From Methylibium sp. NZG (lineage in GTDB: Bacteria > Pseudomonadota > Gammaproteobacteria > Burkholderiales > Burkholderiaceae_C), in assembly GCA_001263235.1 (NCBI GenBank), contig LGRD01000036.1:1-64000 (forward strand): a stretch of 64,000 bases of DNA, given 5' to 3'. A model generated the notes under the pieces. It worked only from the letters and a program-made list of their open reading frames with translations. It ran no database searches and was not told the origin of the DNA. Numbering within the stretch: the first letter of the stretch is position 1; the number at the start of each line of letters is the position of its first letter. Made by a program: the position numbers and the translations under genes. Shown here in pieces: positions 1 through 64,000 of the stretch.

Positions 1-156
1 CACCAAGCTGACTGGCTGGCGCTGCGCAACATCACGGCCGATTGGGGTCGCGCGGCAAAGGACTGGAAGGCCGCGATGAACCAGTTCGCTATCCTGTACG
101 AGGAGCGATTCACCAACCCCGCTCACCGTGGCAGGGCAGCGGGGGTTGCACCATGA
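1..156 (+). CDS. IS256-family transposase, C-terminal fragment (5' end outside window)
   Basis: The open frame enters from the left edge and encodes about 51 residues before TGA. It contains WLALRNITADWG and DWKAAMNQFAILYEERF. This matches the extreme C-terminus of IS256/Mutator-type transposases, where an 'ALrNa..kW....rdWk.AlNqFai.feeR' block closes the protein. The catalytic DDE residues would lie upstream of the window, so activity cannot be judged. The frame is followed by about 115 bases of non-coding element end and then by the DUF2442/DUF4160 genes on the other strand. The assignment rests on motif memory of a short tail, so it is moderately sure. Confidence 0.68.
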   Translation, partial: HQADWLALRNITADWGRAAKDWKAAMNQFAILYEERFTNPAHRGRAAGVAP

Positions 157-271
157 GTACATGGCTCAACCGGGGCGCCTCCGGCGGCCTGGCAGGGGCC
201 CCGAAGACGAAGAAGATCAGACAACAGCCAATTCACCAAGCCGCCTCGAACACAGAAATTCAGACACTCCC
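1..271 (+). mobile_element. Right end of an IS256-type insertion sequence
   Basis: The transposase tail is followed by a non-coding segment that ends near 271. The last bases, read inward from the right, are GGGAGTGTCTGAATTTCTG, which looks like an IS256-family terminal inverted repeat. The boundary is supported by the opposite-strand DUF2442 gene: its family-like coding stops exactly there, and its stop codon is supplied by these bases. The other IS end and any target duplication lie outside the window. Confidence 0.5.
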
Positions 272-475
272 GAGTAACCCGGCGACCGAGATGTCCTCAT
301 CAAGTTCTTCCCAGTGAAGCCCAGACGGGCTGAGTTCGACTTGTTGGCGTTGTTGCACGGTCGCGTTCAACAGCCGAGGGAACCAGGCCAACGGAACTGC
401 GATGACGCGGCCATCGGACAGATCGACCCACATGCTGTCGTCATCGAACCGAACCGACTTAGCCGAAGTGTTCAT
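260..475 (-). CDS. DUF2442 domain protein, 3' end truncated by the IS
   Basis: About 71 residues from the ATG at 475. The text VRFDDDSMWVDLSDGRVIAV, then PLAWFPRLLNA and WEELDEDISVAGLL is the DUF2442 signature. The family usually continues for a further 10-20 residues after 'DEDISVEGLL'. Here the frame ends at once with GSV-stop encoded by the IS terminus, so the tail is probably missing. It overlaps the upstream DUF4160 gene by 17 bases, indicating one transcript and translational coupling. DUF2442 is often paired with DUF4160 and has been suspected to form toxin-antitoxin-like modules, but no activity is claimed here. An ATG at 490 is an alternative start. Confidence 0.8.
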   Translation of the reverse strand: MNTSAKSVRFDDDSMWVDLSDGRVIAVPLAWFPRLLNATVQQRQQVELSPSGLHWEELDEDISVAGLLGSV

Positions 476-701
476 GCCACGTCCTTTCAATCAACTCCAG
501 GTTCTGCTCGACCACGCCCGCCAGCTCACGCAGGGTTCGTGCATCGAGGCCATCGCTTGTACCGACCCGAACCGCGGGTCTGAGCCAGAACTTTGCCTCG
601 CCCCCCTCGCCTCGTGCGTGAACATGTACAGGCTCGCGCGGGCTCCCCTCGTTTGAATAGAAGAAGAATCGGAAGCCCTTGTAGCGAAACACAACCGGCA
701 T
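459..701 (-). CDS. DUF4160 domain protein
   Basis: About 80 residues starting at the ATG whose product begins MPVVFRYKGFRFFFYSNEG. This is the canonical DUF4160 opening, followed by the conserved PVHVHARGEGGEAKFWL block and a C-terminal helix ending in WHEHFG. In-frame extensions upstream (to 779) do not fit the family, so the shorter start is chosen. It is a small soluble protein without signal or membrane segment. It forms an overlapping two-gene unit with the DUF2442 gene. Such pairs are scattered in accessory DNA, consistent with the adjacent IS. The molecular role is unknown. Confidence 0.82.
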   Translation of the reverse strand: MPVVFRYKGFRFFFYSNEGSPREPVHVHARGEGGEAKFWLRPAVRVGTSDGLDARTLRELAGVVEQNLELIERTWHEHFG

Positions 702-815
702 GGCCCGATGATATTGCGCGATTGCAACTCGACAAAGGGCAACAACGCCTCCGATTCGATGACTAGAATTCCTCAGCAAGACTTCTTCGCATCACCCATT
801 CAAGGAGGCGTACTC

Positions 816-1391
816 ATGAATTCCGTTCCTCAGGCCCAGCGTGATCACCGCTGGCAAACGCTTGCCGTGCTCTTTGCCGCCACGATGGCCGCTGGCTGCG
901 CGCAGATGGGCATCGGCGGCAAGTCCGACGGCGCGGCGGCACCTGCGCCTGCCGCTGCGGCGCCCGCGCCGGCCGCCGGCAGCGCGGCTGCTGCCCCCGC
1001 TTCCGGCAAGATCGGTCCGGGCATGAACGCGCAGGGTCAAGTGGTGGACACGAAAAAGGTCGAAGAAGGCTACGGCCGCAAAGTGAAGGGCCTGGGCGAC
1101 TGGGAAGGCGAAATCACCGGCCAGCCCGCGCCAGGCAGCAAGTTCGGCCAGGTGCAGATCGGCATGGGCATGCAGCAGGTCAAGGACCTGATCGGCCAAC
1201 CGACCGACCAGGGCGGCTACATCACGGGCAAGGCGTTCATCCCGTGGTACTTCGGCTCGGGCAAGTACCGCCACGAGCTGGTCTACAAAGGCCAGGGCCG
1301 GTTGATCTTCGCCAGCCCGAGCAGCTTTGACTTTGCCAGCGGCAACCTGGTGTGGATCATCCACAGCGCGGCTGAGACCGGCTATCGCTGA
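816..1391 (+). CDS. BamE/SmpA-OmlA-like lipoprotein
   Basis: 191 residues from an ATG preceded by AGGAGG with good spacing (802-809). The N-terminus is a signal peptide ending in TMAAGC, a lipobox-like site with an atypical residue at -3, suggesting an outer-membrane or periplasmic lipoprotein. A low-complexity Ala/Pro linker (residues about 35-60) leads to a C-terminal domain (about 100-191) that starts FGQVQIGMGMQQVKDLIGQP. That is the BamE/SmpA-OmlA pattern of a helix starting 'G.s..qV...lG.P', followed by strands (WYFGSGKYRHELVYKGQGRLIF). It is not the housekeeping BamE, which is shorter and lacks the linker, so it is best called a BamE-fold lipoprotein of unknown job. It is convergent with the next gene. 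Confidence 0.75.
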   Translation: MNSVPQAQRDHRWQTLAVLFAATMAAGCAQMGIGGKSDGAAAPAPAAAAPAPAAGSAAAAPASGKIGPGMNAQGQVVDTKKVEEGYGRKVKGLGDWEGEITGQPAPGSKFGQVQIGMGMQQVKDLIGQPTDQGGYITGKAFIPWYFGSGKYRHELVYKGQGRLIFASPSSFDFASGNLVWIIHSAAETGYR

Positions 1392-1417
1392 GTCGCTGAT
1401 CGCGTGCTTGTGGCGGC

Positions 1418-2245
1418 TCAGCCGAGCCGCTTCAGCAACTCCACCGCCGCAGCCGGCGCGCGCTCCTTGGCGCCGCTGATGAAGAACATGAACACGTCGC
1501 GCGGCGCGGCCGGGCCGGCGTGTTTCTCAAACTGCCCCTCGACTTTCTCGACACGCGGCAGGTCGGCCGGCTCGCCGCCACTGGCCCATTCGCGGGCGCG
1601 CCGAGCCCACGTGTCGAGCGCTGAGGGCGCATAGCCGCTGGCGATGGACGACTCGCAGCGCATCAGGCGTGCATAGACAAAGTCGCCCGTCAGGTCGGCG
1701 AAGCTCGGGTGCTCGTCGGTGTCGGCGAAGACGGTGGCGCAGGCGTGGCGGCGCGCCATCGCCAGGTACTCGGGCGTCATGAAACTGGCGTGCCGCACGT
1801 CCAGCGCATGGCGCAACGGCAGGCCGTCCACCTGCTTGGGCAGGCGGCTCAAGAAGGCCTCGAAGTCGTCGGGCTCGAAGCGTTTGGTCGGCATGAACTG
1901 CCAGACGATGGGCCCCAGCTTGGCGCCCAGTTCTGAGATGCCGCTGCCGATGAATCGATTGATCGACTCGCCGCTCTCGGCCAGCAGCTTGCGGTTTGTC
2001 GCATAACTCGATGCCTTGACCGAGAACACGAAACCGTCGGGCGTCTCGTCGCGCCAGCGCGCAAAGCTGGTGGGCTTTTGCGTGCCGTGGTAAGTAGCGT
2101 TGATCTCGATCGCGGTGAGCTGGCGGCTGGCGTACTCGAGTTCGCGCGCCTGCGGCCAACGTTCGGGGTAGAAGTTGTTGCGCCAGGGTGCGAAGGTCCA
2201 GCCGCCGGTGCCGACGCGGACGGGTGGGGTCGGTGCGGTGGTCAT
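1418..2245 (-). CDS. DUF72 family protein (YecE-like)
   Basis: 275 residues. It begins with the DUF72 hallmark VRVGTGGWTFAPWRNNFYP, followed by the 'YASRQLTAIEINATYHGTQ' strand-helix and the conserved FVFSVKAS segment. Later come LGPIVWQFMP, then RHALDVRHASF and an arginine/aromatic-rich C-terminal half (DFVYARLMR). DUF72 proteins adopt a TIM-barrel-like fold and have no established reaction, though some have been proposed to bind nucleic acid or iron. Length is normal for the family. It lies about 50 bases downstream of the MCE cluster on the same strand and may be co-transcribed with it. Confidence 0.88.
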   Translation of the reverse strand: MTTAPTPPVRVGTGGWTFAPWRNNFYPERWPQARELEYASRQLTAIEINATYHGTQKPTSFARWRDETPDGFVFSVKASSYATNRKLLAESGESINRFIGSGISELGAKLGPIVWQFMPTKRFEPDDFEAFLSRLPKQVDGLPLRHALDVRHASFMTPEYLAMARRHACATVFADTDEHPSFADLTGDFVYARLMRCESSIASGYAPSALDTWARRAREWASGGEPADLPRVEKVEGQFEKHAGPAAPRDVFMFFISGAKERAPAAAVELLKRLG

Positions 2246-2295
2246 GGTGCTGCTCCAGACGTCGACAAGCGAAACAGGTCAGCGGCAGGCACGCA

Positions 2296-2982
2296 TCATC
2301 GCGCCGCCTCTGGCTTCACCCCACCGGTGACCACGGCGATGCGTCGGCGCAGGCGATCGGCTTCCGTCGCTTCGCCAGCGGCCTCGGCGCGCTGCACCTG
2401 AACGTTCAGCCACGCCAGCAGCGGCCGGCTCCAGCCCTGGCTCGATGCGGTCTCGGCCGCCAGTGCGAACAGCGGCGGCTGCGCGCGCCCGCTGCGCAGC
2501 AGCACGCCCGCGGCGACGAGGCGCGACACCGGATCGGCAATGGCGGCGAGCGACTGACCGGAGCCACCCCCCGCGAGCGCACTGCGTTGCGCTTCCGGCA
2601 GCAGCGCTGCGTCCTGCGGGGTGGCGGTGCCAGCCAGATACGCCGCGTACGCCCGCTCGGCAGGCGGCGCGTCTTGAACCAGCGCGGCAAAGCCGGGGCA
2701 GTCGTCGAACACCAGGCTCGCCACGCGCGCGGCGCAGCGCGTCAGCTCGGCCCGCGCGAGCAGGTCGGTGCGGCCGGTGCGGGCGATCTCGGCGCGCGCA
2801 CGGTTGAACTCCAGCGCTTCGAGGCGGCTGTTGCCGGCCAGGTAAGCAGCGGTCGCACGTTCGAGCGAGGCCTTGGCGTTCATCTGCCAGTCGGGTGGCG
2901 GTGGGGCGCTGGAGCAGGCGGCCAGCAAGGCCAGCGCGACGGCCGCGAGTGCGCGCGCGCAGACGCATGCGACGGCGCTCAC
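2296..2982 (-). CDS. Predicted lipoprotein of the MCE cluster, helical
   Basis: 228 residues if started at the GTG at 2982, which has a good Shine-Dalgarno (GGAGGG, 7-base spacing) and directly precedes a hydrophobic signal (ALAAVALALLAAC, lipobox LAAC). The longer GTG start at 3006 is less likely. The mature part is Ala-rich and predicted helical, with no domain I recognise. The usual MCE partner lipoprotein is an ABC-type auxiliary family (PF03886), but I do not see its motifs. Position suggests an outer-membrane lipoprotein working with the MlaD-like protein. Its start overlaps by 4 bases the stop of a mini-ORF within the tandem 62-bp repeats, so its translation is probably coupled to the upstream genes. 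Confidence 0.7.
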   Translation of the reverse strand: MSAVACVCARALAAVALALLAACSSAPPPPDWQMNAKASLERATAAYLAGNSRLEALEFNRARAEIARTGRTDLLARAELTRCAARVASLVFDDCPGFAALVQDAPPAERAYAAYLAGTATPQDAALLPEAQRSALAGGGSGQSLAAIADPVSRLVAAGVLLRSGRAQPPLFALAAETASSQGWSRPLLAWLNVQVQRAEAAGEATEADRLRRRIAVVTGGVKPEAAR

Positions 2983-3044
2983 GGGACTGCCCTCCGTGCT
3001 TCGCACTGCGGGATGAGCGCTTGGGAGCGGCCCGGCGCGTTCAC
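2979..3044 (-). CDS. Translationally coupled 21-codon mini-ORF, copy b
   Basis: A GTG start at 3044 with GGAGGG seven bases upstream opens 21 codons (MNAPGRSQALIPQCEARRAV plus P) and ends in TGA at 2981-2979. The first two bases of that TGA are the last two of the lipoprotein's GTG, giving a 4-base GTGA overlap. It is the downstream member of a tandem duplicated unit. All five residue differences from copy a are substitutions and no synonymous change exists. The peptide itself is therefore probably not selected, and the ORF may serve to carry ribosomes across an inserted repeat. Confidence 0.4.
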   Translation of the reverse strand: MNAPGRSQALIPQCEARRAVP

Positions 3045-3107
3045 TGGACTACCCTCCGTGCTTCGCACTGCGGGGTGAGCGCTAGGGAGCGGCCCGGCGC
3101 GCTCATG
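2984..3107 (-). repeat. Tandem duplication of a 62-bp unit carrying SD, start codon and mini-ORF
   Basis: Units at 2984-3045 and 3046-3107 agree at 56 of 62 positions by my alignment. Each contains the palindrome GTGCTTCGCAC and, on the minus strand, GGAGGG followed seven bases later by a start codon in the next unit. The unit length of 62 equals 21 codons plus a stop minus the 4-base overlap, which is why coupling survives duplication. The unit resembles interspersed repeats that I associate with some Burkholderiales, but this is recollection. Confidence 0.9.
3041..3106 (-). CDS. Translationally coupled 21-codon mini-ORF, copy a
   Basis: An ATG at 3106 overlaps the TGA of the MlaD-like gene (ATGA, 3103-3106). 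It opens 21 codons (MSAPGRSLALTPQCEARRVV plus Q) and ends in TGA at 3043-3041, which in turn overlaps the GTG of copy b. Each junction has the same 4-base overlap and each downstream start has the same GGAGGG. The chain MlaD-like gene, mini-ORF a, mini-ORF b, lipoprotein is thus gap-free. No similarity to known leader peptides is seen. Confidence 0.4.
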   Translation of the reverse strand: MSAPGRSLALTPQCEARRVVQ

Positions 3108-4140
3108 GCAACTTGATCTCCGTCTCGCGCGCGAACGGCCATTTGCGGTTCACCTCGTTGACCAGTTGCTCGACCTTGCGCAGGCTCGCCTCGACCTCGG
3201 CACGCAGCGAGCCGAGGTCGGTGGTGGCCTCGCGCGTGTTGGTGGCGATGCCTTGGGCCTCCACCAGCAGCGCGTCGACCTTCTGCAGGCTCTTGCGCGC
3301 GTCGCCGAGCAGGCCGTTCAACTGCTGCACGGTGGCCTGCGTGTCCTTCATCACACCGGCGTCGCCGAAGATCTGCGTGTCGGCGCGGCCGACCATGCCG
3401 TCGGTCTTCAGCGCCAGGCCGTCGATGCGGCGCACCAGGCCGTCCAGGCGCTTCATCAACGCATTGGCCTGGTCGAGCGTGGCCGCTATCTTCTTCGAGT
3501 CCTTCTCGTCGCCCATGATCACGCCGAGCGCGCCACGCGGGCTGTTCAGCGTCTCGGTGGTCGTCTGCACATTGCGCAGCGTGTTGTTGAGCGGCGCGTC
3601 GCTGGCGGTCATCATGGTCAGGTTGGCGAGCAGGTCGCGCACGCTGGCCATCAGCTTGGGGATCTCGGCCGCGGCATCGCCGCTGAGCAGCTTGCGCACC
3701 GCGCCGTCCTTCAGCGGCGGGTCGGTCAGCACGCCGGTGAAGGCGCGAATCTTCGGCGCGCCGACGAGGCCGCTTTCCATCGTGAACACGCTCGACTCGC
3801 GCAGCCAGTGCGCGTCCTTGACGGCCACGTCGACGACGATGCGTGCGTTGCCTTCGTCCGACAGCTCGATGCGGCCGATGCGCCCGATCGGAAAGCCCGC
3901 AAACGTCATGTCCATGCCGACGACCACGCCCTCGGAGTTGTCGGCCACCAGCACCAGCGTCTGCTTGCGCTCGAACAGGCCGCGCGCGTACATCACGTAA
4001 GCGGCCGACGCGGCGATCAGCAGCAGCACGCACCACAGCAGCACGCGCGCCTTCAGCTCCAGGTGGGCCACGGGCGGGCTGTCTCGGGGCGGGCTGTCGC
4101 GGGCGGAGACGTCTTCGAAGCGGGGCGGGTCGGTGGCCAT
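3103..4140 (-). CDS. MCE/MlaD family lipid-transport protein
   Basis: 345 residues. After a cytoplasmic, Asp/Pro-rich N-terminus there is one membrane segment (residues about 32-52, LLWCVLLLIAASAAYVMYA). An MCE domain follows (about 58-150), with VVVGMDMTFAGFPIGRIGRIEL and a beta-barrel pattern, and then a long helical region rich in amphipathic repeats (about 160-330), typical of the periplasm-spanning needle of MlaD/PqiB-like proteins. It should bind and move lipids between inner and outer membrane as an oligomer. The permease gene lies immediately upstream (24-base gap) and a lipoprotein follows. No ATP-binding subunit is encoded nearby. Its stop overlaps the first mini-ORF. Confidence 0.88.
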   Translation of the reverse strand: MATDPPRFEDVSARDSPPRDSPPVAHLELKARVLLWCVLLLIAASAAYVMYARGLFERKQTLVLVADNSEGVVVGMDMTFAGFPIGRIGRIELSDEGNARIVVDVAVKDAHWLRESSVFTMESGLVGAPKIRAFTGVLTDPPLKDGAVRKLLSGDAAAEIPKLMASVRDLLANLTMMTASDAPLNNTLRNVQTTTETLNSPRGALGVIMGDEKDSKKIAATLDQANALMKRLDGLVRRIDGLALKTDGMVGRADTQIFGDAGVMKDTQATVQQLNGLLGDARKSLQKVDALLVEAQGIATNTREATTDLGSLRAEVEASLRKVEQLVNEVNRKWPFARETEIKLP

Positions 4141-4164
4141 GGGTTCAGGCTGCGGCGCAATGCG

Positions 4165-4887
4165 TCAATAGTAGTTGCCGACCAGCGACAGCATCTCGAT
4201 CAACAGCACCGCGGCCAACAGCCGCGCCAGCCGCGTGATGTCGGGGTTGACCCAGCCCACCTCGCCCGAACCTTCGGCTGGCGTGGGCACCATCGGGATC
4301 ACCGCGACGGCGAGGCTCAGGAACAAGGTCTTCAGGCCAAAGATCAGCACGATCACCGGATTGAAGATCTGCCCCACGGTGCGCGTGAAGCCCGGGATGC
4401 CCCAGGTCGAAAAACCGTACAGCGACACATACGCCAGCACCAGGGTGATGGCGCTGCTCAGCGCCGCCAGCGTGATCACCGAAAACACGCCGGCCACGGC
4501 GCGTGGCAGCACGGTGTCGCGTGTGGTGTCGAAGCCGGCGGAAAGGCGCGTCTCGAACTCGCCGGCCAGCCGCATGCGGCGCACGCGCTCGCCGGCCGGC
4601 ATGGCATAGCGCAGCGCGGCGAACAGCGCAGCCGACAGCGGGATCAGCTCCAGCACCAGCGTGCGCACCAGCACGTCGAGCGCATAACGCGACAGGCCGT
4701 AGCTCAGCGCCGTGGCGACGACGATGCGGATGATGACCAGCGCAACGATGGCCGAGAACAGCGTGAAGCTCGGCAGCATCGGCCGCGTGGCGGCGTAGAT
4801 GCCGTGCAGCATCTTGCGGCGCTGCGAGGGCCGGTAGCTCGACGGCGACAGCGCCAGCACCCAGATCTGCGCGCCGAACTCGATCAC
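4165..4887 (-). CDS. MlaE/YrbE-like ABC permease of the MCE cluster
   Basis: 240 residues from a GTG at 4887. It shows an amphipathic entry helix and about five membrane segments (for example FSAIVALVIIRIVVATALSY, VFSVITLAALSSAITLVLAY and the C-terminal LLAAVLLIEMLSLVG). A cytoplasmic-loop-like motif LVLELIPLSAALFAALRYA corresponds to the MlaE 'E.gPvltAl..agR' element. The reading frame stays open upstream to about 4965 with Trp-rich coding-like text (LLQWWSGWWQ), so the true start may be earlier, though no ATG is available. It pairs with the MlaD-like protein downstream. Confidence 0.72.
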   Translation of the reverse strand: MIEFGAQIWVLALSPSSYRPSQRRKMLHGIYAATRPMLPSFTLFSAIVALVIIRIVVATALSYGLSRYALDVLVRTLVLELIPLSAALFAALRYAMPAGERVRRMRLAGEFETRLSAGFDTTRDTVLPRAVAGVFSVITLAALSSAITLVLAYVSLYGFSTWGIPGFTRTVGQIFNPVIVLIFGLKTLFLSLAVAVIPMVPTPAEGSGEVGWVNPDITRLARLLAAVLLIEMLSLVGNYY

Positions 4888-4961
4888 CTGCCACCAGCCG
4901 CTCCACCATTGCAGCAGCGCAGCGCCCCACCCGCGCTCGGGCGGGCGGCGCGTGGAATCGA

Positions 4962-5273
4962 TCAGGACAGCTTGCCCAGCGTGCCGGTGGATTCGGCGAG
5001 CAGGTAGTAGAAGGTGACGCGGCTCTTGTTGCGCTCGTCCTTCATCTTGGCGAGTACGGCCTGCATGCCGGTGTCGGCGGCGGCGGCGGCGAGGCCCAGC
5101 TTCTTGGCGGCAAAGCCGTCGCGCACGGTGGCCAGCTCTTTCGGGTCGCTGCCCGAAACGAGCGACGAGTCGCGGTTCTGCAACGCGATGCCGCAGTACT
5201 TCACGATGGCCTTCACGGCCGCTTCGTTGACGTTGCTGGTGTACTTGGCCACATCGGCCGAATAGTCGCTCAT
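4962..5273 (-). CDS. DUF2853 family protein
   Basis: 103 residues from the ATG giving MSDYSADVAKYTSNVNEAAV. The core KAIVKYCGIALQNRDSSLVS, then SDPKELATVRDGF and KDERNKSRVTFYYLLAES matches DUF2853 over its full length, a small all-helical soluble protein seen in many Proteobacteria and of unknown function. An in-frame extension to 5360 is not part of the family. It lies upstream of, and on the same strand as, the MCE cluster with a 74-base gap, so it might share the transcript. Nothing links it functionally to lipid transport. Confidence 0.9.
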   Translation of the reverse strand: MSDYSADVAKYTSNVNEAAVKAIVKYCGIALQNRDSSLVSGSDPKELATVRDGFAAKKLGLAAAAADTGMQAVLAKMKDERNKSRVTFYYLLAESTGTLGKLS

Positions 5274-5382
5274 GGGGGCTCCAGAAGTTGCACAGAATGC
5301 GTTGCCGCCCGGGGTTGGCCAGCGTCGCGGAGGCAGACTGTACCCCGACAGCCGGGGCATGTCGCCTGTCAGTTACCTGCAG

Positions 5383-6435
5383 TCAAATCCCTGCCGTCTT
5401 CAGGCGCAGCAGGGCCCGCACAAAACCATGGTCGCTGCGAAAACGCTCGCGGCTTTCGTGCAGGTGGTCGTTGAAGTACTCGACGCGCCGCACGTCGCCC
5501 AATGCAAAGCGGCTGTTAGACACGAACTCCTCGCTGACCCAGATCTGGTCGAGCGTCTCCGGCCAGCCCTGGTGCACGTGCGAGTAGGCCATGTCGCGCT
5601 TGAGCGCGGGCTCGGTCTGCACCTCGTACGCATGGAACAGCGCACTGTCGCGCGCTTGGCGGTCGTAGGCGATCGCCTGCGTGGCCGCCACCATCTGGCA
5701 GGTGACGGAGTGCGGGCTGTCGTTGAGGTCGCCCAGAAGCAGCAGCGGGTCGCGCGTGCGCTGCACCAGCCCGAGCACGATGCCGCGCAGCGCGGCCGAT
5801 TCGGCGCCGCGCATCACCAGCGAGCGCAGCGTCGCGCGCACCGTCACCACTGGGTCGTCGCGGTCTTCGATCGGGTTGCCGGCGGCGTCTTGCAGGTACT
5901 TCGGCCGCTTGGACTTGAGGTGCACCACCAGCACGTGCAGCCGCAGGCCGTGGCGCGTGCGCAGCGTGGCGTGCAGCACCGGGCGCTCGAAGCGTGTGTG
6001 CGCGCCGAGCTCGGGCACTTGCACGTGCTCGTGCAACGCGAAGTCGGCGATCGACGCAACCGCTTCGACCTGCAGCCGGCTGGCCAGCCCGACGCGTGGC
6101 GTGCCCACCGCACCGGCTTCCGCGCCGGGCGCGAGCACATGCGCATAGCGCAGGCCGCTGCGGGCCACCGCGGCCTTCAGCGCGGCTTCGTCCCACACCT
6201 CCTGGAAGCCGGCCACGTCGGCGTTGAGCCGTGCGATCTGCGCGCCGAGCCAGTCAATCTTGCGGCCGTATTCGTCGGTGCTGTAGGGGTCCTGGTTGTC
6301 ATAGAACAAACGGCCTGGCAAGGCCAGATTCAACAGGTTGCAATTGCTCACCATCAACGTGGCGAGCGAGGCAACCGGTGGCGCGACCGCGGCGTCGGTG
6401 TGCGTTGCGGTCAAGGGCGGCGGCGGGCTGTTCAT
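5383..6435 (-). CDS. Endonuclease/exonuclease/phosphatase (EEP) family protein
   Basis: 350 residues from the ATG at 6435. EEP landmarks are in order: LMVSNCNLLNL near the N-terminus, the metal-binding Glu in VAGFQEVWDE, LHVLVVHLKSKRP mid-protein, the LLLGDLNDSPHS active-site Asp/Asn, and the terminal ..RSDHGFV catalytic Asp-His. It lacks a signal peptide and is probably cytosolic. The family includes nucleases, inositol phosphatases and sphingomyelinases, and the substrate cannot be told from sequence. The extra 64 residues upstream of this ATG are low-quality coding and were excluded. It is divergent from the sigma factor gene. Confidence 0.88.
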   Translation of the reverse strand: MNSPPPPLTATHTDAAVAPPVASLATLMVSNCNLLNLALPGRLFYDNQDPYSTDEYGRKIDWLGAQIARLNADVAGFQEVWDEAALKAAVARSGLRYAHVLAPGAEAGAVGTPRVGLASRLQVEAVASIADFALHEHVQVPELGAHTRFERPVLHATLRTRHGLRLHVLVVHLKSKRPKYLQDAAGNPIEDRDDPVVTVRATLRSLVMRGAESAALRGIVLGLVQRTRDPLLLLGDLNDSPHSVTCQMVAATQAIAYDRQARDSALFHAYEVQTEPALKRDMAYSHVHQGWPETLDQIWVSEEFVSNSRFALGDVRRVEYFNDHLHESRERFRSDHGFVRALLRLKTAGI

Positions 6436-6527
6436 GTGACGAGTGTCGCAGGCTTGCCAGCCCGATTCGACACGATCTGCCGTACATTGATTTGACCTTT
6501 CGACCTGCGCACGAACCCAGCTCAAAC

Positions 6528-7106
6528 ATGTTTCCAACGGCCCCCGCTTCACTGGCCCCAGACCAACCCACCGCCCCGGTCGTGACCGAGTTGCTGCGAG
6601 CCGTAGACGCCGGCACCCCCGGCGCACGCGACGAACTCATCTGTGCTGTCTATGCCGAGATGCGTCTGGTCGCGCGGCGCATGCTGCACGGTGGGCGCTT
6701 GCCGTGGCGCGTTTCGCCGGCCGAGCTGGTGCAGAACACCGCGCTGAAGCTGATGGTGCAACAACGGCTCGCCGCGCGCGACCGAAGCCGGTTCATCGCC
6801 TGCTCGGCGCAATTGGTGCGCCGCGTGTTGTTGGACCACACCCAGCGCGGCAACGGCACCACGCGTGTGACACTCGTGTCGGCACTGGCCGAGGAACCCC
6901 CGGAAGAGGTCGCACTGGACACGCTGCACGGCGCGCTCGAGAGGCTGGCTCGCGTCTCCGCAGAGCAGGTCCGGCTCGTTGAGCTGCGCCACTTTGGCGG
7001 CATGAGTGTGGACGAGATTGCCGAGCTGGATGGCAACTCGGCCGCGGCCGTGCAGGGCCACTGGCGAGTCACGCGCGCGTGGCTGCGCGACGCGCTGGCG
7101 CACTGA
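6528..7106 (+). CDS. ECF-like RNA polymerase sigma factor (Sig70_X6/TIGR02999 type)
   Basis: 192 residues. A region-2-like segment runs from about 20 to 100 (ELICAVYAEMRLVARRML, SPAELVQNTALKLM and FIACSAQLVRRVLLDHTQ). A region-4-like helix-turn-helix lies at the C-terminus (VRLVELRHFGGMSVDEIAELDG then VQGHWRVTRAWLRDAL). This matches the ECF subfamily whose members carry HTQR-like text and are often found beside protein kinases or peptidases. Here no kinase or anti-sigma gene is adjacent. The partner gene is divergent (EEP) and the next downstream gene is a transglutaminase. Regulation and targets are unknown. Confidence 0.85.
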   Translation: MFPTAPASLAPDQPTAPVVTELLRAVDAGTPGARDELICAVYAEMRLVARRMLHGGRLPWRVSPAELVQNTALKLMVQQRLAARDRSRFIACSAQLVRRVLLDHTQRGNGTTRVTLVSALAEEPPEEVALDTLHGALERLARVSAEQVRLVELRHFGGMSVDEIAELDGNSAAAVQGHWRVTRAWLRDALAH

Positions 7107-7172
7107 CCCTCGACCGCGCTCGCCGCGGAAGGCGCGGACGGCGCGGCAGGCCGCTGGGGTTAAGCTGGTGGC

Positions 7173-8093
7173 ATGCCCATCCGCTACGACATCACCCACA
7201 CCACTGTCTACCGCTACCGCTCGCCGGTGACGTTCGGCGAGCACCGCGTGATGTTCCGCCCGCGCGACAGCCACGACCAGCGCGTGCTGGCCACCGACCT
7301 GCAGGTGAGCCCCGAGGCGACGGTGCGGCTGATCCAGGACCCGCACTCCAACTCTCTGGCGCTGGTCACGCCGCTCGGCGAAGCGACCTCGTTGCAGATC
7401 ACCTGCTCGTTCACGATCGAGCATGCGCAAAGCCCGTTCGCCGAGCTGCAGCTCTCGCCCAGCGCGCTGATCTACCCGTTTGCCTATTCGGTGGAAGAGC
7501 GCTTCGACCTGGAGCACTACATGCGCCCGCACCACGACGACCCTGACGGCGTGCTGACGCATTGGGCGCGCCAGTTCATCCGCACCGACGGCCCCACCGG
7601 CACGCGCGACCTGCTGCTCAACATGAACCAGTTCGTGCGCGACCACTTCGGCTACGCGCAGCGCGACGAAGAGGGCACGCAGACGCCGCTGGCGACGATC
7701 CAGTCCGGCGCCGGCAGCTGCCGCGACTTCGCGCTGCTGATGATGGAAGCCGTGCGCCGCCTGGGCATGGCCGCGCGGTTCGTGTCGGGCTACCTCTACG
7801 ACCCGGCACTGGACAAAGCGGCGGCCGCCACGGCCGCCACGGCCGCCGACGGCCCCGGAACCGTCGGCGCCGGCGTGACCCACGCCTGGCTGCAGGTCTA
7901 CCTGCCCGGCGCGGGTTGGGTCACGTTCGACCCCACCAACAACTTGCTCGGCGGCAACCAGCTCATCCGGGTGGGCGTGGCGCGCGACCCGAGCCAGGCC
8001 TCGCCGATCTCGGGCAGCTGGTTCGGCGCGGCCGACGCCTACCAGGGCATGACGGTCACGGTGCAGGTCAAGCGGCTGCCGGGAGGCGGCTGA
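7173..8093 (+). CDS. Transglutaminase-like cysteine protease family protein
   Basis: 306 residues. The N-terminal beta domain opens IRYDITHTTVYRYRSPV, as in bacterial transglutaminase-like proteins. The catalytic core includes the Cys in SGAGSCRDFALLMMEAVRRL, the His in GVTHAWLQVYLPG and the Asp in WVTFDPTNN, so the Cys-His-Asp triad is intact. An Ala/Thr-rich insertion (TAATAADG, about 216-228) separates Cys from His. No signal peptide is present. The family often occurs beside alpha-E and circularly-permuted ATP-grasp genes, which are absent here, so the function is undefined. Confidence 0.9.
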   Translation: MPIRYDITHTTVYRYRSPVTFGEHRVMFRPRDSHDQRVLATDLQVSPEATVRLIQDPHSNSLALVTPLGEATSLQITCSFTIEHAQSPFAELQLSPSALIYPFAYSVEERFDLEHYMRPHHDDPDGVLTHWARQFIRTDGPTGTRDLLLNMNQFVRDHFGYAQRDEEGTQTPLATIQSGAGSCRDFALLMMEAVRRLGMAARFVSGYLYDPALDKAAAATAATAADGPGTVGAGVTHAWLQVYLPGAGWVTFDPTNNLLGGNQLIRVGVARDPSQASPISGSWFGAADAYQGMTVTVQVKRLPGGG

Positions 8094-8115
8094 GGGCCGC
8101 CGAAGCTGCGCTGAT

Positions 8116-8415
8116 TCAACCCTGCGGCGCGGCCTTGCCGCGGCGGGCCACCCAGTAGGTGGCGCCCTCAGGCCCATAACGCTCCGAATGCGGCACCTCG
8201 GCGTCCAGCTCGAAGGTGTCGCCGCTGCGCAGGTGGCGCGTCTGCCCCGCCACGGTCAGCCACATCTCGCCGCCGACGACCCGCGCGCGGGCGTCGAACG
8301 GGTGGGTGTGCAGATCGACCACGGTGAGCGGTTGCCACTCGCGCACCAGCACTTCATCGAAGCCCAGTTTGCGTGCATCGGCCTCGAAGGCGTCGTATTC
8401 GCTGTGTTCGGCCAT
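8116..8415 (-). CDS. Small cupin-domain protein
   Basis: 99 residues, a single cupin. Motif 1 is VVDLHTHPFDARARVVGGEM and motif 2 is GDTFELDAEVPHSERYG, giving the two His, one acidic and one further His expected for metal binding. It is a short soluble protein found as a stand-alone gene in many Proteobacteria, with no defined substrate. It is convergent with the transglutaminase gene (22 bases apart) and divergent from the diguanylate cyclase. Confidence 0.85.
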   Translation of the reverse strand: MAEHSEYDAFEADARKLGFDEVLVREWQPLTVVDLHTHPFDARARVVGGEMWLTVAGQTRHLRSGDTFELDAEVPHSERYGPEGATYWVARRGKAAPQG

Positions 8416-8623
8416 CGGTTCCTCCAGGCGTCGTTTCGCCCGCAGAGGCTATCGCAAAGCCACTGAACGCTCAAGAAGCGGGCCATGCCGGCCGCATTTC
8501 GCGGCTTGGCGCCAGGTCGAAGCTGCGAATCTTCAGCACTGGACAACCGTGGCAGGTTGTCACTGGCTGGGTCGGCGTGTGCCACCGCCCACCACCGTTC
8601 GCTGCAAGCAATTCGGCCATCTC

Positions 8624-10681
8624 ATGAGACTGCAAGAATTCGCCCCGTCGCTCAAGCGCTGGACCGCCACGCTCAAGTTCAAGATCGTCGCGATGGCGGT
8701 GGCCACCGGCATGTTGTCGGCGCTCGGCACCACGCAATGGGTGCTGACGAGCACGCAGTCCGACCTCAACGCGCTCTTGCTGAACAACGACCGGCACGAC
8801 CTGGAGCGCACCGCCGCGCTGATGGCCGACAAGGTGGACATGCTCAAGCTCACGCTGGTCGGCGTGTCCCGCCGCATCGGGCCTGGGCTGTGGCAGGACC
8901 CTGCGGCGATGACGCGCTATCTGGAGGACAAGCCCGCCCTCAACGCCTTGTTCGACAACATCGTGGTGGCCGGGCCGAACGGCGGCTTGATCACGCGGCT
9001 GGTGCGCGGCGTGCCGGTGGCCGAGCTGCCCCACATCGGCGACCGCGACTACTTTCAACAAGCCCTGCTGACCGATCAGCCGGTGGTGTCGGAGCCGCTG
9101 CTGGGCCGCGCCACACAGCAGCCGCTGCTGGTGATCGCGGTGCAGGTGCCGCGGCCCGACGGCAAGCCGGCGGGCGTGCTCGCCGGCACCTTGGCGCTGC
9201 GCTCGGGCCGCCTGTTCTCCAACCTGGGCGCGGGCCAGGCCGACGGCGCGCGGAACATCGTGATCGACCGCAAGGGGGTGGTGCTGGCGCACCCCGATGC
9301 ATCCCGCGTGCTGGGCCACGCACCCGACGAACCCGGCCTGGCCGAGGTGTTCGGCCGCTGGCATGGCTCAGGCAGCCCGATCGACACGCAGGCCAGCGCC
9401 ACGTTGTCGAGCGGCTACATGGTCTCGATGGCGGGCATCCCGACCTCGGACTGGGTGCTGGTGCGCCTGACGCCGCAGGCCCTCGCCTGGCAGCCGGTGG
9501 CGGCCGCCCAGCGCACGGCGTGGCTTGCCACCATCGGCGTGGGCCTGCTGGCGGCGCTGCTGGCCGGCGCGTTGGCCTGGGGCGTGACGAGGCCGATCTC
9601 GGCGTTGCGCGAGCGCGCCGAGGCGATGTTGATCGAGCCCAACCGGCCCATGCCGGCGGCGCCGCCGGGCAACGGCGAAGTCGGCGAGCTGGCGCGTGCG
9701 TTCGACCAGGTCGTGCTGCAGCGTCAGCGCCGTCAGGGCGAAACGCAGGCCTTGCTGCAACAGCTGGAGGCGGTGCTGGACCACGCAGAGGTCGGCATCG
9801 CGCTCACACGCAATGGCCAGTTCGAGCTGGTGAGCCGGCACTTTTGCCGCATCTTCCGCTGCGACAAGCACGACATGGTCGGCCAGTCCACCCGCATGAT
9901 CCACGCCACCGACACGGCCTACCAGGCCTTCTCGGAGCGCGCGCTGCCGATGTTCATGGAGCACGGTGTCTTCGAAGGCGAGGTCGAGCTGGTGCAGCGC
10001 TCGGGCCAGCCCTTCTGGGCCCAGATGCGCGGCCGCGCGGTGGTGGCGGGCGACCGCTCGCAGGGCACGATCTGGACCGTCGAAGACGTGACCGAAGTGC
10101 GCGAACACCGCGAACGGCTGGCCTGGACGTCCAACCACGACTCGCTGACCGGCCTGGCCAACCGCGCTGCGTTCGAGGTGCTGCTGGAGCGCGCCACCGA
10201 GCGCGCCGAAGTCGAGCCGTTCTGTGCGCTGTTCATCGACCTGGACCGCTTCAAGCTCGTCAACGACACCGGCGGCCACGCGGCCGGCGACGCGCTGCTG
10301 CGCGACATCGCGCATGCGCTGGTGGCCCAGGTGCGCGGCTCCGACACGGTGGCCCGCCTGGGCGGCGACGAGTTTGCCGTGCTGCTGGCGGGTTGCCCGC
10401 TGCCGCAGGCGCTCGTGGTGGCCGAGAAGCTACGCAGCGCGGTCATCGACTACCGGCTGGTGTGGGAGCAGCACAGCTTCGGCGTGGGCGCGAGCATCGG
10501 CCTGGTGCGCGTGGACACCACGTTCACCAACGCTGCCGAGGTGCTGCGGGCTGCAGACGCGGCGTGTTACGCGGCCAAGGGGCAAGGGCGCAACTGCGTG
10601 GCGGTGTATGGGGCGCATGAGGCGCATAAGGTAATGGGCGCCGCGGTGGCCGAGGGTCGCTCACCCACCACGTCGGGTTGA
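8624..10681 (+). CDS. Membrane diguanylate cyclase with dCache-type sensor, HAMP, PAS and GGDEF domains
   Basis: 685 residues. TM1 (about 20-40) and TM2 (TAWLATIGVGLLAALLAGAL, about 298-318) flank a periplasmic sensor of roughly 250 residues. It shows dCache features (HIGDRDYFQQAL, PLLVIAVQVPRPDGKPAGVL and GVVLAHPDASRVLGH). A HAMP domain follows, then a PAS domain (about 375-500) and a C-terminal GGDEF domain. The catalytic RLGGDEFAVLL and the upstream RGSD inhibitory I-site are intact, so it should make cyclic di-GMP under product feedback. The start at 8624 was chosen over a longer frame because the signal anchor begins there. The ligand is unknown. Confidence 0.92.
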   Translation: MRLQEFAPSLKRWTATLKFKIVAMAVATGMLSALGTTQWVLTSTQSDLNALLLNNDRHDLERTAALMADKVDMLKLTLVGVSRRIGPGLWQDPAAMTRYLEDKPALNALFDNIVVAGPNGGLITRLVRGVPVAELPHIGDRDYFQQALLTDQPVVSEPLLGRATQQPLLVIAVQVPRPDGKPAGVLAGTLALRSGRLFSNLGAGQADGARNIVIDRKGVVLAHPDASRVLGHAPDEPGLAEVFGRWHGSGSPIDTQASATLSSGYMVSMAGIPTSDWVLVRLTPQALAWQPVAAAQRTAWLATIGVGLLAALLAGALAWGVTRPISALRERAEAMLIEPNRPMPAAPPGNGEVGELARAFDQVVLQRQRRQGETQALLQQLEAVLDHAEVGIALTRNGQFELVSRHFCRIFRCDKHDMVGQSTRMIHATDTAYQAFSERALPMFMEHGVFEGEVELVQRSGQPFWAQMRGRAVVAGDRSQGTIWTVEDVTEVREHRERLAWTSNHDSLTGLANRAAFEVLLERATERAEVEPFCALFIDLDRFKLVNDTGGHAAGDALLRDIAHALVAQVRGSDTVARLGGDEFAVLLAGCPLPQALVVAEKLRSAVIDYRLVWEQHSFGVGASIGLVRVDTTFTNAAEVLRAADAACYAAKGQGRNCVAVYGAHEAHKVMGAAVAEGRSPTTSG

Positions 10682-10844
10682 ACCCGCGCTGAAGTCCCGT
10701 TGAACCTGCGCGCTGAACTGCGGCTCAACCCGGCGAATCCGCAGTCTGTCGCAAACCGATTTCCTGCAAGCCGATCGACTCCTAGAGTTCACTCCAACGC
10801 GGCATCAACACCGCGCGAGTGCCACCCGCTACCAGGAGCCCACC

Positions 10845-11072
10845 ATGATCGACCGCTTCTTCTTCTCTGCGCTGACCTTCTGCCTGCTCGCCGGCGGTAC
10901 GCTGGCCATCGGGTCGGCGTGGTTCGAAAGCCCACCCGCCGCACCCACCGCCGCGCGGGTGGTGCAGGTCGTCCAATTGCCGCCGGTGGTGATCACTGGC
11001 AAGCGCATCGAAAGCAGCCGGACCTTGGCGCAGACCGAAGCAGTGGAGCCTGCGGCCAGCACGCTGCGCTGA
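10845..11072 (+). CDS. Small secreted or membrane-anchored hypothetical protein
   Basis: 75 residues from an ATG with an AGGAG ribosome site in the preceding bases. It has one hydrophobic segment (FFFSALTFCLLAGGTLAIGSAW) acting as a signal or anchor, then a short Pro/Val-rich region (VVQVVQLPPVVITGKRIESS) and a soluble tail. The 'LPPVVITGKR' motif recurs, from memory, in other short Burkholderiales proteins, but the function is unknown. It lies between the cyclase and the converging LytTR regulator. The 163 bases upstream show no clear promoter. Confidence 0.7.
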   Translation: MIDRFFFSALTFCLLAGGTLAIGSAWFESPPAAPTAARVVQVVQLPPVVITGKRIESSRTLAQTEAVEPAASTLR

Positions 11073-11108
11073 ATCAGCTCACGCAGCATCAGGCCGGCCA
11101 GCCCGGCT

Positions 11109-11963
11109 TCACATTTGCCGAAACAGGTGAATGAAGCTGCGGCTCACCGGCAGCATGTCCTTGCGGCCCTTGAGTTCGACCTCGGCGGTTTCGTTCAGCC
11201 CCCGATGCACCTGCGCCACCTGGTGCAGGTTGACGATCACCGAGCGGTGGATCTGCGCGAAGCGTTCGGGGTCGAGTTCGTCGGCGAGTTCGCGGATGCC
11301 CTTGCGGATCAGCGCCTCGCCGCCGTCCCACACCACCAGCGTGTACTTTTCGTCGGCGCGCAGGTAGGCGATCTGCTCGACCGGGATGAGCCGCACGCTC
11401 GTTCCCACAGACGCCCTGATCCACTGCAGGTGGCCTCGCGCGGGGGCGCCGCTGCGCCGCTTCAGCTCGGCGGCGAGGTGGTCGAGCAGCGTGTCGAGCG
11501 CGGCGCCAGCCAGGGGCGGCGCGGGCAGCACCGGTGTCGTGTCGCCCGCCGCTTCCGAAGTCCGCGCCGCCGCCAGCCGCGCCTGCAGCCGCTGCACCGT
11601 GTCGGCCAGACGCGGTTCGTCGAAAGGCTTGACGAGGTAGTCCAGCGCACCTTGCTCGAAAGCCTGCACTGCGTACTGCTCATAGGCGGTCACGAAGACG
11701 ATCTGCGCGCGCCGCGCCACCGAGCGCGCCGCCTCGATGCCGTTCAGGCCGGGCATGTGAACGTCGAGGAACACGACCTGCGGGGCGTGCGTGTCGAACA
11801 GCTCCACTGCCTCGCGCCCGTTTCGCGCTTCGGCCACCACGGCGAGCTCGGGCCACAGGCGCGCGAGGTGCGTGCGCAGCCGCTCGCGCAGCAGCGGCTC
11901 GTCGTCGGCGATCAGCGCCGTTGGGCCGCGCGCCCGACCCGTTTCGTTGCCCACTTCACTCAC
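11109..11963 (-). CDS. LytTR-family response regulator
   Basis: 284 residues from the GTG at 11963. The receiver domain (about 12-125) has the acidic pair in ALIADDEPLLRERL, the phosphoacceptor Asp in QVVFLDVHMPG, the Thr in VFVTAYEQYAV and the Lys in LDYLVKPFDEP. The LytTR DNA-binding domain (about 185-284) contains VRLIPVEQIAYLRADEKYT, RSVIVNLHQVAQ and the typical end PVSRSFIHLFRQM. The GTGA overlap with the upstream histidine kinase shows they are a cognate pair translated together. Targets are unknown. A frame extending further upstream is antisense noise over the kinase gene. Confidence 0.93.
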   Translation of the reverse strand: MSEVGNETGRARGPTALIADDEPLLRERLRTHLARLWPELAVVAEARNGREAVELFDTHAPQVVFLDVHMPGLNGIEAARSVARRAQIVFVTAYEQYAVQAFEQGALDYLVKPFDEPRLADTVQRLQARLAAARTSEAAGDTTPVLPAPPLAGAALDTLLDHLAAELKRRSGAPARGHLQWIRASVGTSVRLIPVEQIAYLRADEKYTLVVWDGGEALIRKGIRELADELDPERFAQIHRSVIVNLHQVAQVHRGLNETAEVELKGRKDMLPVSRSFIHLFRQM

Positions 11964-13129
11964 GACGCGGCCACGCTGGCAGGCCCAGCGGGCGGCAACA
12001 CGATCTGCGCGCGCACGCCGTGCGGTGCGCGCTCCAGCAGCTCCAGCCGCGCCGCCGGCCCGCCGTGGGCGGCCAGGCGGGCGCGCAGGTTGGCCAGACC
12101 GGTGGCCTGCGGCGCCGCGCCGCGGTGGGCGATTTCTTCGTGCGGGCCGGGCCGGCTGTTGCGGCTCGGGCCACCGTGCAGGCGCATGCCGACACCGCTG
12201 TCTTCGACCCACACCTGAAGCTCGCCGCTGGTGGCGCCGCGCCGTGCGCCGACTTCGATGTGGCCGCCCTGCTCGCTGGGGTCGATGCCGTGGCGGATTG
12301 CGTTTTCGACCAGCGTCAGCAGCGCCATCGACGGGAAGGGCTCGTCGGCCAGTTCGGGCGCCACCTGCACCGCGAAGCTCAGTCGGTCGGGCATGCGCAT
12401 CTGCATCAGGTCGAGGTAGGCGCGCACCAGCGCGGCCTCGGAGCCGAGTGTGGCCTGCGCCTGGTCGAGCTGCGGCATGGCAGCGCGCAGGTAGGCGATC
12501 AGGTTGCCGAGCACGGGCGCGGCGCGCGGCGAGCCGCCCTCCACCAGCGCCTGCACATTGGCCAGTGTGTTGAACAGGAAGTGCGGCTCGATCTGAGCGT
12601 GCAGCAGCTTGAGCCGCGCGTCCAGCGCCTCCTTCTCGAGCGCGCTGCGCTTCAGCTCGAACTCGAGCCGCTCGCAGCGCGCCTCGGCGTCACGCTGCCG
12701 GTACAGCGCGCCCAGCGCCAGCACCGGGGCGATCAGGAGCGCCGTGCCGGTGATCGACAGCACGCCCCACACCCGGCCTTCGTGGCTCAACACGTTCATC
12801 AAATTGCCACCCACCGACGGCAGGTACACCGCCACCGTGGCCAGCGGCGCGGCCAGCACGATGGCCAGCACCTGCGCCAGCCAGCGCGGCAGCCAACTCG
12901 ACCGCCACAGGCTGGCCACCGCAAAGGCCAGCAGCAGCACCAGCGCGATCACCAGCACGCGCCCGAGCACGACCGGGAACGGCGTGACGAAGATCGGGTT
13001 CAGCGCCGCGGCCGCAGCCACCGCGAGCGCCAGCGTCAGCAGCACGCGCTTGAGGCTCAGCTCGGCCCGCAGCCGGCTGGCCACCGTCGGCATCGGGGAT
13101 TCGGCGAGCGCCACAGGGCTGCGGTTCAT
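11960..13129 (-). CDS. LytS-type sensor histidine kinase (His_kinase family)
   Basis: 389 residues. The N-terminal half has about four hydrophobic segments (RVLLTLALAVAAAAALNPIF, VLVIALVLLLAFAVA, WLAQVLAIVLAAPLATVAVY and ITGTALLIAPVLALGAL). A short coiled coil follows, then the kinase core: phosphoacceptor His in LLHAQIEPHFLFNTLANVQAL, N-box LVENAIRHGID and G-box DSGVGM. The architecture is that of LytS/AlgZ-like kinases without a recognisable ligand domain. It is the first gene of a two-gene operon with the LytTR regulator (4-base overlap). A simple-sequence repeat tract lies about 160-220 bases upstream of its start. Confidence 0.92.
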   Translation of the reverse strand: MNRSPVALAESPMPTVASRLRAELSLKRVLLTLALAVAAAAALNPIFVTPFPVVLGRVLVIALVLLLAFAVASLWRSSWLPRWLAQVLAIVLAAPLATVAVYLPSVGGNLMNVLSHEGRVWGVLSITGTALLIAPVLALGALYRQRDAEARCERLEFELKRSALEKEALDARLKLLHAQIEPHFLFNTLANVQALVEGGSPRAAPVLGNLIAYLRAAMPQLDQAQATLGSEAALVRAYLDLMQMRMPDRLSFAVQVAPELADEPFPSMALLTLVENAIRHGIDPSEQGGHIEVGARRGATSGELQVWVEDSGVGMRLHGGPSRNSRPGPHEEIAHRGAAPQATGLANLRARLAAHGGPAARLELLERAPHGVRAQIVLPPAGPASVAAS

Positions 13130-13285
13130 CGCGCGGAAGATACCGCGCCGGGCAGCCGCTGCCCAGCCTGTGCGGACATCGGTGCGACGAACGACGGGTT
13201 CGAGGGGCCAGACGACGCTCGGCCGGCTCGGCCCGCCTGTCGATGCGGACGTCGGAGCCCGACGCGACGCGACCCGAGGCGGCCC

Positions 13286-13352
<67 letters not shown>

Positions 13353-13363
13353 GCGGCGCGCGG

Positions 13364-16195
13364 TCAGGCGCCGGCGCGCTGCAGCTTGGCCGACAAGGCC
13401 TGCGTCAAGGTGTCGGCGCTGTCCTGCAAATGCGCCCGCGCCTCGGCGCTCAAGCCGGGGCGGCGCAGGCCGGTGTTGACGCGAGCCAGCAGCGCCTGCG
13501 CCTCCGACCGCACCAGCCCGCGCGCATCCACCCGCGACAGCGCACCCGGCCGCAGCAGCAGCGCCGCGACCCGGTTGAGGTGTTCGCGCTGCAGCTCGCG
13601 GCGCGGCGCGGGAATGTCGCCGGCCTTGGCGGCCAGCTCGCTCCACACCGAGCGATCCAGCCGCTGCAGCATGTCCGACAGCCGCAGCGCGTCTTTCGGG
13701 TCCTTGCTCTCGCTGTCCAGCAGTCGGGTCGCCACGGCGTCGCTCATCAGTTGATAGAGCACGCCGCGCTGCAACTCCAGTACTTGCGCAGCGATCGAGT
13801 AGTCGGTTTGCACCGAGTCGCCGCGGAACACCGCGTCGGTGCGCTCCTGAAAGTCCACCGCCAGCCGGCGCTGCAAGGCCGGCGAGACCGTGAAGCTGTC
13901 GGCCGCGAGGAAGCCGCTGGTGAGCAGGTCGAGCGCCTCGCGCTGCTTTGCTGCAGGCACCGGCGCGAGCGGGTCGCGGCCGCTGCCGGCGTGGTCGCGC
14001 AGCGTGCGCACGCCGCCGATCTGGCGCGCCAGCAAGCCCGCGGCGCGGCCCATGTCGCGGAACGCATAGCCGACCGAGCGGCGCAGCACCGAGTAGTCCT
14101 GGTCCTGTTTCAGCGCACGGGTTTCCTGGCGCTGCAAGAGGTCGCGGCCGATGGCCAAGCGCTTTCGCGCGAAGGCGATCACGTCGGTGCCCAGGTCCAT
14201 CTGCAGCGACTCGGGGTCGATGCCGAGGAAGTTGTCTTCGTCGGTCCCGTAGGCCAGCAGCGGCTCGGCGCCGCGCGCGGCGATGCGCGAGAGCTCGGCG
14301 TCTTCCTGCTCGGGCGCGAGCGGCCTGTAGGCGTACTCGATGGCCCAGTGGTCGTACGGCCCGAGCGTGGTGGTGAAGGGCGCGCCGTAGGCCTCGCGCG
14401 CCACACCGGGCGGCGGCAGGTTGATGGGCGAGTACTCCATCACCGAGCCCGCCAGGCTGTTGATGGCGGTGAAGGCCGGGTCGCTGATCTGCGCGTCGGT
14501 GTAGATGCGCGACGAGCGGAAGTTGTGGCGCAGCCCGAGCGTGTGGCCGACCTCGTGCATCGTCAGGTCCTTCAGGTAGGCCTGCACGAACGCTTCCGCC
14601 TCGGGGCTGGCGGGGTCGATGTCGCCACGGGCTTCGAACACGTCGAGCGCGTAGCCGAGTTGCTCGGCCGCCTGGTCGGCAAAGCTGCAGGCGGCGAGCG
14701 AACGCATGCCGCGCAGGCTGGTGGCGCCGAAGTCGGGCGCAGTGTCGGCCGCGCTGCCCAGGATCTGCGCCCGCGCCGCGCGCACGCTGCGCGAGGACAG
14801 GCTTTCGATGGCGATGTCGGCGTCCAGAATCTCGCCCGATCGCGGGTCGGCGTGGCTCGGGCCGATGGCGCCGAAGCTGGGGCCCGCGTTCGTCATCCAG
14901 CGGATCGACGCGCGGCCGAAGTCGAGCGTGTCGAAGTCGGCGTTGTCGGGCTGCATTTCAACGCGCAGCGCGTCCTTGAAGCCGATCTTCTCGAACGCCT
15001 TGTTCCACTCGAGCACGCCGGCGGTGACGGTTGCTCGGTACTTGTCGGGGATGGTGCGGTCGAGCCAGAAGGTGACGGGCTTGACCGGCTCGGACAGCGC
15101 GGCGGCCGGGTCCTTCTTCTCAAGCCGCCAGCGGTTCACGAAGCGTTGACGCGGCGTGCGTGCAATGTCGTCGGTGAAGTCGGTCAGGTTGCTGGTGAAG
15201 TAGCCCACGCGCGCGTCGGCCTTGCGGGCACGCATCGGCTGGTCGGGCAACTTGGCGATGGAGTAGTGCAGCCCGATGAACAGGCTGCGCGGGTCGGGAA
15301 CGTAGCGCGGCAGCGAGGGCGCCGGCACCCCCGGCGGCGCACCCGGCGTGGGCAGCGCGATGTTGCCGGTGGCGTAGTGGTTCAGCACCTCGATCACCAC
15401 CATCTCGGGCGTGGCGCGAACCCCAGTGATGGCCGAGTTGCGCCCGTCCAGCGCATAACCCTGGCGGTACTGCCGCTGTAGCGCCAGCCCGGTGGCGAGC
15501 ATGTCGGTCACGAACAGCGCGTTGGCCTCGACCAGCACCGACTTGCGCTCCGGGTGCGGCAGGCTCAGCACCGGCGTGCTGCCCAGCAGGCTCGGCGAAA
15601 AACCGGCCTTCACCGCGCGGCCGGTGGGCGTGCCGGCCTGGGCAATGAACTCGGTGTTGCGCGCCAGCAGTTGCATCACGTTGTGAACGCGGCGGAACTC
15701 GACGATGCCGTCGCCATCGCGCAGCATCAGGCCACCGAGGAAGCCGCTCTCACCGATGCCCGACTTGAACTTGGGCGACATGAAGAACGGCTGGTCCAGG
15801 TCGGTGGGCTTGAGCTCCAGCCAGACCTTCTCATCCTTCTGCCAGAGCGTGAACAAGCCGTCGGTGCGCTTGGCGTCCTTGATCACGTCGGCGAACGGCC
15901 GCAGCGGGCCGGGGGGTGCGGCGGGGGGCGGCGCTGCGCCAGGGGGCGCGGCGGTCGGGCTGGAAGCAGCGGTTGCGGGCGGGACGGCCGCTGCCGGTCG
16001 CGGGGTGGTTGGCGGCGCTGGTGTGGCGGCCGCGGCCACCGCTGCAGCGGCCACCGGCGCTGCCGGGGTCGCGCCCGCGCCGCCAGCCAGCGGCGCCACC
16101 GACGCGCAGCCGGCCGCCAGACCCATCAGCCAGGGCAGGGCGAGCAAGGCAGTGCGGCGCAGGGCGCGGGATTGGCGGGCGGGAGCGTGGTGCAT
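13364..16195 (-). CDS. Large zinc-dependent metalloprotease lipoprotein (DUF5117/DUF5118 type)
   Basis: 943 residues. The signal peptide is of lipoprotein type (ALLALPWLMGLAAGCAS), followed by a long Ala/Pro linker (about 35-95). The body matches secreted zincins annotated DUF5118-DUF5117-zinc metalloprotease: VWLELKPTDLDQPFFMSPKF early, then VTFWLDRTIPDKYRATVTAG, and the zinc motif HEVGHTLGLRHNF near residue 545, with Glu as general base and a third ligand expected downstream. It is predicted to be cell-envelope bound. Family members are common in Burkholderiales and Bacteroidetes, and their substrates are unknown. It stands alone as a transcription unit. Confidence 0.9.
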   Translation of the reverse strand: MHHAPARQSRALRRTALLALPWLMGLAAGCASVAPLAGGAGATPAAPVAAAAVAAAATPAPPTTPRPAAAVPPATAASSPTAAPPGAAPPPAAPPGPLRPFADVIKDAKRTDGLFTLWQKDEKVWLELKPTDLDQPFFMSPKFKSGIGESGFLGGLMLRDGDGIVEFRRVHNVMQLLARNTEFIAQAGTPTGRAVKAGFSPSLLGSTPVLSLPHPERKSVLVEANALFVTDMLATGLALQRQYRQGYALDGRNSAITGVRATPEMVVIEVLNHYATGNIALPTPGAPPGVPAPSLPRYVPDPRSLFIGLHYSIAKLPDQPMRARKADARVGYFTSNLTDFTDDIARTPRQRFVNRWRLEKKDPAAALSEPVKPVTFWLDRTIPDKYRATVTAGVLEWNKAFEKIGFKDALRVEMQPDNADFDTLDFGRASIRWMTNAGPSFGAIGPSHADPRSGEILDADIAIESLSSRSVRAARAQILGSAADTAPDFGATSLRGMRSLAACSFADQAAEQLGYALDVFEARGDIDPASPEAEAFVQAYLKDLTMHEVGHTLGLRHNFRSSRIYTDAQISDPAFTAINSLAGSVMEYSPINLPPPGVAREAYGAPFTTTLGPYDHWAIEYAYRPLAPEQEDAELSRIAARGAEPLLAYGTDEDNFLGIDPESLQMDLGTDVIAFARKRLAIGRDLLQRQETRALKQDQDYSVLRRSVGYAFRDMGRAAGLLARQIGGVRTLRDHAGSGRDPLAPVPAAKQREALDLLTSGFLAADSFTVSPALQRRLAVDFQERTDAVFRGDSVQTDYSIAAQVLELQRGVLYQLMSDAVATRLLDSESKDPKDALRLSDMLQRLDRSVWSELAAKAGDIPAPRRELQREHLNRVAALLLRPGALSRVDARGLVRSEAQALLARVNTGLRRPGLSAEARAHLQDSADTLTQALSAKLQRAGA

Positions 16196-16329
16196 GGTGG
16201 CGGCCGGGGCTTTGCGGGAGACCGGCGCGGCGCGTGCGTGGGTCCTGGCAGCCGCCCGGTGGGTGTGCTGGTGGGGTGAAACGATTCTGCCGCAGTCGTC
16301 CTGGCCGTCGGCTCGGGAATCTCCCCTCG

Positions 16330-16517
16330 CGATGATGTGGAACTTTGCGTGGCTCGGCGGTCAGCGACACGCCGGAGTCGGCTTTCGCCCCTTCGAGCTG
16401 CGTGATGCGCACCAGCGGCTTGCCGTTGCGGCTGACCACCACGTCGTCGCCGGAAGCCGCCCTGTCGACCAGTTGTGAAGGCCGGGTCTTCGCTTCGGAG
16501 ATGTTCACGATGTCCAT
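16330..16517 (-). pseudogene. Decayed Phd/YefM-type antitoxin without toxin
   Basis: From the ATG at 16517 the product starts MDIVNISEAKTRPSQLVDRA and continues SGDDVVVSRNGKPLVRITQLE, the standard Phd/YefM antitoxin N-terminus. After about residue 46 the expected toxin-binding tail (usually 'G.lkGk..i.ddFd.pLP') is replaced by unrelated Arg/Pro-rich text. The frame runs without a stop deep into the metalloprotease gene, on the same strand. No PIN or RelE gene follows. I read it as a remnant whose 3' part and partner toxin were lost. A functional short antitoxin read in this frame cannot be excluded. Confidence 0.55.
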
Positions 16518-16624
16518 AAGCGTGCCCCCGCAGGACGCCAAAGTAGACCAAGCCTAGTCTGGCTTTGGCAGCGGCACAAGGCGAACGTCCAAACAGTCCA
16601 GCCTCCTGGTTTCGAGGGTGGATT

Positions 16625-16708
16625 GATCAAGCGAGCGTCGCGGATCCGGCTCCGCCGGTCCGCTGGCGTTGCCCCCTGGGGGGAGCGGCGCAGCCGCTTC
16701 GGGGGGGT
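16625..16708 (+). repeat. Dispersed intergenic repeat element, copy A
   Basis: Sequence from about 16625 to 16708 contains GATCAAGCGAGCGTCGCGGA, a GC-rich hairpin (CCGGC-TCC-GCCGG flanked by GCGGA/TCCGC), GTTGCCCCCTGGGGGGAGCG and GCGCAGCCGCTTCGGGGGGG. It aligns with 33895-34018 apart from an extra 25 or so bases there. It lies just past the 3' end of ettA and could act as an RNA 3' hairpin for that gene. Confidence 0.75.
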
Positions 16709-18373
<1,665 letters not shown>

Positions 18374-18652
18374 TGCTGTGTCCTGATAGAGATGACGAGC
18401 CCGGCCGCCTGAGCGGCGGTGGCAACCCTCTATTGTGGCTGCAGCGGGAAAGTGCGACGCCGGGGCTGAGTGCCGATGCGGCCCAGATCAAGTACGCTGG
18501 TTGCAGAGTTTGGGGTTTCTACCAGTTCTTTGGCGCAAAGAAGTACACGCAATCGCACTTCGGATACCAATGCGCGCATCGCCTCCTGACTATCTTTCCG
18601 ACACCGACTTCAAGCTTTCGTCGGACCGCCACAACCAGACAGGAGACTTGTC
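18374..18652 (+). promoter_or_regulatory. Divergent regulatory region between ettA and the polyol operon
   Basis: 279 bases with noticeably lower GC around 18500-18600. It contains a short inverted repeat CTTTGGCGCAAAG (18528-18540) and two direct AAGTAC boxes about 50 bases apart (AAGTACGC near 18491 and AAGTACACGC near 18541). These are candidate sites for the AraC-type regulator encoded in the operon. A clean ribosome site (AGGAG, 18641-18645) precedes the binding-protein gene. No -10/-35 pair is clear enough to call. Confidence 0.35.
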
Positions 18653-19960
18653 ATGACCTTGAAGAAATCCCTCGCCTTCGCCTTCGGTCTGGCCGCTGCG
18701 GCCACCGCCGCGACGGCCGGCGACCTGGTGATCGCCACCGTGAACAACGGCCACATGATCGAGATGCAGAAGCTCACGCCGCACTTCGAGAAGGCCAACC
18801 CCGGCATCAAGCTCAAGTGGGTGACGCTCGAAGAAGGCGTGCTGCGCCAGCGCGTGACGACCGACATCGCCACCAAGGGCGGGCAGTTCGACGTGATGAC
18901 GATCGGCATGTACGAGACGCCGATCTGGGGCAAGAAGGGCTGGCTCAACGAGCTGAAGATGGACGCCGCATACGACGTGGACGACCTGCTGCCCGCCATG
19001 CGCAACGGCCTGTCGGTCGACGGCAAGCTGTACGCCGTGCCGTTCTACGGCGAGAGCTCGATGCTGATGTACCGCAAGGACCTGACCGACAAGGCCGGCA
19101 TCAAGTTCGCCGAGCGCCCGACCTGGACCGAAGTGCGCGACGCCGCCGCCAAGATCCACGATCCGAAGAACGGCGTGTACGGCATCTGCCTGCGCGGCAA
19201 GCCGGGCTGGGGCGACAACATGGCCTTTCTGACGACGATGGTCAACAGCTTCGGCGGCCAGTGGTTCGACATGCAGTGGAAGCCGCAACTCGAGAGCCAG
19301 CCGTGGAAGGACGCCGTCACGTTCTACGTCGACATGCTCAAGAAGTACGGCCCGCCCGGGTCGTCGGCCAACAGCTTCAACGAAATCCTGGCGCTGTACA
19401 ACGAAGGCAAGTGCGGCATGTGGGTGGACGCGACGATCGCCGCCAGCTTCATCACCGACCCGAAGCAGAGCAAGGTGGCCGACAAGGTGGCCTTTGCGCA
19501 AGGCCCGAAGATGGTGACCGACAAGGGCGCCAACTGGCTGTGGGCCTGGGCGCTGGCGATCCCCGCCGGCAGCAAGAACGCGGCCGACGCGCAGAAGTTC
19601 GTCACCTGGGCCACGTCGAAGGACTACATCAACCTCGTCGCCAAGGAAAAGGGCTGGGCCTCGGTGCCCACCGGCACGCGCAAGTCGACCTACGCGAACC
19701 CCGAGTTCCTGAAGGCGGCGAAGTTTGCCGAAGCCGAAAAGAAGGCGATCGACAGCGCCAACCCGAACGACTCGACGCTGCCGAAGTCGCCTTATGTGGG
19801 CGTGCAGTTCGCGGCCATCCCCGAGTTCCAGGCGATCGGCATCGCCGTGGGCCAGCAGATGACCGCAGTGCTGGCCGGCAAGGCGACCGTGGACCAGGCG
19901 CTGAAGGCGGCGCCGGTGGCGGCGGATCGTGAGATGAAGAAGGGCGGGTACTACAAGTAG
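18653..19960 (+). CDS. Polyol ABC transporter substrate-binding protein (MtlE/SmoE-like)
   Basis: 435 residues. The signal peptide (LAFAFGLAAAATAATAGD) is followed by an extracellular solute-binding family 1 fold: LVIATVNNGHMIEMQKLTPH, FDVMTIGMYETPIWGKKGWL, VPFYGESSMLMYRKDL, GKCGMWVDATIAASFI and NWLWAWALAIPAGSKN. These features match the mannitol/sorbitol/arabitol-binding proteins of Pseudomonas MtlE and Rhodobacter SmoE. It delivers the polyol to the two permeases encoded next. It is the first gene of the operon, behind AGGAG at 18641. The exact polyol is inferred from the catabolic genes downstream. Confidence 0.9.
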   Translation: MTLKKSLAFAFGLAAAATAATAGDLVIATVNNGHMIEMQKLTPHFEKANPGIKLKWVTLEEGVLRQRVTTDIATKGGQFDVMTIGMYETPIWGKKGWLNELKMDAAYDVDDLLPAMRNGLSVDGKLYAVPFYGESSMLMYRKDLTDKAGIKFAERPTWTEVRDAAAKIHDPKNGVYGICLRGKPGWGDNMAFLTTMVNSFGGQWFDMQWKPQLESQPWKDAVTFYVDMLKKYGPPGSSANSFNEILALYNEGKCGMWVDATIAASFITDPKQSKVADKVAFAQGPKMVTDKGANWLWAWALAIPAGSKNAADAQKFVTWATSKDYINLVAKEKGWASVPTGTRKSTYANPEFLKAAKFAEAEKKAIDSANPNDSTLPKSPYVGVQFAAIPEFQAIGIAVGQQMTAVLAGKATVDQALKAAPVAADREMKKGGYYK

Positions 19961-19985
19961 GTAGTTCCTGGGGCGCTTGCTCCCT

Positions 19986-20073
19986 CCCCCGCTGGCGGAG
20001 GGTTGGGGTGGGGGCCGGTGGTACCGATCCCTGCCCCCCACAGGCCCCCACCCCTGCCCTCCCCCAGCGGGGG
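19986..20073 (+). repeat. 31-bp imperfect inverted repeat between binding-protein and permease genes
   Basis: The arm at 19986-20016 (CCCCCGCTGGCGGAGGGTTG...) and the arm at 20043-20073 are reverse complements with three mismatches by my alignment, separated by 26 bases. In RNA this gives a very stable stem. It resembles the REP/PU-type hairpins that sit after binding-protein genes in ABC operons and protect the upstream mRNA. The G runs at 20069-20078 could also form other structures. Confidence 0.85.
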
Positions 20074-20121
20074 GGGGGTAAGCATCGCCGTCATCTGCGG
20101 CGACACGAAAGACGCCTCACC

Positions 20122-20979
20122 ATGAACCGCCTGTTGCCCCGCGCGCTGATGGCGCCAGCCGTCGTCACGCTGTTCCTGTGGATGATCGTGCCGCTGGCGA
20201 TGACGATCTACTTCTCGGTCGTCCGCTACAACCTGATGCAGCCGGGCGAGAAGACGTTTGTCGGCCTGGAGAACTACGCCTACTTCGTCACCGACCCCGA
20301 CTTCGGCCCGTCGGTGTGGAACACGCTGGTGCTGCTGGGCTCGGTGATCGCCATCACCGTGATCCTGGGCGTGGCGCTGGCGCTGCTGGTCAACGAAGCA
20401 TTTCCCGGCCGCGGCATCGTGCGCGTGCTGTTGATCTCGCCGTTCTTCGTCATGCCCACCGCCAACGCGCTGCTGTGGAAGCACATGATGATGAACCCGG
20501 TGTACGGCGTGCTGGCGCAGGTGGCGATCTTCTTCGGCGCCGAGCCGGTGGACTGGCTCACCAACTGGCCCCTGCTCTCGGTGATCTTGATGGTGGCGTG
20601 GCAATGGTTGCCGTTTGCGTGCCTGATCTTCATCACGTCGCTGCAGTCGCTCGACCGCGACCAGATGGAAGCGGCCGGCATGGACGGGGCCAACGCCTTC
20701 CAGAAGTTCTGGTTCCTCACGCTGCCGCACCTGGGCCGGCCGATCGCGGTCGTCGTGATGATCGAGATGATCTTCTTGATGAGCGTGTTCGCCGAGATCT
20801 TCACCACCACCGGCGGCGGGCCCGGCAACGAGAGCACCAACGTCGCGTTCTTGATCTTCAAGCAGGCGCTGATGAACTTCGACGTGGGCGTGGCCTCGGC
20901 CGGCGCGCTGTTCGCGGTGGTGCTGGCCAACATCGCGGCGGTGTTCCTGATCCGCATGATCGGCAAGAACCTGGATTGA
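20122..20979 (+). CDS. Polyol ABC transporter permease 1 (MtlF/SmoF-like)
   Basis: 285 residues, six predicted membrane helices beginning with ALMAPAVVTLFLWMIVPLAM. The EAA loop that contacts the ATPase is present as EAAGMDGANAFQKFWFLTLP (about 190-210). A second recognisable stretch is VFAEIFTTTGGGPGNESTN, typical of MalF-class permeases of the CUT1 sugar family. It partners the permease starting 13 bases downstream. The chosen ATG follows directly after the inverted repeat, and the in-frame extension upstream crosses that repeat and is not coding. Confidence 0.92.
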   Translation: MNRLLPRALMAPAVVTLFLWMIVPLAMTIYFSVVRYNLMQPGEKTFVGLENYAYFVTDPDFGPSVWNTLVLLGSVIAITVILGVALALLVNEAFPGRGIVRVLLISPFFVMPTANALLWKHMMMNPVYGVLAQVAIFFGAEPVDWLTNWPLLSVILMVAWQWLPFACLIFITSLQSLDRDQMEAAGMDGANAFQKFWFLTLPHLGRPIAVVVMIEMIFLMSVFAEIFTTTGGGPGNESTNVAFLIFKQALMNFDVGVASAGALFAVVLANIAAVFLIRMIGKNLD

Positions 20980-20992
20980 TCGAGAGCACGAC

Positions 20993-21808
20993 ATGAAGCA
21001 CTTCGCACTCATCGTCCGCACCGTCGCCGCGTGGGGCATCACGCTGCTGATCGTGTTCCCGCTGATCTGGCTCGTGATCACTGCGTTCAAGACCGAACAG
21101 CAGGCCATTTCCATCCCGCCGCAACTCTTCTTCACGCCGACGATGGAGAGCTTCACCGAGGTCAACGAGCGCAGCGACTACCTGCTGTTCGCGAAGAACT
21201 CCGTCATCACCAGCGTGGTCTCGACGATCCTGGGTTTGATGATTGCAGCACCCGCCGCCTACTCGATGGCGTTCTTCCGCACCAAGAAAACGCGCGACAT
21301 CCTGATGTGGATGCTGTCCACCAAGATGATGCCCGCCGTGGGCGCACTGGTGCCCGTGTATGTGATGGCGCAGACCGCCGGGCTGCTCGACTCGCTCACC
21401 GCGCTGATCATCGTCTTCACGCTGTCCAACCTGCCGATCATGGTGTGGATGCTGTACTCGGGCTTCAAGGACATTCCGGCCGACATCCTGGAGGCGGCGC
21501 GCATGGACGGCGCCAACGTGTGGGGCGAGTTCTTTCACATCATTCGCCCGCTGGCGATGGGCACGCTCGCCTCCACCGGCCTGCTGTGCCTGGTGATGAG
21601 CTGGAACGAGGCGTTCTGGTCGCTCAACCTGAGTTCGGCCAAGGCCGGCACGCTGGCCACCTTGATCGCGTCGTACTCCAGCCCCGAGGGCTTGTTCTGG
21701 GCCAAGCTGTCGGCCGCGTCGCTGATGGCGATTGCGCCGATCGTCGTGGTCGGCTGGTTCAGCCAGAAGCAGCTCGTTCAAGGCCTCACGTTCGGTGCGG
21801 TGAAGTGA
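20993..21808 (+). CDS. Polyol ABC transporter permease 2 (MtlG/SmoG-like)
   Basis: 271 residues, six helices (first IVRTVAAWGITLLIVFPLIW). The EAA motif is LEAARMDGANVWGEFFHIIRP, and the end LVQGLTFGAVK is characteristic of MalG-class permeases of this polyol subgroup. It completes the heterodimeric channel with the preceding permease (13-base gap) and precedes the ATPase by 16 bases, a compact translation unit. No signs of decay. Confidence 0.93.
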   Translation: MKHFALIVRTVAAWGITLLIVFPLIWLVITAFKTEQQAISIPPQLFFTPTMESFTEVNERSDYLLFAKNSVITSVVSTILGLMIAAPAAYSMAFFRTKKTRDILMWMLSTKMMPAVGALVPVYVMAQTAGLLDSLTALIIVFTLSNLPIMVWMLYSGFKDIPADILEAARMDGANVWGEFFHIIRPLAMGTLASTGLLCLVMSWNEAFWSLNLSSAKAGTLATLIASYSSPEGLFWAKLSAASLMAIAPIVVVGWFSQKQLVQGLTFGAVK

Positions 21809-21824
21809 CTTCCGGAGACACACC

Positions 21825-22883
<1,059 letters not shown>

Positions 22884-22885
22884 GC

Positions 22886-23614
22886 ATGGCCTTGCCGCTC
22901 CAAGGCAAAGTCGCCGCCATCACCGGCGCCGCCTCGGGCATCGGCCTGGCGAGCGCCGAGGCGATGCTGGCTGCCGGCGCGCGCGTGGTGATGATTGATC
23001 GCGATGCGCTGCGGCTCGCCGCATTGCGCGAGCGCCTCGGCGAACACGCACTGCCGCTGGTGATCGACCTGCTCGACGCCACTGCCTGCAAGACGCTGAT
23101 GCCGCGCGTGCTTGACCTTGCCGGCCAGCTCGACATCTTCCACGCCAACGCCGGGCTGTACGTTGGCGGCGACCTGATCGATGCCGACGTGGACGCGATC
23201 GACCGCATGCTGAACCTGAACGTCAACGTCGTGATGAAGAACGTGCACGACGTGCTGCCGCACATGATCGAACGCGGCAGCGGCGACATCGTCGTCACCA
23301 GCTCTCTGGCGGCCCACTACCCCACGCCGTGGGAGCCGGTGTACGCCTCGTCCAAGTGGGCCATCGACTGCTTTGTGCAGACGGTGCGGCGCCAGGTGTT
23401 CAAGCACGGCATCCGCGTCGGCGCGATTTCGCCCGGCCCGGTGGTCACTGCGCTGCTGGCCGACTGGCCGCCCGAGAAACTGCGGCAAGCGCGCGAAGCC
23501 GGCAGCCTGATCGAGGCGCGCGAGGTGGGCGAGGTCGTGCTGTTTATGTTGACCCGTCCGCGCGGCATGACGATCCGCGACGTGGTGATGCTGCCCACTC
23601 ACTTCGACCTTTGA
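22886..23614 (+). CDS. Short-chain dehydrogenase (polyol dehydrogenase of the operon)
   Basis: 242 residues (244 if the overlapping GTG at 22880 is used). Rossmann motif TGAASGIGLASAEA, NAG motif FHANAGLYVGG, catalytic Ser in VVTSSLAAHYP and Tyr/Lys in YASSKWAI define a classical SDR. It belongs to a group annotated as ribitol or sorbitol dehydrogenase-like. With the ABC importer upstream and an arabinitol dehydrogenase downstream, it probably oxidises a second polyol, widening the substrate range, but the substrate is not shown by sequence. Confidence 0.85.
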   Translation: MALPLQGKVAAITGAASGIGLASAEAMLAAGARVVMIDRDALRLAALRERLGEHALPLVIDLLDATACKTLMPRVLDLAGQLDIFHANAGLYVGGDLIDADVDAIDRMLNLNVNVVMKNVHDVLPHMIERGSGDIVVTSSLAAHYPTPWEPVYASSKWAIDCFVQTVRRQVFKHGIRVGAISPGPVVTALLADWPPEKLRQAREAGSLIEAREVGEVVLFMLTRPRGMTIRDVVMLPTHFDL

Positions 23615-23636
23615 ACCGCTGATCGCGCCTTCTTCC

Positions 23637-25034
23637 ATGAACACGATGCTGCACCTGGGCCTCGGCTCGTTCCACCGTGCCCACCAAGCCGTCTACTTGC
23701 ACGAACTGATCCAGCGCGGCGACGCGTCCTGGCAACTCGCTGGCGGCAACATCCGGCCGGACATGGCCGACACGATCGCCGCATTGGCAGCCCAAGGCGG
23801 CGCGTACACACTGGAGACCATCTCGCCGGCCGGCGAGCACCGCTACGAGCGCATCGGCTCGATCCGCAAGGTCGTTCCGTACAGCGCCGACCTGGCCGGG
23901 CTGATCGCCGAAGGCTCGAACCCGGCGACCAAGATCATCTCGTTCACCGTCACCGAGGCGGGTTACTACCTCGACGCGAAGAACCAGCTCGACCTGAACT
24001 TCGCCGACCTCGCGGCCGATGTGCACGCTGCGAAGGCGGGTCGCACAGGCGGCACGATCTACGCCGCGCTCACCACCATCCTGCGCGCACGCAGCGCCGC
24101 CGGCGCCGGGGCGGTGACGCTGCTGAACTGCGACAACCTGCGTCACAACGGCGACCGTGCGCGCAGCGGCCTGTTGCAGTTCGTCGAACTGATCGGCGAC
24201 ACCGCGCTGCGCGGCTGGATCGACGCGAACACCACCAGCCCGAACGCAATGGTCGATCGCATCACGCCGCGCCCCACGCCCGACGTGCGCGAGCGCGTGC
24301 GCGCGGCGACCGGCATCGACGACCCGGCGGCGCTGATGGGCGAGAGCTTCATCCAGTGGGTGATCGAGGACCACTTCATTGCCGGCCGGCCGGCCTGGGA
24401 GACGGTGGGCGTGCAGATGGTCGCCTCGGTCGACCCGTATGAAGAAGCCAAGATTCGTTTGCTCAACGCCACGCACAGTTGCATCGCCTGGGTCGGCACG
24501 CTTGCGGGCTTCTCGTACATCCACGAAGGCACGCACGACGCGGAGATCCGCAGAATGGCGTTCGACTACGCGACCGACGACACCATTCCCTGCCTGCACT
24601 CGGCGGGCAAGCCCAGTCCAGTCGATCTGCCCCGCTACCGCGACGTGGTGCTCGACCGCTTCGGCAACCCTGCCATCCGCGACACCAACCAGCGCGTGGC
24701 GATGGACGGCTTCAGCAAGATTCCCGGCTTCATCGTGCCGACGATCCGCGAGCGGCTGGCCGCAAACGCATCGATCGCCAGCGTGGCGATGCTGCCGGCG
24801 CTGTTCCTGGCCTACCTGCAGCGCTGGCACCGTGGGCAGCTCCCGTACACCTACCAGGACCAGGCGATGGAGCCGGCCGTGGCGCATGCGATCTGCGAGG
24901 CGGCCGACCCGGTGGCGGCCTTTGCCGCGGACAGGGTATTGTTCGGGCCGCTGGCCGGCGACGAACGCCTCGTTGCTGCACTGCGCACCGCGACCGCGCG
25001 CACGGCCGACTTCGTGCGCCGCCGCGGGGCCTGA
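23637..25034 (+). CDS. dalD: D-arabinitol 4-dehydrogenase (mannitol dehydrogenase superfamily)
   Basis: 465 residues. The N-terminal Rossmann part has LHLGLGSFHRAHQAVYLHEL, where other long-chain mannitol dehydrogenases have 'GvGgFhRAHq'. The text LLNCDNLRHNG, AMVDRITPRPT, GESFIQWVIEDHFIAGRPAW and KIRLLNATHSCIAWVG runs nearly colinear with the Klebsiella DalD sequence as I remember it. The catalytic Lys and the Asn/His of the K..LN..HS motif are present. It oxidises D-arabinitol to D-xylulose with NAD. The xylulokinase two genes downstream fits this product, favouring arabitol over mannitol as the main substrate. Confidence 0.9.
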   Translation: MNTMLHLGLGSFHRAHQAVYLHELIQRGDASWQLAGGNIRPDMADTIAALAAQGGAYTLETISPAGEHRYERIGSIRKVVPYSADLAGLIAEGSNPATKIISFTVTEAGYYLDAKNQLDLNFADLAADVHAAKAGRTGGTIYAALTTILRARSAAGAGAVTLLNCDNLRHNGDRARSGLLQFVELIGDTALRGWIDANTTSPNAMVDRITPRPTPDVRERVRAATGIDDPAALMGESFIQWVIEDHFIAGRPAWETVGVQMVASVDPYEEAKIRLLNATHSCIAWVGTLAGFSYIHEGTHDAEIRRMAFDYATDDTIPCLHSAGKPSPVDLPRYRDVVLDRFGNPAIRDTNQRVAMDGFSKIPGFIVPTIRERLAANASIASVAMLPALFLAYLQRWHRGQLPYTYQDQAMEPAVAHAICEAADPVAAFAADRVLFGPLAGDERLVAALRTATARTADFVRRRGA

Positions 25035-25064
25035 ACCAGCCCCACCGCCAACGAGAGACGAACC

Positions 25065-25985
25065 ATGCCCCTTCAGCGCATCCGCGCCCCGGAACTGGAA
25101 CACGACTTCGTCCGCGACCCGGCGCTCGGCTACGAGCCGCAAGGCAGCTACGGCTACGTGCGCTTTCTGGAGCACGGCTTCCCGAACCCGCTGGTGCGCT
25201 GGCACTACCACGAGGAGTACGAACTGCACCTGATCGTGCGCACGCACGGCCGGGTGTTCGTCGGCGACTACATCGGCCACTTCGAGCCCGGCCACCTGGT
25301 ACTGACCGGCCCGCGCCTGCCGCACAACTGGATCTCGACCGACGTGGCCCCCGAAGGCGTGGCGGTGCGCGACCGCGTGCTGCAGTTTTCCGACGCGCCG
25401 CTGCGTGAGGCGGCCGGGCTGATCCCGGAGATGCAGGAAGTGCTGCCGCTGCTGGAGCGGGCACGGCTGGGCATCGAGTTCTTCGGCATGAGCCAGGTGA
25501 CCGAGGCGCGGCTCGAACGCATCAAGCACAGCCACGGGCTGCGCCGCTTCGCCGAGTTCATGGACCTGATGGGTGAACTTTCGCGCTGCAGCGACACGCG
25601 CTCGCTGTCTACCGTGCGCCTGCAGAGTTTTGACGACGACGCCTCGCTGGCGCAGATCAGCGGCATCGTCGACTGGGTCACCGAGCACAGCACTGAGCAG
25701 TTCTCGATGGCCGAGGTCTGCGCGCGCGTGAACATGAGCGAGAGCAAGTTCTCGCGCTACTTCCGGCGCGCCACCGGCAACACCTTCACCGACTTCGTGA
25801 ACCGGCTGCGCATCAACCGCGCCTGCCAGCTGCTGATGGAGACCGACCGCTACATCACCAACGTCTGCTACGACGTCGGCTTCAACAACGTCGCCAACTT
25901 CAACCGCCGGTTCCTGCAGGTCAAGGGGATGACGCCGAAGCAGTTCCGTCAGCAGGCGGGCGCGCGCTTCGGCAGCGCGGCCTGA
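25065..25985 (+). CDS. AraC-family regulator of the polyol operon (MtlR-like)
   Basis: 306 residues. The N-terminal cupin-like sensor (about 10-120) includes RWHYHEEYELHLIVRTHGRV and LVLTGPRLPHNWIS. The C-terminal double helix-turn-helix (about 200-300) includes EVCARVNMSESKFSRYFRRA and YDVGFNNVANFNRRFLQVKG. This layout matches the AraC-type activator MtlR of Pseudomonas fluorescens, also located with a mannitol/arabitol operon. It lies inside the operon between the dehydrogenase (30-base gap) and the xylulokinase, suggesting positive autoregulation through the promoter upstream of 18653. Confidence 0.9.
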   Translation: MPLQRIRAPELEHDFVRDPALGYEPQGSYGYVRFLEHGFPNPLVRWHYHEEYELHLIVRTHGRVFVGDYIGHFEPGHLVLTGPRLPHNWISTDVAPEGVAVRDRVLQFSDAPLREAAGLIPEMQEVLPLLERARLGIEFFGMSQVTEARLERIKHSHGLRRFAEFMDLMGELSRCSDTRSLSTVRLQSFDDDASLAQISGIVDWVTEHSTEQFSMAEVCARVNMSESKFSRYFRRATGNTFTDFVNRLRINRACQLLMETDRYITNVCYDVGFNNVANFNRRFLQVKGMTPKQFRQQAGARFGSAA

Positions 25986-26017
25986 AGCACAGGGCCGACA
26001 GAGCAGCGCGCCACGGC

Positions 26018-27541
26018 ATGTACCTCGGCCTGGACCTCGGCACCTCCGAGCTGAAAGCGCTGCTGCTGGCCGACGACCACCGCGTCGTCGCGCTTGCGCG
26101 CGCGCCGCTCGCGGTGCAGCGGCCGCAGCCGCTGTGGTCGGAGCAGGCGCCGGCCGATTGGTGGGCCGCTGTCGAATCGGTGATGGGCGAGCTGGCAGCC
26201 ACGCACGCCGCCGCGCTGGCGCAGGTGCGCGCCATCGGCCTGTCGGGCCAGATGCACGGCGCGGTGTTGCTCGACGAGGCCGGCTCGGTGCTGCGCCCGG
26301 CCATCCTGTGGAACGACGGGCGCAGCGGCGCGGCGTGCGCAGCGCTGACTGCGGCGGTGCCGGCGCTGCCGCAGATCACCGGCAACCTCGCGATGCCCGG
26401 CTTCACCGCACCCAAGTTGTGGTGGGTGCGCGAGCACGAGCCGGACGTGTTCGCACGCACCGCTTGCGTGCTGTTGCCGAAGGACTTCGTGCGTCTGCAA
26501 CTCACCGGCGAGGCGGTGACCGATTGCTCCGACGCGTCGGGCACGCTGTGGCTCGATGTCGGCGCGCGGCGCTGGTCGGCCGAGTTGCTGGCGGCGTGCG
26601 GCTTGAGCGAGGCGCACATGCCGCGGCTCGTCGAAGGCAGCGCCGTGTCGGCCCGGTTGCGGCCGGCGTTGGCGCGCCGCTGGGGCCTGCCGGCCGACGT
26701 GCCGGTGGCCGGCGGCGGCGGCGACAACGCGGCCAGCGCGGTCGGCATCGGCGCCGTGTCGCCGGGGCAGGGCTTCGTGTCGCTCGGCACCTCGGGCGTG
26801 ATCTTCCGCACCACCGATCGTTTTGCACCCAACCCGGCGCAGGCGCTGCACGCGTTCTGCCACGCGGTGCCGGGGCGGTGGCACCAGATGTCGGTGATGC
26901 TGTCGGCCGCCAGTGCGCTGGGCTGGGCGGCGCGCGCGTTCGGCTTTGCCGACGAGGCGCAGTTGCTGCAGGCGGCCGAGTCGTTCGGTGGTGCCGAGCG
27001 CGGTGCGCAGCGTGAGGCCGCGCCGCTGTTCCTGCCGTACCTCAGCGGCGAACGTTCGCCGCACAACGACCCGCTGGCGCAAGGCGCGTTCATCGGCCTG
27101 ACGCACTCGCACGCGGGCGCGGCGCTGGCGTATGCGGTCGTCGAGGGCGTGAGCTTCGGGCTGCTCGACGGGTATCGAAGCTTCGGTCCTGTGTCGGAGG
27201 GTGTGAGGTCGGCATCGACATCTCCGCCAGCATCTGAGCCGACATCGGGGCAGGCGCTGTCGCTCGTCGGCGGCGGCTCGCGCAGCGCGTTCTGGGCGCA
27301 GTTGCTGGCCGACGTGCTGGGCGTCCCGTTGACGACGCACACCGGCGGCGAGGCCGGCGGCGCACTCGGCGCAGCGCGGCTGGCGTGGCTCGCCGACGGC
27401 GGCAGCGAGGCCGAGGTCTGCACCGCGCCGCCGGTGGCTCGCGGCTTCGAGCCCGATGCCGCGGCGCACGTCGCGCTGGCGCTGCGCGCCGAGCGCTTTC
27501 GGCGGCTGTATCCGGCGCTGCGCGAGACAAGCAGAAGCTGA
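26018..27541 (+). CDS. xylB: Xylulokinase
   Basis: 507 residues of the FGGY kinase family. The N-terminal phosphate loop is YLGLDLGTSELKALLL, followed by IGLSGQMHGAVLLD, PAILWNDGRSG and ITGNLAMPGFTAPKLWWVRE, specific for xylulokinases. The C-terminal domain has GGGGDNAASAVGIG, VSLGTSGVIF and LVGGGSRSAFWAQLLADVLG. It phosphorylates D-xylulose to xylulose 5-phosphate for the pentose phosphate pathway, completing the route started by the arabinitol dehydrogenase. There is only a weak ribosome site, 32 bases after the regulator gene. Confidence 0.94.
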   Translation: MYLGLDLGTSELKALLLADDHRVVALARAPLAVQRPQPLWSEQAPADWWAAVESVMGELAATHAAALAQVRAIGLSGQMHGAVLLDEAGSVLRPAILWNDGRSGAACAALTAAVPALPQITGNLAMPGFTAPKLWWVREHEPDVFARTACVLLPKDFVRLQLTGEAVTDCSDASGTLWLDVGARRWSAELLAACGLSEAHMPRLVEGSAVSARLRPALARRWGLPADVPVAGGGGDNAASAVGIGAVSPGQGFVSLGTSGVIFRTTDRFAPNPAQALHAFCHAVPGRWHQMSVMLSAASALGWAARAFGFADEAQLLQAAESFGGAERGAQREAAPLFLPYLSGERSPHNDPLAQGAFIGLTHSHAGAALAYAVVEGVSFGLLDGYRSFGPVSEGVRSASTSPPASEPTSGQALSLVGGGSRSAFWAQLLADVLGVPLTTHTGGEAGGALGAARLAWLADGGSEAEVCTAPPVARGFEPDAAAHVALALRAERFRRLYPALRETSRS

Positions 27542-27683
27542 GCGCCAGGCCGCGGCCGAGCTCTCCGCCGCAAAGCCCGCCAGCAAGGCCGCCAGCGAGA
27601 AGTGGCGCCAAGCCGAATAATCAGCGGCTTCACACCTCACCCTGAGCCGTCTGGCAGACCCCGATCGCGCCGAACCATCGACC

Positions 27684-28835
27684 ATGCCCCGACTGCTCTA
27701 CCTGCTCGCGTTGTGCAACCTGGTGCTGGGCACCGGTGCGTTCCTCATCAACGGCATCTTGACGCCGGTGAGCACTGACCTCGGCGTGAGCGTGGCCGCG
27801 GCCGGGCAGGCGATGACGGTGTACGCGCTGTCCACCGCACTGATCGCGCCGCTGATGCTGGTGGCCACCGGCCGCTGGCCGCGCCGGCAGGCGCTCGTCT
27901 TCGGCTTGCTGCTGTTTGCGCTGGGCAGCGGCGTGTGTGCGCTGGCCGGCAACCTGACGGTGTTGCTGATGGGCCGTGCGCTGATGGGCGTGGGCGCGAT
28001 GTTCACGCCGCTGGCCGCCGGCATCGCCGTGGCGTTGGTCGAGCCAGGCAAGCGCGGGCGGGCGCTGTCGCTGGTGTTCCTGGGCATGAGCATGAGCTAC
28101 GTGATCGGCCTGCCGCTCGGCGCATGGCTGGGCTTTCGCTACGGCTGGCAGGTGCCGGTGGCGCTGGTGGGCATGCTGGCGGTGGTCGCGGCCGCCGCCG
28201 TTTGGGCTTTGTGCCCGAAGCACGTTGCCGCGCCTGGCGCCAGCTTCAACGGCCTGGGCACGGTGCTGGGCAACCCGCCGGTGTTCTGGGGCCTGCTGAT
28301 GACGCTGAGCTACTTCGTCGCGATCTTCGTCGTGTTCGCCTTCATCGGGCCGGTGCTGCAGGCGCTGTCGCCGATGTCGAGCAATCGCCTGAGCTTGTCG
28401 CTGATGCTCTTCGGCGTGGCCGGCGTGATCGGCACGGTGCTGGGCGGCTGGGCGAACGACCGCTTCGGCGCGCCGCGCACGCTGAAGGTCCAGCTCAGCG
28501 TGCTGCTGACCATGATGACGCTGGTGCCCCTGACGCAGGGCCACTACCCGCTGACGATGCTTGCGTTCTTCGTCTGGGGCGTGGCCGGCTTCGGCATGAT
28601 GACGCCGCAGCAGTCGCGGCTGGCGCAGTTGTCGCCGGCACAGGCGCCGGTGCTGCTGTCGCTGAACACATCGATGCTGTACTTCGGCACCGCGCTCGGC
28701 GCGGCGGTGGGCGGGGCGGTGTCGGGCTCGGTCGGCTTTGCGCAACTGGCCTGGGTGGGCGCGCTGTTTGCACTGGCCGGGCTCGGCGCTTTGTGGATGA
28801 GCACGCACAAGACCCCGCTTCTTCAGATGCCGTGA
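27684..28835 (+). CDS. MFS transporter (DHA1/AraJ-like)
   Basis: 383 residues with about 12 hydrophobic helices, beginning LLYLLALCNLVLGTGAFLIN. Motif A appears as ATGRWPRRQALVFG after helix 2, followed by MGRALMGVGAMFTPLAAGIA in helix 4 and RYGWQVPVALVG after helix 5. This resembles AraJ/NepI-type sugar or nucleoside efflux carriers. It follows xylB by 142 bases on the same strand and may be the last operon gene, perhaps exporting excess sugar. That role is inference from position. It could equally be an unrelated drug-efflux carrier. Confidence 0.85.
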   Translation: MPRLLYLLALCNLVLGTGAFLINGILTPVSTDLGVSVAAAGQAMTVYALSTALIAPLMLVATGRWPRRQALVFGLLLFALGSGVCALAGNLTVLLMGRALMGVGAMFTPLAAGIAVALVEPGKRGRALSLVFLGMSMSYVIGLPLGAWLGFRYGWQVPVALVGMLAVVAAAAVWALCPKHVAAPGASFNGLGTVLGNPPVFWGLLMTLSYFVAIFVVFAFIGPVLQALSPMSSNRLSLSLMLFGVAGVIGTVLGGWANDRFGAPRTLKVQLSVLLTMMTLVPLTQGHYPLTMLAFFVWGVAGFGMMTPQQSRLAQLSPAQAPVLLSLNTSMLYFGTALGAAVGGAVSGSVGFAQLAWVGALFALAGLGALWMSTHKTPLLQMP

Positions 28836-28841
28836 TCGGCG

Positions 28842-28997
28842 CAACCGGTACAATCCCTAGATCAGCGCAGACCTCAGTCACTGCGTTGCCGTCAGTTCTG
28901 ACGTGACCCTTCAGGCCCTGCGCCTGACACCCCTTCTGCCTGCGACTGGCGCTTGAGCAAGATCGAGCGACAGGCCGATCCTCTGTTTGGAAACCCC
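28842..28997 (+). promoter_or_regulatory. Candidate -10 box and 5' leader of rhlE
   Basis: TACAAT at 28849-28854 is a good -10 hexamer, but no -35 at standard spacing is convincing (the region upstream is still MFS coding sequence). If used, it gives a leader of about 135 bases before the rhlE ATG at 28998. Long leaders are common on cold-responsive helicase mRNAs. No ribosome site stronger than GGAAA is visible. Confidence 0.35.
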
Positions 28998-30491
28998 ATG
29001 TCTTTCGATACCCTCGGCCTGGCCGAGCCGCTGCTGCGTGCCGTGCACGAACAGGGCTACACCACCCCCACCCCCATCCAGGCGCAAGCCATTCCGGCCG
29101 TGCTGTCGGGCGGCGACGTGATGGGCGGCGCGCAGACCGGCACCGGCAAGACCGCCGGCTTCGTGCTGCCGATGCTGCACCGGCTGATGGCCACGCCCGC
29201 CGTGCGCGACGCGCGCGGCCGCCTGCCGATCCGCGCGCTCATCCTGACGCCCACGCGCGAGCTCGCCGCGCAGGTCGAAGAAAGCGTGCGCCTGTACGGC
29301 AAGCACAGCAAGCTCACCAGCATGGTGATGTTCGGCGGCGTGGGCATGCAGCCGCAGATCGACAAGCTGCGGCGCGGCGTGGACATCCTTGTGGCCACCC
29401 CCGGCCGCCTGCTCGACCACCACCAGCAGCGCACGCTCGACCTGAGCCATGTGCAGATCTTTGTGTTGGACGAAGCCGACCGCATGCTCGACATGGGCTT
29501 CATCCACGACATCAAGAAGGTGCTGGCGATCGTCCCGGCGCAGAAGCAGAGCCTGTTGTTCAGCGCCACCTTCAGCGACGAGATCAAGGCGCTGGCCGAC
29601 CGCTTGCTGAACAAGCCAGTGCTCATTGAGGTGGCGCGCCGCAACCAGACCAACGACATGATCGCGCAGAAGGTCCACCCCGTCGGCCGCGAGCTGAAGA
29701 AGGACCTGCTGTGCCACCTGATCAAGAGCAACGACTGGCACCAGGTGCTGGTCTTCACGCGCATGAAGAGCGGCGCCAACAAGCTGGTCGAGTACCTGCT
29801 GAAGAACAACATCACCGCGATGGCGATCCATGGCAACAAGAGCCAGAGCGCGCGCACCAAGGCGCTGGCCGACTTCAAGGCCGGTGAACTGACCTGCCTG
29901 GTCGCAACCGACATCGCCGCGCGCGGCATCGACATCGACCAGCTGCCGCACGTCGTCAACTACGAACTGCCCAACGTGCCCGAAGACTACGTGCACCGCA
30001 TCGGCCGCACCGGCCGCGCCGGCTCGCAGGGCGAGGCGGTGTCGCTGGTGTGCGTGGACGAGAACGGCTTCCTGCGCGACATCGAACGGCTCATCAAGCG
30101 CGAGATCCCGAAAGAGATCGTGCCCGGCTTCGCACCGCTGGCGAACGAGAAGCCCGAGCCGATCGTGCTCGGCCGCATGGTGATCGGCGAAGGCGCGGGC
30201 CGCGGCGGCCACCGGCACCACGCGAATGGACGTGGTGGGCACGGCGGTGGTGGCGGTGGATACGGCGGCGGCGGCGGTGGTGGTGGAAACGGTGGCCGAG
30301 GCCGCAGCGACAACCGCCAAGACAACCGCAGCGACGGGCGCAGCAGCGCGCCGGCACGCAGCGCTGCGCCGCCTGCCCGCGCTCCCGCCCGAGACGCCCA
30401 CGGCCAGCCGCCCCCGCGCCCGCACGGCCCTCGCCCTGACAGCCCGCACAGCGGCCGCCCGCCCGCCCGCCTGACACAGCCCAAGCGCTGA
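28998..30491 (+). CDS. rhlE: DEAD-box RNA helicase RhlE
   Basis: 497 residues. All DEAD motifs are present in order: Q motif ([13 protein letters not shown]), motif I AQTGTGKT, Ia [43 protein letters not shown] and [12 protein letters not shown]. The C-terminal tail (about 395-497) is Gly-rich ([23 protein letters not shown]), then Arg/Asp/Pro-rich, an RGG-like RNA-binding extension. RhlE helps ribosome assembly and mRNA turnover, often in the cold. The start is set at the ATG giving MSFDTLGL, and a longer frame from 28953 is not conserved-looking. Confidence 0.93.
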
Positions 30492-30560
30492 GGCGCGCCA
30501 CCGGCGTGGGCCGCGCTTCAGGCGGCTCGTCGCGCAGCGCATGCTGCCCGGCTTGGTCGC

Positions 30561-30597
30561 TTGCCGCTGCGCGAGCCATGCAGTTACATTCATTGCA
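30561..30597 (+). promoter_or_regulatory. Sigma70-like promoter giving a near-leaderless transcript
   Basis: TTGCCG (30561-30566), a 17-base spacer and TTACAT (30584-30589) form a plausible sigma70 promoter. The start point would fall near 30596, one base before the ATG at 30597. No Shine-Dalgarno sequence lies before that ATG, so a leaderless or near-leaderless mRNA is predicted. Confidence 0.4.
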
Positions 30598-31295
30598 TGA
30601 GCAGCGCTGCCGAACCCCAACGAACCGCCTTGCTCGCTGGCGCCACGGGCCTGGTGGGGCGGGCGTTGCTGCCACTGATTGCACGCAACCCCCGCTACCA
30701 GCGCATCCACGCGCTGGTGCGCCGGCCGCAAGCCGACACTGAAACGGACCCGAAAACTCAGGTCCACGTCGTCGACTTCGCCAAGCTGCCGGCCGCGTTG
30801 CCGCGTGCTGACGACGCCTACATTGCACTCGGTACCACGATCAAGGTGGCCGGCTCGGAAGCGGCATTCCGGCAGGTCGACTTCGACTTCGTGGTCGCCA
30901 CCGCACAGGCTGCCAAAGCCGCAGGCGCGCACCGCCTGGCGGTCGTGTCGGCGCTTGGCGCCGACAGCTGCTCCCGCGTGTTCTACAACCGCGTCAAGGG
31001 CGACATGCAGGCGGCGCTGGCGCAGATCGGCTTCGACACACTGTGCATCGCGCAGCCTTCGCTGCTGGTGGGCGACCGCGCCGCGCTGGGCCAGCCGGTG
31101 CGCGCCGGCGAGGTGTGGGCGACAAAGCTGCTCGGCCCGGTGATGCGCCTGGTGCCGGCCGGCGTGCGCCCCATCCACGCCGACGCGGTGGCCGGCGCGA
31201 TGCTCGCTGCCCTGCTGGCGGGCCGGCCCGGCGTGCAGATACTGAGTTCGGCCGAGATGCAGCGGGCCGCGCGCCCGAGCCACGCCGTCGCTTGA
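30597..31295 (+). CDS. NAD(P)-binding Rossmann oxidoreductase (atypical SDR)
   Basis: 232 residues. The nucleotide-binding loop LLAGATGLVGRALLPLIARN opens the protein, followed by IHALVRRPQ and YIALGTTIKVAGSEAAFRQV. The stretch AGAHRLAVVSALGAD and the YNRVKG motif that replaces the classical YxxxK follow. This is the HTATIP2/CC3-like atypical SDR group, common in Proteobacteria and without a defined substrate. It is soluble. The gene seems to start without a ribosome site, downstream of its own promoter, and is followed 23 bases later by the Mrr-like gene. Confidence 0.85.
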   Translation: MSSAAEPQRTALLAGATGLVGRALLPLIARNPRYQRIHALVRRPQADTETDPKTQVHVVDFAKLPAALPRADDAYIALGTTIKVAGSEAAFRQVDFDFVVATAQAAKAAGAHRLAVVSALGADSCSRVFYNRVKGDMQAALAQIGFDTLCIAQPSLLVGDRAALGQPVRAGEVWATKLLGPVMRLVPAGVRPIHADAVAGAMLAALLAGRPGVQILSSAEMQRAARPSHAVA

Positions 31296-31318
31296 GCGCC
31301 GCCAACCGACGCTTCGCC

Positions 31319-32599
31319 ATGGCCACGCCGTTCAGCAACGCCGATGCCAGCACGCTGCCGCCGCCCGCGGCCGCGGTGACGCCGTCCGCCGCCGCTGCCG
31401 CCGTCGCCAAAAAACCGCGCCAGAGGAGCCACCGCGAAGTGATCGAATTGCGCCGCGCACCGATGGCGCGCCTGAAGCTGGCCGGCGCCGTGCTGATGGC
31501 CCTGGCCTCGTTGCTGTTGCTGGCGGGCTGGTTCATGCCCGAGCTGTGGCGCCCGGCCTTCGCCTCGTGGCGGGCGGCGGCGTTTGCGATGCTGGGCGCA
31601 GGCGCGCTGCTGATGTGGCAACAGACGCGACAGGACGAGGCAAGGCGCCGGCTGGACGCGTTGTCGTCGCTGACGCACAGCTCGTTCATGCCGTACGAGT
31701 TTGCGCCGGTGACCTTGCCGATGGAAGAGCCGCCTGCCGAGCGAGGTGCGGGCAGCGGCGCCGACACGTCGGCCGCGTTGCTGGTTGCAGACGCGGGCCT
31801 ACCGACCCGTGCCGAGACCGCCGGTGCGCAGGAGGCTGCGGCTGCCGTCGGGACAGCGGCGGGCCTTGCCACCCTCACGGCTGCCACCCTCACGCCTGCC
31901 ACCGTGTCGGCACCGGCAAGCGCCACCACCGTGGCGGCCCCGCCGGCAGCAGCGCCCCCCGCGCCGCGCTGGACGGCTGGCTTGCTGCGCGCGCTGGAGT
32001 GGCGCCGCTTCCAGGCCCTGTGCGAAGAAATCTTCAAACAGGACGGCTACGTCACCAGGGCCGGCACGACCGCCACGACCGCCACGACTGCCACGACTGG
32101 CACAACCCGCACCGCTGCCTCCATCGACGAGAGCGAGGCCGACGCAGGCCGCTACCTCTGGCTGCACTCGCGTCTGGACCTGCAACAGCCGGTGCGTATC
32201 GTCGAATGCCGACATTGGAGCGGCGAGCCGGTGGGCGTCCCGGCGGTGCGCGAGTTCCTCGGTGCGATGGTCGACGCCGGGCTCAAGTCCGGCGCGCTGA
32301 TGAGTTGCGGCGCGTTCACCGCCGAGGCCGAGGCGCTGGCGCGCCGCCACGGCATCATGGCCGTCAGCGGGCCCGACCTGCTGGCGCTGGTGGCAAAACG
32401 CCCTGAAGCATTGCAGCAGCAGTTGCTCGACGTGGCCACGCAAGGCGACTACACGCGCCCGAGCTGCCGCCGCTGCGGCCTCAAGATGCTCGCGCCCGCG
32501 GCCTCAGCGGCCGCGCCTGACGGAACCCTCACCCGCTGGGTGTGCCAAGACGCCCCGCGCTGCGCCGGAACGATGGAATGGAGCCCGGGTCCGGCATGA
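31319..32599 (+). CDS. Membrane-anchored Mrr-type restriction endonuclease-like protein with zinc ribbon
   Basis: 426 residues. Two N-terminal membrane helices (LKLAGAVLMALASLLLLAGW and WRAAAFAMLGAGALLMW) are followed by an Ala/Thr/Pro-rich linker. An Mrr-cat-like domain (about 225-365) has LEWRRFQALCEEIFKQDGYV, VRIVECRHWSGEPVGVPAVR and FTAEAEALARRHGIMAVSGP. A C-terminal zinc-ribbon-like segment holds four Cys (CRRCG ... CQDAPRC). The nuclease core normally needs 'GGxD ... QxK'. Here the Asp strand is not recognisable and QxK reads ECR, so cleavage activity is doubtful. The linker carries short Thr-Ala-Thr repeats. Its TGA overlaps the next ATG (ATGA). Confidence 0.75.
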   Translation: MATPFSNADASTLPPPAAAVTPSAAAAAVAKKPRQRSHREVIELRRAPMARLKLAGAVLMALASLLLLAGWFMPELWRPAFASWRAAAFAMLGAGALLMWQQTRQDEARRRLDALSSLTHSSFMPYEFAPVTLPMEEPPAERGAGSGADTSAALLVADAGLPTRAETAGAQEAAAAVGTAAGLATLTAATLTPATVSAPASATTVAAPPAAAPPAPRWTAGLLRALEWRRFQALCEEIFKQDGYVTRAGTTATTATTATTGTTRTAASIDESEADAGRYLWLHSRLDLQQPVRIVECRHWSGEPVGVPAVREFLGAMVDAGLKSGALMSCGAFTAEAEALARRHGIMAVSGPDLLALVAKRPEALQQQLLDVATQGDYTRPSCRRCGLKMLAPAASAAAPDGTLTRWVCQDAPRCAGTMEWSPGPA

Positions 32600-33147
32600 A
32601 GAAGATTGACAGCCTGTCGGTGAAGTGGCTCAAGAGAGCGTCGGCGCGAACGTCGGAGAACGCGCCAGAGCGGGCGCCAGCGCTCGCCACCCGGCCGCGC
32701 ATTGCGCTGCCCTCGCTGGTGTGGTTGCTCCTGGCGGTGGCGAGCTTCGTCGCGGCGGTCGGCGTCTGGCAAAGCCAGCGCCTGGAGCGCATGCGCCCGC
32801 CGGCCGTCGTTGTTCCGCCGCTCTCGCCCCCGCCTGCGACGAGCACGGCGCCGGGTGCCAACGGAGGAGGTGCCGGCGGCGAGCCCGCAGCGGGCGGCGC
32901 GGCGCGGGCGCTCGCCGCCCCGGTCCCGCCGGCGGGCGCCAGCCCGGCTGTCGCCGCGGCGCAAGCCGCAGCCGAAAGTGCCGCCTCGCCGCCCCTGCGC
33001 CAGATCGACCCGCAAGCCGGCCGGCAGGTGCTGCGCTGCGTCAGCAAGGGGCGTGTGACCTACCGCGACCTGAACGCCGGCTGCCCGGACGGCGCGTCCG
33101 AGCGCGTCACCGTCTTCCCCACCGAGGGGGTGGGAAAGCCGCAGTGA
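32596..33147 (+). CDS. Membrane-anchored DUF4124-like protein
   Basis: 183 residues. A single membrane helix (LVWLLLAVASFVAAVGVW, about 42-60) follows a basic cytoplasmic N-terminus. A long Pro/Ala/Gly linker leads to a small C-terminal domain, VLRCVSKGRVTYRDLNAGCP, which resembles DUF4124 (a 'YKCv...G.vtYsd.pC' domain found in envelope proteins) with its two conserved Cys. The ATG overlaps the stop of the Mrr-like gene, so the two proteins are co-translated and may work together at the inner membrane. The function is unknown. Confidence 0.7.
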   Translation: MKKIDSLSVKWLKRASARTSENAPERAPALATRPRIALPSLVWLLLAVASFVAAVGVWQSQRLERMRPPAVVVPPLSPPPATSTAPGANGGGAGGEPAAGGAARALAAPVPPAGASPAVAAAQAAAESAASPPLRQIDPQAGRQVLRCVSKGRVTYRDLNAGCPDGASERVTVFPTEGVGKPQ

Positions 33148-33169
33148 GCGTGGCGGCGGGGCGCTGACG

Positions 33170-33874
33170 GTGGCCGCGAACGAGGCGCTACCGAGCGGGC
33201 CCGCGGACGTTGCCGCGTCGCGAGCCGGCGCCGCGGCGGCGCCCCACGAGGTCACCGTCGTGCATGTCGACCGCACCTGCATCGTCGTCGACAAACCCAG
33301 CGGCGTGCTCTCGGTGCCGGGCCGCGGCACGCACCTGCAGGACTGCATGGCGGCGCGCGTTCAGGCGCTGTGGCCTGACGCGCGCGTGGTGCACCGGCTC
33401 GACATGGCGACCTCTGGCTTGCTGCTCTTCGCGCGCGGCGCCGCGGCGCAACGCAGCTTGAGCGACGCGTTTGCGAAGCGCAAAGTTCACAAGCGCTATG
33501 TCGCGGTGGTGCATGGGCTGGTGGCAACCGACAGCGGCGAGATCGACCTGCCGCTCATCACCGACTGGCCGAACCGGCCGCGCCAGAAGGTGGACGCCGA
33601 ACACGGCAAGCCTTCGCTCACGCGCTGGCAGGTGCTGTCGCGCGACGTTGTCCAACACACCACGCGCCTCGCGCTGATGCCGCTGACCGGCCGGTCCCAC
33701 CAACTGCGCGTACACCTGCTCGCGCTGGGCCACCCGATCCTGGGCGACGCGCTCTATGCGCCCGCTGACGTGCAAGCCCGCGCGCAGCGCTTGCTGCTGC
33801 ATGCCGAGGCGCTGGGCTGGGCGTGCCCGGAGAGCGGCGAACAGCTCCGGGTCGAGTCGCCGGCTCCGTTCTGA
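33170..33874 (+). CDS. RluA-family rRNA/tRNA pseudouridine synthase
   Basis: 234 residues from a GTG. CIVVDKPSGVLSVPGRG is followed by the catalytic block VVHRLDMATSGLLLFARG with the essential Asp, then HKRYVAVVHG and the closing PLTGRSHQLRVHLLALGHPI and GDALYAP. It lacks an S4 domain, like RluA and TruC. By length and lack of S4 it is closest to RluA, which modifies 23S rRNA position 746 and tRNA position 32, but paralogues are numerous, so the substrate is inferred only. It is convergent with rsgA across a repeat-filled gap. Confidence 0.88.
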   Translation: MAANEALPSGPADVAASRAGAAAAPHEVTVVHVDRTCIVVDKPSGVLSVPGRGTHLQDCMAARVQALWPDARVVHRLDMATSGLLLFARGAAAQRSLSDAFAKRKVHKRYVAVVHGLVATDSGEIDLPLITDWPNRPRQKVDAEHGKPSLTRWQVLSRDVVQHTTRLALMPLTGRSHQLRVHLLALGHPILGDALYAPADVQARAQRLLLHAEALGWACPESGEQLRVESPAPF

Positions 33875-33894
33875 CGGCCGCGACATCACCGAGC

Positions 33895-34018
33895 TGGTCA
33901 AACGAGCGCCGCGGAACTTGCTTTGCCGGGCCGCAGTGGTTGCCCCCGAGGGCGACGAAGGGCCTCGTGGACCTCGGGGAGCGGCGCAGGCGCTTCTGGG
34001 GCGGGGGTGTCGATGAGG
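33895..34018 (+). repeat. Dispersed intergenic repeat element, copy B
   Basis: The segment begins GGTCAAACGAGCGCCGCGGA and continues with a CTTTGCCGGGCCGC hairpin-like part, GTTGCCCCCGAGGGCGACGA, a stretch of about 25 bases absent from copy A, then GGGGAGCGGCGCAGGCGCTT. It fills the gap between the converging RluA-family and rsgA genes, ending just past the rsgA stop. Like copy A it lies at gene 3' ends. Confidence 0.75.
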
Positions 34019-34021
34019 TGG

Positions 34022-35185
34022 TCAAGCCCTGCGCGCCCGAGCCGCCTTGCTGCGCGTCTTCCACACCGAGGCCATCTGCTGCCGCTCCAGCGCGCTCATC
34101 GTGTCGCGGCGGGCCTCGCGCAGCAGCTTGTGGTAGTTGCGCAGGCGGTCGGCATCGACAGCCTCACGCACGGCGCAGCCGGGCTCGTGCTGGTGGCGGC
34201 AGTCGCGAAAGCGGCAGGCCGCGGCCAGCATGCCGATGTCGCCGAAGCTCGCAGCCAGCGTGGTTTCATCGACGTCCGGGCGCAGCGCGCGCAGGCCCGG
34301 CGTGTCGATGACGCACGCGCCGGTCGGCAGCCGGTGCAGCGAGCGCGAGGTGGTGGTGTGCTTGCCGCGGCTGTCGTGCTCGCGCACCGCGCCGGTGTCT
34401 TGCACGGCGGCGCGGAGCAGCGTGTTCGTCAACGTCGACTTGCCGGCGCCCGACGAGCCGAGCAGCACCAGCGTCTGCCCGGCGCCGAGGTACGGCGCGA
34501 GCGCTGCGGCAGCGGAGGGTGAGGTGGCGTTGACGGCCAGCACATCGACCTGCGCCGACGCCCGCGCGCGCACTGCGGCCACCCGCGCCTCCAGCTCGTT
34601 CGCCGGCTGCTCGTTCGCCGACCGCTTGTTCGCCGAATGCGCCAGCACGTTGGCCTTGCTCAGCACCACCACCGGCGCAACGCCGCTGCCGTGAACGAGC
34701 GCGAGGTAGCGCTCCAGCCGGCGCAGGTTGAAGTCGTCGTCCAGGCCCATCACCAGCAGCGCCCAATCGACGTTGCTGACGACCGGGTGGCGCCGTCCGT
34801 CGGCATCGCGCCGGGCGATGTGCGACAGCGGCGGCACGCGCTGAACGACCCAGGGCCGCTCCTGCGCCGCATTCCACGCGTCTCCCGCGTGGGCCTCGTG
34901 CGCCACCACAGCCCAGTCGCCGACCGCCAGCGCCGTCTCTTGCTCCTGCAGCGCGCGGGCCAGGCGCGGCAGCACGCGGGCGCTGATGTCGGCCAGGCCG
35001 TCGTGCACGCGAAGCGTTTCGCGGTGCACCTCGGTCACCCGGACGAGGCGCGGGGGGATCGTCGGCACAGCGATGGCCGGTGTGGCGACCAGGGCAGCTT
35101 CAAGCTCGGGAAGCGCCGCGGCCGCGGCGGCCACGGCGTTGGTCAAACCCAGGGAGCGCAGGCGCTCGTGGTGAATCTCGATCAT
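34022..35185 (-). CDS. rsgA: Ribosome small-subunit-dependent GTPase A
   Basis: 387 residues from the ATG giving MIEIHHERLRSLGLT. The OB-fold domain (about 40-130) is followed by the circularly permuted GTPase: G4-like VVLSKANVL, G1 LLGSSGAGKSTLTNTLL, a switch region with SRGKHTTTSRSLHRLPTGAC and G3 VIDTPGLRALRP. The zinc-binding end is CRFRDCRHQHEPGCAV. RsgA checks 30S subunit maturation. The insert RSANEQPANELEARV near residues 190-205 is a local, slightly repetitive extension. A long open frame upstream of the start (to 35407) is unlike the family and is rejected. Confidence 0.93.
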   Translation of the reverse strand: MIEIHHERLRSLGLTNAVAAAAAALPELEAALVATPAIAVPTIPPRLVRVTEVHRETLRVHDGLADISARVLPRLARALQEQETALAVGDWAVVAHEAHAGDAWNAAQERPWVVQRVPPLSHIARRDADGRRHPVVSNVDWALLVMGLDDDFNLRRLERYLALVHGSGVAPVVVLSKANVLAHSANKRSANEQPANELEARVAAVRARASAQVDVLAVNATSPSAAAALAPYLGAGQTLVLLGSSGAGKSTLTNTLLRAAVQDTGAVREHDSRGKHTTTSRSLHRLPTGACVIDTPGLRALRPDVDETTLAASFGDIGMLAAACRFRDCRHQHEPGCAVREAVDADRLRNYHKLLREARRDTMSALERQQMASVWKTRSKAARARRA

Positions 35186-35678
35186 GGTGGTATCTGAACC
35201 TCGACATCTCGCAGCGCCCGCCCCGAATGACAGGCAGGCGCCAAACGGCCGGCGCAACAGCACCGGCAACGAAGGGGCGGAGAAGTCGGCCGCTGGGTGC
35301 GGCGCGGAGGTCAGTTCCGACGGAAGAGGCGCGCTCGGGGGGAGCGGCTTGACGCGATACGCTGGAGGGCGAACCCGCGGGTCAGGCCAGGGCCGACAGG
35401 GGAACAATGGCTCGTTTGGGCATGGCGGTCCTCCTGGATGTTGGGGCGCCGGGTCGGCGGGAGCGCCAAGTGTTCCACGGGCGGCGGGCAGGCGTCAATT
35501 GCCGTATCGGCGCCGAGCTTTCAGGACCGCCAGAGCCGCCAGAGCCGCCAGAGCCGCCTCTGGGCACCGGCCGCCCTTGCGTTCTGGAAACAAGGACATA
35601 CATTCAGGTTCAACCGCAGTGCACTTGTATTATTCGCGTGCTCAAATTCGCTCGTCCTCGCTTCCCAAAGGAAACGCC
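35186..35678. other. 493-base intergenic region between rsgA and the Tim44-domain gene
   Basis: No conserved gene is recognisable here apart from the possible 13-codon ORF at 35382-35423. A 9-base unit CCGCCAGAG is repeated three times at 35527-35553 and then continues CCGCC. GC falls near 35580-35670, where the promoter of the Tim44-domain gene should lie. The region contains TTGTATTATTCGCG, which has A/T-rich hexamers but no clean promoter pair. A leader for rsgA on the minus strand would also start here. Confidence 0.6.
35382..35423 (-). CDS. Possible 13-codon leader peptide upstream of rsgA
   Basis: On the minus strand a perfect AGGAGG (35430-35435) stands six bases before an ATG opening MPKRAIVPLSALA and a TGA. 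It lies about 200 bases upstream of, and on the same strand as, rsgA. Such a strong site in front of so short an ORF is unusual in this window. It could be a regulatory leader for rsgA or chance. No homologue is known to me and the peptide has no membrane or secretion features. Confidence 0.35.
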   Translation of the reverse strand: MPKRAIVPLSALA

Positions 35679-36665
35679 ATGAAAAGTCTGCTTCTCGCCC
35701 TGTCGGTGATCGTTGCGTCGGCGGGCATGATGCCGCTCTCGGCCGACGCCAAACGCATCGGCAGCGGCAACTCGTCGGGCATGAAGCGCGACATGCCCGC
35801 ACGTTCGGCCCCCGACGCCACGCCGGCCAAGCCGGCTGGGCCTGCCGCCGCAGCCGCGCCGGCAACCGCGGGTGCCGCAGCCGCCGCAGCGGCGCCCAAG
35901 CGCTCGTGGATGGGCCCGATCGCCGGCCTCGCCGCCGGTTTGGGCATCGCCGCGCTGATGAGCTCGATGGGCTTGGGCGACGAGCTCGCCAACTTCGTCA
36001 TGCTGGCCTTGCTTGCGGTGGTCGCTTTCGTTGCGATCCGCTTCCTGCTGCGTCGCTTCGGTCCGCAGGCAGGTGCTGCTGCGGGTGCACGGCAGGGGCC
36101 GCAGTTGGCCGGCGCCGGCGCATCGGCGGGGGGCAACGCTGGAAGCTTCGGCATGCAGCGCACGGCAGAGGTCGAATCCGCGACCAGCCGGCTGCCGGGC
36201 GGCTCCAGTTCCACCTGGGGCCCAAGCGCGGTGGCGCCGGAGCAGTCGGCTGCCGCCTCGTTCGGGGCAGCAGCCGCCCGCACGGTGTCGCTGCCGGCCG
36301 ACTTCGACGCGCCTGCTTTCGAGCGCGTCGCCAAGATGATCTTCATCCGCATGCAAGCAGCCAACGACGCTGGCGATCTGAACGACCTGCGCAACTTCAC
36401 CACGCCCGAGTTGTTTGCGGCGATCAAGCTCGACCTGCAGGACCGCGGGGGTGTTGCACAAACCACCGACGTCGAGAAGATCGACGCGCAGGTGGTGGAC
36501 TACGCGGCCGAAGCCGACCGCAACGTCGTCAGCGTGCGCTTCACTGGCCTCGTGCGTGAAGAGCAGGACGCGGCTGCGACCGAGGTCGACGAGGTCTGGC
36601 ACCTGGTCAAGCCGACCGACGGCAGCCGCGAGTGGGCCATCGCCGGTATTCAGCAGTACGCCTGA
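35679..36665 (+). CDS. Tim44-like domain membrane protein
   Basis: 328 residues. A signal peptide (LLLALSVIVASAGMMPLSADA) precedes a motif-rich segment KRIGSGNSSGMKRDMP, which is typical of bacterial Tim44-domain proteins. An Ala linker and two hydrophobic helices follow (MGPIAGLAAGLGIAALMSSM and FVMLALLAVVAFVAIRFLL). The C-terminal Tim44/TimA domain (about 205-328) includes FERVAKMIFIRMQAANDAGD and RNFTTPELFAAIKLDL. These proteins are inner-membrane anchored and their role is unclear, although an import-like role has been proposed by fold. It is a stand-alone gene ending in a strong terminator. Confidence 0.9.
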   Translation: MKSLLLALSVIVASAGMMPLSADAKRIGSGNSSGMKRDMPARSAPDATPAKPAGPAAAAAPATAGAAAAAAAPKRSWMGPIAGLAAGLGIAALMSSMGLGDELANFVMLALLAVVAFVAIRFLLRRFGPQAGAAAGARQGPQLAGAGASAGGNAGSFGMQRTAEVESATSRLPGGSSSTWGPSAVAPEQSAAASFGAAAARTVSLPADFDAPAFERVAKMIFIRMQAANDAGDLNDLRNFTTPELFAAIKLDLQDRGGVAQTTDVEKIDAQVVDYAAEADRNVVSVRFTGLVREEQDAAATEVDEVWHLVKPTDGSREWAIAGIQQYA

Positions 36666-36693
36666 TCGAGAGGGCGTTGTCGCACTCGGACCA

Positions 36694-36720
36694 AAAAAAG
36701 GGGCTTCGGCCCCTTTTCTC
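36694..36720 (+). terminator. Rho-independent terminator after the Tim44-domain gene
   Basis: AAAAGGGGC-TTCG-GCCCCTTTT at 36696-36717 is a perfect 9-bp stem with a UUCG tetraloop. It is flanked by A and T runs, so it can act in both directions and also serves the converging GGDEF/EAL gene. Confidence 0.9.
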
Positions 36721-36750
36721 ATGGTGGCGCGCCGTGGTGGCGTGCCTCCG

Positions 36751-39417
36751 TCAATGCACCGTGATGCCGGCGAAGTCGCTGTCGCCGAGCGGCGCCCTGC
36801 GGCTGGCGTCGGCGCTGACGGCCACCTGTTCATCGCCCAACCAGGCTTCCGCCATCTCGGGCGACAGCGGCCGCGCCAGCAGGTAGCCCTGGCCGAACCC
36901 GCAGCCGAGTTCGCGCAGCTTGCTCAATTGCGCCGGCGACTCGATGCCCTCGGCGATGACCGCGCGGCCGAGCGAATGGCCGAGCGTGACGATCGCCTTC
37001 ACGACCTCTGAGTTGCGCGTGCCGTCCTGCAGCCGCTGCACGAACGAGCGGTCGATCTTCAGGCTGGTGATCGGCAGCGTGGACAGGTAGGACAGCGACG
37101 AGTAGCCCGTGCCGAAGTCGTCCACGCTCAGGCCGACGCCGAGTTCGCGCAGTTGTGTCATCGTCTCCAGCGCACTGTCCAGGCGCTTCATCAGCATGCT
37201 CTCGGTGATCTCCAGCGTCAGCTGACAAGGCTCCAGGCCGTTGGTCAGCAAGGCGCGCGTCACGTGCGACACCAGCGCCAGCCGGCACAGGTCGGTGCCG
37301 GAGACGTTGACCTGCATGCGCAGCTTGCCCGCATGGCTGGCAGCGGCCTGCCACGACTTCACTTGCCGGCACGCCCGCGTGAGCACCAGCTCGGTCAGCG
37401 TGCCGATCAGCCCGCACTCTTCGGCGATCGGGATGAACACATCGGGCCCGACCAGCCCACGGTCCGGGTGGTTCCAGCGCAGCAGCGCCTCGAAGCTGTT
37501 GATCCTGCCGCTGCCCAGGTCGTAGATCGGTTGGTAGGCCAGGAAGAGTTCGTCGCTCTCGATCGCACGGCGCAGGTCGCGCTCCAGGTGCAACTGGTCG
37601 GCGATGTGCGCGCGCAAGCTGGCGTCGAACACCGCGTAGCGTGCGCGGCCGCCGGCCTTGGCGCGGTACATCGCAATGTCGGCGTCGCGCAGCACATCGC
37701 CCGGCGAGTCGTAGCCGATGCTGCTGAAGGTGATGCCGATGCTCGCGCTGCTGTTGACCTCGGTGCCGCCCACGAGGTAGGGCTTGCGCAGCGCCACCTG
37801 CAGCCGCTCTGCCATCGCCACCGCGAGGTGCTCGCCCTCCAGGTCTTCGATCAGGATCGCAAATTCGTCGCCCCCCAGCCGGCCCACCGTGTCGCCCGGC
37901 CGCACCTGCTTGAGGATGCGGTGCGCCACCGTGACCAGAAACTCGTCGCCCACGCTGTGGCCGAGCGTGTCGTTGATGAGCTTGAAGCGGTCGAAGTCGA
38001 GGTACATCAGCGCGAAGTTGCGGCGCCGGTCGGCATTGCAGCGTTCCACCGCCAGGGCCAGGCTGTGGCCGAACCGCACCCGGTTGACGAGCGAGGTCAG
38101 GCTGTCGTGATAGGCCATGTGGTGCAGCTTCGCCTCGGCGTCGCGCCGGGCGGTGATGTCCTGCACCTGCAGGATCAGGCAGGGCGCGCCCGAGGTGCGG
38201 CCCGAAAAGTAGCCGCAGTGCAGCGAGATCCACACCTCGTGCCCCAGCGCGTGCCGGCAGCGCAGTTCGACCGACGCGGACTCGGTCTCCTGCGCGACCA
38301 CGCGGCGCAACTGGTCGCCCAGCACGCTCACGTCGGCCACGTCCAGAAAGGTGTTGAACTCGCGGCCGACGATCTCGCCCTCGGTGTGCCCGATCAGCGC
38401 GCACAACGCGCTGTTGACCTGCAGCACCTGCCCCTCGGTGGACACTAGCGCCATGCCGATGGCGGCGTGCGAAAACGCACTGTGGAAGCGCCGCTCGCTC
38501 TCTTGCAGCTCCAGCACGTGCTTGGCCGACTGCGCCGCCTCGCGCTCTGCCGCCTCGACGCGCGCGCGGGCGGCGGTGTCGTCGGTCTCGCGCTGCCGGA
38601 AGTGGTAGTGCAGCATCGTCAGCATCATCCCGATGATCGGCACCGCCGCCGCCACCACGGCCAGGCCGAAGTGCTGCGAGGTCAGGAACAGCAGTGCCGC
38701 CACCAGCGCGCTGGTGGCGTAGGTGATGCCGACCCAGCCGAAGTTGCCGAAGAAGTCGGTCAGCCGCAACGGCTCGTTGCGCTTGAGGTGGATGACCAGC
38801 GTGACGAGCAGCGTGTTGAGCAGGAAGTAGGCGATGGCCACGCCCATCGCCGCCACCAGGATCACCGCCTCGTTGAGCGCACCCGCTGCCCGCAGACCGG
38901 TCAGCACCGCATGCAGCGCCCAGCCCACCACCGACATCGCGATGGCCGCCATGGCCGGGCTGGCCAGCCGGCTCGTCCAGCGCTTGGAGCTGCGCGCCGA
39001 GCCGACGAAGGCCTCGCCCGCAGCGGCGAGCACCGCCGCGGCGGGCCCGTGCATCAGCAGCAGCAGGAAGATGAAGACCTCGCCTGCGGCAAACGAGTTC
39101 TTCGATCCCGGCACCCGCACCGGGTACAACCCCGCCAGCATCGCCACCAGGCAGCCGCCCAGCACCTGCAGCAACCCCGCATTGGGCAGGCCCGCCACCG
39201 CCACCGCCGAGGCAGCCAACGCAACCGAACCCAGCACGACCATCGCCCACCAGTACGCCGCTGCCTTGCGGTTGTAGTCCGGCATCAGCGCCGCATGCAA
39301 ACGCACCCACCAGGTGGCGGGGGCGCCTTCCGCGGCGGTCTCTGGGCCTGTCACTGGGCCTGTCGCTGGGCCTGTCTCTGCGGCTGTCTCTGCCGCGTTG
39401 GCGGGTGTGGCATTCAT
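36751..39417 (-). CDS. Membrane GGDEF-EAL cyclic di-GMP enzyme with PAS domain
   Basis: 888 residues. A low-complexity N-terminus (TAAETGPATGPVTGPETAAE) is followed by about eight membrane helices (40-260), a coiled coil and a PAS domain (about 305-430, FHSAFSHAAIGMALVSTEGQ). The GGDEF domain (about 440-605) has GRLGGDEFAILIEDL. The EAL domain (about 620-875) has FEALLRWNHP, then VNVSGTDLCR, LEITESML and VDDFGTGYSSLSYL, so both catalytic signatures are intact. It could make and degrade cyclic di-GMP. Dual proteins usually act mainly as phosphodiesterases, with GGDEF as a GTP sensor. The membrane module has no recognised ligand. Confidence 0.92.
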   Translation of the reverse strand: MNATPANAAETAAETGPATGPVTGPETAAEGAPATWWVRLHAALMPDYNRKAAAYWWAMVVLGSVALAASAVAVAGLPNAGLLQVLGGCLVAMLAGLYPVRVPGSKNSFAAGEVFIFLLLLMHGPAAAVLAAAGEAFVGSARSSKRWTSRLASPAMAAIAMSVVGWALHAVLTGLRAAGALNEAVILVAAMGVAIAYFLLNTLLVTLVIHLKRNEPLRLTDFFGNFGWVGITYATSALVAALLFLTSQHFGLAVVAAAVPIIGMMLTMLHYHFRQRETDDTAARARVEAAEREAAQSAKHVLELQESERRFHSAFSHAAIGMALVSTEGQVLQVNSALCALIGHTEGEIVGREFNTFLDVADVSVLGDQLRRVVAQETESASVELRCRHALGHEVWISLHCGYFSGRTSGAPCLILQVQDITARRDAEAKLHHMAYHDSLTSLVNRVRFGHSLALAVERCNADRRRNFALMYLDFDRFKLINDTLGHSVGDEFLVTVAHRILKQVRPGDTVGRLGGDEFAILIEDLEGEHLAVAMAERLQVALRKPYLVGGTEVNSSASIGITFSSIGYDSPGDVLRDADIAMYRAKAGGRARYAVFDASLRAHIADQLHLERDLRRAIESDELFLAYQPIYDLGSGRINSFEALLRWNHPDRGLVGPDVFIPIAEECGLIGTLTELVLTRACRQVKSWQAAASHAGKLRMQVNVSGTDLCRLALVSHVTRALLTNGLEPCQLTLEITESMLMKRLDSALETMTQLRELGVGLSVDDFGTGYSSLSYLSTLPITSLKIDRSFVQRLQDGTRNSEVVKAIVTLGHSLGRAVIAEGIESPAQLSKLRELGCGFGQGYLLARPLSPEMAEAWLGDEQVAVSADASRRAPLGDSDFAGITVH

Positions 39418-39564
39418 GGCTCGGTGGTCCGTGGCTGGCGGCCGGTCACCCGGCGGCGCCGGCTGTGTCGATCAACGACTTATCGGTGCTTGGCCCAGCG
39501 AACTGAAGCCGTCTCCGACCGCCGACGCTCGGGTCTCGTCGTCGAATCCTCGCGAGCGCCTGGC

Positions 39565-41823
39565 TCACCGCTCGCCGAACACCACCCCCTCGCTGAGCAC
39601 CAGGCCTTCGCTCAACACCAGCCCCTCGCTCAACACCAGGCCTTCGCTGAGCACCAGGCCTTCACTCAGCACCAGGCCTTCGCTGAGAACGAGGCCCTCG
39701 CTCAACACCAGGCCCTCGCTGAGCACCAGCCCGTTGCCCAGCACCAGGCCGCTGCCGCTCGACAGCCAGCCCGACAGCGTCGTGGTGGGAATGAACGCCC
39801 CGGTCTTGCCGATGAAGGAACTGGCGCCTGCCATTGCGTTGGCGCTGATCACGCCAGCAGTCAGCAACACCTGGTTCGGCGCCGCCACATCGGTGAACGA
39901 CTTGACGAACCGGTTGGCAACGATGCCCGTGCCCGACCAATACACCGGCACGCGTTTGCGCACCACGCCGCTGGCCCAGGTCAGGCGCGGGTCCCAGATC
40001 GGCTGGTACTTGGTGAACAGCGCCGGGCCGCTGAGCACGTGCGAGCCGCCAGCAAACACCATACGCGACCAGTTGAACGCCGCCCCGTTGACAGTGGATG
40101 TGGCTGCCGGCATGGCCTTGCCGGTGGCCAGCATCGACGCGCCGACGGCAATGCTGCCGGCGTTGACGACCGTGCCCAGGTCGGTGCGCAGCACCTTGGC
40201 CAGCTTCACCGCACCGTCCACGTTGAGCAAGCCGGCGCCTTGCTGCAGCAGGTTGGTGTTGGGCAGCGGCTGTGCGGTGTACTGCAGGATGGCCTTGATG
40301 AGCGGCGGCGTGAGGCCCGGGTTGGCCTGCAGTATCAGCGCCACGGCGCCGGCCACTGCGGGGGCCGAGATCGACGTGCCGCTCATCAGCATCTGCGTTT
40401 CGCCGTAAACCTGCGTGATGCCCACCGGCGTCACCAGGTTGTTGTAGAACGTTTTGGCCAACAGGTTCCACTCCGGAACGGCAACGTAGGCGCGGGTGGC
40501 GGCTGCGCCCACGATTTTGTTGCCTGGGGCCACCAGGTCGGGCTTGAGCAGGTTGTCCACGCGACGCACGCCGCTGGCGTCGACATAGGCGCCACGGGTC
40601 GGCCCGCGCGAGCTGAACATGTTCACGATGTCGTCGCTGCGGGCGACCGTGCTGTTGAAGTTGGCCGCACCGACGGTGATGACCGACGGGTCGTTGCCCG
40701 GCGAGCTGATGCGCCCGTAGACCTCCTTGCCCAGCAGGTTCTTGCCGAAGTTGCCCGCCGCCACCACCACGGTGATGCCGGCCGCTGTGGCGCTGCGCAC
40801 GGCCACGCACAGCGGGTCGGTCTGCCAGGTCTCGGTCGAATCGGTCGCCAGGCTCAGGTTGAGCACGCGGATGTTGTATGCCTTGGCGTGGTAAATCGCC
40901 CACTGGATGCCCTCCAGCGCATCGCTGACGGTGCCGAAGCCCAGGCCATTGAGCACCTTGACGTCGTAGATGTTGGCGTTGGGCGCGACACCGGTGGTGT
41001 CTGGCGTGCCAGGGCCATAGAACTTGGCACGCCCGGCGGCGACCGAGGCCACGTGGGTGCCGTGGCCATACGCATCGTGGATATCGGAAGCGTCGGCGGC
41101 AATCGCGTTCTCGTAGGTCGCAAGCGCCGCGCTGCCCGGCATCAGCGACGTGGCGCCGCCGGTGGGCGTGACCCAGTTCTGCACGCTGTTGTTCAGCATG
41201 TTCACGTTGCGCTTGACGCGGTAGCCGGCGGTCGAGTCGGCAAACGCCCAGTGCTCGCGCATGACGCCGGAGTCGAGCACGGCAATGCCGACGCCGGTGC
41301 CGTCCAGGCCGAGGTAGTTCGTCTTGGTGCTGCCGGTGCGCACGGCGCTGGTGAGCGACCCGGTGATCGACTCCAGCGCGCTTGCGGTGCGGTGCGTGTC
41401 GCGGTTGGGCGAGACGCTGACGACATCGTCGCGCGCGGCGAGTGCCTTTGCGTGCCGGGCCTTGATCTGCACCGTCATCGCGTGCACCGCCGGGTGAACT
41501 GCGAGCACGGTGCCGCCGATGCGCTCGACATGCGCACGCAACTCGGTCATCGAGGGGTCGGGCGAATCGCTGACGATGATCGCCTGGATGTGGCGCACGC
41601 CGCCCACATCACGAGCCCAGCGGGCTCGCGGCTTGCGGTGCTCGGTCGCCTCTTCGTCCAGGTCGCGCGACACCTTGTGATCCTTGTGTGGCCGGTCGCC
41701 GAACGGGCGTGCCTGCACCGGCTGCAGCCCCAGGCTCGCGATCAGCAGCAGCAGCATCAACACCATGGCGTTGCGCCAGCGGCGGCGCTCGATCAGGACG
41801 ATGAAGGGGATCAGAAGGTTCAT
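39565..41823 (-). CDS. S8 (subtilisin-like) serine peptidase with LVLSEG hexapeptide repeat tail
   Basis: 752 residues from the ATG at 41823 (GGAG eight bases upstream). A signal anchor (MVLMLLLLIASLGLQPVQA) precedes an inhibitor-I9-like prodomain (about 60-125). The catalytic triad is complete: Asp in GVGIAVLDSGV, His in DAYGHGTHVASVAAG and Ser in LMSGTSISAPAVAGA. After a beta-rich region (about 500-680) the protein ends in eight consecutive LVLSEG hexapeptides (VVFGER at the very end), each encoded by an 18-base repeat. It is predicted secreted and self-processing. The tail may be a secretion, surface-attachment or assembly signal. Confidence 0.9.
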   Translation of the reverse strand: MNLLIPFIVLIERRRWRNAMVLMLLLLIASLGLQPVQARPFGDRPHKDHKVSRDLDEEATEHRKPRARWARDVGGVRHIQAIIVSDSPDPSMTELRAHVERIGGTVLAVHPAVHAMTVQIKARHAKALAARDDVVSVSPNRDTHRTASALESITGSLTSAVRTGSTKTNYLGLDGTGVGIAVLDSGVMREHWAFADSTAGYRVKRNVNMLNNSVQNWVTPTGGATSLMPGSAALATYENAIAADASDIHDAYGHGTHVASVAAGRAKFYGPGTPDTTGVAPNANIYDVKVLNGLGFGTVSDALEGIQWAIYHAKAYNIRVLNLSLATDSTETWQTDPLCVAVRSATAAGITVVVAAGNFGKNLLGKEVYGRISSPGNDPSVITVGAANFNSTVARSDDIVNMFSSRGPTRGAYVDASGVRRVDNLLKPDLVAPGNKIVGAAATRAYVAVPEWNLLAKTFYNNLVTPVGITQVYGETQMLMSGTSISAPAVAGAVALILQANPGLTPPLIKAILQYTAQPLPNTNLLQQGAGLLNVDGAVKLAKVLRTDLGTVVNAGSIAVGASMLATGKAMPAATSTVNGAAFNWSRMVFAGGSHVLSGPALFTKYQPIWDPRLTWASGVVRKRVPVYWSGTGIVANRFVKSFTDVAAPNQVLLTAGVISANAMAGASSFIGKTGAFIPTTTLSGWLSSGSGLVLGNGLVLSEGLVLSEGLVLSEGLVLSEGLVLSEGLVLSEGLVLSEGLVLSEGVVFGER
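39580..39741 (-). repeat. Nine tandem 18-base repeats in the 3' end of the subtilase gene
   Basis: Units such as CACCAGGCCTTCGCTGAG (plus-strand reading) repeat nine times with only third-position or near-silent changes. Eight encode LSEG-LV or LSEG-VV and the outermost one (39724-39741) encodes LGNG-LV. The mostly synonymous divergence implies selection for the hexapeptide, and the count could vary between strains. Confidence 0.95.
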
Positions 41824-42129
41824 CAATTCGCTCCGTGGATTCAGCAGACTGCGCACAACAGACGGGCCTTGCGCGGTGCCGGGAGCATCTCAGGAACCCC
41901 TTGAATCAGGGGTGAATGAAGGCCAGAAAAGTGACCGATTCGACGTGCTTTTTGCGCGATCAGATCGCTCCATTTTTCCGCTCGGCACGCTGCCAAAAAA
42001 CTTGAGCGGAGATTTCGTGACCGATTCTTGGCATCATCGCGGGCCGCGAATTGCGTGATCCGACGTGCTTCGCGCAGCGGCAAGGCGCAACCCGAGAAGC
42101 AGCTTCGCAACTCACCCGATCGAGCCACC
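41824..42129. other. 306-base divergent intergenic region between subtilase and SDR genes
   Basis: This contains an imperfect hairpin ACCCCT-tgaatc-AGGGGT (41896-41913), an A/T-richer stretch at 41930-42030 and two GTGACCGATTC boxes (near 41932 and 42018). GACGTGCTT occurs twice (near 41943 and 42062). These direct repeats could be binding sites for a regulator of either gene. No promoter hexamers are certain and no further gene is seen. Confidence 0.4.
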
Positions 42130-42888
42130 ATGAGTTCACACCTTTTCGTTCTGACCGGCGCGTCACGCGGGCTCGGCCTGGCCATGGCCACGCAGCTGCT
42201 GTCACCCGAGCACCGGCTGCTGTGCCTGTCGCGCAAGACCAGCGCCGCGTTGACCGCGGAGGCGGCCAGCACAGGGGCGGGCCTTGAGCAGTGGCCGATC
42301 GATCTGGCGCAACCGCTCGAAGCCGCCGCGCGCTTGCAGGCGTGGTTGCAGGAAATGGACAACACCACGCTGAGCACCGCCACGCTCATCAACAACGCCG
42401 GCGTGATCGCCCGCGTGGGCGCGATCGACGGCGACAGCGATGCCGCGCTCTCCGCTGCGTTGCGCGTGACGCTGGAAGCGCCGCTGCTGTTGTGCGCCGC
42501 CTTCTTGCGCGCCACGCGCGAATGGACGGCGCAGCGGCGCGTGCTGAACATCTCGTCCGGCCTGGGGCGCCGCGCCATGGCGGGCAGCGCCGGCTACTGC
42601 GCGGCCAAGGCCGGCATGGACCACTTCTCGCGCGCGGTGGCGCTGGACGAAGCGCAGCGCGCCCGGCCGGCGCGCATCGTCTCGCTCGCTCCCGGTGTGA
42701 TCGACACCGACATGCAGGTGCAATTGCGCAGCGCCGACGCGGCCGGGTTTCCCGAGCAGGGAATGTTCATCAAGCTCAAGGCGGCCGGCCAGCTCAGCTC
42801 ACCGCAAGACGCCGCTGCGCGCGTGCTGAGCTACCTTGCGCGGGCCGACTTCGGCGTCAACCCGGTGGCCGATGTGCGCGAGGCCTGA
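42130..42888 (+). CDS. Short-chain dehydrogenase/reductase (sepiapterin/benzil reductase-like)
   Basis: 252 residues. FVLTGASRGLGLAMATQLL is the nucleotide loop, followed by TLINNAGVIARVG, the catalytic Ser in VLNISSGLGRRAMAG and YCAAKAGMDHF. The C-terminal PARIVSLAPGVIDTDMQVQL is typical of the sepiapterin reductase/benzil reductase-like branch, which acts on small carbonyl compounds with NADPH. The substrate is unknown. It is followed 22 bases later by an S9 peptidase on the same strand, so the two may share a transcript without an obvious functional link. Confidence 0.88.
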   Translation: MSSHLFVLTGASRGLGLAMATQLLSPEHRLLCLSRKTSAALTAEAASTGAGLEQWPIDLAQPLEAAARLQAWLQEMDNTTLSTATLINNAGVIARVGAIDGDSDAALSAALRVTLEAPLLLCAAFLRATREWTAQRRVLNISSGLGRRAMAGSAGYCAAKAGMDHFSRAVALDEAQRARPARIVSLAPGVIDTDMQVQLRSADAAGFPEQGMFIKLKAAGQLSSPQDAAARVLSYLARADFGVNPVADVREA

Positions 42889-42910
42889 GGCCCGCACAGA
42901 GACGACGACC

Positions 42911-44968
42911 ATGAAGCGAGCCTGCGCCCTGACGCCCGCCCTGTGTTCCGCGCTGCTGGTGCTGCTGGCCGCCTGCGGCAGCCGCCCGACCAGCGCGCCG
43001 CCGTCCGTGGCAGCAGCGGCCAGCGCGCCCGCGCGCCCGGCGGCGCCGCTCGACGTGCTGCTGCCCAACCCGAACCTGCTGGCGCAAGGCATACCGCCGA
43101 TCCCGATGAGCCTGGTGCGCCAGGCCGAGAAGTACACCGACTTCCGCGGCCACAGCTTCGTCGACTGGCACCCGACGAAGCGCGAGATGCTGGTGTCGCA
43201 CCGCGCCGCGGGCGCCAGCACGGTGCAGTTGTTCCGCATCACCCAGCCGATGGCCGCGCCCGAGCCACTGACCGACTTTGCCGACCCGGTGCGCAGCGCC
43301 CGCTACGAGCCGCGCAAGGGCGAGTACATCGTCTTCGAGCGCGGCAGCAGCGGCAACGAGGCCGACCAGGTCTACCGCATGGACCTGCCGTCGAAGAAGC
43401 TCACACTGCTGACCGACCCCGACCAGCGCCACGACATGCAGGGCTGGCTGAACCGCAGCAGCCAGATGCTGGTGATGTCGGTACCGCTGGACAAGACCGC
43501 TGTCGGCGGCACGCGCGCCACCATTTCGCAGACGCTGAAGCTGATCGACCCGCGCAGCCCCAAGACCGCGCGCACCGTGGCCGTGCTGCCGGGCGGCGGC
43601 TGGTTTGCCGGCGGCGTGTCGTGGGACGACACGCAGGTGGCGTTGACGCGCTACCTCTCGGCCGGCGAGTCGCAGCTGTGGCTGCTGAACCTGGCGACCG
43701 GCAAGAACCGGCAGCTGTTGCCGGCACCCGGCAGCAACACGCGCGCCACACACTTTGCCGGCGAGTTCAAGCGCGACGATTCGGGCATCTACGTCTACAG
43801 CGACCGCGACGGCGAGTTCCGCGAGCTGATGCTGTACCGATTCGCCACCGGCCTCATGACGCCTCTGGCGCGCCAGGTGACGTGGGACATGAGCGGCGGC
43901 ACCGTCACCGAAGACGGCAGCCTGTATGCCGCGCAGGCCAACGTGGACGGCCGCGACGAGTTGCGCCTGTTCGACGCGCGCAGCTTCAAGGAGCTGCCGC
44001 TGCCGCGCCTGCCCGCCGGCAGCGTGACCAGTTCGCGCTTTCACCGCAAGCTGCCGGCGCTGGCGTTTGCCGTGAACGGCACGCAGGGGCCGAACCAGAT
44101 CTTCTCGCTCGACCCGGCGCAGGGCACGGTCGAACAATGGACGCAGGCGCTGGCACCGCCGGGCGTGGACCCGCGCGCCTTTGCCGACCCGCAGATCGTG
44201 CGCTGGAACAGCTTCGACGGGCGCAGCATCTCGGGCCTTCTGAATCTGCCGCCCGAGCGCTTTGCGGGCAAGCGGCCGGTGCTGGTGCAGATCCACGGCG
44301 GGCCCGAGGCGCAGGCCAAGATGGGCTTCATGGGGCGCTACCAGTACTTTCTGGACGAACTCGGCATTGCCGTGATCGAGCCCAACGTGCGCGGCTCGTC
44401 GGGCTACGGCAAGACCTTCATGACGCTGGACAACGGGCGGTTGCGCGAAGACTCGGTGAAGGACATCGGCGCGCTGCTCGACTGGATCGCCACGCAGCCG
44501 CGCCTGGACGCGTCGCGCGTGGTCGTCAGCGGCGGCAGCTACGGCGGCTACATGAGTCTGGCGGTGGCGACGAACTACCCCGATCGCATTGCCGGCGCGA
44601 TCGACGTGGTCGGCATCTCGAGCTTCGTGACCTTCTTGCAGAACACCGAGAGTTACCGGCGCGACCTGCGCCGCGTCGAGTACGGCGACGAGCGCGACCC
44701 GGCGATGCGCAGCTTTCTCGACAGCATCTCGCCGCTGACCAACGCCGGCAAGATCACCCAGCCGCTGTTCGTGGTGCAAGGCAAGAACGACCCGCGCGTG
44801 CCCTACACCGAGGCCGAGCAGATCGTGGCCAGGCTGCGCGAGCAGCGCACGCCGGTGTGGTACTTGCGCGCCGAGAACGAAGGCCACGGCTTCGCACGCA
44901 AGGAGAACGCCGACTTCCAGTTCTACGCGACGGTGATGTTCTTGCAGGCGACGCTGCTGAAGCCGTGA
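42911..44968 (+). CDS. S9 family peptidase lipoprotein (dipeptidyl/acylaminoacyl peptidase type)
   Basis: 685 residues. A lipoprotein signal (LCSALLVLLAACGS) precedes a beta-propeller domain (about 60-410) with TolB/DPP-like blades (YEPRKGEYIVFERGS, SDRDGEFRELMLYRF). The alpha/beta-hydrolase domain (about 430-685) follows: the oxyanion strand VLVQIHGGPEAQAKMGFMGR, the nucleophile in VVSGGSYGGYMSLAV, the Asp in VVQGKNDPRVPYTEAE and the His in ENEGHGFARKEN. The triad is intact. It should cleave short peptides in the periplasm or at the cell surface. This is the first of two S9-type enzymes in the window (the other starts at 60822). Confidence 0.92.
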   Translation: MKRACALTPALCSALLVLLAACGSRPTSAPPSVAAAASAPARPAAPLDVLLPNPNLLAQGIPPIPMSLVRQAEKYTDFRGHSFVDWHPTKREMLVSHRAAGASTVQLFRITQPMAAPEPLTDFADPVRSARYEPRKGEYIVFERGSSGNEADQVYRMDLPSKKLTLLTDPDQRHDMQGWLNRSSQMLVMSVPLDKTAVGGTRATISQTLKLIDPRSPKTARTVAVLPGGGWFAGGVSWDDTQVALTRYLSAGESQLWLLNLATGKNRQLLPAPGSNTRATHFAGEFKRDDSGIYVYSDRDGEFRELMLYRFATGLMTPLARQVTWDMSGGTVTEDGSLYAAQANVDGRDELRLFDARSFKELPLPRLPAGSVTSSRFHRKLPALAFAVNGTQGPNQIFSLDPAQGTVEQWTQALAPPGVDPRAFADPQIVRWNSFDGRSISGLLNLPPERFAGKRPVLVQIHGGPEAQAKMGFMGRYQYFLDELGIAVIEPNVRGSSGYGKTFMTLDNGRLREDSVKDIGALLDWIATQPRLDASRVVVSGGSYGGYMSLAVATNYPDRIAGAIDVVGISSFVTFLQNTESYRRDLRRVEYGDERDPAMRSFLDSISPLTNAGKITQPLFVVQGKNDPRVPYTEAEQIVARLREQRTPVWYLRAENEGHGFARKENADFQFYATVMFLQATLLKP

Positions 44969-44978
44969 CCGTGCGCCG

Positions 44979-45809
44979 CTACGGAGCGGCGGCGAGGTCC
45001 GCCAAGGCGACCGGCGCCGCCGCGGGCCGCTTGCTGCGCAGGTAGCGGATCAGCCGGCCTTTGTAGGCCTGGCCGTCGGGCAGCCGAACCACCTTCTGCT
45101 CGCTGTATGCGAACCCGAACCGCTCCATTTGCCGCGTGAAGGCGTTGCGGTTGCCGCGGTCGGGGTCGGCGATGAGCACCTCCATCGCCTCGGCGGAGTG
45201 CGCCTCGATGAAGCGCGCCAGCGCCTCGGGCTGCTGGCGTTCGTACAGCACGTCGCTGCCGATGATGAGGTCGAACTGGCCGAGTTCGCCGCCAGCGGCA
45301 TCCCAATCGCTCGTGACGAAACGCAGCGGCGCCAGCCCGTTGAGGCGCAGGTTGTCGCGCAAGAAGCGGCCCGCCAGCGGGTGCTTGTCGCTCGCGGTGA
45401 TGTTGCCGCCGCGACGCTGCATCACCAGGCTGGCCAGCGCCAGGCCGCAGCCAACTTCGAGCACGCGCCGGCCGCCGAGCGGGATGCCGAGCATCGCCTC
45501 GGCCAGCACCTTCGACGACGGCCAGACCATGCCGAACAGCGGCCAGTCGGTGTCGGTGATGCCGGCGCGCGCCGCGCTGCCGGTCGGGTCGCTGAATTGC
45601 TGGCGGTCGAGCAGTGAGCAGATTTGCAGCGGCACGCCTCCGACCGACAGGGTTTCGACCTTGACCTGGTAGCCCACGTCGGCACCGGGTTCGTCGCACG
45701 ACTCGGGGCCAGGCTCTGCACCGGGCTCTGCACCAGGCGCTGCACCAGGCGCTGCACCAGGCGCTGCACCAGGCGCTGCACCCGACGCGGCCGGTGTCCC
45801 CGCTGTCAT
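44979..45809 (-). CDS. Class I SAM-dependent methyltransferase with AAPG repeat N-terminus
   Basis: 276 residues. The first 45 residues are low complexity with AAPG/AEPG tetrapeptide repeats encoded by a 12-base repeat. The catalytic domain includes RRVLEVGCGLALASLVMQRR (SAM motif I), FVTSDWDA and FDLIIGSDVLYERQQPEALA, close to the METTL21/FAM86-like methyltransferases that modify protein lysines in eukaryotes and have bacterial relatives. Its ATG overlaps the TGA of the upstream dioxygenase gene (ATGA, 45806-45809), so the two enzymes are made together. The substrate is unknown. Confidence 0.85.
   Translation of the reverse strand: MTAGTPAASGAAPGAAPGAAPGAAPGAEPGAEPGPESCDEPGADVGYQVKVETLSVGGVPLQICSLLDRQQFSDPTGSAARAGITDTDWPLFGMVWPSSKVLAEAMLGIPLGGRRVLEVGCGLALASLVMQRRGGNITASDKHPLAGRFLRDNLRLNGLAPLRFVTSDWDAAGGELGQFDLIIGSDVLYERQQPEALARFIEAHSAEAMEVLIADPDRGNRNAFTRQMERFGFAYSEQKVVRLPDGQAYKGRLIRYLRSKRPAAAPVALADLAAAP
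45706..45780 (-). repeat. 12-base tandem repeats encoding the methyltransferase N-terminus
   Basis: About six consecutive units of the type GCGCTGCACCAG or GGCTCTGCACCG encode AAPG or AEPG. The innermost four are identical. Expansion or contraction by 12 bases keeps the reading frame. Confidence 0.85.
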
Positions 45810-46555
45810 CCGCCCGGCCCCTGGAACGCACCGGCGCGGAAGGTCAGCACCAGCGTGTCGCGGTGGCCGGAATCGCCGGCCGGCACCAGGGGCTGGATCG
45901 GTGTGCTCTCGTGCACCACGCGGGCATCGTCGAGCATCAGCAGCGTCCACGGCTCGGTCATCGTGAAGCGCAGGCCGTGCGGGCCGTCGGCCTCGAACAC
46001 GCGCGTCTCGCCGCCCTTGACGCCGACGCGACTCACCAGCAGCACCGCGACGAAGTCCACGCCGTCGCGGTGCGCGCCCTCGGGCGTGGGGCGGCCGATG
46101 CCGTCGGTGGTGTCGATGCGGAACTGGTGCGCCTCGACGAACCACGGCTGCGCGCCGCGCACTTCGGAGCAGACCGCGCTCAGGCCACGCAGCAGTTGCA
46201 ACCACGCGGGCGCGGAGGCGACCTTCGGCGCGACAGGCTCGAACCAACGCTCCAGCCCGCCGTGCAACGCGTTGTATTCGACCGGCTGCCAGTGTGCCCG
46301 GTGCGGCACGGGTTGAACGGCACCGGCACCTCCGTCAACGACGTAGCAAGAGTGCCGTCGGCGCCGGTAACGGCCGCCGTCGCGCAGGTAGGCGTCGGCG
46401 GGCAGGTCGTTCCAACTCGGGTTGAGCGCCATCAGTGCGGCCGGTGTCACGCCGACGCGTTCGCACAGGCCGGCAGCGCTGCACACGGCGTGGCCGGGCT
46501 CGCGCAAGGCGCGGGTCAAGCGGTCGGGGGTGGAGAGGGGCGGCGCGAGGGTCAT
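45806..46555 (-). CDS. 2-oxoglutarate/Fe(II) dioxygenase (PF10014 type)
   Basis: 249 residues. VEAHQFRIDTTDGIGRPTPE is followed by the iron-binding EGAHRDGVDFVAVLLV (His-x-Asp), LRFTMTEPWTLLMLDDARVV and the distal His in VVHESTPIQPL with a downstream Arg (GHRDTLVLTFR) for 2-oxoglutarate. This is the 2OG-Fe dioxygenase family of the L-isoleucine hydroxylase IDO, which hydroxylates free amino acids. The co-translated methyltransferase suggests two steps on one molecule, but the substrate is unknown. It is divergent from the Cys-rich peptide gene. Confidence 0.85.
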   Translation of the reverse strand: MTLAPPLSTPDRLTRALREPGHAVCSAAGLCERVGVTPAALMALNPSWNDLPADAYLRDGGRYRRRRHSCYVVDGGAGAVQPVPHRAHWQPVEYNALHGGLERWFEPVAPKVASAPAWLQLLRGLSAVCSEVRGAQPWFVEAHQFRIDTTDGIGRPTPEGAHRDGVDFVAVLLVSRVGVKGGETRVFEADGPHGLRFTMTEPWTLLMLDDARVVHESTPIQPLVPAGDSGHRDTLVLTFRAGAFQGPGG

Positions 46556-46676
46556 GGCAGTGAAGCGCGAGGGTGGGCGGCGAACTGCGGATTGTGCGGC
46601 TTGCCGATTTGTTGCATCTGCGCACCGGCCGTGCCGGCGTATGCTGCGTCCATCTCAGCTCCGCAGGAGACGCACC

Positions 46677-46832
46677 ATGACGGTCTGCCCCATCGCCATT
46701 GCGGTCGGCTGCAAGAAGTGCCCGGCGTTTTCGGTATGCCCACTGAAGACCACGTTGGGCGACATCAAGAAGGACGAGCCACCGGCTGCCGGCCCGAACG
46801 GCAAGAAGCCGCCGGGCGCGGCGCGAAAGTGA
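46677..46832 (+). CDS. Cys-rich 51-residue protein
   Basis: Starts at an ATG with AGGAGA nine bases upstream. The product begins MTVCPIAIAVGCKKCPAFSV followed by CPLK, placing four Cys at positions 4, 12, 15 and 21, a spacing suited to one zinc or an iron-sulfur-like site. The tail is Lys/Pro-rich. No signal peptide is visible. I recall similar 50-60 residue proteins in other Burkholderiales but no name or function. It lies divergent to the dioxygenase/methyltransferase pair across 121 bases. Confidence 0.65.
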   Translation: MTVCPIAIAVGCKKCPAFSVCPLKTTLGDIKKDEPPAAGPNGKKPPGAARK

Positions 46833-46905
46833 CCGGCCGCATACGGCTCGCCGCCCCAGGGCGCATTGGGGTGAGGGCGGCGCGCAGGGGTGACGCCGTC
46901 GCTGC

Positions 46906-47934
46906 TCAGCCCTGCAAGCCGAGGCGCTTTCGCGCCAGAGCCGCGCCCTGCGCCAGTGCCTGCAGCTTCTTCACCGCCACCTCCCGGCTCATCGGTGCGA
47001 GGCCGCAGTTGGTGCACGGGAACAGCCGCTCGCGCGGCACGAACTGAAGCGCACGGCCGATCGTGTCGGCCACGTCTTCGGGCGTCTCGATCACGTCGGA
47101 GGCGACGTCGATGACGCCGACCATCACGTCCTTGCCCGCCAGCAGCGCCATCAGGTCGGGCGGCACGTGCGAGTGGTAGCACTCCAGCGACACCTGCTGA
47201 ATGCTGCTGCGCGCGAGCGCCGGGAACACCTGTTCGTACTGGCGCCACTCGCCGCCGAGCGTCTGCTTCCAGTCGTTGTTGGCTTGGATGCCGTAGCCGT
47301 AGCAGATGTGGACCGCGGTCGTGCAGGTGAGGCCTCGTGCGGCGCGCTCGAGCGCGGCCACGCCCCAATCGGCGGCGTCCTGCATGTAGACGTTGAAGGC
47401 CGGTTCGTCGAACTGCACGATGTCCACGCCGTCGGCCTGCAGCGCCAGCGCTTCCTGGTTCAGCAGTTCGGCAAAGGCGAACGCCATCTTCACCTTGTCG
47501 CCGTAGAAGCGGTCGGCCACGGTGTCGACGATCGTCATCGGGCCGGGCAAGGTGAACTTCAGCTTCTTCTTCGTGTGGGCACGCGCGAGTTGCGCCTCGG
47601 CCGCATGCACACGGCCCTTCAAGCGCAGCGCGGACACCACTTGCGGCACCTGCGCGTCGTAGCGGTTGTTGCGAATGCCCATCGTCACCTTGTGCTCGAA
47701 GTCGATGCCCTCGACCTGCTCAAGAAAGCCGTGCACGAAGTGCTGGCGCGACTGCTCTCCGTCGCCGACGATGTCCAGGCCCGCGTCTTCCTGCGCCTTG
47801 ATCCACAACAGTGTGGCGTCGGCCTTGGCCACGGCGAGCTCGGCGCCGCTGGCTTTCCATTGCGGCCAGAGTTTTTGCGTTTCAGCGAGCCACGCGGGTT
47901 TGGGCAGGCTGCCGGCGATGCAGGTGTCGAACAT
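46906..47934 (-). CDS. Core-MetE (folate-independent type) methionine synthase
   Basis: 342 residues, only the C-terminal catalytic half of MetE. It begins FDTCIAGSLPKPAWLAETQK and contains FTLPGPMTIVDTVADRFYGD and IVQFDEPAFNVY. The zinc ligands are in VHICYGYG (His, Cys), VSLECYHSH (Glu) and FPCTNCGLAP (Cys). It transfers a methyl group to homocysteine. Full MetE is about 750 residues and uses methyl-tetrahydrofolate, whereas short forms (MesA-MesD) use other donors. By length and context this resembles MesD, which needs an oxygenase partner MesX (DUF1852), but no DUF1852 gene is in the window. Confidence 0.88.
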   Translation of the reverse strand: MFDTCIAGSLPKPAWLAETQKLWPQWKASGAELAVAKADATLLWIKAQEDAGLDIVGDGEQSRQHFVHGFLEQVEGIDFEHKVTMGIRNNRYDAQVPQVVSALRLKGRVHAAEAQLARAHTKKKLKFTLPGPMTIVDTVADRFYGDKVKMAFAFAELLNQEALALQADGVDIVQFDEPAFNVYMQDAADWGVAALERAARGLTCTTAVHICYGYGIQANNDWKQTLGGEWRQYEQVFPALARSSIQQVSLECYHSHVPPDLMALLAGKDVMVGVIDVASDVIETPEDVADTIGRALQFVPRERLFPCTNCGLAPMSREVAVKKLQALAQGAALARKRLGLQG

Positions 47935-47955
47935 GGAGGGACTCTTGTCGGTGGG

Positions 47956-48195
47956 TCAGGTGAGCGGTGCCGGCCTCGTGGGCGCGTGCATGCGAATGCT
48001 CGCACCCTGCACGTCGACCACCTGCCCGGGGCGAATCTTGCAAGCCTTGCGCAACTCCACGGCGCCGTCCACCCGCACGCCACCGTCTGCGATCAACATC
48101 TTCGCCACGCCGCCGCTCGGGGCCACGCCGGTGGCCTTGAGCAGGTCGTGCAGCGCGATGAAGTCGGTGCGCAGTTCGAAGTCGATCGGGTTCAC
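47956..48195 (-). CDS. S4-domain RNA-binding protein (YbcJ/RqcP-like)
   Basis: 79 residues from a GTG. The single S4 fold reads FIALHDLLKATGVAPSGGVA, then KMLIADGGVRVDGAVELRKA and KIRPGQVVDVQGASIRM, spanning almost the whole protein, as in the YbcJ family. It should bind structured RNA. It is 21 bases upstream of the core-MetE gene and 55 bases after the monooxygenase gene on the same strand, so the three may be co-transcribed. Starts further upstream are unlikely because that sequence overlaps the monooxygenase gene antisense-like. Confidence 0.85.
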   Translation of the reverse strand: MNPIDFELRTDFIALHDLLKATGVAPSGGVAKMLIADGGVRVDGAVELRKACKIRPGQVVDVQGASIRMHAPTRPAPLT

Positions 48196-48250
48196 AGCGA
48201 TTGGGCAGCCAGGGCGGAAGGACCGATTCTGATCGGCTTCGCCCCGCGTG

Positions 48251-49300
48251 TCATGCAGCGGCGAGGGTCGTGGTCGACGCAACAGGCGCCGGCCGCGCCG
48301 TGTCGAGGCTGAACTCCTGCGCCAGCAACGCGTACGAGCGGCGTCGTGCAACCGGGCTGTGCGCCCAGGTGTTGACCACCAGCTCTTGCAGGCCGAAGTC
48401 GGCCGCCAGCGCACGCAGCTTGGCGCCGACCTGTGCGGCGCTGCCGACGAAGGCGCGGTCGCGCATCGCCTGCAAGGTGGGCAAGTCGGCAGGGCCGAAG
48501 CCCTGCGCTGCCACCTCGTCAGGCGAGCGCAGTGGGCCGAACACGCCGCGGTTGCGGTCGACGCGCCAGCGGTCGCGGCTCAGCGCGTGGTGGCGGGCTT
48601 CTTCGTCGGTGTCGGCCACCAGCGCCCACACGCACAGCGTGGCCTGCGGCTTGGGGAAGCGCGCGCTCGGCTGGTAGAGGCGCCGGTACAAATCCATCGC
48701 TTGATCGGCGCCCTGGCCGTCGGTAAAGAAGTACGCGAAGGCATACGGCAGGCCGAAGTGTGCGGCGAGCTGCGCGCCGTAGTCGGAGCTGCCCAGGATC
48801 CACAGCTCCGGCGACGTCGGGCCGTGCGGGTGGGCGTGGATGCCGTGGTGAGCTTCACCCTCGCGCGCACCCACCCAGGCTTGCAGATCGCGCACCTGCG
48901 CGGGGAAGTCTTCGGCCGAACCATACGCATTGGGGTTCAGCGCCTGCGCGGTCCGCATGTCGCCACCGGGGGCGCGGCCCAGCCCGAGGTCGATGCGCCC
49001 GGGCGCCAGCGCCTCCAGCACGCGGAACTGCTCGGCCACCTTCAGCGCGCTGTAGTGCGGCAGCATCACGCCGGCGCTGCCGATGCGGATGCGCGTCGTC
49101 GTCGCCGCAATCGCCGCCATCAGAATCTCGGGCGCGCTGCCGACGATGGCCGGGATGTTGTGGTGCTCGCTGACCCAGAAGCGGTGGTAGCCGAGCGCCT
49201 CGCAGTGCGCCGCGAGCGCGAGCGTGTCGCGGATCGACTCGGCCTCGCTGCGGCCGGCCACGGCGGCGGACTGGTCGAGCACGGAGAGCTTCATGCGCAT
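48251..49300 (-). CDS. Luciferase-like (LLM) flavin-dependent oxidoreductase
   Basis: 349 residues. MKLSVLDQSAAVAGRSEAES opens a TIM barrel of the bacterial luciferase family. Family marks are GYHRFWVSEHHNIPAIVGSA, IRIGSAGVMLPHYSALKVAE and GRIDLGLGRAPGGD. The subgroup is YhbW/MsnO8-like, with no sequence-evident substrate. It uses reduced flavin supplied by a separate reductase, none of which is adjacent. It is divergent from the cold-shock gene across 200 bases and upstream of the S4/core-MetE pair. An ATG at 49294 is an equally possible start. Confidence 0.9.
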   Translation of the reverse strand: MRMKLSVLDQSAAVAGRSEAESIRDTLALAAHCEALGYHRFWVSEHHNIPAIVGSAPEILMAAIAATTTRIRIGSAGVMLPHYSALKVAEQFRVLEALAPGRIDLGLGRAPGGDMRTAQALNPNAYGSAEDFPAQVRDLQAWVGAREGEAHHGIHAHPHGPTSPELWILGSSDYGAQLAAHFGLPYAFAYFFTDGQGADQAMDLYRRLYQPSARFPKPQATLCVWALVADTDEEARHHALSRDRWRVDRNRGVFGPLRSPDEVAAQGFGPADLPTLQAMRDRAFVGSAAQVGAKLRALAADFGLQELVVNTWAHSPVARRRSYALLAQEFSLDTARPAPVASTTTLAAA

Positions 49301-49500
49301 CGCGCCTTCCTTGGTTGCAACGTCGTGTACATTACCGGCACAGTTATACGCAAGACAGTGGTTGACAGTGATCTCGTGCCCTACCTGTTGCGGTTCTCGC
49401 GGCAGGCATCGTTAGAAATCCCCCCTGATCGTTTCTTGAGTGTTGCTGCATGCGCCGCATGTGCTGCGCATCATTTGTTCGATAGATAGGATATACGTCC
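49301..49500 (+). promoter_or_regulatory. Upstream region and 5' leader of the cold-shock gene
   Basis: TTGACA at 49362-49367 is a perfect -35 hexamer, but the matching -10 region is weak, as often seen in cold-shock genes. The region downstream to 49500 (about 110 bases) is A/T-richer, consistent with a structured leader. A TTATAC box (49344-49349) may serve a second start. AGGA lies near 49488. Confidence 0.35.
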
Positions 49501-49710
49501 ATGACGACCCAAACCGGTACCGTGAAGTGGTTCAACGAGAGCAAGGGCTTCGGCTTCATCGCTCAAGACGCGGGCGGCGCCGACCTGTTCGCCCACTTCC
49601 GTGACATCACGGGCACGGGCTTCAAGACCCTGGTCGAAAACCAGCGCGTCGAGTTTGAAGTCAAGCAAGGCCAGAAGGGCCTGCAAGCTGCCAACATCAA
49701 GGTGCTGTAA
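49501..49710 (+). CDS. Cold-shock-domain protein (CspA family)
   Basis: 69 residues, the whole protein being one cold-shock domain. [20 protein letters not shown] carries RNP1 (KGFGFI), RNP2 is DLFAHFRDI (His present, usual 'vFvHfs'), and the protein ends [14 protein letters not shown]. It is an RNA chaperone of the nucleic-acid-melting type. It stands alone with a strong terminator. No cold-box sequence was recognised. Confidence 0.95.
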
Positions 49711-49736
49711 AGCCCTCGGGGCTTCGGCCCTGACTG

Positions 49737-49766
49737 AAAGCCGCGACCCAGGTCGCGGCTTTTTTT
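49737..49766 (+). terminator. Rho-independent terminator of the cold-shock gene
   Basis: AAAGCCGCGACC (49737-49748) pairs with GGTCGCGGCTTT (49751-49762) around a two-base gap that would open into a small loop, followed by a T run to 49766. A second, weaker hairpin (GCCCTCGGGGC-TTC) precedes it at about 49712-49730. Confidence 0.92.
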
Positions 49767-49861
49767 CGCCTCGTGTTTTCACTGCTCAGCAGTCGCACCG
49801 GCGACGCCACAGGCCTCCCTCGCGGCCTAAGATGCCGACACTCGAACATTGGAGACCGACC

Positions 49862-50911
49862 ATGGCTTCTTCACCCACACCGCTCGCCTCGCTCACCAAC
49901 CGGCAGGTGCGCCTGGCAGCACGCCCGGTCGGGCTGCCCACACGTGCCGACTGGAACTTCACCACCGAGCCGGTCGCCGAGCCCGAGGCTGGTGGCATCG
50001 TCGTGAAGACGCTCGCGCTGTCGCTCGACCCGGCCATGCGCGGCTGGATGAACGAGGGCAAGAGCTACATCGCGCCGGTCGAGATTGGCGCGGTGATGCG
50101 TGCCGGCGGCATCGGCGTGGTGATGGCGTCCAAGGCGCCTGCGTTCGCGGTGGGCGATCTCGTCAGCGCCGGCCTGGGTGTGCAGCAGTACTGCAGCATC
50201 CCGGCGGCCGAACTCAAGCGCAGCGGCGTGTTCCGCATCGACACCCGGCTGGGCACCCCCGAGCAGTGGCTCAACGTGCTGGGCATGCCCGGCATGACCG
50301 GCTACTTCGGCCTGATGGACGTGGGCCAGCCGCAACCGGGCGAGACGGTGGTCGTCTCCGGCGCGGCCGGCGCGGTGGGGCAGACGGTGGGGCAACTCGC
50401 CAAGATCAAGGGCTGCCGCGTGGTCGGCATTGCCGGCGGTGCGGCCAAGTGCGCATGGGTGGTCAAGGAGCTCGGCTTCGATGCCTGCATCGACTACAAG
50501 GCCGGCAACGTGCGCGACGAGCTGAAGGCTGCCTGCCCGAAGGGCGTGGACGTGTACTTCGACAACGTCGGCGGCGAGATCCTCGACACCGTGCTCGGGC
50601 GGCTGGCCCGCAAGGCGCGCATCGTCATCTGCGGCGCGATCAGCCAGTACAACAACACCACGCCGGTGCAGGGGCCGAAGAACTACCTGTCGCTGCTGGT
50701 GAACCGCGCGCGCATGGAAGGCATCGTCGTGTTCGACTACACCGACCGCTTCCCACGGGCGGTGGCCGAGATGGCCGGCTACCTGAAAGACGGCCGCATG
50801 AAGAGCAAGGAAGACGTGGTCGAGGGCCTGGACACCTTCCCCGAGACGCTGCTCAAGCTGTTCAACGGCGAGAACTTCGGCAAGCTGGTGCTGCGCGTCG
50901 CATCGGCCTGA
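49862..50911 (+). CDS. NADP-dependent oxidoreductase (CurA-like, zinc-free MDR)
   Basis: 349 residues of the medium-chain dehydrogenase superfamily without zinc ligands. Typical marks are LSLDPAMRGWMN, VSGAAGAVGQTVGQLAKIKG, VDVYFDNVGGEILDTVLGRL and KEDVVEGLDTFPETLLKLFNGENFGKLVLRV (quoted in parts), as in CurA and leukotriene B4 12-hydroxydehydrogenase-like reductases that reduce activated alkenes with NADPH. The ATG at 49862 is chosen because the family starts at about this point. It is monocistronic. Confidence 0.93.
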   Translation: MASSPTPLASLTNRQVRLAARPVGLPTRADWNFTTEPVAEPEAGGIVVKTLALSLDPAMRGWMNEGKSYIAPVEIGAVMRAGGIGVVMASKAPAFAVGDLVSAGLGVQQYCSIPAAELKRSGVFRIDTRLGTPEQWLNVLGMPGMTGYFGLMDVGQPQPGETVVVSGAAGAVGQTVGQLAKIKGCRVVGIAGGAAKCAWVVKELGFDACIDYKAGNVRDELKAACPKGVDVYFDNVGGEILDTVLGRLARKARIVICGAISQYNNTTPVQGPKNYLSLLVNRARMEGIVVFDYTDRFPRAVAEMAGYLKDGRMKSKEDVVEGLDTFPETLLKLFNGENFGKLVLRVASA

Positions 50912-51101
50912 GTGGCCGAGGTGCCTGCGGGCATGGCCTCAGCGGCACGGCGTGGCGCAGCAGTTCGGTAAAACCGCCGCAAAGTCTGTCCTTCGGTGGC
51001 TGCGCTGCGGCACACGCCAGCGCTAGACTTCTCAGCACCGCCCGAGAGCGCCCCCGGGCGGACGCGCCGCGTCGCCAGGGGCTCGTCACCTGCCCCAACG
51101 C

Positions 51102-53870
51102 ATGAGTGATCCCCCCGACCTGCGTCGCCCCGCACCCGAAGCGCGCGCCGCCGACCTGGCGCCTGCCTACCTGGCGCCCACGCTGCTGCGGCTCAGCCAC
51201 GACCTGCTGGCGCTGACCGACAGCAGTGGCGCGATCCGTTGGGCGAACGCCGCCTTTTATGACGCCACCGGCCTGCAGGCGAAGGCCAGCACCCCCGCGG
51301 TATTGCAGGCGCTGATGCCCGCCGACCCGGCAGGCCAGGCCCAGCGCGATGCGGTGCACCGGGCGCTTCGCGGCGAGGCGCTGCACGACGTGGAACTCGC
51401 CTGGCAGACCACGACCGGCGCTCCGCTCTGGCTGCGTGCCCGCACAGCGCCTTCGCCCGAGGGCGTCGCGTGGGCGCTGCAGGACATCACGCAATCGGTG
51501 GCGGCGAGCCACCGCGCCGAGCGCGAGGCGCAGTCGCTGGGCGACATGGCCGGGGAGCTGGCGCTGGCGCTCGATCTCGGCAACGTTGCCGTGTGGCGGC
51601 ACGACCTCCAGACGCAGTTGATGCACTACAGCGACCGCGCCTGGCAAGTGCTGGACATGCCGCCGCGCCCGCAAGGCATCCCGCTCGACGAGGTGCGTTC
51701 GCTGATCCACCCGGACGACGTGCCTCGCGTCGTCGCCTCGGCGCAGCAAACGCTGGCGACCGGGCAGCCCACCGACGTGCAGGCGTGCTACCGCCGCCGC
51801 GATGGCGCGTGGCGCCACATCATGACCCGGCGCGCGCTGGTGCGCGGCCCGGCGGGCGAGCCCGTCGCGTTCCTCGGTGTCGGGCTGGACGTGACCGAGC
51901 AGGTCGAGCGCACGCGCGAGGCGAGCGAGCTCGCAAACCGGCTCGCGGCAGCGGCGGATGCGGCCAATGTCGGCATCTGGATCACCAGCGCGGCGTCGAT
52001 GGAGCCCGAGTGGAACGAAAAGATGTTCGAGCTGTTCGACATCGACAAGACCCGCCCCGCACCCGCCCTGCGCCCCTGGATCGAGACCTGCGTGCACCCC
52101 GACGACCGCGAACGCGTGATGCGTGAAGCCTCGGCCTACCTGCGCAGCGGCAACTCCCCCGTTGAGTTCGAGCTGAAGACGATCCGCCGCGATGGCAGCA
52201 GCCGCTGGATCGTGCTGCGTGCCGACCTGGACCGCAGCAGCCCCGGGCAGCGACGCCTGATCGGCGTGGCGCTGGACGTGACCGAACACCGCGAGGCGAT
52301 CGCCGCCCTGCGCAGCGCCGACCAGCGCGCCGCGCTGGCGGCCCGCAGCGTCGGCATCGGCACCTGGGAGGCCGACCTCGTCAGCGGCGCCGAACGGTGG
52401 GACGAACAGATGTTCAAGCTGCGCGACCTGCCGGTGCGCAGCAAGCCTCCCACGCGCGATGAACGCCTGGCCATGCTGCACCCCGACGATGTGCACCGGG
52501 TGCTGGACTCGCAAAGCACCGCGATCGGCCCCGACGAGTCGTCGCAGTACGAGTTCCGCATTCGGCTTTCCAGCGGGGGGTGGCGCTGGCTCGCGTCGCG
52601 CTCGATCCCGGTTCGCGACAACCAGGGCGCACCGGTGCGCCGCGTCGGGGTGAACTGGGACGTCACCGAAAGCAAGGCCGCCCAAGTCGCCTTGCAAGAA
52701 AAAGCCGTGGCCGAACGCGCGAGCCAGGGCAAGTCTCAGTTTCTGTCGCGCATGAGCCACGAGCTGCGCACACCGATGAACGCCATGCTGGGCTTCACGC
52801 AGTTGCTGCAACGCGATGCAGGACACGTGCTCGCTGCCGAGCAAAAGGTCCAGCTCGGGCACATCCTCACCGCGGGCGAGCACCTGCTCTCGCTCATCAA
52901 CGACGCATTGGAGTTGTCGAACCTGGAAAGCGGCAACGTCAAGCTGGAACCGCAGGCGATCGACCTGGGCACCATCGTCGGCCAGGCGCTGGCACTGGTC
53001 GGTTCGCTCGCGCAGCAGCAACAGGTGCGGCTGGAGCATGTCACGCCCGACCCACCGCACACGGTGCTGGCCTGGGCCGACCCCACGCGCGTTCGACAGG
53101 TGCTGCTGAACCTGCTGTCCAACGCCGTCAAGTACAACCGGTCGCAGGGCGTGGTGACGGTCACGGTCCACGCGCGTGGCGGCGTGCCGCGGGTGCGCGT
53201 GACGGACAACGGGCGCGGCATGTCGCCCGAGCAGACCGCCCACCTGTTCGAGCCGTTCAACCGGCTGGGCGTCGACGGCCAGGGAATCGAGGGCACAGGC
53301 ATCGGCCTGGTGATCGTGAAGGCCCTGGTCGAGGGCATGGGCGGCACCGTGGGGGTGACCAGCCAGGCGGGCCGCGGCACCACCGTCGAGCTGAGCCTGC
53401 CGCCTCCGGTGCCAGAGCGCGGCAGTGCGGCCATGCCCATCGCAGACGCGGCCGCGCCAGGCCCTGCTGCCAGCCTGCAGCGACGCGGGAGGATTCTCTA
53501 CATCGAAGACAACCCCGTGAACGTGCTGCTGGTGCAGGAGCTGGTGCACACGCTGCCGGGCATGACGCTGCTGGCCGAGGCCACCGGCCACGCTGGCGTG
53601 GAGCGGGTTACGAGCCTGCTGCCCGACCTGGTGCTGGTGGACATGCAGCTGCCCGACTTCGACGGCTTCGAGGTGCTGCGGCGGCTGCGCAGCCGGCCCG
53701 AAACCGCCAACATCCCGTGCATCGCGCTGTCGGCCAATGCGATGCCCGAGGACATCGCACGTGGCCTGCGCGCTGGCTTCGAGGACTATTGGACCAAGCC
53801 GATCGCCTTCAAGCCGTTCATCTCGGCGCTGGAGCAGCGCTTTCCGCTCGGATCGGCGGAAGCAGCCTGA
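51102..53870 (+). CDS. Soluble PAS-rich hybrid histidine kinase with C-terminal receiver
   Basis: 922 residues without membrane segments. There are four PAS-type modules: about 30-140, 147-285 (with LIHPDDVPRVV), 286-410 (VHPDDRERVM) and 411-535 (LHPDDVHRVL). HisKA has the phosphoacceptor His near residue 553 (FLSRMSHELRTPMNAMLGF). The ATPase domain shows LLNLLSNAVKYNRS, RVTDNGRGMS and GIGLVIVKALVEGMGG. The receiver domain begins ILYIEDNPVNVLLVQ, with the acceptor Asp in LVLVDMQLPDFDG and Lys in YWTKPIAFKPF. No separate regulator or Hpt gene is adjacent, so the downstream path is unknown. Confidence 0.92.
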   Translation: MSDPPDLRRPAPEARAADLAPAYLAPTLLRLSHDLLALTDSSGAIRWANAAFYDATGLQAKASTPAVLQALMPADPAGQAQRDAVHRALRGEALHDVELAWQTTTGAPLWLRARTAPSPEGVAWALQDITQSVAASHRAEREAQSLGDMAGELALALDLGNVAVWRHDLQTQLMHYSDRAWQVLDMPPRPQGIPLDEVRSLIHPDDVPRVVASAQQTLATGQPTDVQACYRRRDGAWRHIMTRRALVRGPAGEPVAFLGVGLDVTEQVERTREASELANRLAAAADAANVGIWITSAASMEPEWNEKMFELFDIDKTRPAPALRPWIETCVHPDDRERVMREASAYLRSGNSPVEFELKTIRRDGSSRWIVLRADLDRSSPGQRRLIGVALDVTEHREAIAALRSADQRAALAARSVGIGTWEADLVSGAERWDEQMFKLRDLPVRSKPPTRDERLAMLHPDDVHRVLDSQSTAIGPDESSQYEFRIRLSSGGWRWLASRSIPVRDNQGAPVRRVGVNWDVTESKAAQVALQEKAVAERASQGKSQFLSRMSHELRTPMNAMLGFTQLLQRDAGHVLAAEQKVQLGHILTAGEHLLSLINDALELSNLESGNVKLEPQAIDLGTIVGQALALVGSLAQQQQVRLEHVTPDPPHTVLAWADPTRVRQVLLNLLSNAVKYNRSQGVVTVTVHARGGVPRVRVTDNGRGMSPEQTAHLFEPFNRLGVDGQGIEGTGIGLVIVKALVEGMGGTVGVTSQAGRGTTVELSLPPPVPERGSAAMPIADAAAPGPAASLQRRGRILYIEDNPVNVLLVQELVHTLPGMTLLAEATGHAGVERVTSLLPDLVLVDMQLPDFDGFEVLRRLRSRPETANIPCIALSANAMPEDIARGLRAGFEDYWTKPIAFKPFISALEQRFPLGSAEAA

Positions 53871-53879
53871 GGGGTCGGC

Positions 53880-55982
53880 TCAGCCGCTCACCTCCAGCAG
53901 GCCCTTCTTGCGCAGCATCGGCACCACCGTGGGCGCGCGACCGCGGAACGCGCGGTAGGCCTCGGTCGGCTCGATCGAGTTGCCCGACGCGTAGATGAAC
54001 TGCTTCAGCCGCCGAGCCACGTCGGCATCAAACGGGTTGCCGGCTTCGACGAACGCATCGAAGCCGTCGGCGTCGAGCACCTCGGCCCACAGGTAGACGT
54101 AGTAGCCGGCCGCGTACGACGAGCCCGAGAACAAGTGCTGAAAGTGCGTCAGCCGGTGGTTCACGCCCACGGCCGCGGGCAGGCCCAGCCGATCGAGTTC
54201 GGCGCGCTCGAAGGCCACCACGTCGAGCGCGTCGCCCGTGGTGCGCGCATGCACGGCCATGTCGATCAGCGCCGAGGCGGTGTAGCGCACCGTCTCGTAG
54301 CCCTGGTTGAAGCGGCGCGCCTCGTGCAGCCGCGCCACCAGCGCGTCGGGGATCGGCTCGCCCGTGGCGTGGTGGCGCGCGTGGCGCTTGAGCACCTCGG
54401 GCTCGCCGAGCCAGTGCTCGAAGATCTGTGACGGCAGCTCGACGAAGTCGCGCAGCACGTTCGTGCCCGACAGGCGCTCGTAGGTCACGTTCGACAACAA
54501 GCCGTGCAAGCCGTGGCCGAACTCGTGAAACAGCGTGCGCGCGTCGTCGAAGCTCAGCAGCGTGGGCTCGCCGGGCGCGCCCTTGGCGAAGTTGTTGTTG
54601 TTGATGATGATCGGCAGGGCCTCGCCGCTGTTTGTCGAGCCGACGTCGCCGCTGTTGCGCGACTGCATCCGGAACGAGCTCATCCAAGCGCCGCTGCGCT
54701 TGCTGGCGCGCGCAAAGTTGTCGTGCAGGAACACGCCGATCTGTGCCTCGTCGGCGCCGCGCACCTCGTAGACCTTCACGTCCGGGTGGTACGCGCGGAT
54801 GTGCGGCTGTTCGACGAAGCGCACGCCGAACAAGCGCTGCGCGCAGTCGAACACCGCCTCGACCATGCGATCCAGCGGGAAGTACGGCTTGATCTGCGCT
54901 TCGTCCAGCTCGTAGCGCACCTGGCGCACCTTCTCGGCGTAGTAGCGCCAGTCCCAGTCCTGCAAATCGAGTGACTCGCCGCGCGCACGCTGTTCCGCGA
55001 AATCGGCCACCGCCTGCAGCGCCACGCGCTCCTGCTCGGCGCACGCCTTGGCGGGCTCCCACACTTGTTGCAGCAACTGGTTCACCGCGGCGCGCGTGCC
55101 GGCCATCGTGTCGGTCAGCGCATGGTCGGCATAGCAGGCGTGGCCGTGCAGCCGGGCCAGCTCGTGGCGCAGCGCCAGGATGTCGCTGGCAAGTGCGCGG
55201 TTGTCGTGCTCGCCCGGATGCGCGCCGCGCTCGGTCCAGGCGCGCCAGGCCTGCTCGCGCAGGTCGCGCCGGTCCGAGAAGGTGAGGAACGGCACGATGT
55301 GCGAGCGCGACAGCGTGATGACGCCCAGGCCATCGACGCCGCGCTCGGCCGCCGCTTGCGCCGCGGCTGCGCGCACGAAGTCGGGCAGGCCGGCCAGGTC
55401 GGCCTCGGTGCGCAGCACCAGGCGATAGGCGTTCTCGTCGGCCAGCACGTTCTGCGCGAAGCGCGTGGTCGCTTCAGCCAGCCGCTCCATGATCTGCCCG
55501 CTGCGCTGCCGCTCGGCAGGCGCCAGCCGAGCGCCGGCCCGCACGAAGTCGGTGTGGAAACGCTCCAACAAGCGGCGCTGTTCAGGCTGCAGGCCGAGGC
55601 GCTCGCGCTGCCCGTGCAGGCTGTCGATGCGAGTGAACAGCGCCGGGTGGGTCTGGATCGCGTTGCGGTGCGCTGCCAGGCGCGGCGCCATCTCACGCTC
55701 GGCGGCTTGCAACGCGGATGAGGTCTCGCTCGCGGTGAGGTTGTAGAACAGGGCTTCGATGCGACGGTACACGCGCCCGCAGGCGTCGAGCGCAGCGATG
55801 GTGTTGTCGAAATCCGCCGCTTGCGGGTTGGAACCCATCGCATCCACCTCGGCCCGGTGCGCTGCCAGCGCCACCTCGAAGGCGGGCACGAAGTGTTCGG
55901 CCTTCACGTCGGCAAACGGCGGCAGCCCGTACGGCGTGTTCCAGGGTTGCAGCAGCGGGTTGAGGGTGGCGTCGGCCATCAT
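53880..55982 (-). CDS. prlC: M3 family oligopeptidase A
   Basis: 700 residues from the ATG at 55982, which has GGAAG at good spacing (an ATG at 55994 adds four residues). It starts NPLLQPWNTPYGLPPFADVK. The zinc site HEFGHGLHGLL and the downstream Glu region are preceded by LLSFDDARTLF. The end FRGRAPTVVPMLRKKGLLEV is typical. It is a cytosolic metallopeptidase that degrades short peptides, including signal-peptide fragments, and has the usual length. It is convergent with the hybrid kinase (10-base gap). Confidence 0.94.
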   Translation of the reverse strand: MMADATLNPLLQPWNTPYGLPPFADVKAEHFVPAFEVALAAHRAEVDAMGSNPQAADFDNTIAALDACGRVYRRIEALFYNLTASETSSALQAAEREMAPRLAAHRNAIQTHPALFTRIDSLHGQRERLGLQPEQRRLLERFHTDFVRAGARLAPAERQRSGQIMERLAEATTRFAQNVLADENAYRLVLRTEADLAGLPDFVRAAAAQAAAERGVDGLGVITLSRSHIVPFLTFSDRRDLREQAWRAWTERGAHPGEHDNRALASDILALRHELARLHGHACYADHALTDTMAGTRAAVNQLLQQVWEPAKACAEQERVALQAVADFAEQRARGESLDLQDWDWRYYAEKVRQVRYELDEAQIKPYFPLDRMVEAVFDCAQRLFGVRFVEQPHIRAYHPDVKVYEVRGADEAQIGVFLHDNFARASKRSGAWMSSFRMQSRNSGDVGSTNSGEALPIIINNNNFAKGAPGEPTLLSFDDARTLFHEFGHGLHGLLSNVTYERLSGTNVLRDFVELPSQIFEHWLGEPEVLKRHARHHATGEPIPDALVARLHEARRFNQGYETVRYTASALIDMAVHARTTGDALDVVAFERAELDRLGLPAAVGVNHRLTHFQHLFSGSSYAAGYYVYLWAEVLDADGFDAFVEAGNPFDADVARRLKQFIYASGNSIEPTEAYRAFRGRAPTVVPMLRKKGLLEVSG

Positions 55983-56013
55983 CTTGTCTTCCATGGTGTG
56001 GAGCCGCTCGCCG

Positions 56014-56511
56014 CTACTTGCCGTTGCGGATCGCGATCTCGTCCTTCTCGTCGAAACGCCGGTTCTCGCAGCCTTTGGCAAACGCCTCGCGTTCGCGTTG
56101 CAGCGTTTCGACCTTGGCGTTGAACGCTGGCGTTCCGGCGTTGTACGCATCGACGCGCTTGTCGAAGGCCTGGGCCTGCTCGTTGTAGGCGTTCACGGCC
56201 TCGGCGTTGGTGCGGTCCAGCGCCTCCATCTGCGCCTTCAGCGTGGCGCCGAGCCGCGTGACCTCGGCCTTCTCCTGGTCGAGCTGCGCCTGCAGCTTGA
56301 CCGTCGCGGCGGCCTGCGTGCGCACGCGCTCGTCACGCGCCATGCACTCGCGCAGTTCGGCGCGCGACAACAACGGGCCGCCGGCCTTGCTCTTGACGCC
56401 GAAGCTGCCCTGGCGCGGTGGGTCGGCCGCGTGCGCCGGCAGCATCGAGGTCGAGAGCGTCAGCGCTGAGGCGAACAGCAAGGCGATTCGTGACAACAGC
56501 GGGTGTGGCAT
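56014..56511 (-). CDS. Secreted coiled-coil hypothetical protein
   Basis: 165 residues. The signal peptide (IALLFASALTLSTSMLPAHA, cut at AHA-A) precedes a mature protein with a conserved-looking LLSRAELRECMAR, then a long coiled coil (about 65-150: VKLQAQLDQEKAEVTRLGAT, LKAQMEALDRTNAEAVNAYN) and a Cys near the end (KGCENRRF). The two Cys flanking the coil could form a disulfide. No family name is known to me. It lies 32 bases upstream of prlC on the same strand and may be co-transcribed. Confidence 0.75.
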   Translation of the reverse strand: MPHPLLSRIALLFASALTLSTSMLPAHAADPPRQGSFGVKSKAGGPLLSRAELRECMARDERVRTQAAATVKLQAQLDQEKAEVTRLGATLKAQMEALDRTNAEAVNAYNEQAQAFDKRVDAYNAGTPAFNAKVETLQREREAFAKGCENRRFDEKDEIAIRNGK

Positions 56512-56586
56512 GGCAGGTCGGGGTGGAAGGAGGATGAGCTCAGGGGGGACGTGACACGCGAGACCGTGACAACGCGCCAGCGTAAA

Positions 56587-57942
56587 TCATGCCACCGGCG
56601 TGCGCATCGTGACGAACTCCTCGGCCACCGTCGGGTGAATGCCGAGCGTGGCGTCGAACACCGCCTTGGTGGCGCCGGCTCTCATCGCCACGGCAAAGCC
56701 TTGCACGATCTCGCCGGCATCGGCGCCCACCATGTGCAGGCCGACCACGCGGTCGCTCGCGTCGGCCACCACCAGCTTCATCAGCGTGCGCTCGGTGCTG
56801 CCCGACAGCGTGTGACGCAGCGCGCGGAACTCGCTGCGGTAGATGCGCACGGCGCCCAATCGCTGGCGCGCCTGCGCCTCGGTCAGGCCGACGGTGCCGA
56901 TGTTGGGGTGCGTGAACACCGCCGTCGGGATCAATTCGTAGTCGAGCCGGCGCTGACCCGCGCCGAACAGGTGGTCCACCAGCACCATTGCCTCGGCCAG
57001 CGCCACCGGCGTGAGCTGCACGCGCGCGGTCACGTCGCCCAGCGCGTGGATGCCGGGCACGCTGCTCTGGTAGTGCTCGTCCACCACCACGGCGCCGCTG
57101 AGCGCGAGCTTGACGCCTGCTTCCTCCAGACCCAGCCCAGCGGTGTTGGGCGCGCGGCCGGTCGCGTAAAGCACGCTGTCGGCCACGACCTGCGTGCCGT
57201 CCTTCAACGCCACGCGCAGGCCGTCGGCTGCTTTCTCGATGCTGGCCACGTCGCTGCGGGTGCGCAGGTCCACGCCCTTCTTGCGCATCTCGTCGGCGAC
57301 GAAATGGCGCACGTCGTCGTCGAAGCCGCGCAGCACCTGCTCGCCGCGGTACAGCTGCGTCACGTGCGAACCCAGGCCGGTGAAGATCGACGCGAACTCG
57401 CAAGCGATGTAGCCGCCGCCGACCACCAGCAGGCGCTTCGGAAAGTCCTTCAGGTCGAACACCTCGTTCGACGTGATCGCATGCTCGCTGCCCGGCAGGG
57501 GGGGCACCACCGGCCACCCGCCTGTTGCGACCAGGATGTGCCGGGCGCGATGAACCTCGCCGTTCACCTCCACCGCGTTCGGCCCCTTCACCGTGGCGCT
57601 GCCGCGCAGCACGGTCACACCGGCGCCGCTCAACAACCCGCCGTAGATACCGTTCAGCCGCGTGATCTCGCGCGCGCGGTTGGCCTTGAGCTGCGCCCAG
57701 TCGAGCGTGGGCGCGGCTCCCGACCAGCCGAAGCCGTGCGACTCTTCGAACGCCTCGGCATAGTGCGCCGCGAAGCTGTAGAGCTTCTTCGGGATGCAGC
57801 CCACGTTGACACACGTGCCGCCCAGCGCCGCCGGTTCGGCCACCGCCACGCGCGCGCCGTATTGCGACGCCGCCATGCGCGCGGCACGCACGCCACCGCT
57901 GCCGGCGCCGATGACGAACAGGTCGTAGGTGGGGTCGGGCAT
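56587..57942 (-). CDS. gor: Glutathione-disulfide reductase
   Basis: 451 residues. The FAD-binding loop [20 protein letters not shown], the redox disulfide in [14 protein letters not shown], the NAD(P) loop [15 protein letters not shown] and the C-terminal interface His-Glu in [11 protein letters not shown] are all present. The ARG-type text at the second nucleotide site ([12 protein letters not shown]) fits NADPH preference. It keeps cytosolic glutathione reduced. The start at [10 protein letters not shown] was chosen because the upstream in-frame 35 residues are Pro/Arg-rich and unlike the family. It is the first gene of a short minus-strand run. Confidence 0.93.
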
Positions 57943-57991
57943 CGTCAGGCTCCTCGGGTCATCGACAGGTAGGCGACGCAAGCGACGCGCG

Positions 57992-58378
57992 TCACTTGGC
58001 GGCTTTGCCCTTGGCGCTCTTGGCAGCCTGGGTGTCGGCCTTGGCATCGGCCTTGTTGGCGTCGCCGCTTGCCGCGGGCTTCGGCTCCGCCTGAGCCTCG
58101 GGCTTCGATCCGAGCGCCCTCACCACCAGCGCCTCCACGAACGCATTCAAGCCGCCCTCGTGCTTGACCGCCTGTTCGTGCAGTTGCCGCACCAGGTCCA
58201 CCGGCAGCTTGCAGGCAAACGGCACGAGGCCGGCCGCCGCATCGCGCGCGCGACGCTCCTTCTTGTCGAGCGCGGCGGCAGCGCCTTGCGCAAAACGGTC
58301 GGGCAGCAGCGACGACTTCATCGTGCCGACGATCTTCATCGCCTTGTTCTTCTCAAGGTCGGTCTTCTTCATGCTCAT
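57992..58378 (-). CDS. RHH-like protein with Lys/Ala-rich tail
   Basis: 128 residues. [20 protein letters not shown] is followed by a basic helix ([13 protein letters not shown]), then [20 protein letters not shown] and [15 protein letters not shown], which resembles a ribbon-helix-helix strand and helices. The tail (about 98-128) is Lys/Ala/Asp-rich ([20 protein letters not shown]), like histone-H1-type tails. It may be a small DNA-binding protein. No family assignment is certain. It lies 49 bases upstream of gor on the same strand and is divergent from the CMD-like gene. Confidence 0.6.
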
Positions 58379-58474
58379 CGCGGGTGCCTTCGATTGGGAT
58401 TCGTGAAACCGTGGATTGTCGCGCGCCGTGGCACAGTGCCTCCGCCACCGCGCCAATACCCGCCAGGATCACCC

Positions 58475-59065
58475 ATGCCGCTCGTAGCCCCCTTGCCCGC
58501 CGACCACGACCCCGAGGTCGCGCGACTCGCACTGTTCTTCAACCAGACGCTCGGCTTCCCGCCCAACAGCGTGCTGACAATGATGCGTCGCCCGGCCCTC
58601 GCGCGCGCCTTCACCGAGCTGAACCGCGCCGTGATGGCCAACCACGGCCGCGTCACCAGCGAGCTCAAGCGCCTCATCGGCCACATCGCCAGCACCACCG
58701 CCGGCTGTCGCTACTGCGAGGCCCACACCATCCGCGCCGCGCAGCGTTTCGGCCAGAAAGAAGGCACCGACGCGCGCCGGCTGGACGAGGTGTGGACTTA
58801 CGCCACCGCCGCCGAACGTGCCGCACTCGACTTTGCGCGCGCCGCGGCAAGCGTGCCGAACGACGTGACGGCGGATGTGGCGTCGGCATTGCGGGCGCAT
58901 TGGGACGATGGCGAGATCGTCGAGATCACCGGAGTCGTCGCATTGTTCGGGTTCCTGAACCGGTGGAACGACTCGATGGCGACGGAGTTGGAAGGTGCGG
59001 CGGTGGCGGATGGGGAGCGGTGGCTGGTCGGGCGGGGGTGGAGTGTTGGGAAGCATGTCGACTGA
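58475..59065 (+). CDS. Carboxymuconolactone decarboxylase/AhpD-like protein
   Basis: 196 residues. The CMD fold includes FNQTLGFPPNSVLTMMRRPA, SELKRLIGHIASTTAGCRYC and EAHT, with the AhpD-like CxxC plus His (CRYCEAHT, about 74-81) that forms a reductase site. The second half (VWTYATAAERAALDFARAAA, GEIVEITGVVALFGFLNRWN) completes the helical unit. It may act as a peroxidase or disulfide reductase, which would fit the neighbouring glutathione reductase, though the link is only positional. Confidence 0.88.
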   Translation: MPLVAPLPADHDPEVARLALFFNQTLGFPPNSVLTMMRRPALARAFTELNRAVMANHGRVTSELKRLIGHIASTTAGCRYCEAHTIRAAQRFGQKEGTDARRLDEVWTYATAAERAALDFARAAASVPNDVTADVASALRAHWDDGEIVEITGVVALFGFLNRWNDSMATELEGAAVADGERWLVGRGWSVGKHVD

Positions 59066-59180
59066 CGCATGGCAACCTCACCCGCAACGAGAACCGCCAT
59101 TTCCGATGGCGCGCGTTGCTCAGCACCGACGACCACTTCGCCGCGCCCATTTGCGCGAACCCACGCTGTGTCATAACATA

Positions 59181-59197
59181 CAAACATTCGGAGTTTG
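59181..59197 (+). promoter_or_regulatory. Candidate operator of the VapBC-type module
   Basis: CAAAC-attcgga-GTTTG (arms 59181-59185 and 59193-59197) is an inverted repeat just before the antitoxin ATG at 59200. Antitoxins of this kind usually repress their own operon at such sites. A/T-rich CATAACATACAAAC upstream could be the -10 region. Confidence 0.4.
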
Positions 59198-59199
59198 CA

Positions 59200-59457
59200 A
59201 TGAGTATCACCAGCATCCCCAGCCGAGACTTCACGCGCGACGTGGCCGCCGCCAAGCGCGCAGCCTCGACTGGGCCGGTCTTCATCACCGATCGCGGCAG
59301 GCCCGCCTACGCCTTGCTCAAGATCGAGGACTACTACGACCTGGCCGGCGAGGCGCCGCGCAGCTTGCTCGAAACGATGGATGCGATCGAAGGTGGCGGC
59401 TTCGACTTCGAGCCGCCAAAAATCGACGGCCCGCTGCGCTCGGCAGCCTTCGAGTGA
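59200..59457 (+). CDS. Phd/YefM-type antitoxin
   Basis: 85 residues. MSITSIPSRDFTRDVAAAKR followed by ASTGPVFITDRGRPAYALLK is the Phd/YefM DNA-binding N-domain. IEDYYDLAGE and the acidic tail (GGFDFEPPKIDGPLRSAAF) form the toxin-neutralising arm, which normally wraps the toxin. It is complete, unlike the decayed copy near 16.5 kb. It is followed nine bases later by its toxin gene. Confidence 0.88.
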   Translation: MSITSIPSRDFTRDVAAAKRAASTGPVFITDRGRPAYALLKIEDYYDLAGEAPRSLLETMDAIEGGGFDFEPPKIDGPLRSAAFE

Positions 59458-59466
59458 CTGCACTGC

Positions 59467-59880
59467 GTGTATCTGCTGGACACGAACGTCATCTCCGAGT
59501 TGCGCCAAGGCAAGCCGGGTCAGTCCGACGCGGTTCGCCGTTGGGCAGCGCAGCAGCCCATCGCCCAGCTCTATCTCTCGGCCATCACGGTGCTTGAGTT
59601 GGAGATCGGCGTTCGCCGCATCGAACGGAAGGACGCAGCCCAAGGTGAAGTGTTGCGGCGCTGGTGTGAAGCGGTGCGCCATCAGTTCGCTGGCCGGGTC
59701 GTGCCCCTTGGCGAAACAACAGCCCTGCGTTGCGCCGCGCTCCACGTGCCCGACCCGCAAGCGTGGCGCGATTCGATGATCGCCGCGACGGCGCTGGAGC
59801 ACGGCTACACCGTGGCGACTCGCAACACGGGTGACTTTGCCGGCACCGGCGCGCAGCTCATCGACCCCTGGAAGCAGTGA
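59467..59880 (+). CDS. VapC-type PIN-domain toxin ribonuclease
   Basis: 137 residues from a GTG. PIN acidic residues are in place: YLLDTNVISELRQG (Asp), VLELEIGVRRIER (Glu), WRDSMIAATALEHG (Asp) and VATRNTGDFAG (Asn/Asp at the fourth site). Such toxins cut tRNA or rRNA when the antitoxin is lost. It is paired with the antitoxin upstream. Its stop is directly followed by the yaeQ ATG with no gap, so yaeQ may be read on the same mRNA. Confidence 0.9.
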   Translation: MYLLDTNVISELRQGKPGQSDAVRRWAAQQPIAQLYLSAITVLELEIGVRRIERKDAAQGEVLRRWCEAVRHQFAGRVVPLGETTALRCAALHVPDPQAWRDSMIAATALEHGYTVATRNTGDFAGTGAQLIDPWKQ

Positions 59881-60435
59881 ATGGCCCTCAAAGCCACCAT
59901 CTTCAAAGCAAATCTTCAGATCGCCGACATGGACCGCAGCGTCTATGCGGACCACGCGGTCACGATCGCGCGCCATCCGTCGGAGACCGACGAGCGGATG
60001 ATGATGCGGCTGCTGGCGCTGGCCTTGCACGTGCCGGCCGACACCGACCACGGCACGCTCGAGTTCGCCAAGGGCCTGTGGGACCCGGACGAACCCGACC
60101 TGTGGCACAAGGACTTGACGGGCCAGTTGATCCACTGGGTCGAGGTGGGCCAGCCCGACGACAAGCGGCTGATGAAAGCCAGCGGCCGCGCCGGGCGGGT
60201 GACGGTGCTGTGCTTCAGCGCGAGTGCGTTGATCTGGTGGAACGGCATCAAGAGCAAGCTCACGCGTGCGCGCAACCTGCAGGTGTGGCAGGTCAACGCT
60301 AGCCAGAGCCAGGCGCTGGCCGCGCTGGCGCAACGCACGATGCAATTGCAGGTGACGGTGCAGGACGGCGCGGTGTGGGTCGGCGATGGCGCGAGCACGG
60401 TCGAGATCACGCCGAGCTTGCTCGACTTGAACTGA
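59881..60435 (+). CDS. yaeQ: YaeQ family protein
   Basis: 184 residues, full family length. KATIFKANLQIADMDRSVYA is followed by TIARHPSETDERMMMRLLAL, EPDLWHKDLTGQLIHWVEVG and a PD-(D/E)XK-like fold core. YaeQ was once linked to RfaH-type suppression, but its function is not established. It starts at the base after the VapC stop. The coupling to the toxin gene is probably accidental. Confidence 0.92.
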   Translation: MALKATIFKANLQIADMDRSVYADHAVTIARHPSETDERMMMRLLALALHVPADTDHGTLEFAKGLWDPDEPDLWHKDLTGQLIHWVEVGQPDDKRLMKASGRAGRVTVLCFSASALIWWNGIKSKLTRARNLQVWQVNASQSQALAALAQRTMQLQVTVQDGAVWVGDGASTVEITPSLLDLN

Positions 60436-60484
60436 TGTGATGCCGACCGAAACCTTGCTCGACTGACAGACCATCACACCACCG

Positions 60485-60796
60485 ATGACGCCCACGATCG
60501 AACACCTGCCGCCCGGATCGGCCAGTCAGTTGCCGAACCTGGGCCGCTTCCAAGCCGTCGTCGACGGCCACCTCGGCGTGTGCGACTACCGGCTCGACGG
60601 CTCGGTGATGCACTTGACGCACACCGAGGTGGCGCCCGCGCTCGAAGGCCGCGGCATCGCCGCTGCGCTGGTGAAGGCGGCGCTCGATCATGCGCAATCG
60701 AGCGGGCTGAAGGTCAACCCGCTGTGCTCGTACGTGCGCCACTACATGCAACGCCACCCTGAGACCGCGGCCTTGCGCGCGGCGTTGCCAACCTGA
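60485..60796 (+). CDS. Small GNAT-like acetyltransferase (YjdJ type)
   Basis: 103 residues. FQAVVDGHLGVCDYRLDGSV leads to the acetyl-CoA loop TEVAPALEGRGIAAALVKAA and the closing SGLKVNPLCSYVRHYMQRHP. This is the short GNAT group of YjdJ/GCN5-like proteins, lacking the N-terminal part of full GNATs. The substrate is unknown. It is located 49 bases after yaeQ on the same strand. Confidence 0.88.
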   Translation: MTPTIEHLPPGSASQLPNLGRFQAVVDGHLGVCDYRLDGSVMHLTHTEVAPALEGRGIAAALVKAALDHAQSSGLKVNPLCSYVRHYMQRHPETAALRAALPT

Positions 60797-60821
60797 ACAC
60801 GCATTGAGCCCCGCGCACACG

Positions 60822-63056
60822 ATGCCCAACCGTCCGTTGCATCGCCTGCTGTGGCTCGCCGTCCTGCTCTTGCCCCCGTTCAACACCATGGCCCAAACCC
60901 CTGCGACGCCTGCGAAAACCTCCGCACCGGCTGCCGACCCTGCCGTCGATGACCCTTTCCTGTGGCTCGAAGACGTGCAGGGCGACAAGGCCCTCGCGTG
61001 GGTGCGCGAGCGCAACGCCGAGTCGCAGAAGCTGCTGCAGGCGCGGCCCGAGTACGAGCCAACGCGTGCGCGCCTGCTGGAAATCCTGAACTCGAAGGAG
61101 CGCATCCCGAACGTCTCGCGCCGCGGCGACTGGCTCTACAACCTGTGGCAGGACGAGCGCAACCCGCGCGGGCTGTGGCGCCGCACCACGCTGGCCGAAT
61201 ACCGCAAGCCGCAGCCAGCATGGGAGACGGTGATCGACCTCGACGCGCTCGGCGCGGCCGAGAAAGAAAACTGGGTCTGGGGCGGCTCGACCTGCCTGGG
61301 CCCGGGCTACCGGCGCTGCCTCGTCTCGCTCTCGCGCGGCGGCGCCGACGCGACGGTGGTGCGCGAGTTCGACACCGTGAGCAAGACCTTCGTGGCCGGC
61401 GGCTTCAACCTGCCCGAAGCCAAGTCGGACGTGGCGTGGGTGAACGCCGACACGCTTTACGTCGGCACCGACTTCGGCCCCGGCTCGATGACCGACTCGG
61501 GCTACCCGCGCGTCGTCAAGCGCTGGGAGCGCGGCACGCCGCTGGCCGCCACGGTGACGGTGTTCGAAGGCGAGGCGAAGGACGTGGCAGCCGGCGTGAC
61601 GGTGGACGACACGCCGGGCTTCGAGCGCGTGGTGTTCAGTCGCTCGACCGACTTCTTCAACGAGAAGCGCTTTCTGTTGCGCGACGGCAAGCTGGTCGAC
61701 TTCGACGTGCCCAGCGACGCGAGCTGGCTGTTCTGGAACCACGCCGGTGGCCAGGCCGACACCTTGCTGCTGGAGTTGCGCAGCGATCTCGTGGTGGGCG
61801 GCAGCACGTACCCGCGCGGCTCACTGCTGGCGGCCGACGCGGCGGCGTACCTCCAAGGCGAACGCCGCTTCACGGCCCTGTTCACGCCCACCGCCACACG
61901 CTCGCTGGCCGGCTTCACGACCACGCGCAGCCATGTGATCGTGAGCGTGCTCGACAACGTGGCGAGCCGGCTCGAAGAATGGCGCCGTACGCCGGGCAGC
62001 GCCCCTGCGCGCACCCAAGCACGCACCGGTGCACACTCGCCTGCGGGCTTCGTCAAGCGCGACATCGCCGCGCCGTTCCCCGGCACGCTGGGCGTGCAGG
62101 GCCTGAGCGACCCGATGCTGCGCAACGACGCGCTGGCCGAGCAGTACCTGCTGAGCTACACCGACTTCCTCACGCCCGACTCACTGCAACTGGGCACCAG
62201 CGGCACTGACGCGCGCGAGCCGCTGAAGGCGCGCCCGGCCTTCTTCGACGCCCAGGGCATGCGCACCGAGCAGTTCTTCGCCACCAGCGCCGACGGCACG
62301 CGCGTGCCGTACTTCGTCGTCTGGCCGAAAGGTGCGAAGGCCGATGGCAGCAACCCGACGCTGCTCTACGGCTACGGCGGCTTTGAGATCTCGCTCCAGC
62401 CGGGGTACTCGGGCACGCACGGCGCCGCGTGGTTCCAGCGCGGCGGCGTGCGGGTGGTGGCCAACATCCGCGGCGGCGGCGAGTACGGGCCGGGCTGGCA
62501 CCAGGCCGCGTTGAAGGAAAACAAGCAGCGCAGCTACGACGACTTCATCGCCGTGGCGCAAGACCTGGTGGCGCGCAACATCACGAGTCCTGCGCACCTC
62601 GGCATCCAAGGCGGCAGCAACGGCGGCTTGCTCGTCGGCGCTGTGGTCACGCAGCGGCCCGAATTGTTCGGCGCGGTGGTGTGCCAGGTGCCGCTGCTGG
62701 ACATGAAGCGCTACCACTTGCTGTTGGCCGGCGCGTCGTGGATGGCCGAGTACGGCAACCCCGACGACGCGGCCGAGTGGGCCTTCATCTCGAAGTACAG
62801 CCCGTACCAAAATGTGAAACCGCGCGTCAAGCCCGACGTGATGTACCCGAAGATTCTGTTCACCACCTCCACGCGCGATGACCGCGTGCACCCTGGCCAC
62901 GCCCGCAAGATGGCCGCACGCATGCTCGCGCAGGGGCACGAGGTGCTGTACTACGAGAACATCGAGGGCGGCCACGGCGGCGCGGCCGACAATGCGCAAC
63001 GCGCTCACCTGCAGGCGCTGGAATTCAGCTACCTGTGGCAGCAACTGGGCCGCTGA
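60822..63056 (+). CDS. Secreted prolyl oligopeptidase (S9A)
   Basis: 744 residues from the ATG giving MPNRPLHRLLWLAVLLLPPF, a signal peptide. DDPFLWLEDVQGDKALAWVR is the conserved S9A entry. A seven-bladed propeller covers about 130-470. The hydrolase domain has YGYGGFEISLQPGYSG, VVANIRGGGEYGPGWHQAAL, the nucleophile in IQGGSNGGLLVGAVV and the Asp in STRDDRVHPGHA, with His in IEGGHGGAADN. It is of the oligopeptidase-B/PREP type exported to the periplasm. A TTG start at 60804 is possible but weaker. Confidence 0.93.
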   Translation: MPNRPLHRLLWLAVLLLPPFNTMAQTPATPAKTSAPAADPAVDDPFLWLEDVQGDKALAWVRERNAESQKLLQARPEYEPTRARLLEILNSKERIPNVSRRGDWLYNLWQDERNPRGLWRRTTLAEYRKPQPAWETVIDLDALGAAEKENWVWGGSTCLGPGYRRCLVSLSRGGADATVVREFDTVSKTFVAGGFNLPEAKSDVAWVNADTLYVGTDFGPGSMTDSGYPRVVKRWERGTPLAATVTVFEGEAKDVAAGVTVDDTPGFERVVFSRSTDFFNEKRFLLRDGKLVDFDVPSDASWLFWNHAGGQADTLLLELRSDLVVGGSTYPRGSLLAADAAAYLQGERRFTALFTPTATRSLAGFTTTRSHVIVSVLDNVASRLEEWRRTPGSAPARTQARTGAHSPAGFVKRDIAAPFPGTLGVQGLSDPMLRNDALAEQYLLSYTDFLTPDSLQLGTSGTDAREPLKARPAFFDAQGMRTEQFFATSADGTRVPYFVVWPKGAKADGSNPTLLYGYGGFEISLQPGYSGTHGAAWFQRGGVRVVANIRGGGEYGPGWHQAALKENKQRSYDDFIAVAQDLVARNITSPAHLGIQGGSNGGLLVGAVVTQRPELFGAVVCQVPLLDMKRYHLLLAGASWMAEYGNPDDAAEWAFISKYSPYQNVKPRVKPDVMYPKILFTTSTRDDRVHPGHARKMAARMLAQGHEVLYYENIEGGHGGAADNAQRAHLQALEFSYLWQQLGR

Positions 63057-63096
63057 ACCCCACCATGCCCCCGAACCCAACACGGAGACACGTCCC

Positions 63097-64000
63097 ATGA
63101 CATTCGCCCGATGCCTTGCGCTGGCCGCCACCGCGCTGGCCGCAACCACCGCCCTGCCCACGCTGGCTGCCTTCCCCGACAAGCCGGTCAAGATCCTGAT
63201 CGGCTTTCCTGCCGGCGGCCCGCTCGATGCGCACGCCCGGCTGCTGGCCGAGAAGCTGCAGGCGGCGCTGGGCCAGCCGGTGATCATCGACTACAAGGCC
63301 GGCGCGGGCGGCAGCGTCGGCGCCGAGTTCGTCGCCAAGTCGGCGGCCGACGGCTACACGCTGCTGCTGGCCAACACCGGCACCATGGTCATCAACCCAG
63401 CCGTCTACACCAAGCTGCCCTACCAGACGCTGAAGGACTTCGTGCCGATCGCGCGCACCGCGCAGCAGCCGCTCGCGCTGGTGGTCAACCCGGCGGTACC
63501 GGCCAACACCGTGCAGGAGCTGGTGGCGCTGGCCAAGAAGAACCCGGGCAAACTGAACTACGGCTCGGCCGGCAACGGCGGCATCAGCCACCTGGTGCCC
63601 GAGATTTTCAAGAGCGCCACCGGCACCTTCATCGTGCACATCCCGTACCGTGGCAGCGCGCCGGCCTTCACCGACCTGCTGGCCGGGCAGGTGCAAGTGA
63701 TGGCCGAGTCGATCCCGCAGGCCTCGCAGTACGTCAAGCAGGGCAAGCTGCGCGCGCTGGCCGTGACCGGGCGCGAACGCAATGCCGCGCTGCCCGACCT
63801 GCCGACCTTTGCCGAAGCCGGCATCAAGGGCCTGGAGGTGGTGGGCTTCTACGGCATCCTGGCGCCGGTGGCCATACCGAAAGATGTGGTGGCGCGCCTG
63901 TCCGACGCCTTCAAGCAGGTGCTGGAGAACCCCGAGATCCGCAGCAAGATGGCGGCGCAGGGCGCCGACCCGGCCTACTTGGGCAGCGAAGCGTTCGGCG
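63097..64000 (+). CDS. Bug-family (TctC-like) periplasmic binding protein, 3' end cut by the window
   Basis: 301 codons are visible without a stop. The signal peptide (CLALAATALAATTALPTLAA) is followed by FPDKPVKILIGFPAGGPLDA, the Bug signature, then IIDYKAGAGGSVGAEFVAKS, GYTLLLANTGTMVINPAVYT, FIVHIPYRGSAPAFTDLLAG and FAEAGIKGLEVVGFYGILAP. Bug proteins bind carboxylates and are very numerous in Burkholderiales, often without a linked transporter. The ligand is unknown. The preceding gene ends 40 bases upstream and the ribosome site is GGAG. Confidence 0.93.
   Translation, partial: MTFARCLALAATALAATTALPTLAAFPDKPVKILIGFPAGGPLDAHARLLAEKLQAALGQPVIIDYKAGAGGSVGAEFVAKSAADGYTLLLANTGTMVINPAVYTKLPYQTLKDFVPIARTAQQPLALVVNPAVPANTVQELVALAKKNPGKLNYGSAGNGGISHLVPEIFKSATGTFIVHIPYRGSAPAFTDLLAGQVQVMAESIPQASQYVKQGKLRALAVTGRERNAALPDLPTFAEAGIKGLEVVGFYGILAPVAIPKDVVARLSDAFKQVLENPEIRSKMAAQGADPAYLGSEAFG

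Follow-up and report, generated by a model that had tools for sequence, protein, structure and literature searches.

Short, probably translated repeats bridge overlapping operon genes in Methylibium sp. NZG and related bacteria

We analyzed a 64,000-nucleotide stretch of DNA from Methylibium sp. NZG (assembly GCA_001263235.1, contig LGRD01000036.1, positions 1 to 64,000; referred to as the window). On its minus strand, a gene encoding an MlaD-family protein is separated from a gene for a putative lipoprotein by two adjacent 62-bp units. The features of this junction are as follows.

3103..4140, minus strand: upstream gene, MlaD/MCE-family protein of 345 aa (Pfam MlaD, E 3.8e-07, above cut-off); its stop TGA is 3103-3105
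3041..3106, minus strand: mini-ORF 1 (21 codons plus stop); its ATG overlaps the MlaD stop and its TGA overlaps the next GTG
3045..3106, minus strand: repeat unit 1 (62 bp, from ATGA to just before GTGA); 96.2 bits with the covariance model R1 described below
2979..3044, minus strand: mini-ORF 2 (21 codons plus stop); its TGA overlaps the lipoprotein GTG
2983..3044, minus strand: repeat unit 2 (62 bp); 91.2 bits with R1
3076..3105, minus strand: hairpin 1 of unit 1 (stem TGAGCGC/GCGCTCA, loop with GCCGGGCCGCTCCC)
3014..3043, minus strand: hairpin 1 of unit 2
3052..3057, minus strand: GGAGGG, Shine-Dalgarno-like, 7 nt before the GTG at 3044
2990..2995, minus strand: GGAGGG, 7 nt before the GTG at 2982
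2296..2982, minus strand: downstream gene, putative lipoprotein (start GTG 2982-2980, LAAC motif; no Pfam or NCBIfam family above cut-off)

The original prediction had described two 62-bp units that encode two 21-codon mini-ORFs with overlapping stops and starts, and this observation was confirmed in its details. Positions 2984-3045 and 3046-3107 agree at 56 of 62 positions, and Tandem Repeats Finder scores the array 227. The stop and start codons overlap by four bases at all three junctions (ATGA 3103-3106, GTGA 3041-3044, GTGA 2979-2982), the mini-ORFs read MSAPGRSLALTPQCEARRVVQ and VNAPGRSQALIPQCEARRAVP, each followed by a stop, and GGAGGG ends 7 nt before each GTG. The six differences between the units are, as had been stated, one start-codon change and five non-synonymous changes. 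However, the emphasis placed on the lack of synonymous changes has no weight because, over 94 distinct 62-bp units, single-base differences from the consensus are 251 non-synonymous and 133 synonymous (1.9) against 121 and 50 possible (2.4). The repeat is more than a chance resemblance, as a 20-nt core occurs twice in the window against 0.05 expected with up to 3 mismatches. Other tandem repeats in the window are an 18-bp unit at 39571-39750 (10 copies, about 80% matches), a 12-bp unit at 45709-45782 (6.2 copies, 95% matches) and a tetranucleotide AGCC repeat at 13287-13351 (14.8 copies, 96% matches).

We wondered whether the two units represent a one-off local duplication in this operon, as their adjacency and 62-bp period might suggest. 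A DNA search of the same genome with a 69-nt query gave 7 places covering at least 60 of its bases at 90-99% identity, two of them the window's own, as well as many 20-nt matches that belong to a second element. All seven places have RTGA at the 5' end and NTGA at the 3' end. A covariance model (R1) built from eight copies of this genome, of which one is a 60-bp relative, gave 21 hits at E <= 0.01 in the own genome, hits in 13 of 23 other genomes of the family and hits in 0 of 16 genomes from other families of the order. In 399 genomes of the same family-level group, 178 have a hit at E <= 1e-6, in 81 of 141 genera, with only 13 candidates scored per genome. Of 200 genomes drawn from the order, 9 have hits, 6 of them in other families with one or two copies, and of 185 genomes drawn from the class, 2 have hits, both in the family of the window. 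Tandem arrays of two or more units occur in several genomes. Phage records gave no match. With copies dispersed on other contigs and in many genera, local duplication is refuted for the unit itself, although the doubling at this junction may still be local. In Variovorax paradoxus VAI-C, a 65-bp unit fills exactly the space between the annotated end of one branched-chain amino acid permease and the annotated GTG start of the next. R1 gave only one weak match on 80 MlaD loci from named genomes, a hairpin element in a Hydrogenophaga contig (E 0.0041), so that the one named carrier of a clear unit rests on a single plasmid-collection record. Altogether, the unit belongs to a dispersed family.

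Next, we examined the position and frame of the units relative to their neighbouring genes. R1 searches yielded 199 matches, of which 3 shorter than 45 nt were dropped; the remaining 196 formed 182 junctions, 173 after removal of identical contexts, although a few repeats of one junction may remain. The sample is not random, comprising the own genome, 13 relatives, three genomes chosen for many copies (designated G113, G337 and G064) and the top loci of the survey of 399 genomes; the first of the two sets of loci that were searched held 79 loci, near-duplicates having been left out, and cmsearch drops one of two overlapping tandem units, so tandems are under-counted. TGA is at the unit start in 152 junctions, and in 133 of these a same-strand ORF of at least 80 codons ends exactly there, against 115 of 560 TGAs in the preceding 60-400 nt. 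In 108 junctions an upstream ORF of at least 80 codons ends at the unit start and an ORF of at least 60 codons starts at its end, and 107 of them have an unbroken path in the frame of that start, the exception (locus L108) beginning with CTG. The other 65 lack one or both genes at the detected unit ends: 12 have such a path from another nearby start (119 of 173 over all), 25 have the upstream gene but no long ORF at the detected end (many are tandem arrays, and the window itself is one because the next ORF is the second mini-ORF), 15 have only the downstream gene and 13 neither. Of 125 long downstream ORFs, 123 start at NTGA and 68 at NTGAGC, against 2.4% of 502 ORF starts in a rough background set, suggesting that the first bases of the unit recur at its end.

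As a control, we altered 96 single-unit junctions with both genes in silico. All 96 have the path as they stand, 12 keep it after deletion of one base from the unit and 84 after deletion of two, whereas on average 84.0 keep it when the interior is shuffled at the same length and 56.8 (maximum 66 in 20 runs) when it is shuffled with random length. Thus, it is length that matters most, and avoidance of stops adds little in this GC-rich DNA. A looser trace, which accepts any path to an ORF of at least 60 codons, was passed by 143 of 173 junctions but proved permissive, as 66 of 96 pass it after a one-base deletion. Among 144 units with both ends intact, length mod 3 is 2 in 120 (53, 56, 59, 62, 65, 98), consistent with a stop-start hand-over, 0 in 21 (60, 63, 66, 69, 72), which gives an in-frame N-terminal extension, and 1 in 3; two of the 120 have an internal stop. 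Copies share descent, so these counts are not independent trials. Of the three exceptions, one is a 24-bit match (L080) and a likely false positive, and the other two belong to a triple array of 61-bp units in G064 (L263), where one 41-codon ORF runs through two units (122 = 2 mod 3) to a GTGA and the ORF of the third unit ends one base before the GTG of the gene. In another genome (G068), an array of 60 + 60 + 62 bp gives one 61-codon ORF ending in GTGA.

We next looked at the corresponding sites in related genomes. MlaD homologues were collected from 80 named genomes, and in 80 of 80 the MlaD stop lies in an NTGA (71 ATGA, 9 GTGA). In 79 the overlapping ORF is in frame with the lipoprotein, and the eightieth (L192) has a five-codon ORF, VTQLP, with overlaps at both ends. 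Several of these loci carry other inserts at the same ATGA/GTGA junction. At L128, L129, L131, L134, L139, L141, L142, L145-L147, L149, L154, L166 and L186, mostly Hydrogenophaga, a different insert (e.g. ...CCCCCTCAAGGGGG...) is read in frame as an N-terminal extension of the lipoprotein, L130 and L140 carry yet another one, and L169 has a type-A-like hairpin element (see below) of 78 bp, in frame. For KorA-KorB, where the own genome has a type A element, 8 of 11 relatives have a plain ATGA, one (L337) a seven-codon ORF and two no overlap. No repeat unit was recognised in the tiny relay ORFs of L192 and L337, so stop-start relays may also arise another way. For an ABC-2 ATPase-permease pair, where the own genome has a unit of the family described above (type B), 18 of 29 relatives fetched have a plain ATGA read in frame, 3 more have ATGA but our trace lost the frame, 3 carry inserts that keep continuity (L343 type B, L348 type A, L352 another element) and 5 show no overlap or could not be resolved. 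Insertion is shown by these empty sites; a mobilising enzyme was not looked for. NTGA is found at both ends of a unit where relatives have one NTGA, which fits a 4-nt target-site duplication but is also required by function, and this observation does not discriminate between the two.

The shared 20-nt core led us to a second, structurally related element, type A, which consists of hairpins followed by GAGGGG and often ATGA. Its model R2 finds the unit of the window weakly (E 0.0039), so the two look related. In 150 genomes of the family, 40 have type A at E <= 1e-6. In the own genome 30 matches were traced with the permissive criterion: 10 reach the next gene through a mini-ORF, 9 by in-frame extension, 8 have an upstream stop but no continuity and 3 have no long upstream ORF. 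With a fixed rule for both genes, 13 of 30 own matches and 16 of 31 matches in relatives could be scored, and length mod 3 is 2 in 26 of 29, 0 in 2 and 1 in 1; 25 of 29 are continuous. The spacer before the element is 2 mod 3 in 13 of 15 copies with a 78-nt element and 1 mod 3 in 7 of 8 with a 79-nt element. The peptide through the repeat therefore changes (AERRAAPKPAR or GPSAGPLPSRP) while the stop-start overlap stays, although part of the spacer may belong to the element, so that this too is partly by descent. Three type A elements of the own genome (L220, L223, L232) are 105-108 nt, longer than the usual 77-79, apparently with a small extra insert, and still end in an exact ATGA overlap.

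We then asked what is conserved within the units. Open frames of fixed length with a start and a Shine-Dalgarno-like motif could point to functional micropeptides. However, codon positions vary alike (mean entropy 0.73, 0.85, 0.83), the substitution pattern given above is close to neutral, type A copies are read in different frames, and no Pfam or NCBIfam match was found. We consider this explanation very unlikely. The Shine-Dalgarno-like motif is present in 122 of 141 distinct units, 7 or 8 nt before the start in 111. Alternatively, a cis-acting RNA hairpin (regulator or mRNA stabiliser) might be what is selected, with the mini-ORF being incidental. Indeed, changes on both sides occur in 8 of 11 pairs of type B and 16 of 26 of type A, no shuffle of 500 reaching either, though both alignments were fitted to the structure and two outer pairs of hairpin 1 fail in about half of type B copies. 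An alignment-free test agrees (mean paired run 5.84 against 5.28, sd 0.06, with partners exchanged). In contrast, on the sense strand the single units of the window fold no better than shuffles (139 and 91 of 200 shuffles as good), and Rfam 15 gave 0 matches at E <= 1 in window 2800-3300 and in 6 loci with elements, and a known Rfam element was rejected. Structure alone leaves the length rule and the frame compensation unexplained, and we regard this explanation as unlikely.

ASCERTAINMENT. Since R1 contains the ends of the unit, an end-blind 21-nt pattern was run on four genomes. It gave 49 matches in three of them, none in G337 although R1 finds 18 there, and 0 for the reversed control. By our comparison 46 of 49 are R1 hits. 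Of the other three, one is a diverged copy that still bridges two genes through a 36-codon ORF ending in GTGA, one appears to lie in coding sequence, and one follows a gene end without coupling. These data bear on the possibility that the units are ordinary selfish REP/MITE-like repeats that land in many places, of which only copies that happen not to break translation survive inside operons, so that coupling would be a passive filter rather than a property of the element. Many copies per genome (45, 18 and 15 at E <= 1e-4 in G113, G337 and G064), tandem growth, the occupation of the same junction by several different inserts, the one end-blind match without coupling and the uncoupled type A copies speak for this idea. 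On the other hand, type B ends coincide with the stop and start themselves (133 of 152 at the 5' end, 123 of 125 long downstream ORFs), and the end-blind comparison indicates that few copies lie elsewhere. This explanation is possible, but less likely than not.

The original prediction had inferred that the repeat is a portable coupling cassette that can duplicate or insert inside an operon without breaking translation, its length being a whole mini-ORF minus the overlap. It had named in advance a distribution mostly outside operons, or disrupted overlaps in relatives, as evidence against this idea; when relatives were examined, neither pattern was found, and orthologous empty sites are mostly plain NTGA overlaps. 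Our analysis thus supports the interpretation and broadens it, with the qualification that a minority of units work as in-frame extensions. We therefore favour, with reasonable confidence, the view that the two units are a tandem pair of a short interspersed repeat adapted to operon junctions where the upstream stop and the downstream start overlap by four bases. Each unit begins at the NTGA of the upstream stop, has a long-looped hairpin, a small hairpin and a Shine-Dalgarno-like GGAGG, and ends at another NTGA that is the next start. The sequences themselves demonstrate that units sit where relatives have a bare overlap, that the overlap is present at both unit ends and that unit length keeps reading continuity. 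What we infer from this, and what position and frame strongly suggest, is that a ribosome finishing the upstream gene reinitiates on the mini-ORF, reads it, terminates on the next start codon and reinitiates there, so that coupling, and protection from polarity, would survive an insertion of about 60-200 nt; neither ribosome occupancy nor expression was measured, nor was it tested whether the elements are selected for coupling or only tolerated, or how they spread. In this view the peptide does not matter, the repeat can insert and multiply because it is transparent to translation, and its hairpins may tune downstream output. Published reporter work found that about 20 nt between genes almost abolishes coupling in E. 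coli and Haloferax (PMC10666635), so a 62-bp insert without a relay ORF should uncouple the pair. Protection from Rho-dependent polarity is a further possible benefit.

If this view is right, repeats have a way to colonise the inside of operons without uncoupling the genes. It also offers natural experiments on termination-reinitiation, with the same gene pair joined by a bare ATGA in one species and by one to several relay mini-ORFs in others. Frame compensation in type A copies suggests that continuous translation between operon genes is itself under selection, whatever the peptide. In practice, the units blur gene starts and intergenic distances in annotation, and in-frame versions would add repeat-derived N-termini. 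More speculatively, and less likely than not, these repeats might represent a class of short mobile elements whose native insertion site is the four-base overlap between two operon genes: insertion would duplicate the NTGA, so that each copy arrives with a start overlapping the upstream stop and a stop overlapping the downstream start. Several repeat families (type B, type A and at least one more) would then share, or have converged on, this translation-transparent design, and tandem growth, mini-ORF length and hairpins would act as an evolvable dial on gene-to-gene coupling within operons.

We compared the units with known systems, and found no description of them in the literature, although the search covered open-licence PMC papers only and absence from print is not established. 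REP elements are likewise dispersed hairpin repeats but are extragenic and untranslated, and are associated with a RAYT transposase, for which no search was made here. Bacterial MITEs such as Chunjie are short repeats of non-coding size with many copies that are found within operons; Chunjie is 178-235 bp according to a review, and no relay ORF at gene overlaps is described in the text consulted. With regard to terminal inverted repeats, no inverted pair of >=15 nt spans our units and shorter ones were not searched, which leaves this criterion undecided, and membership in MITE or REP families is not established. Rickettsia palindromic elements (PMC10969869) are short repeats that keep a reading frame open on insertion. 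They lie inside ORFs and encode a conserved peptide, whereas the units lie at gene junctions, 120 of 144 end in a separate ORF with 21 of 144 being in-frame extensions, the peptide is not conserved and most units end in a stop that overlaps the next start, so that the definition of Rickettsia palindromic elements does not apply. Another close parallel is translational coupling by termination-reinitiation at 4-nt gene overlaps (Huber et al., 2019, PMC6728339; 2023, PMC10666635), which shares the ATGA/GTGA overlaps, a Shine-Dalgarno-like motif inside the upstream ORF and, in the published reporters, a loss of coupling with distance. The overlap of stop and next start is present at all three junctions of the window; dependence of downstream on upstream translation was not assayed. 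In the published systems the two genes overlap directly, while here a short interspersed repeat supplies one or more relay ORFs between them.
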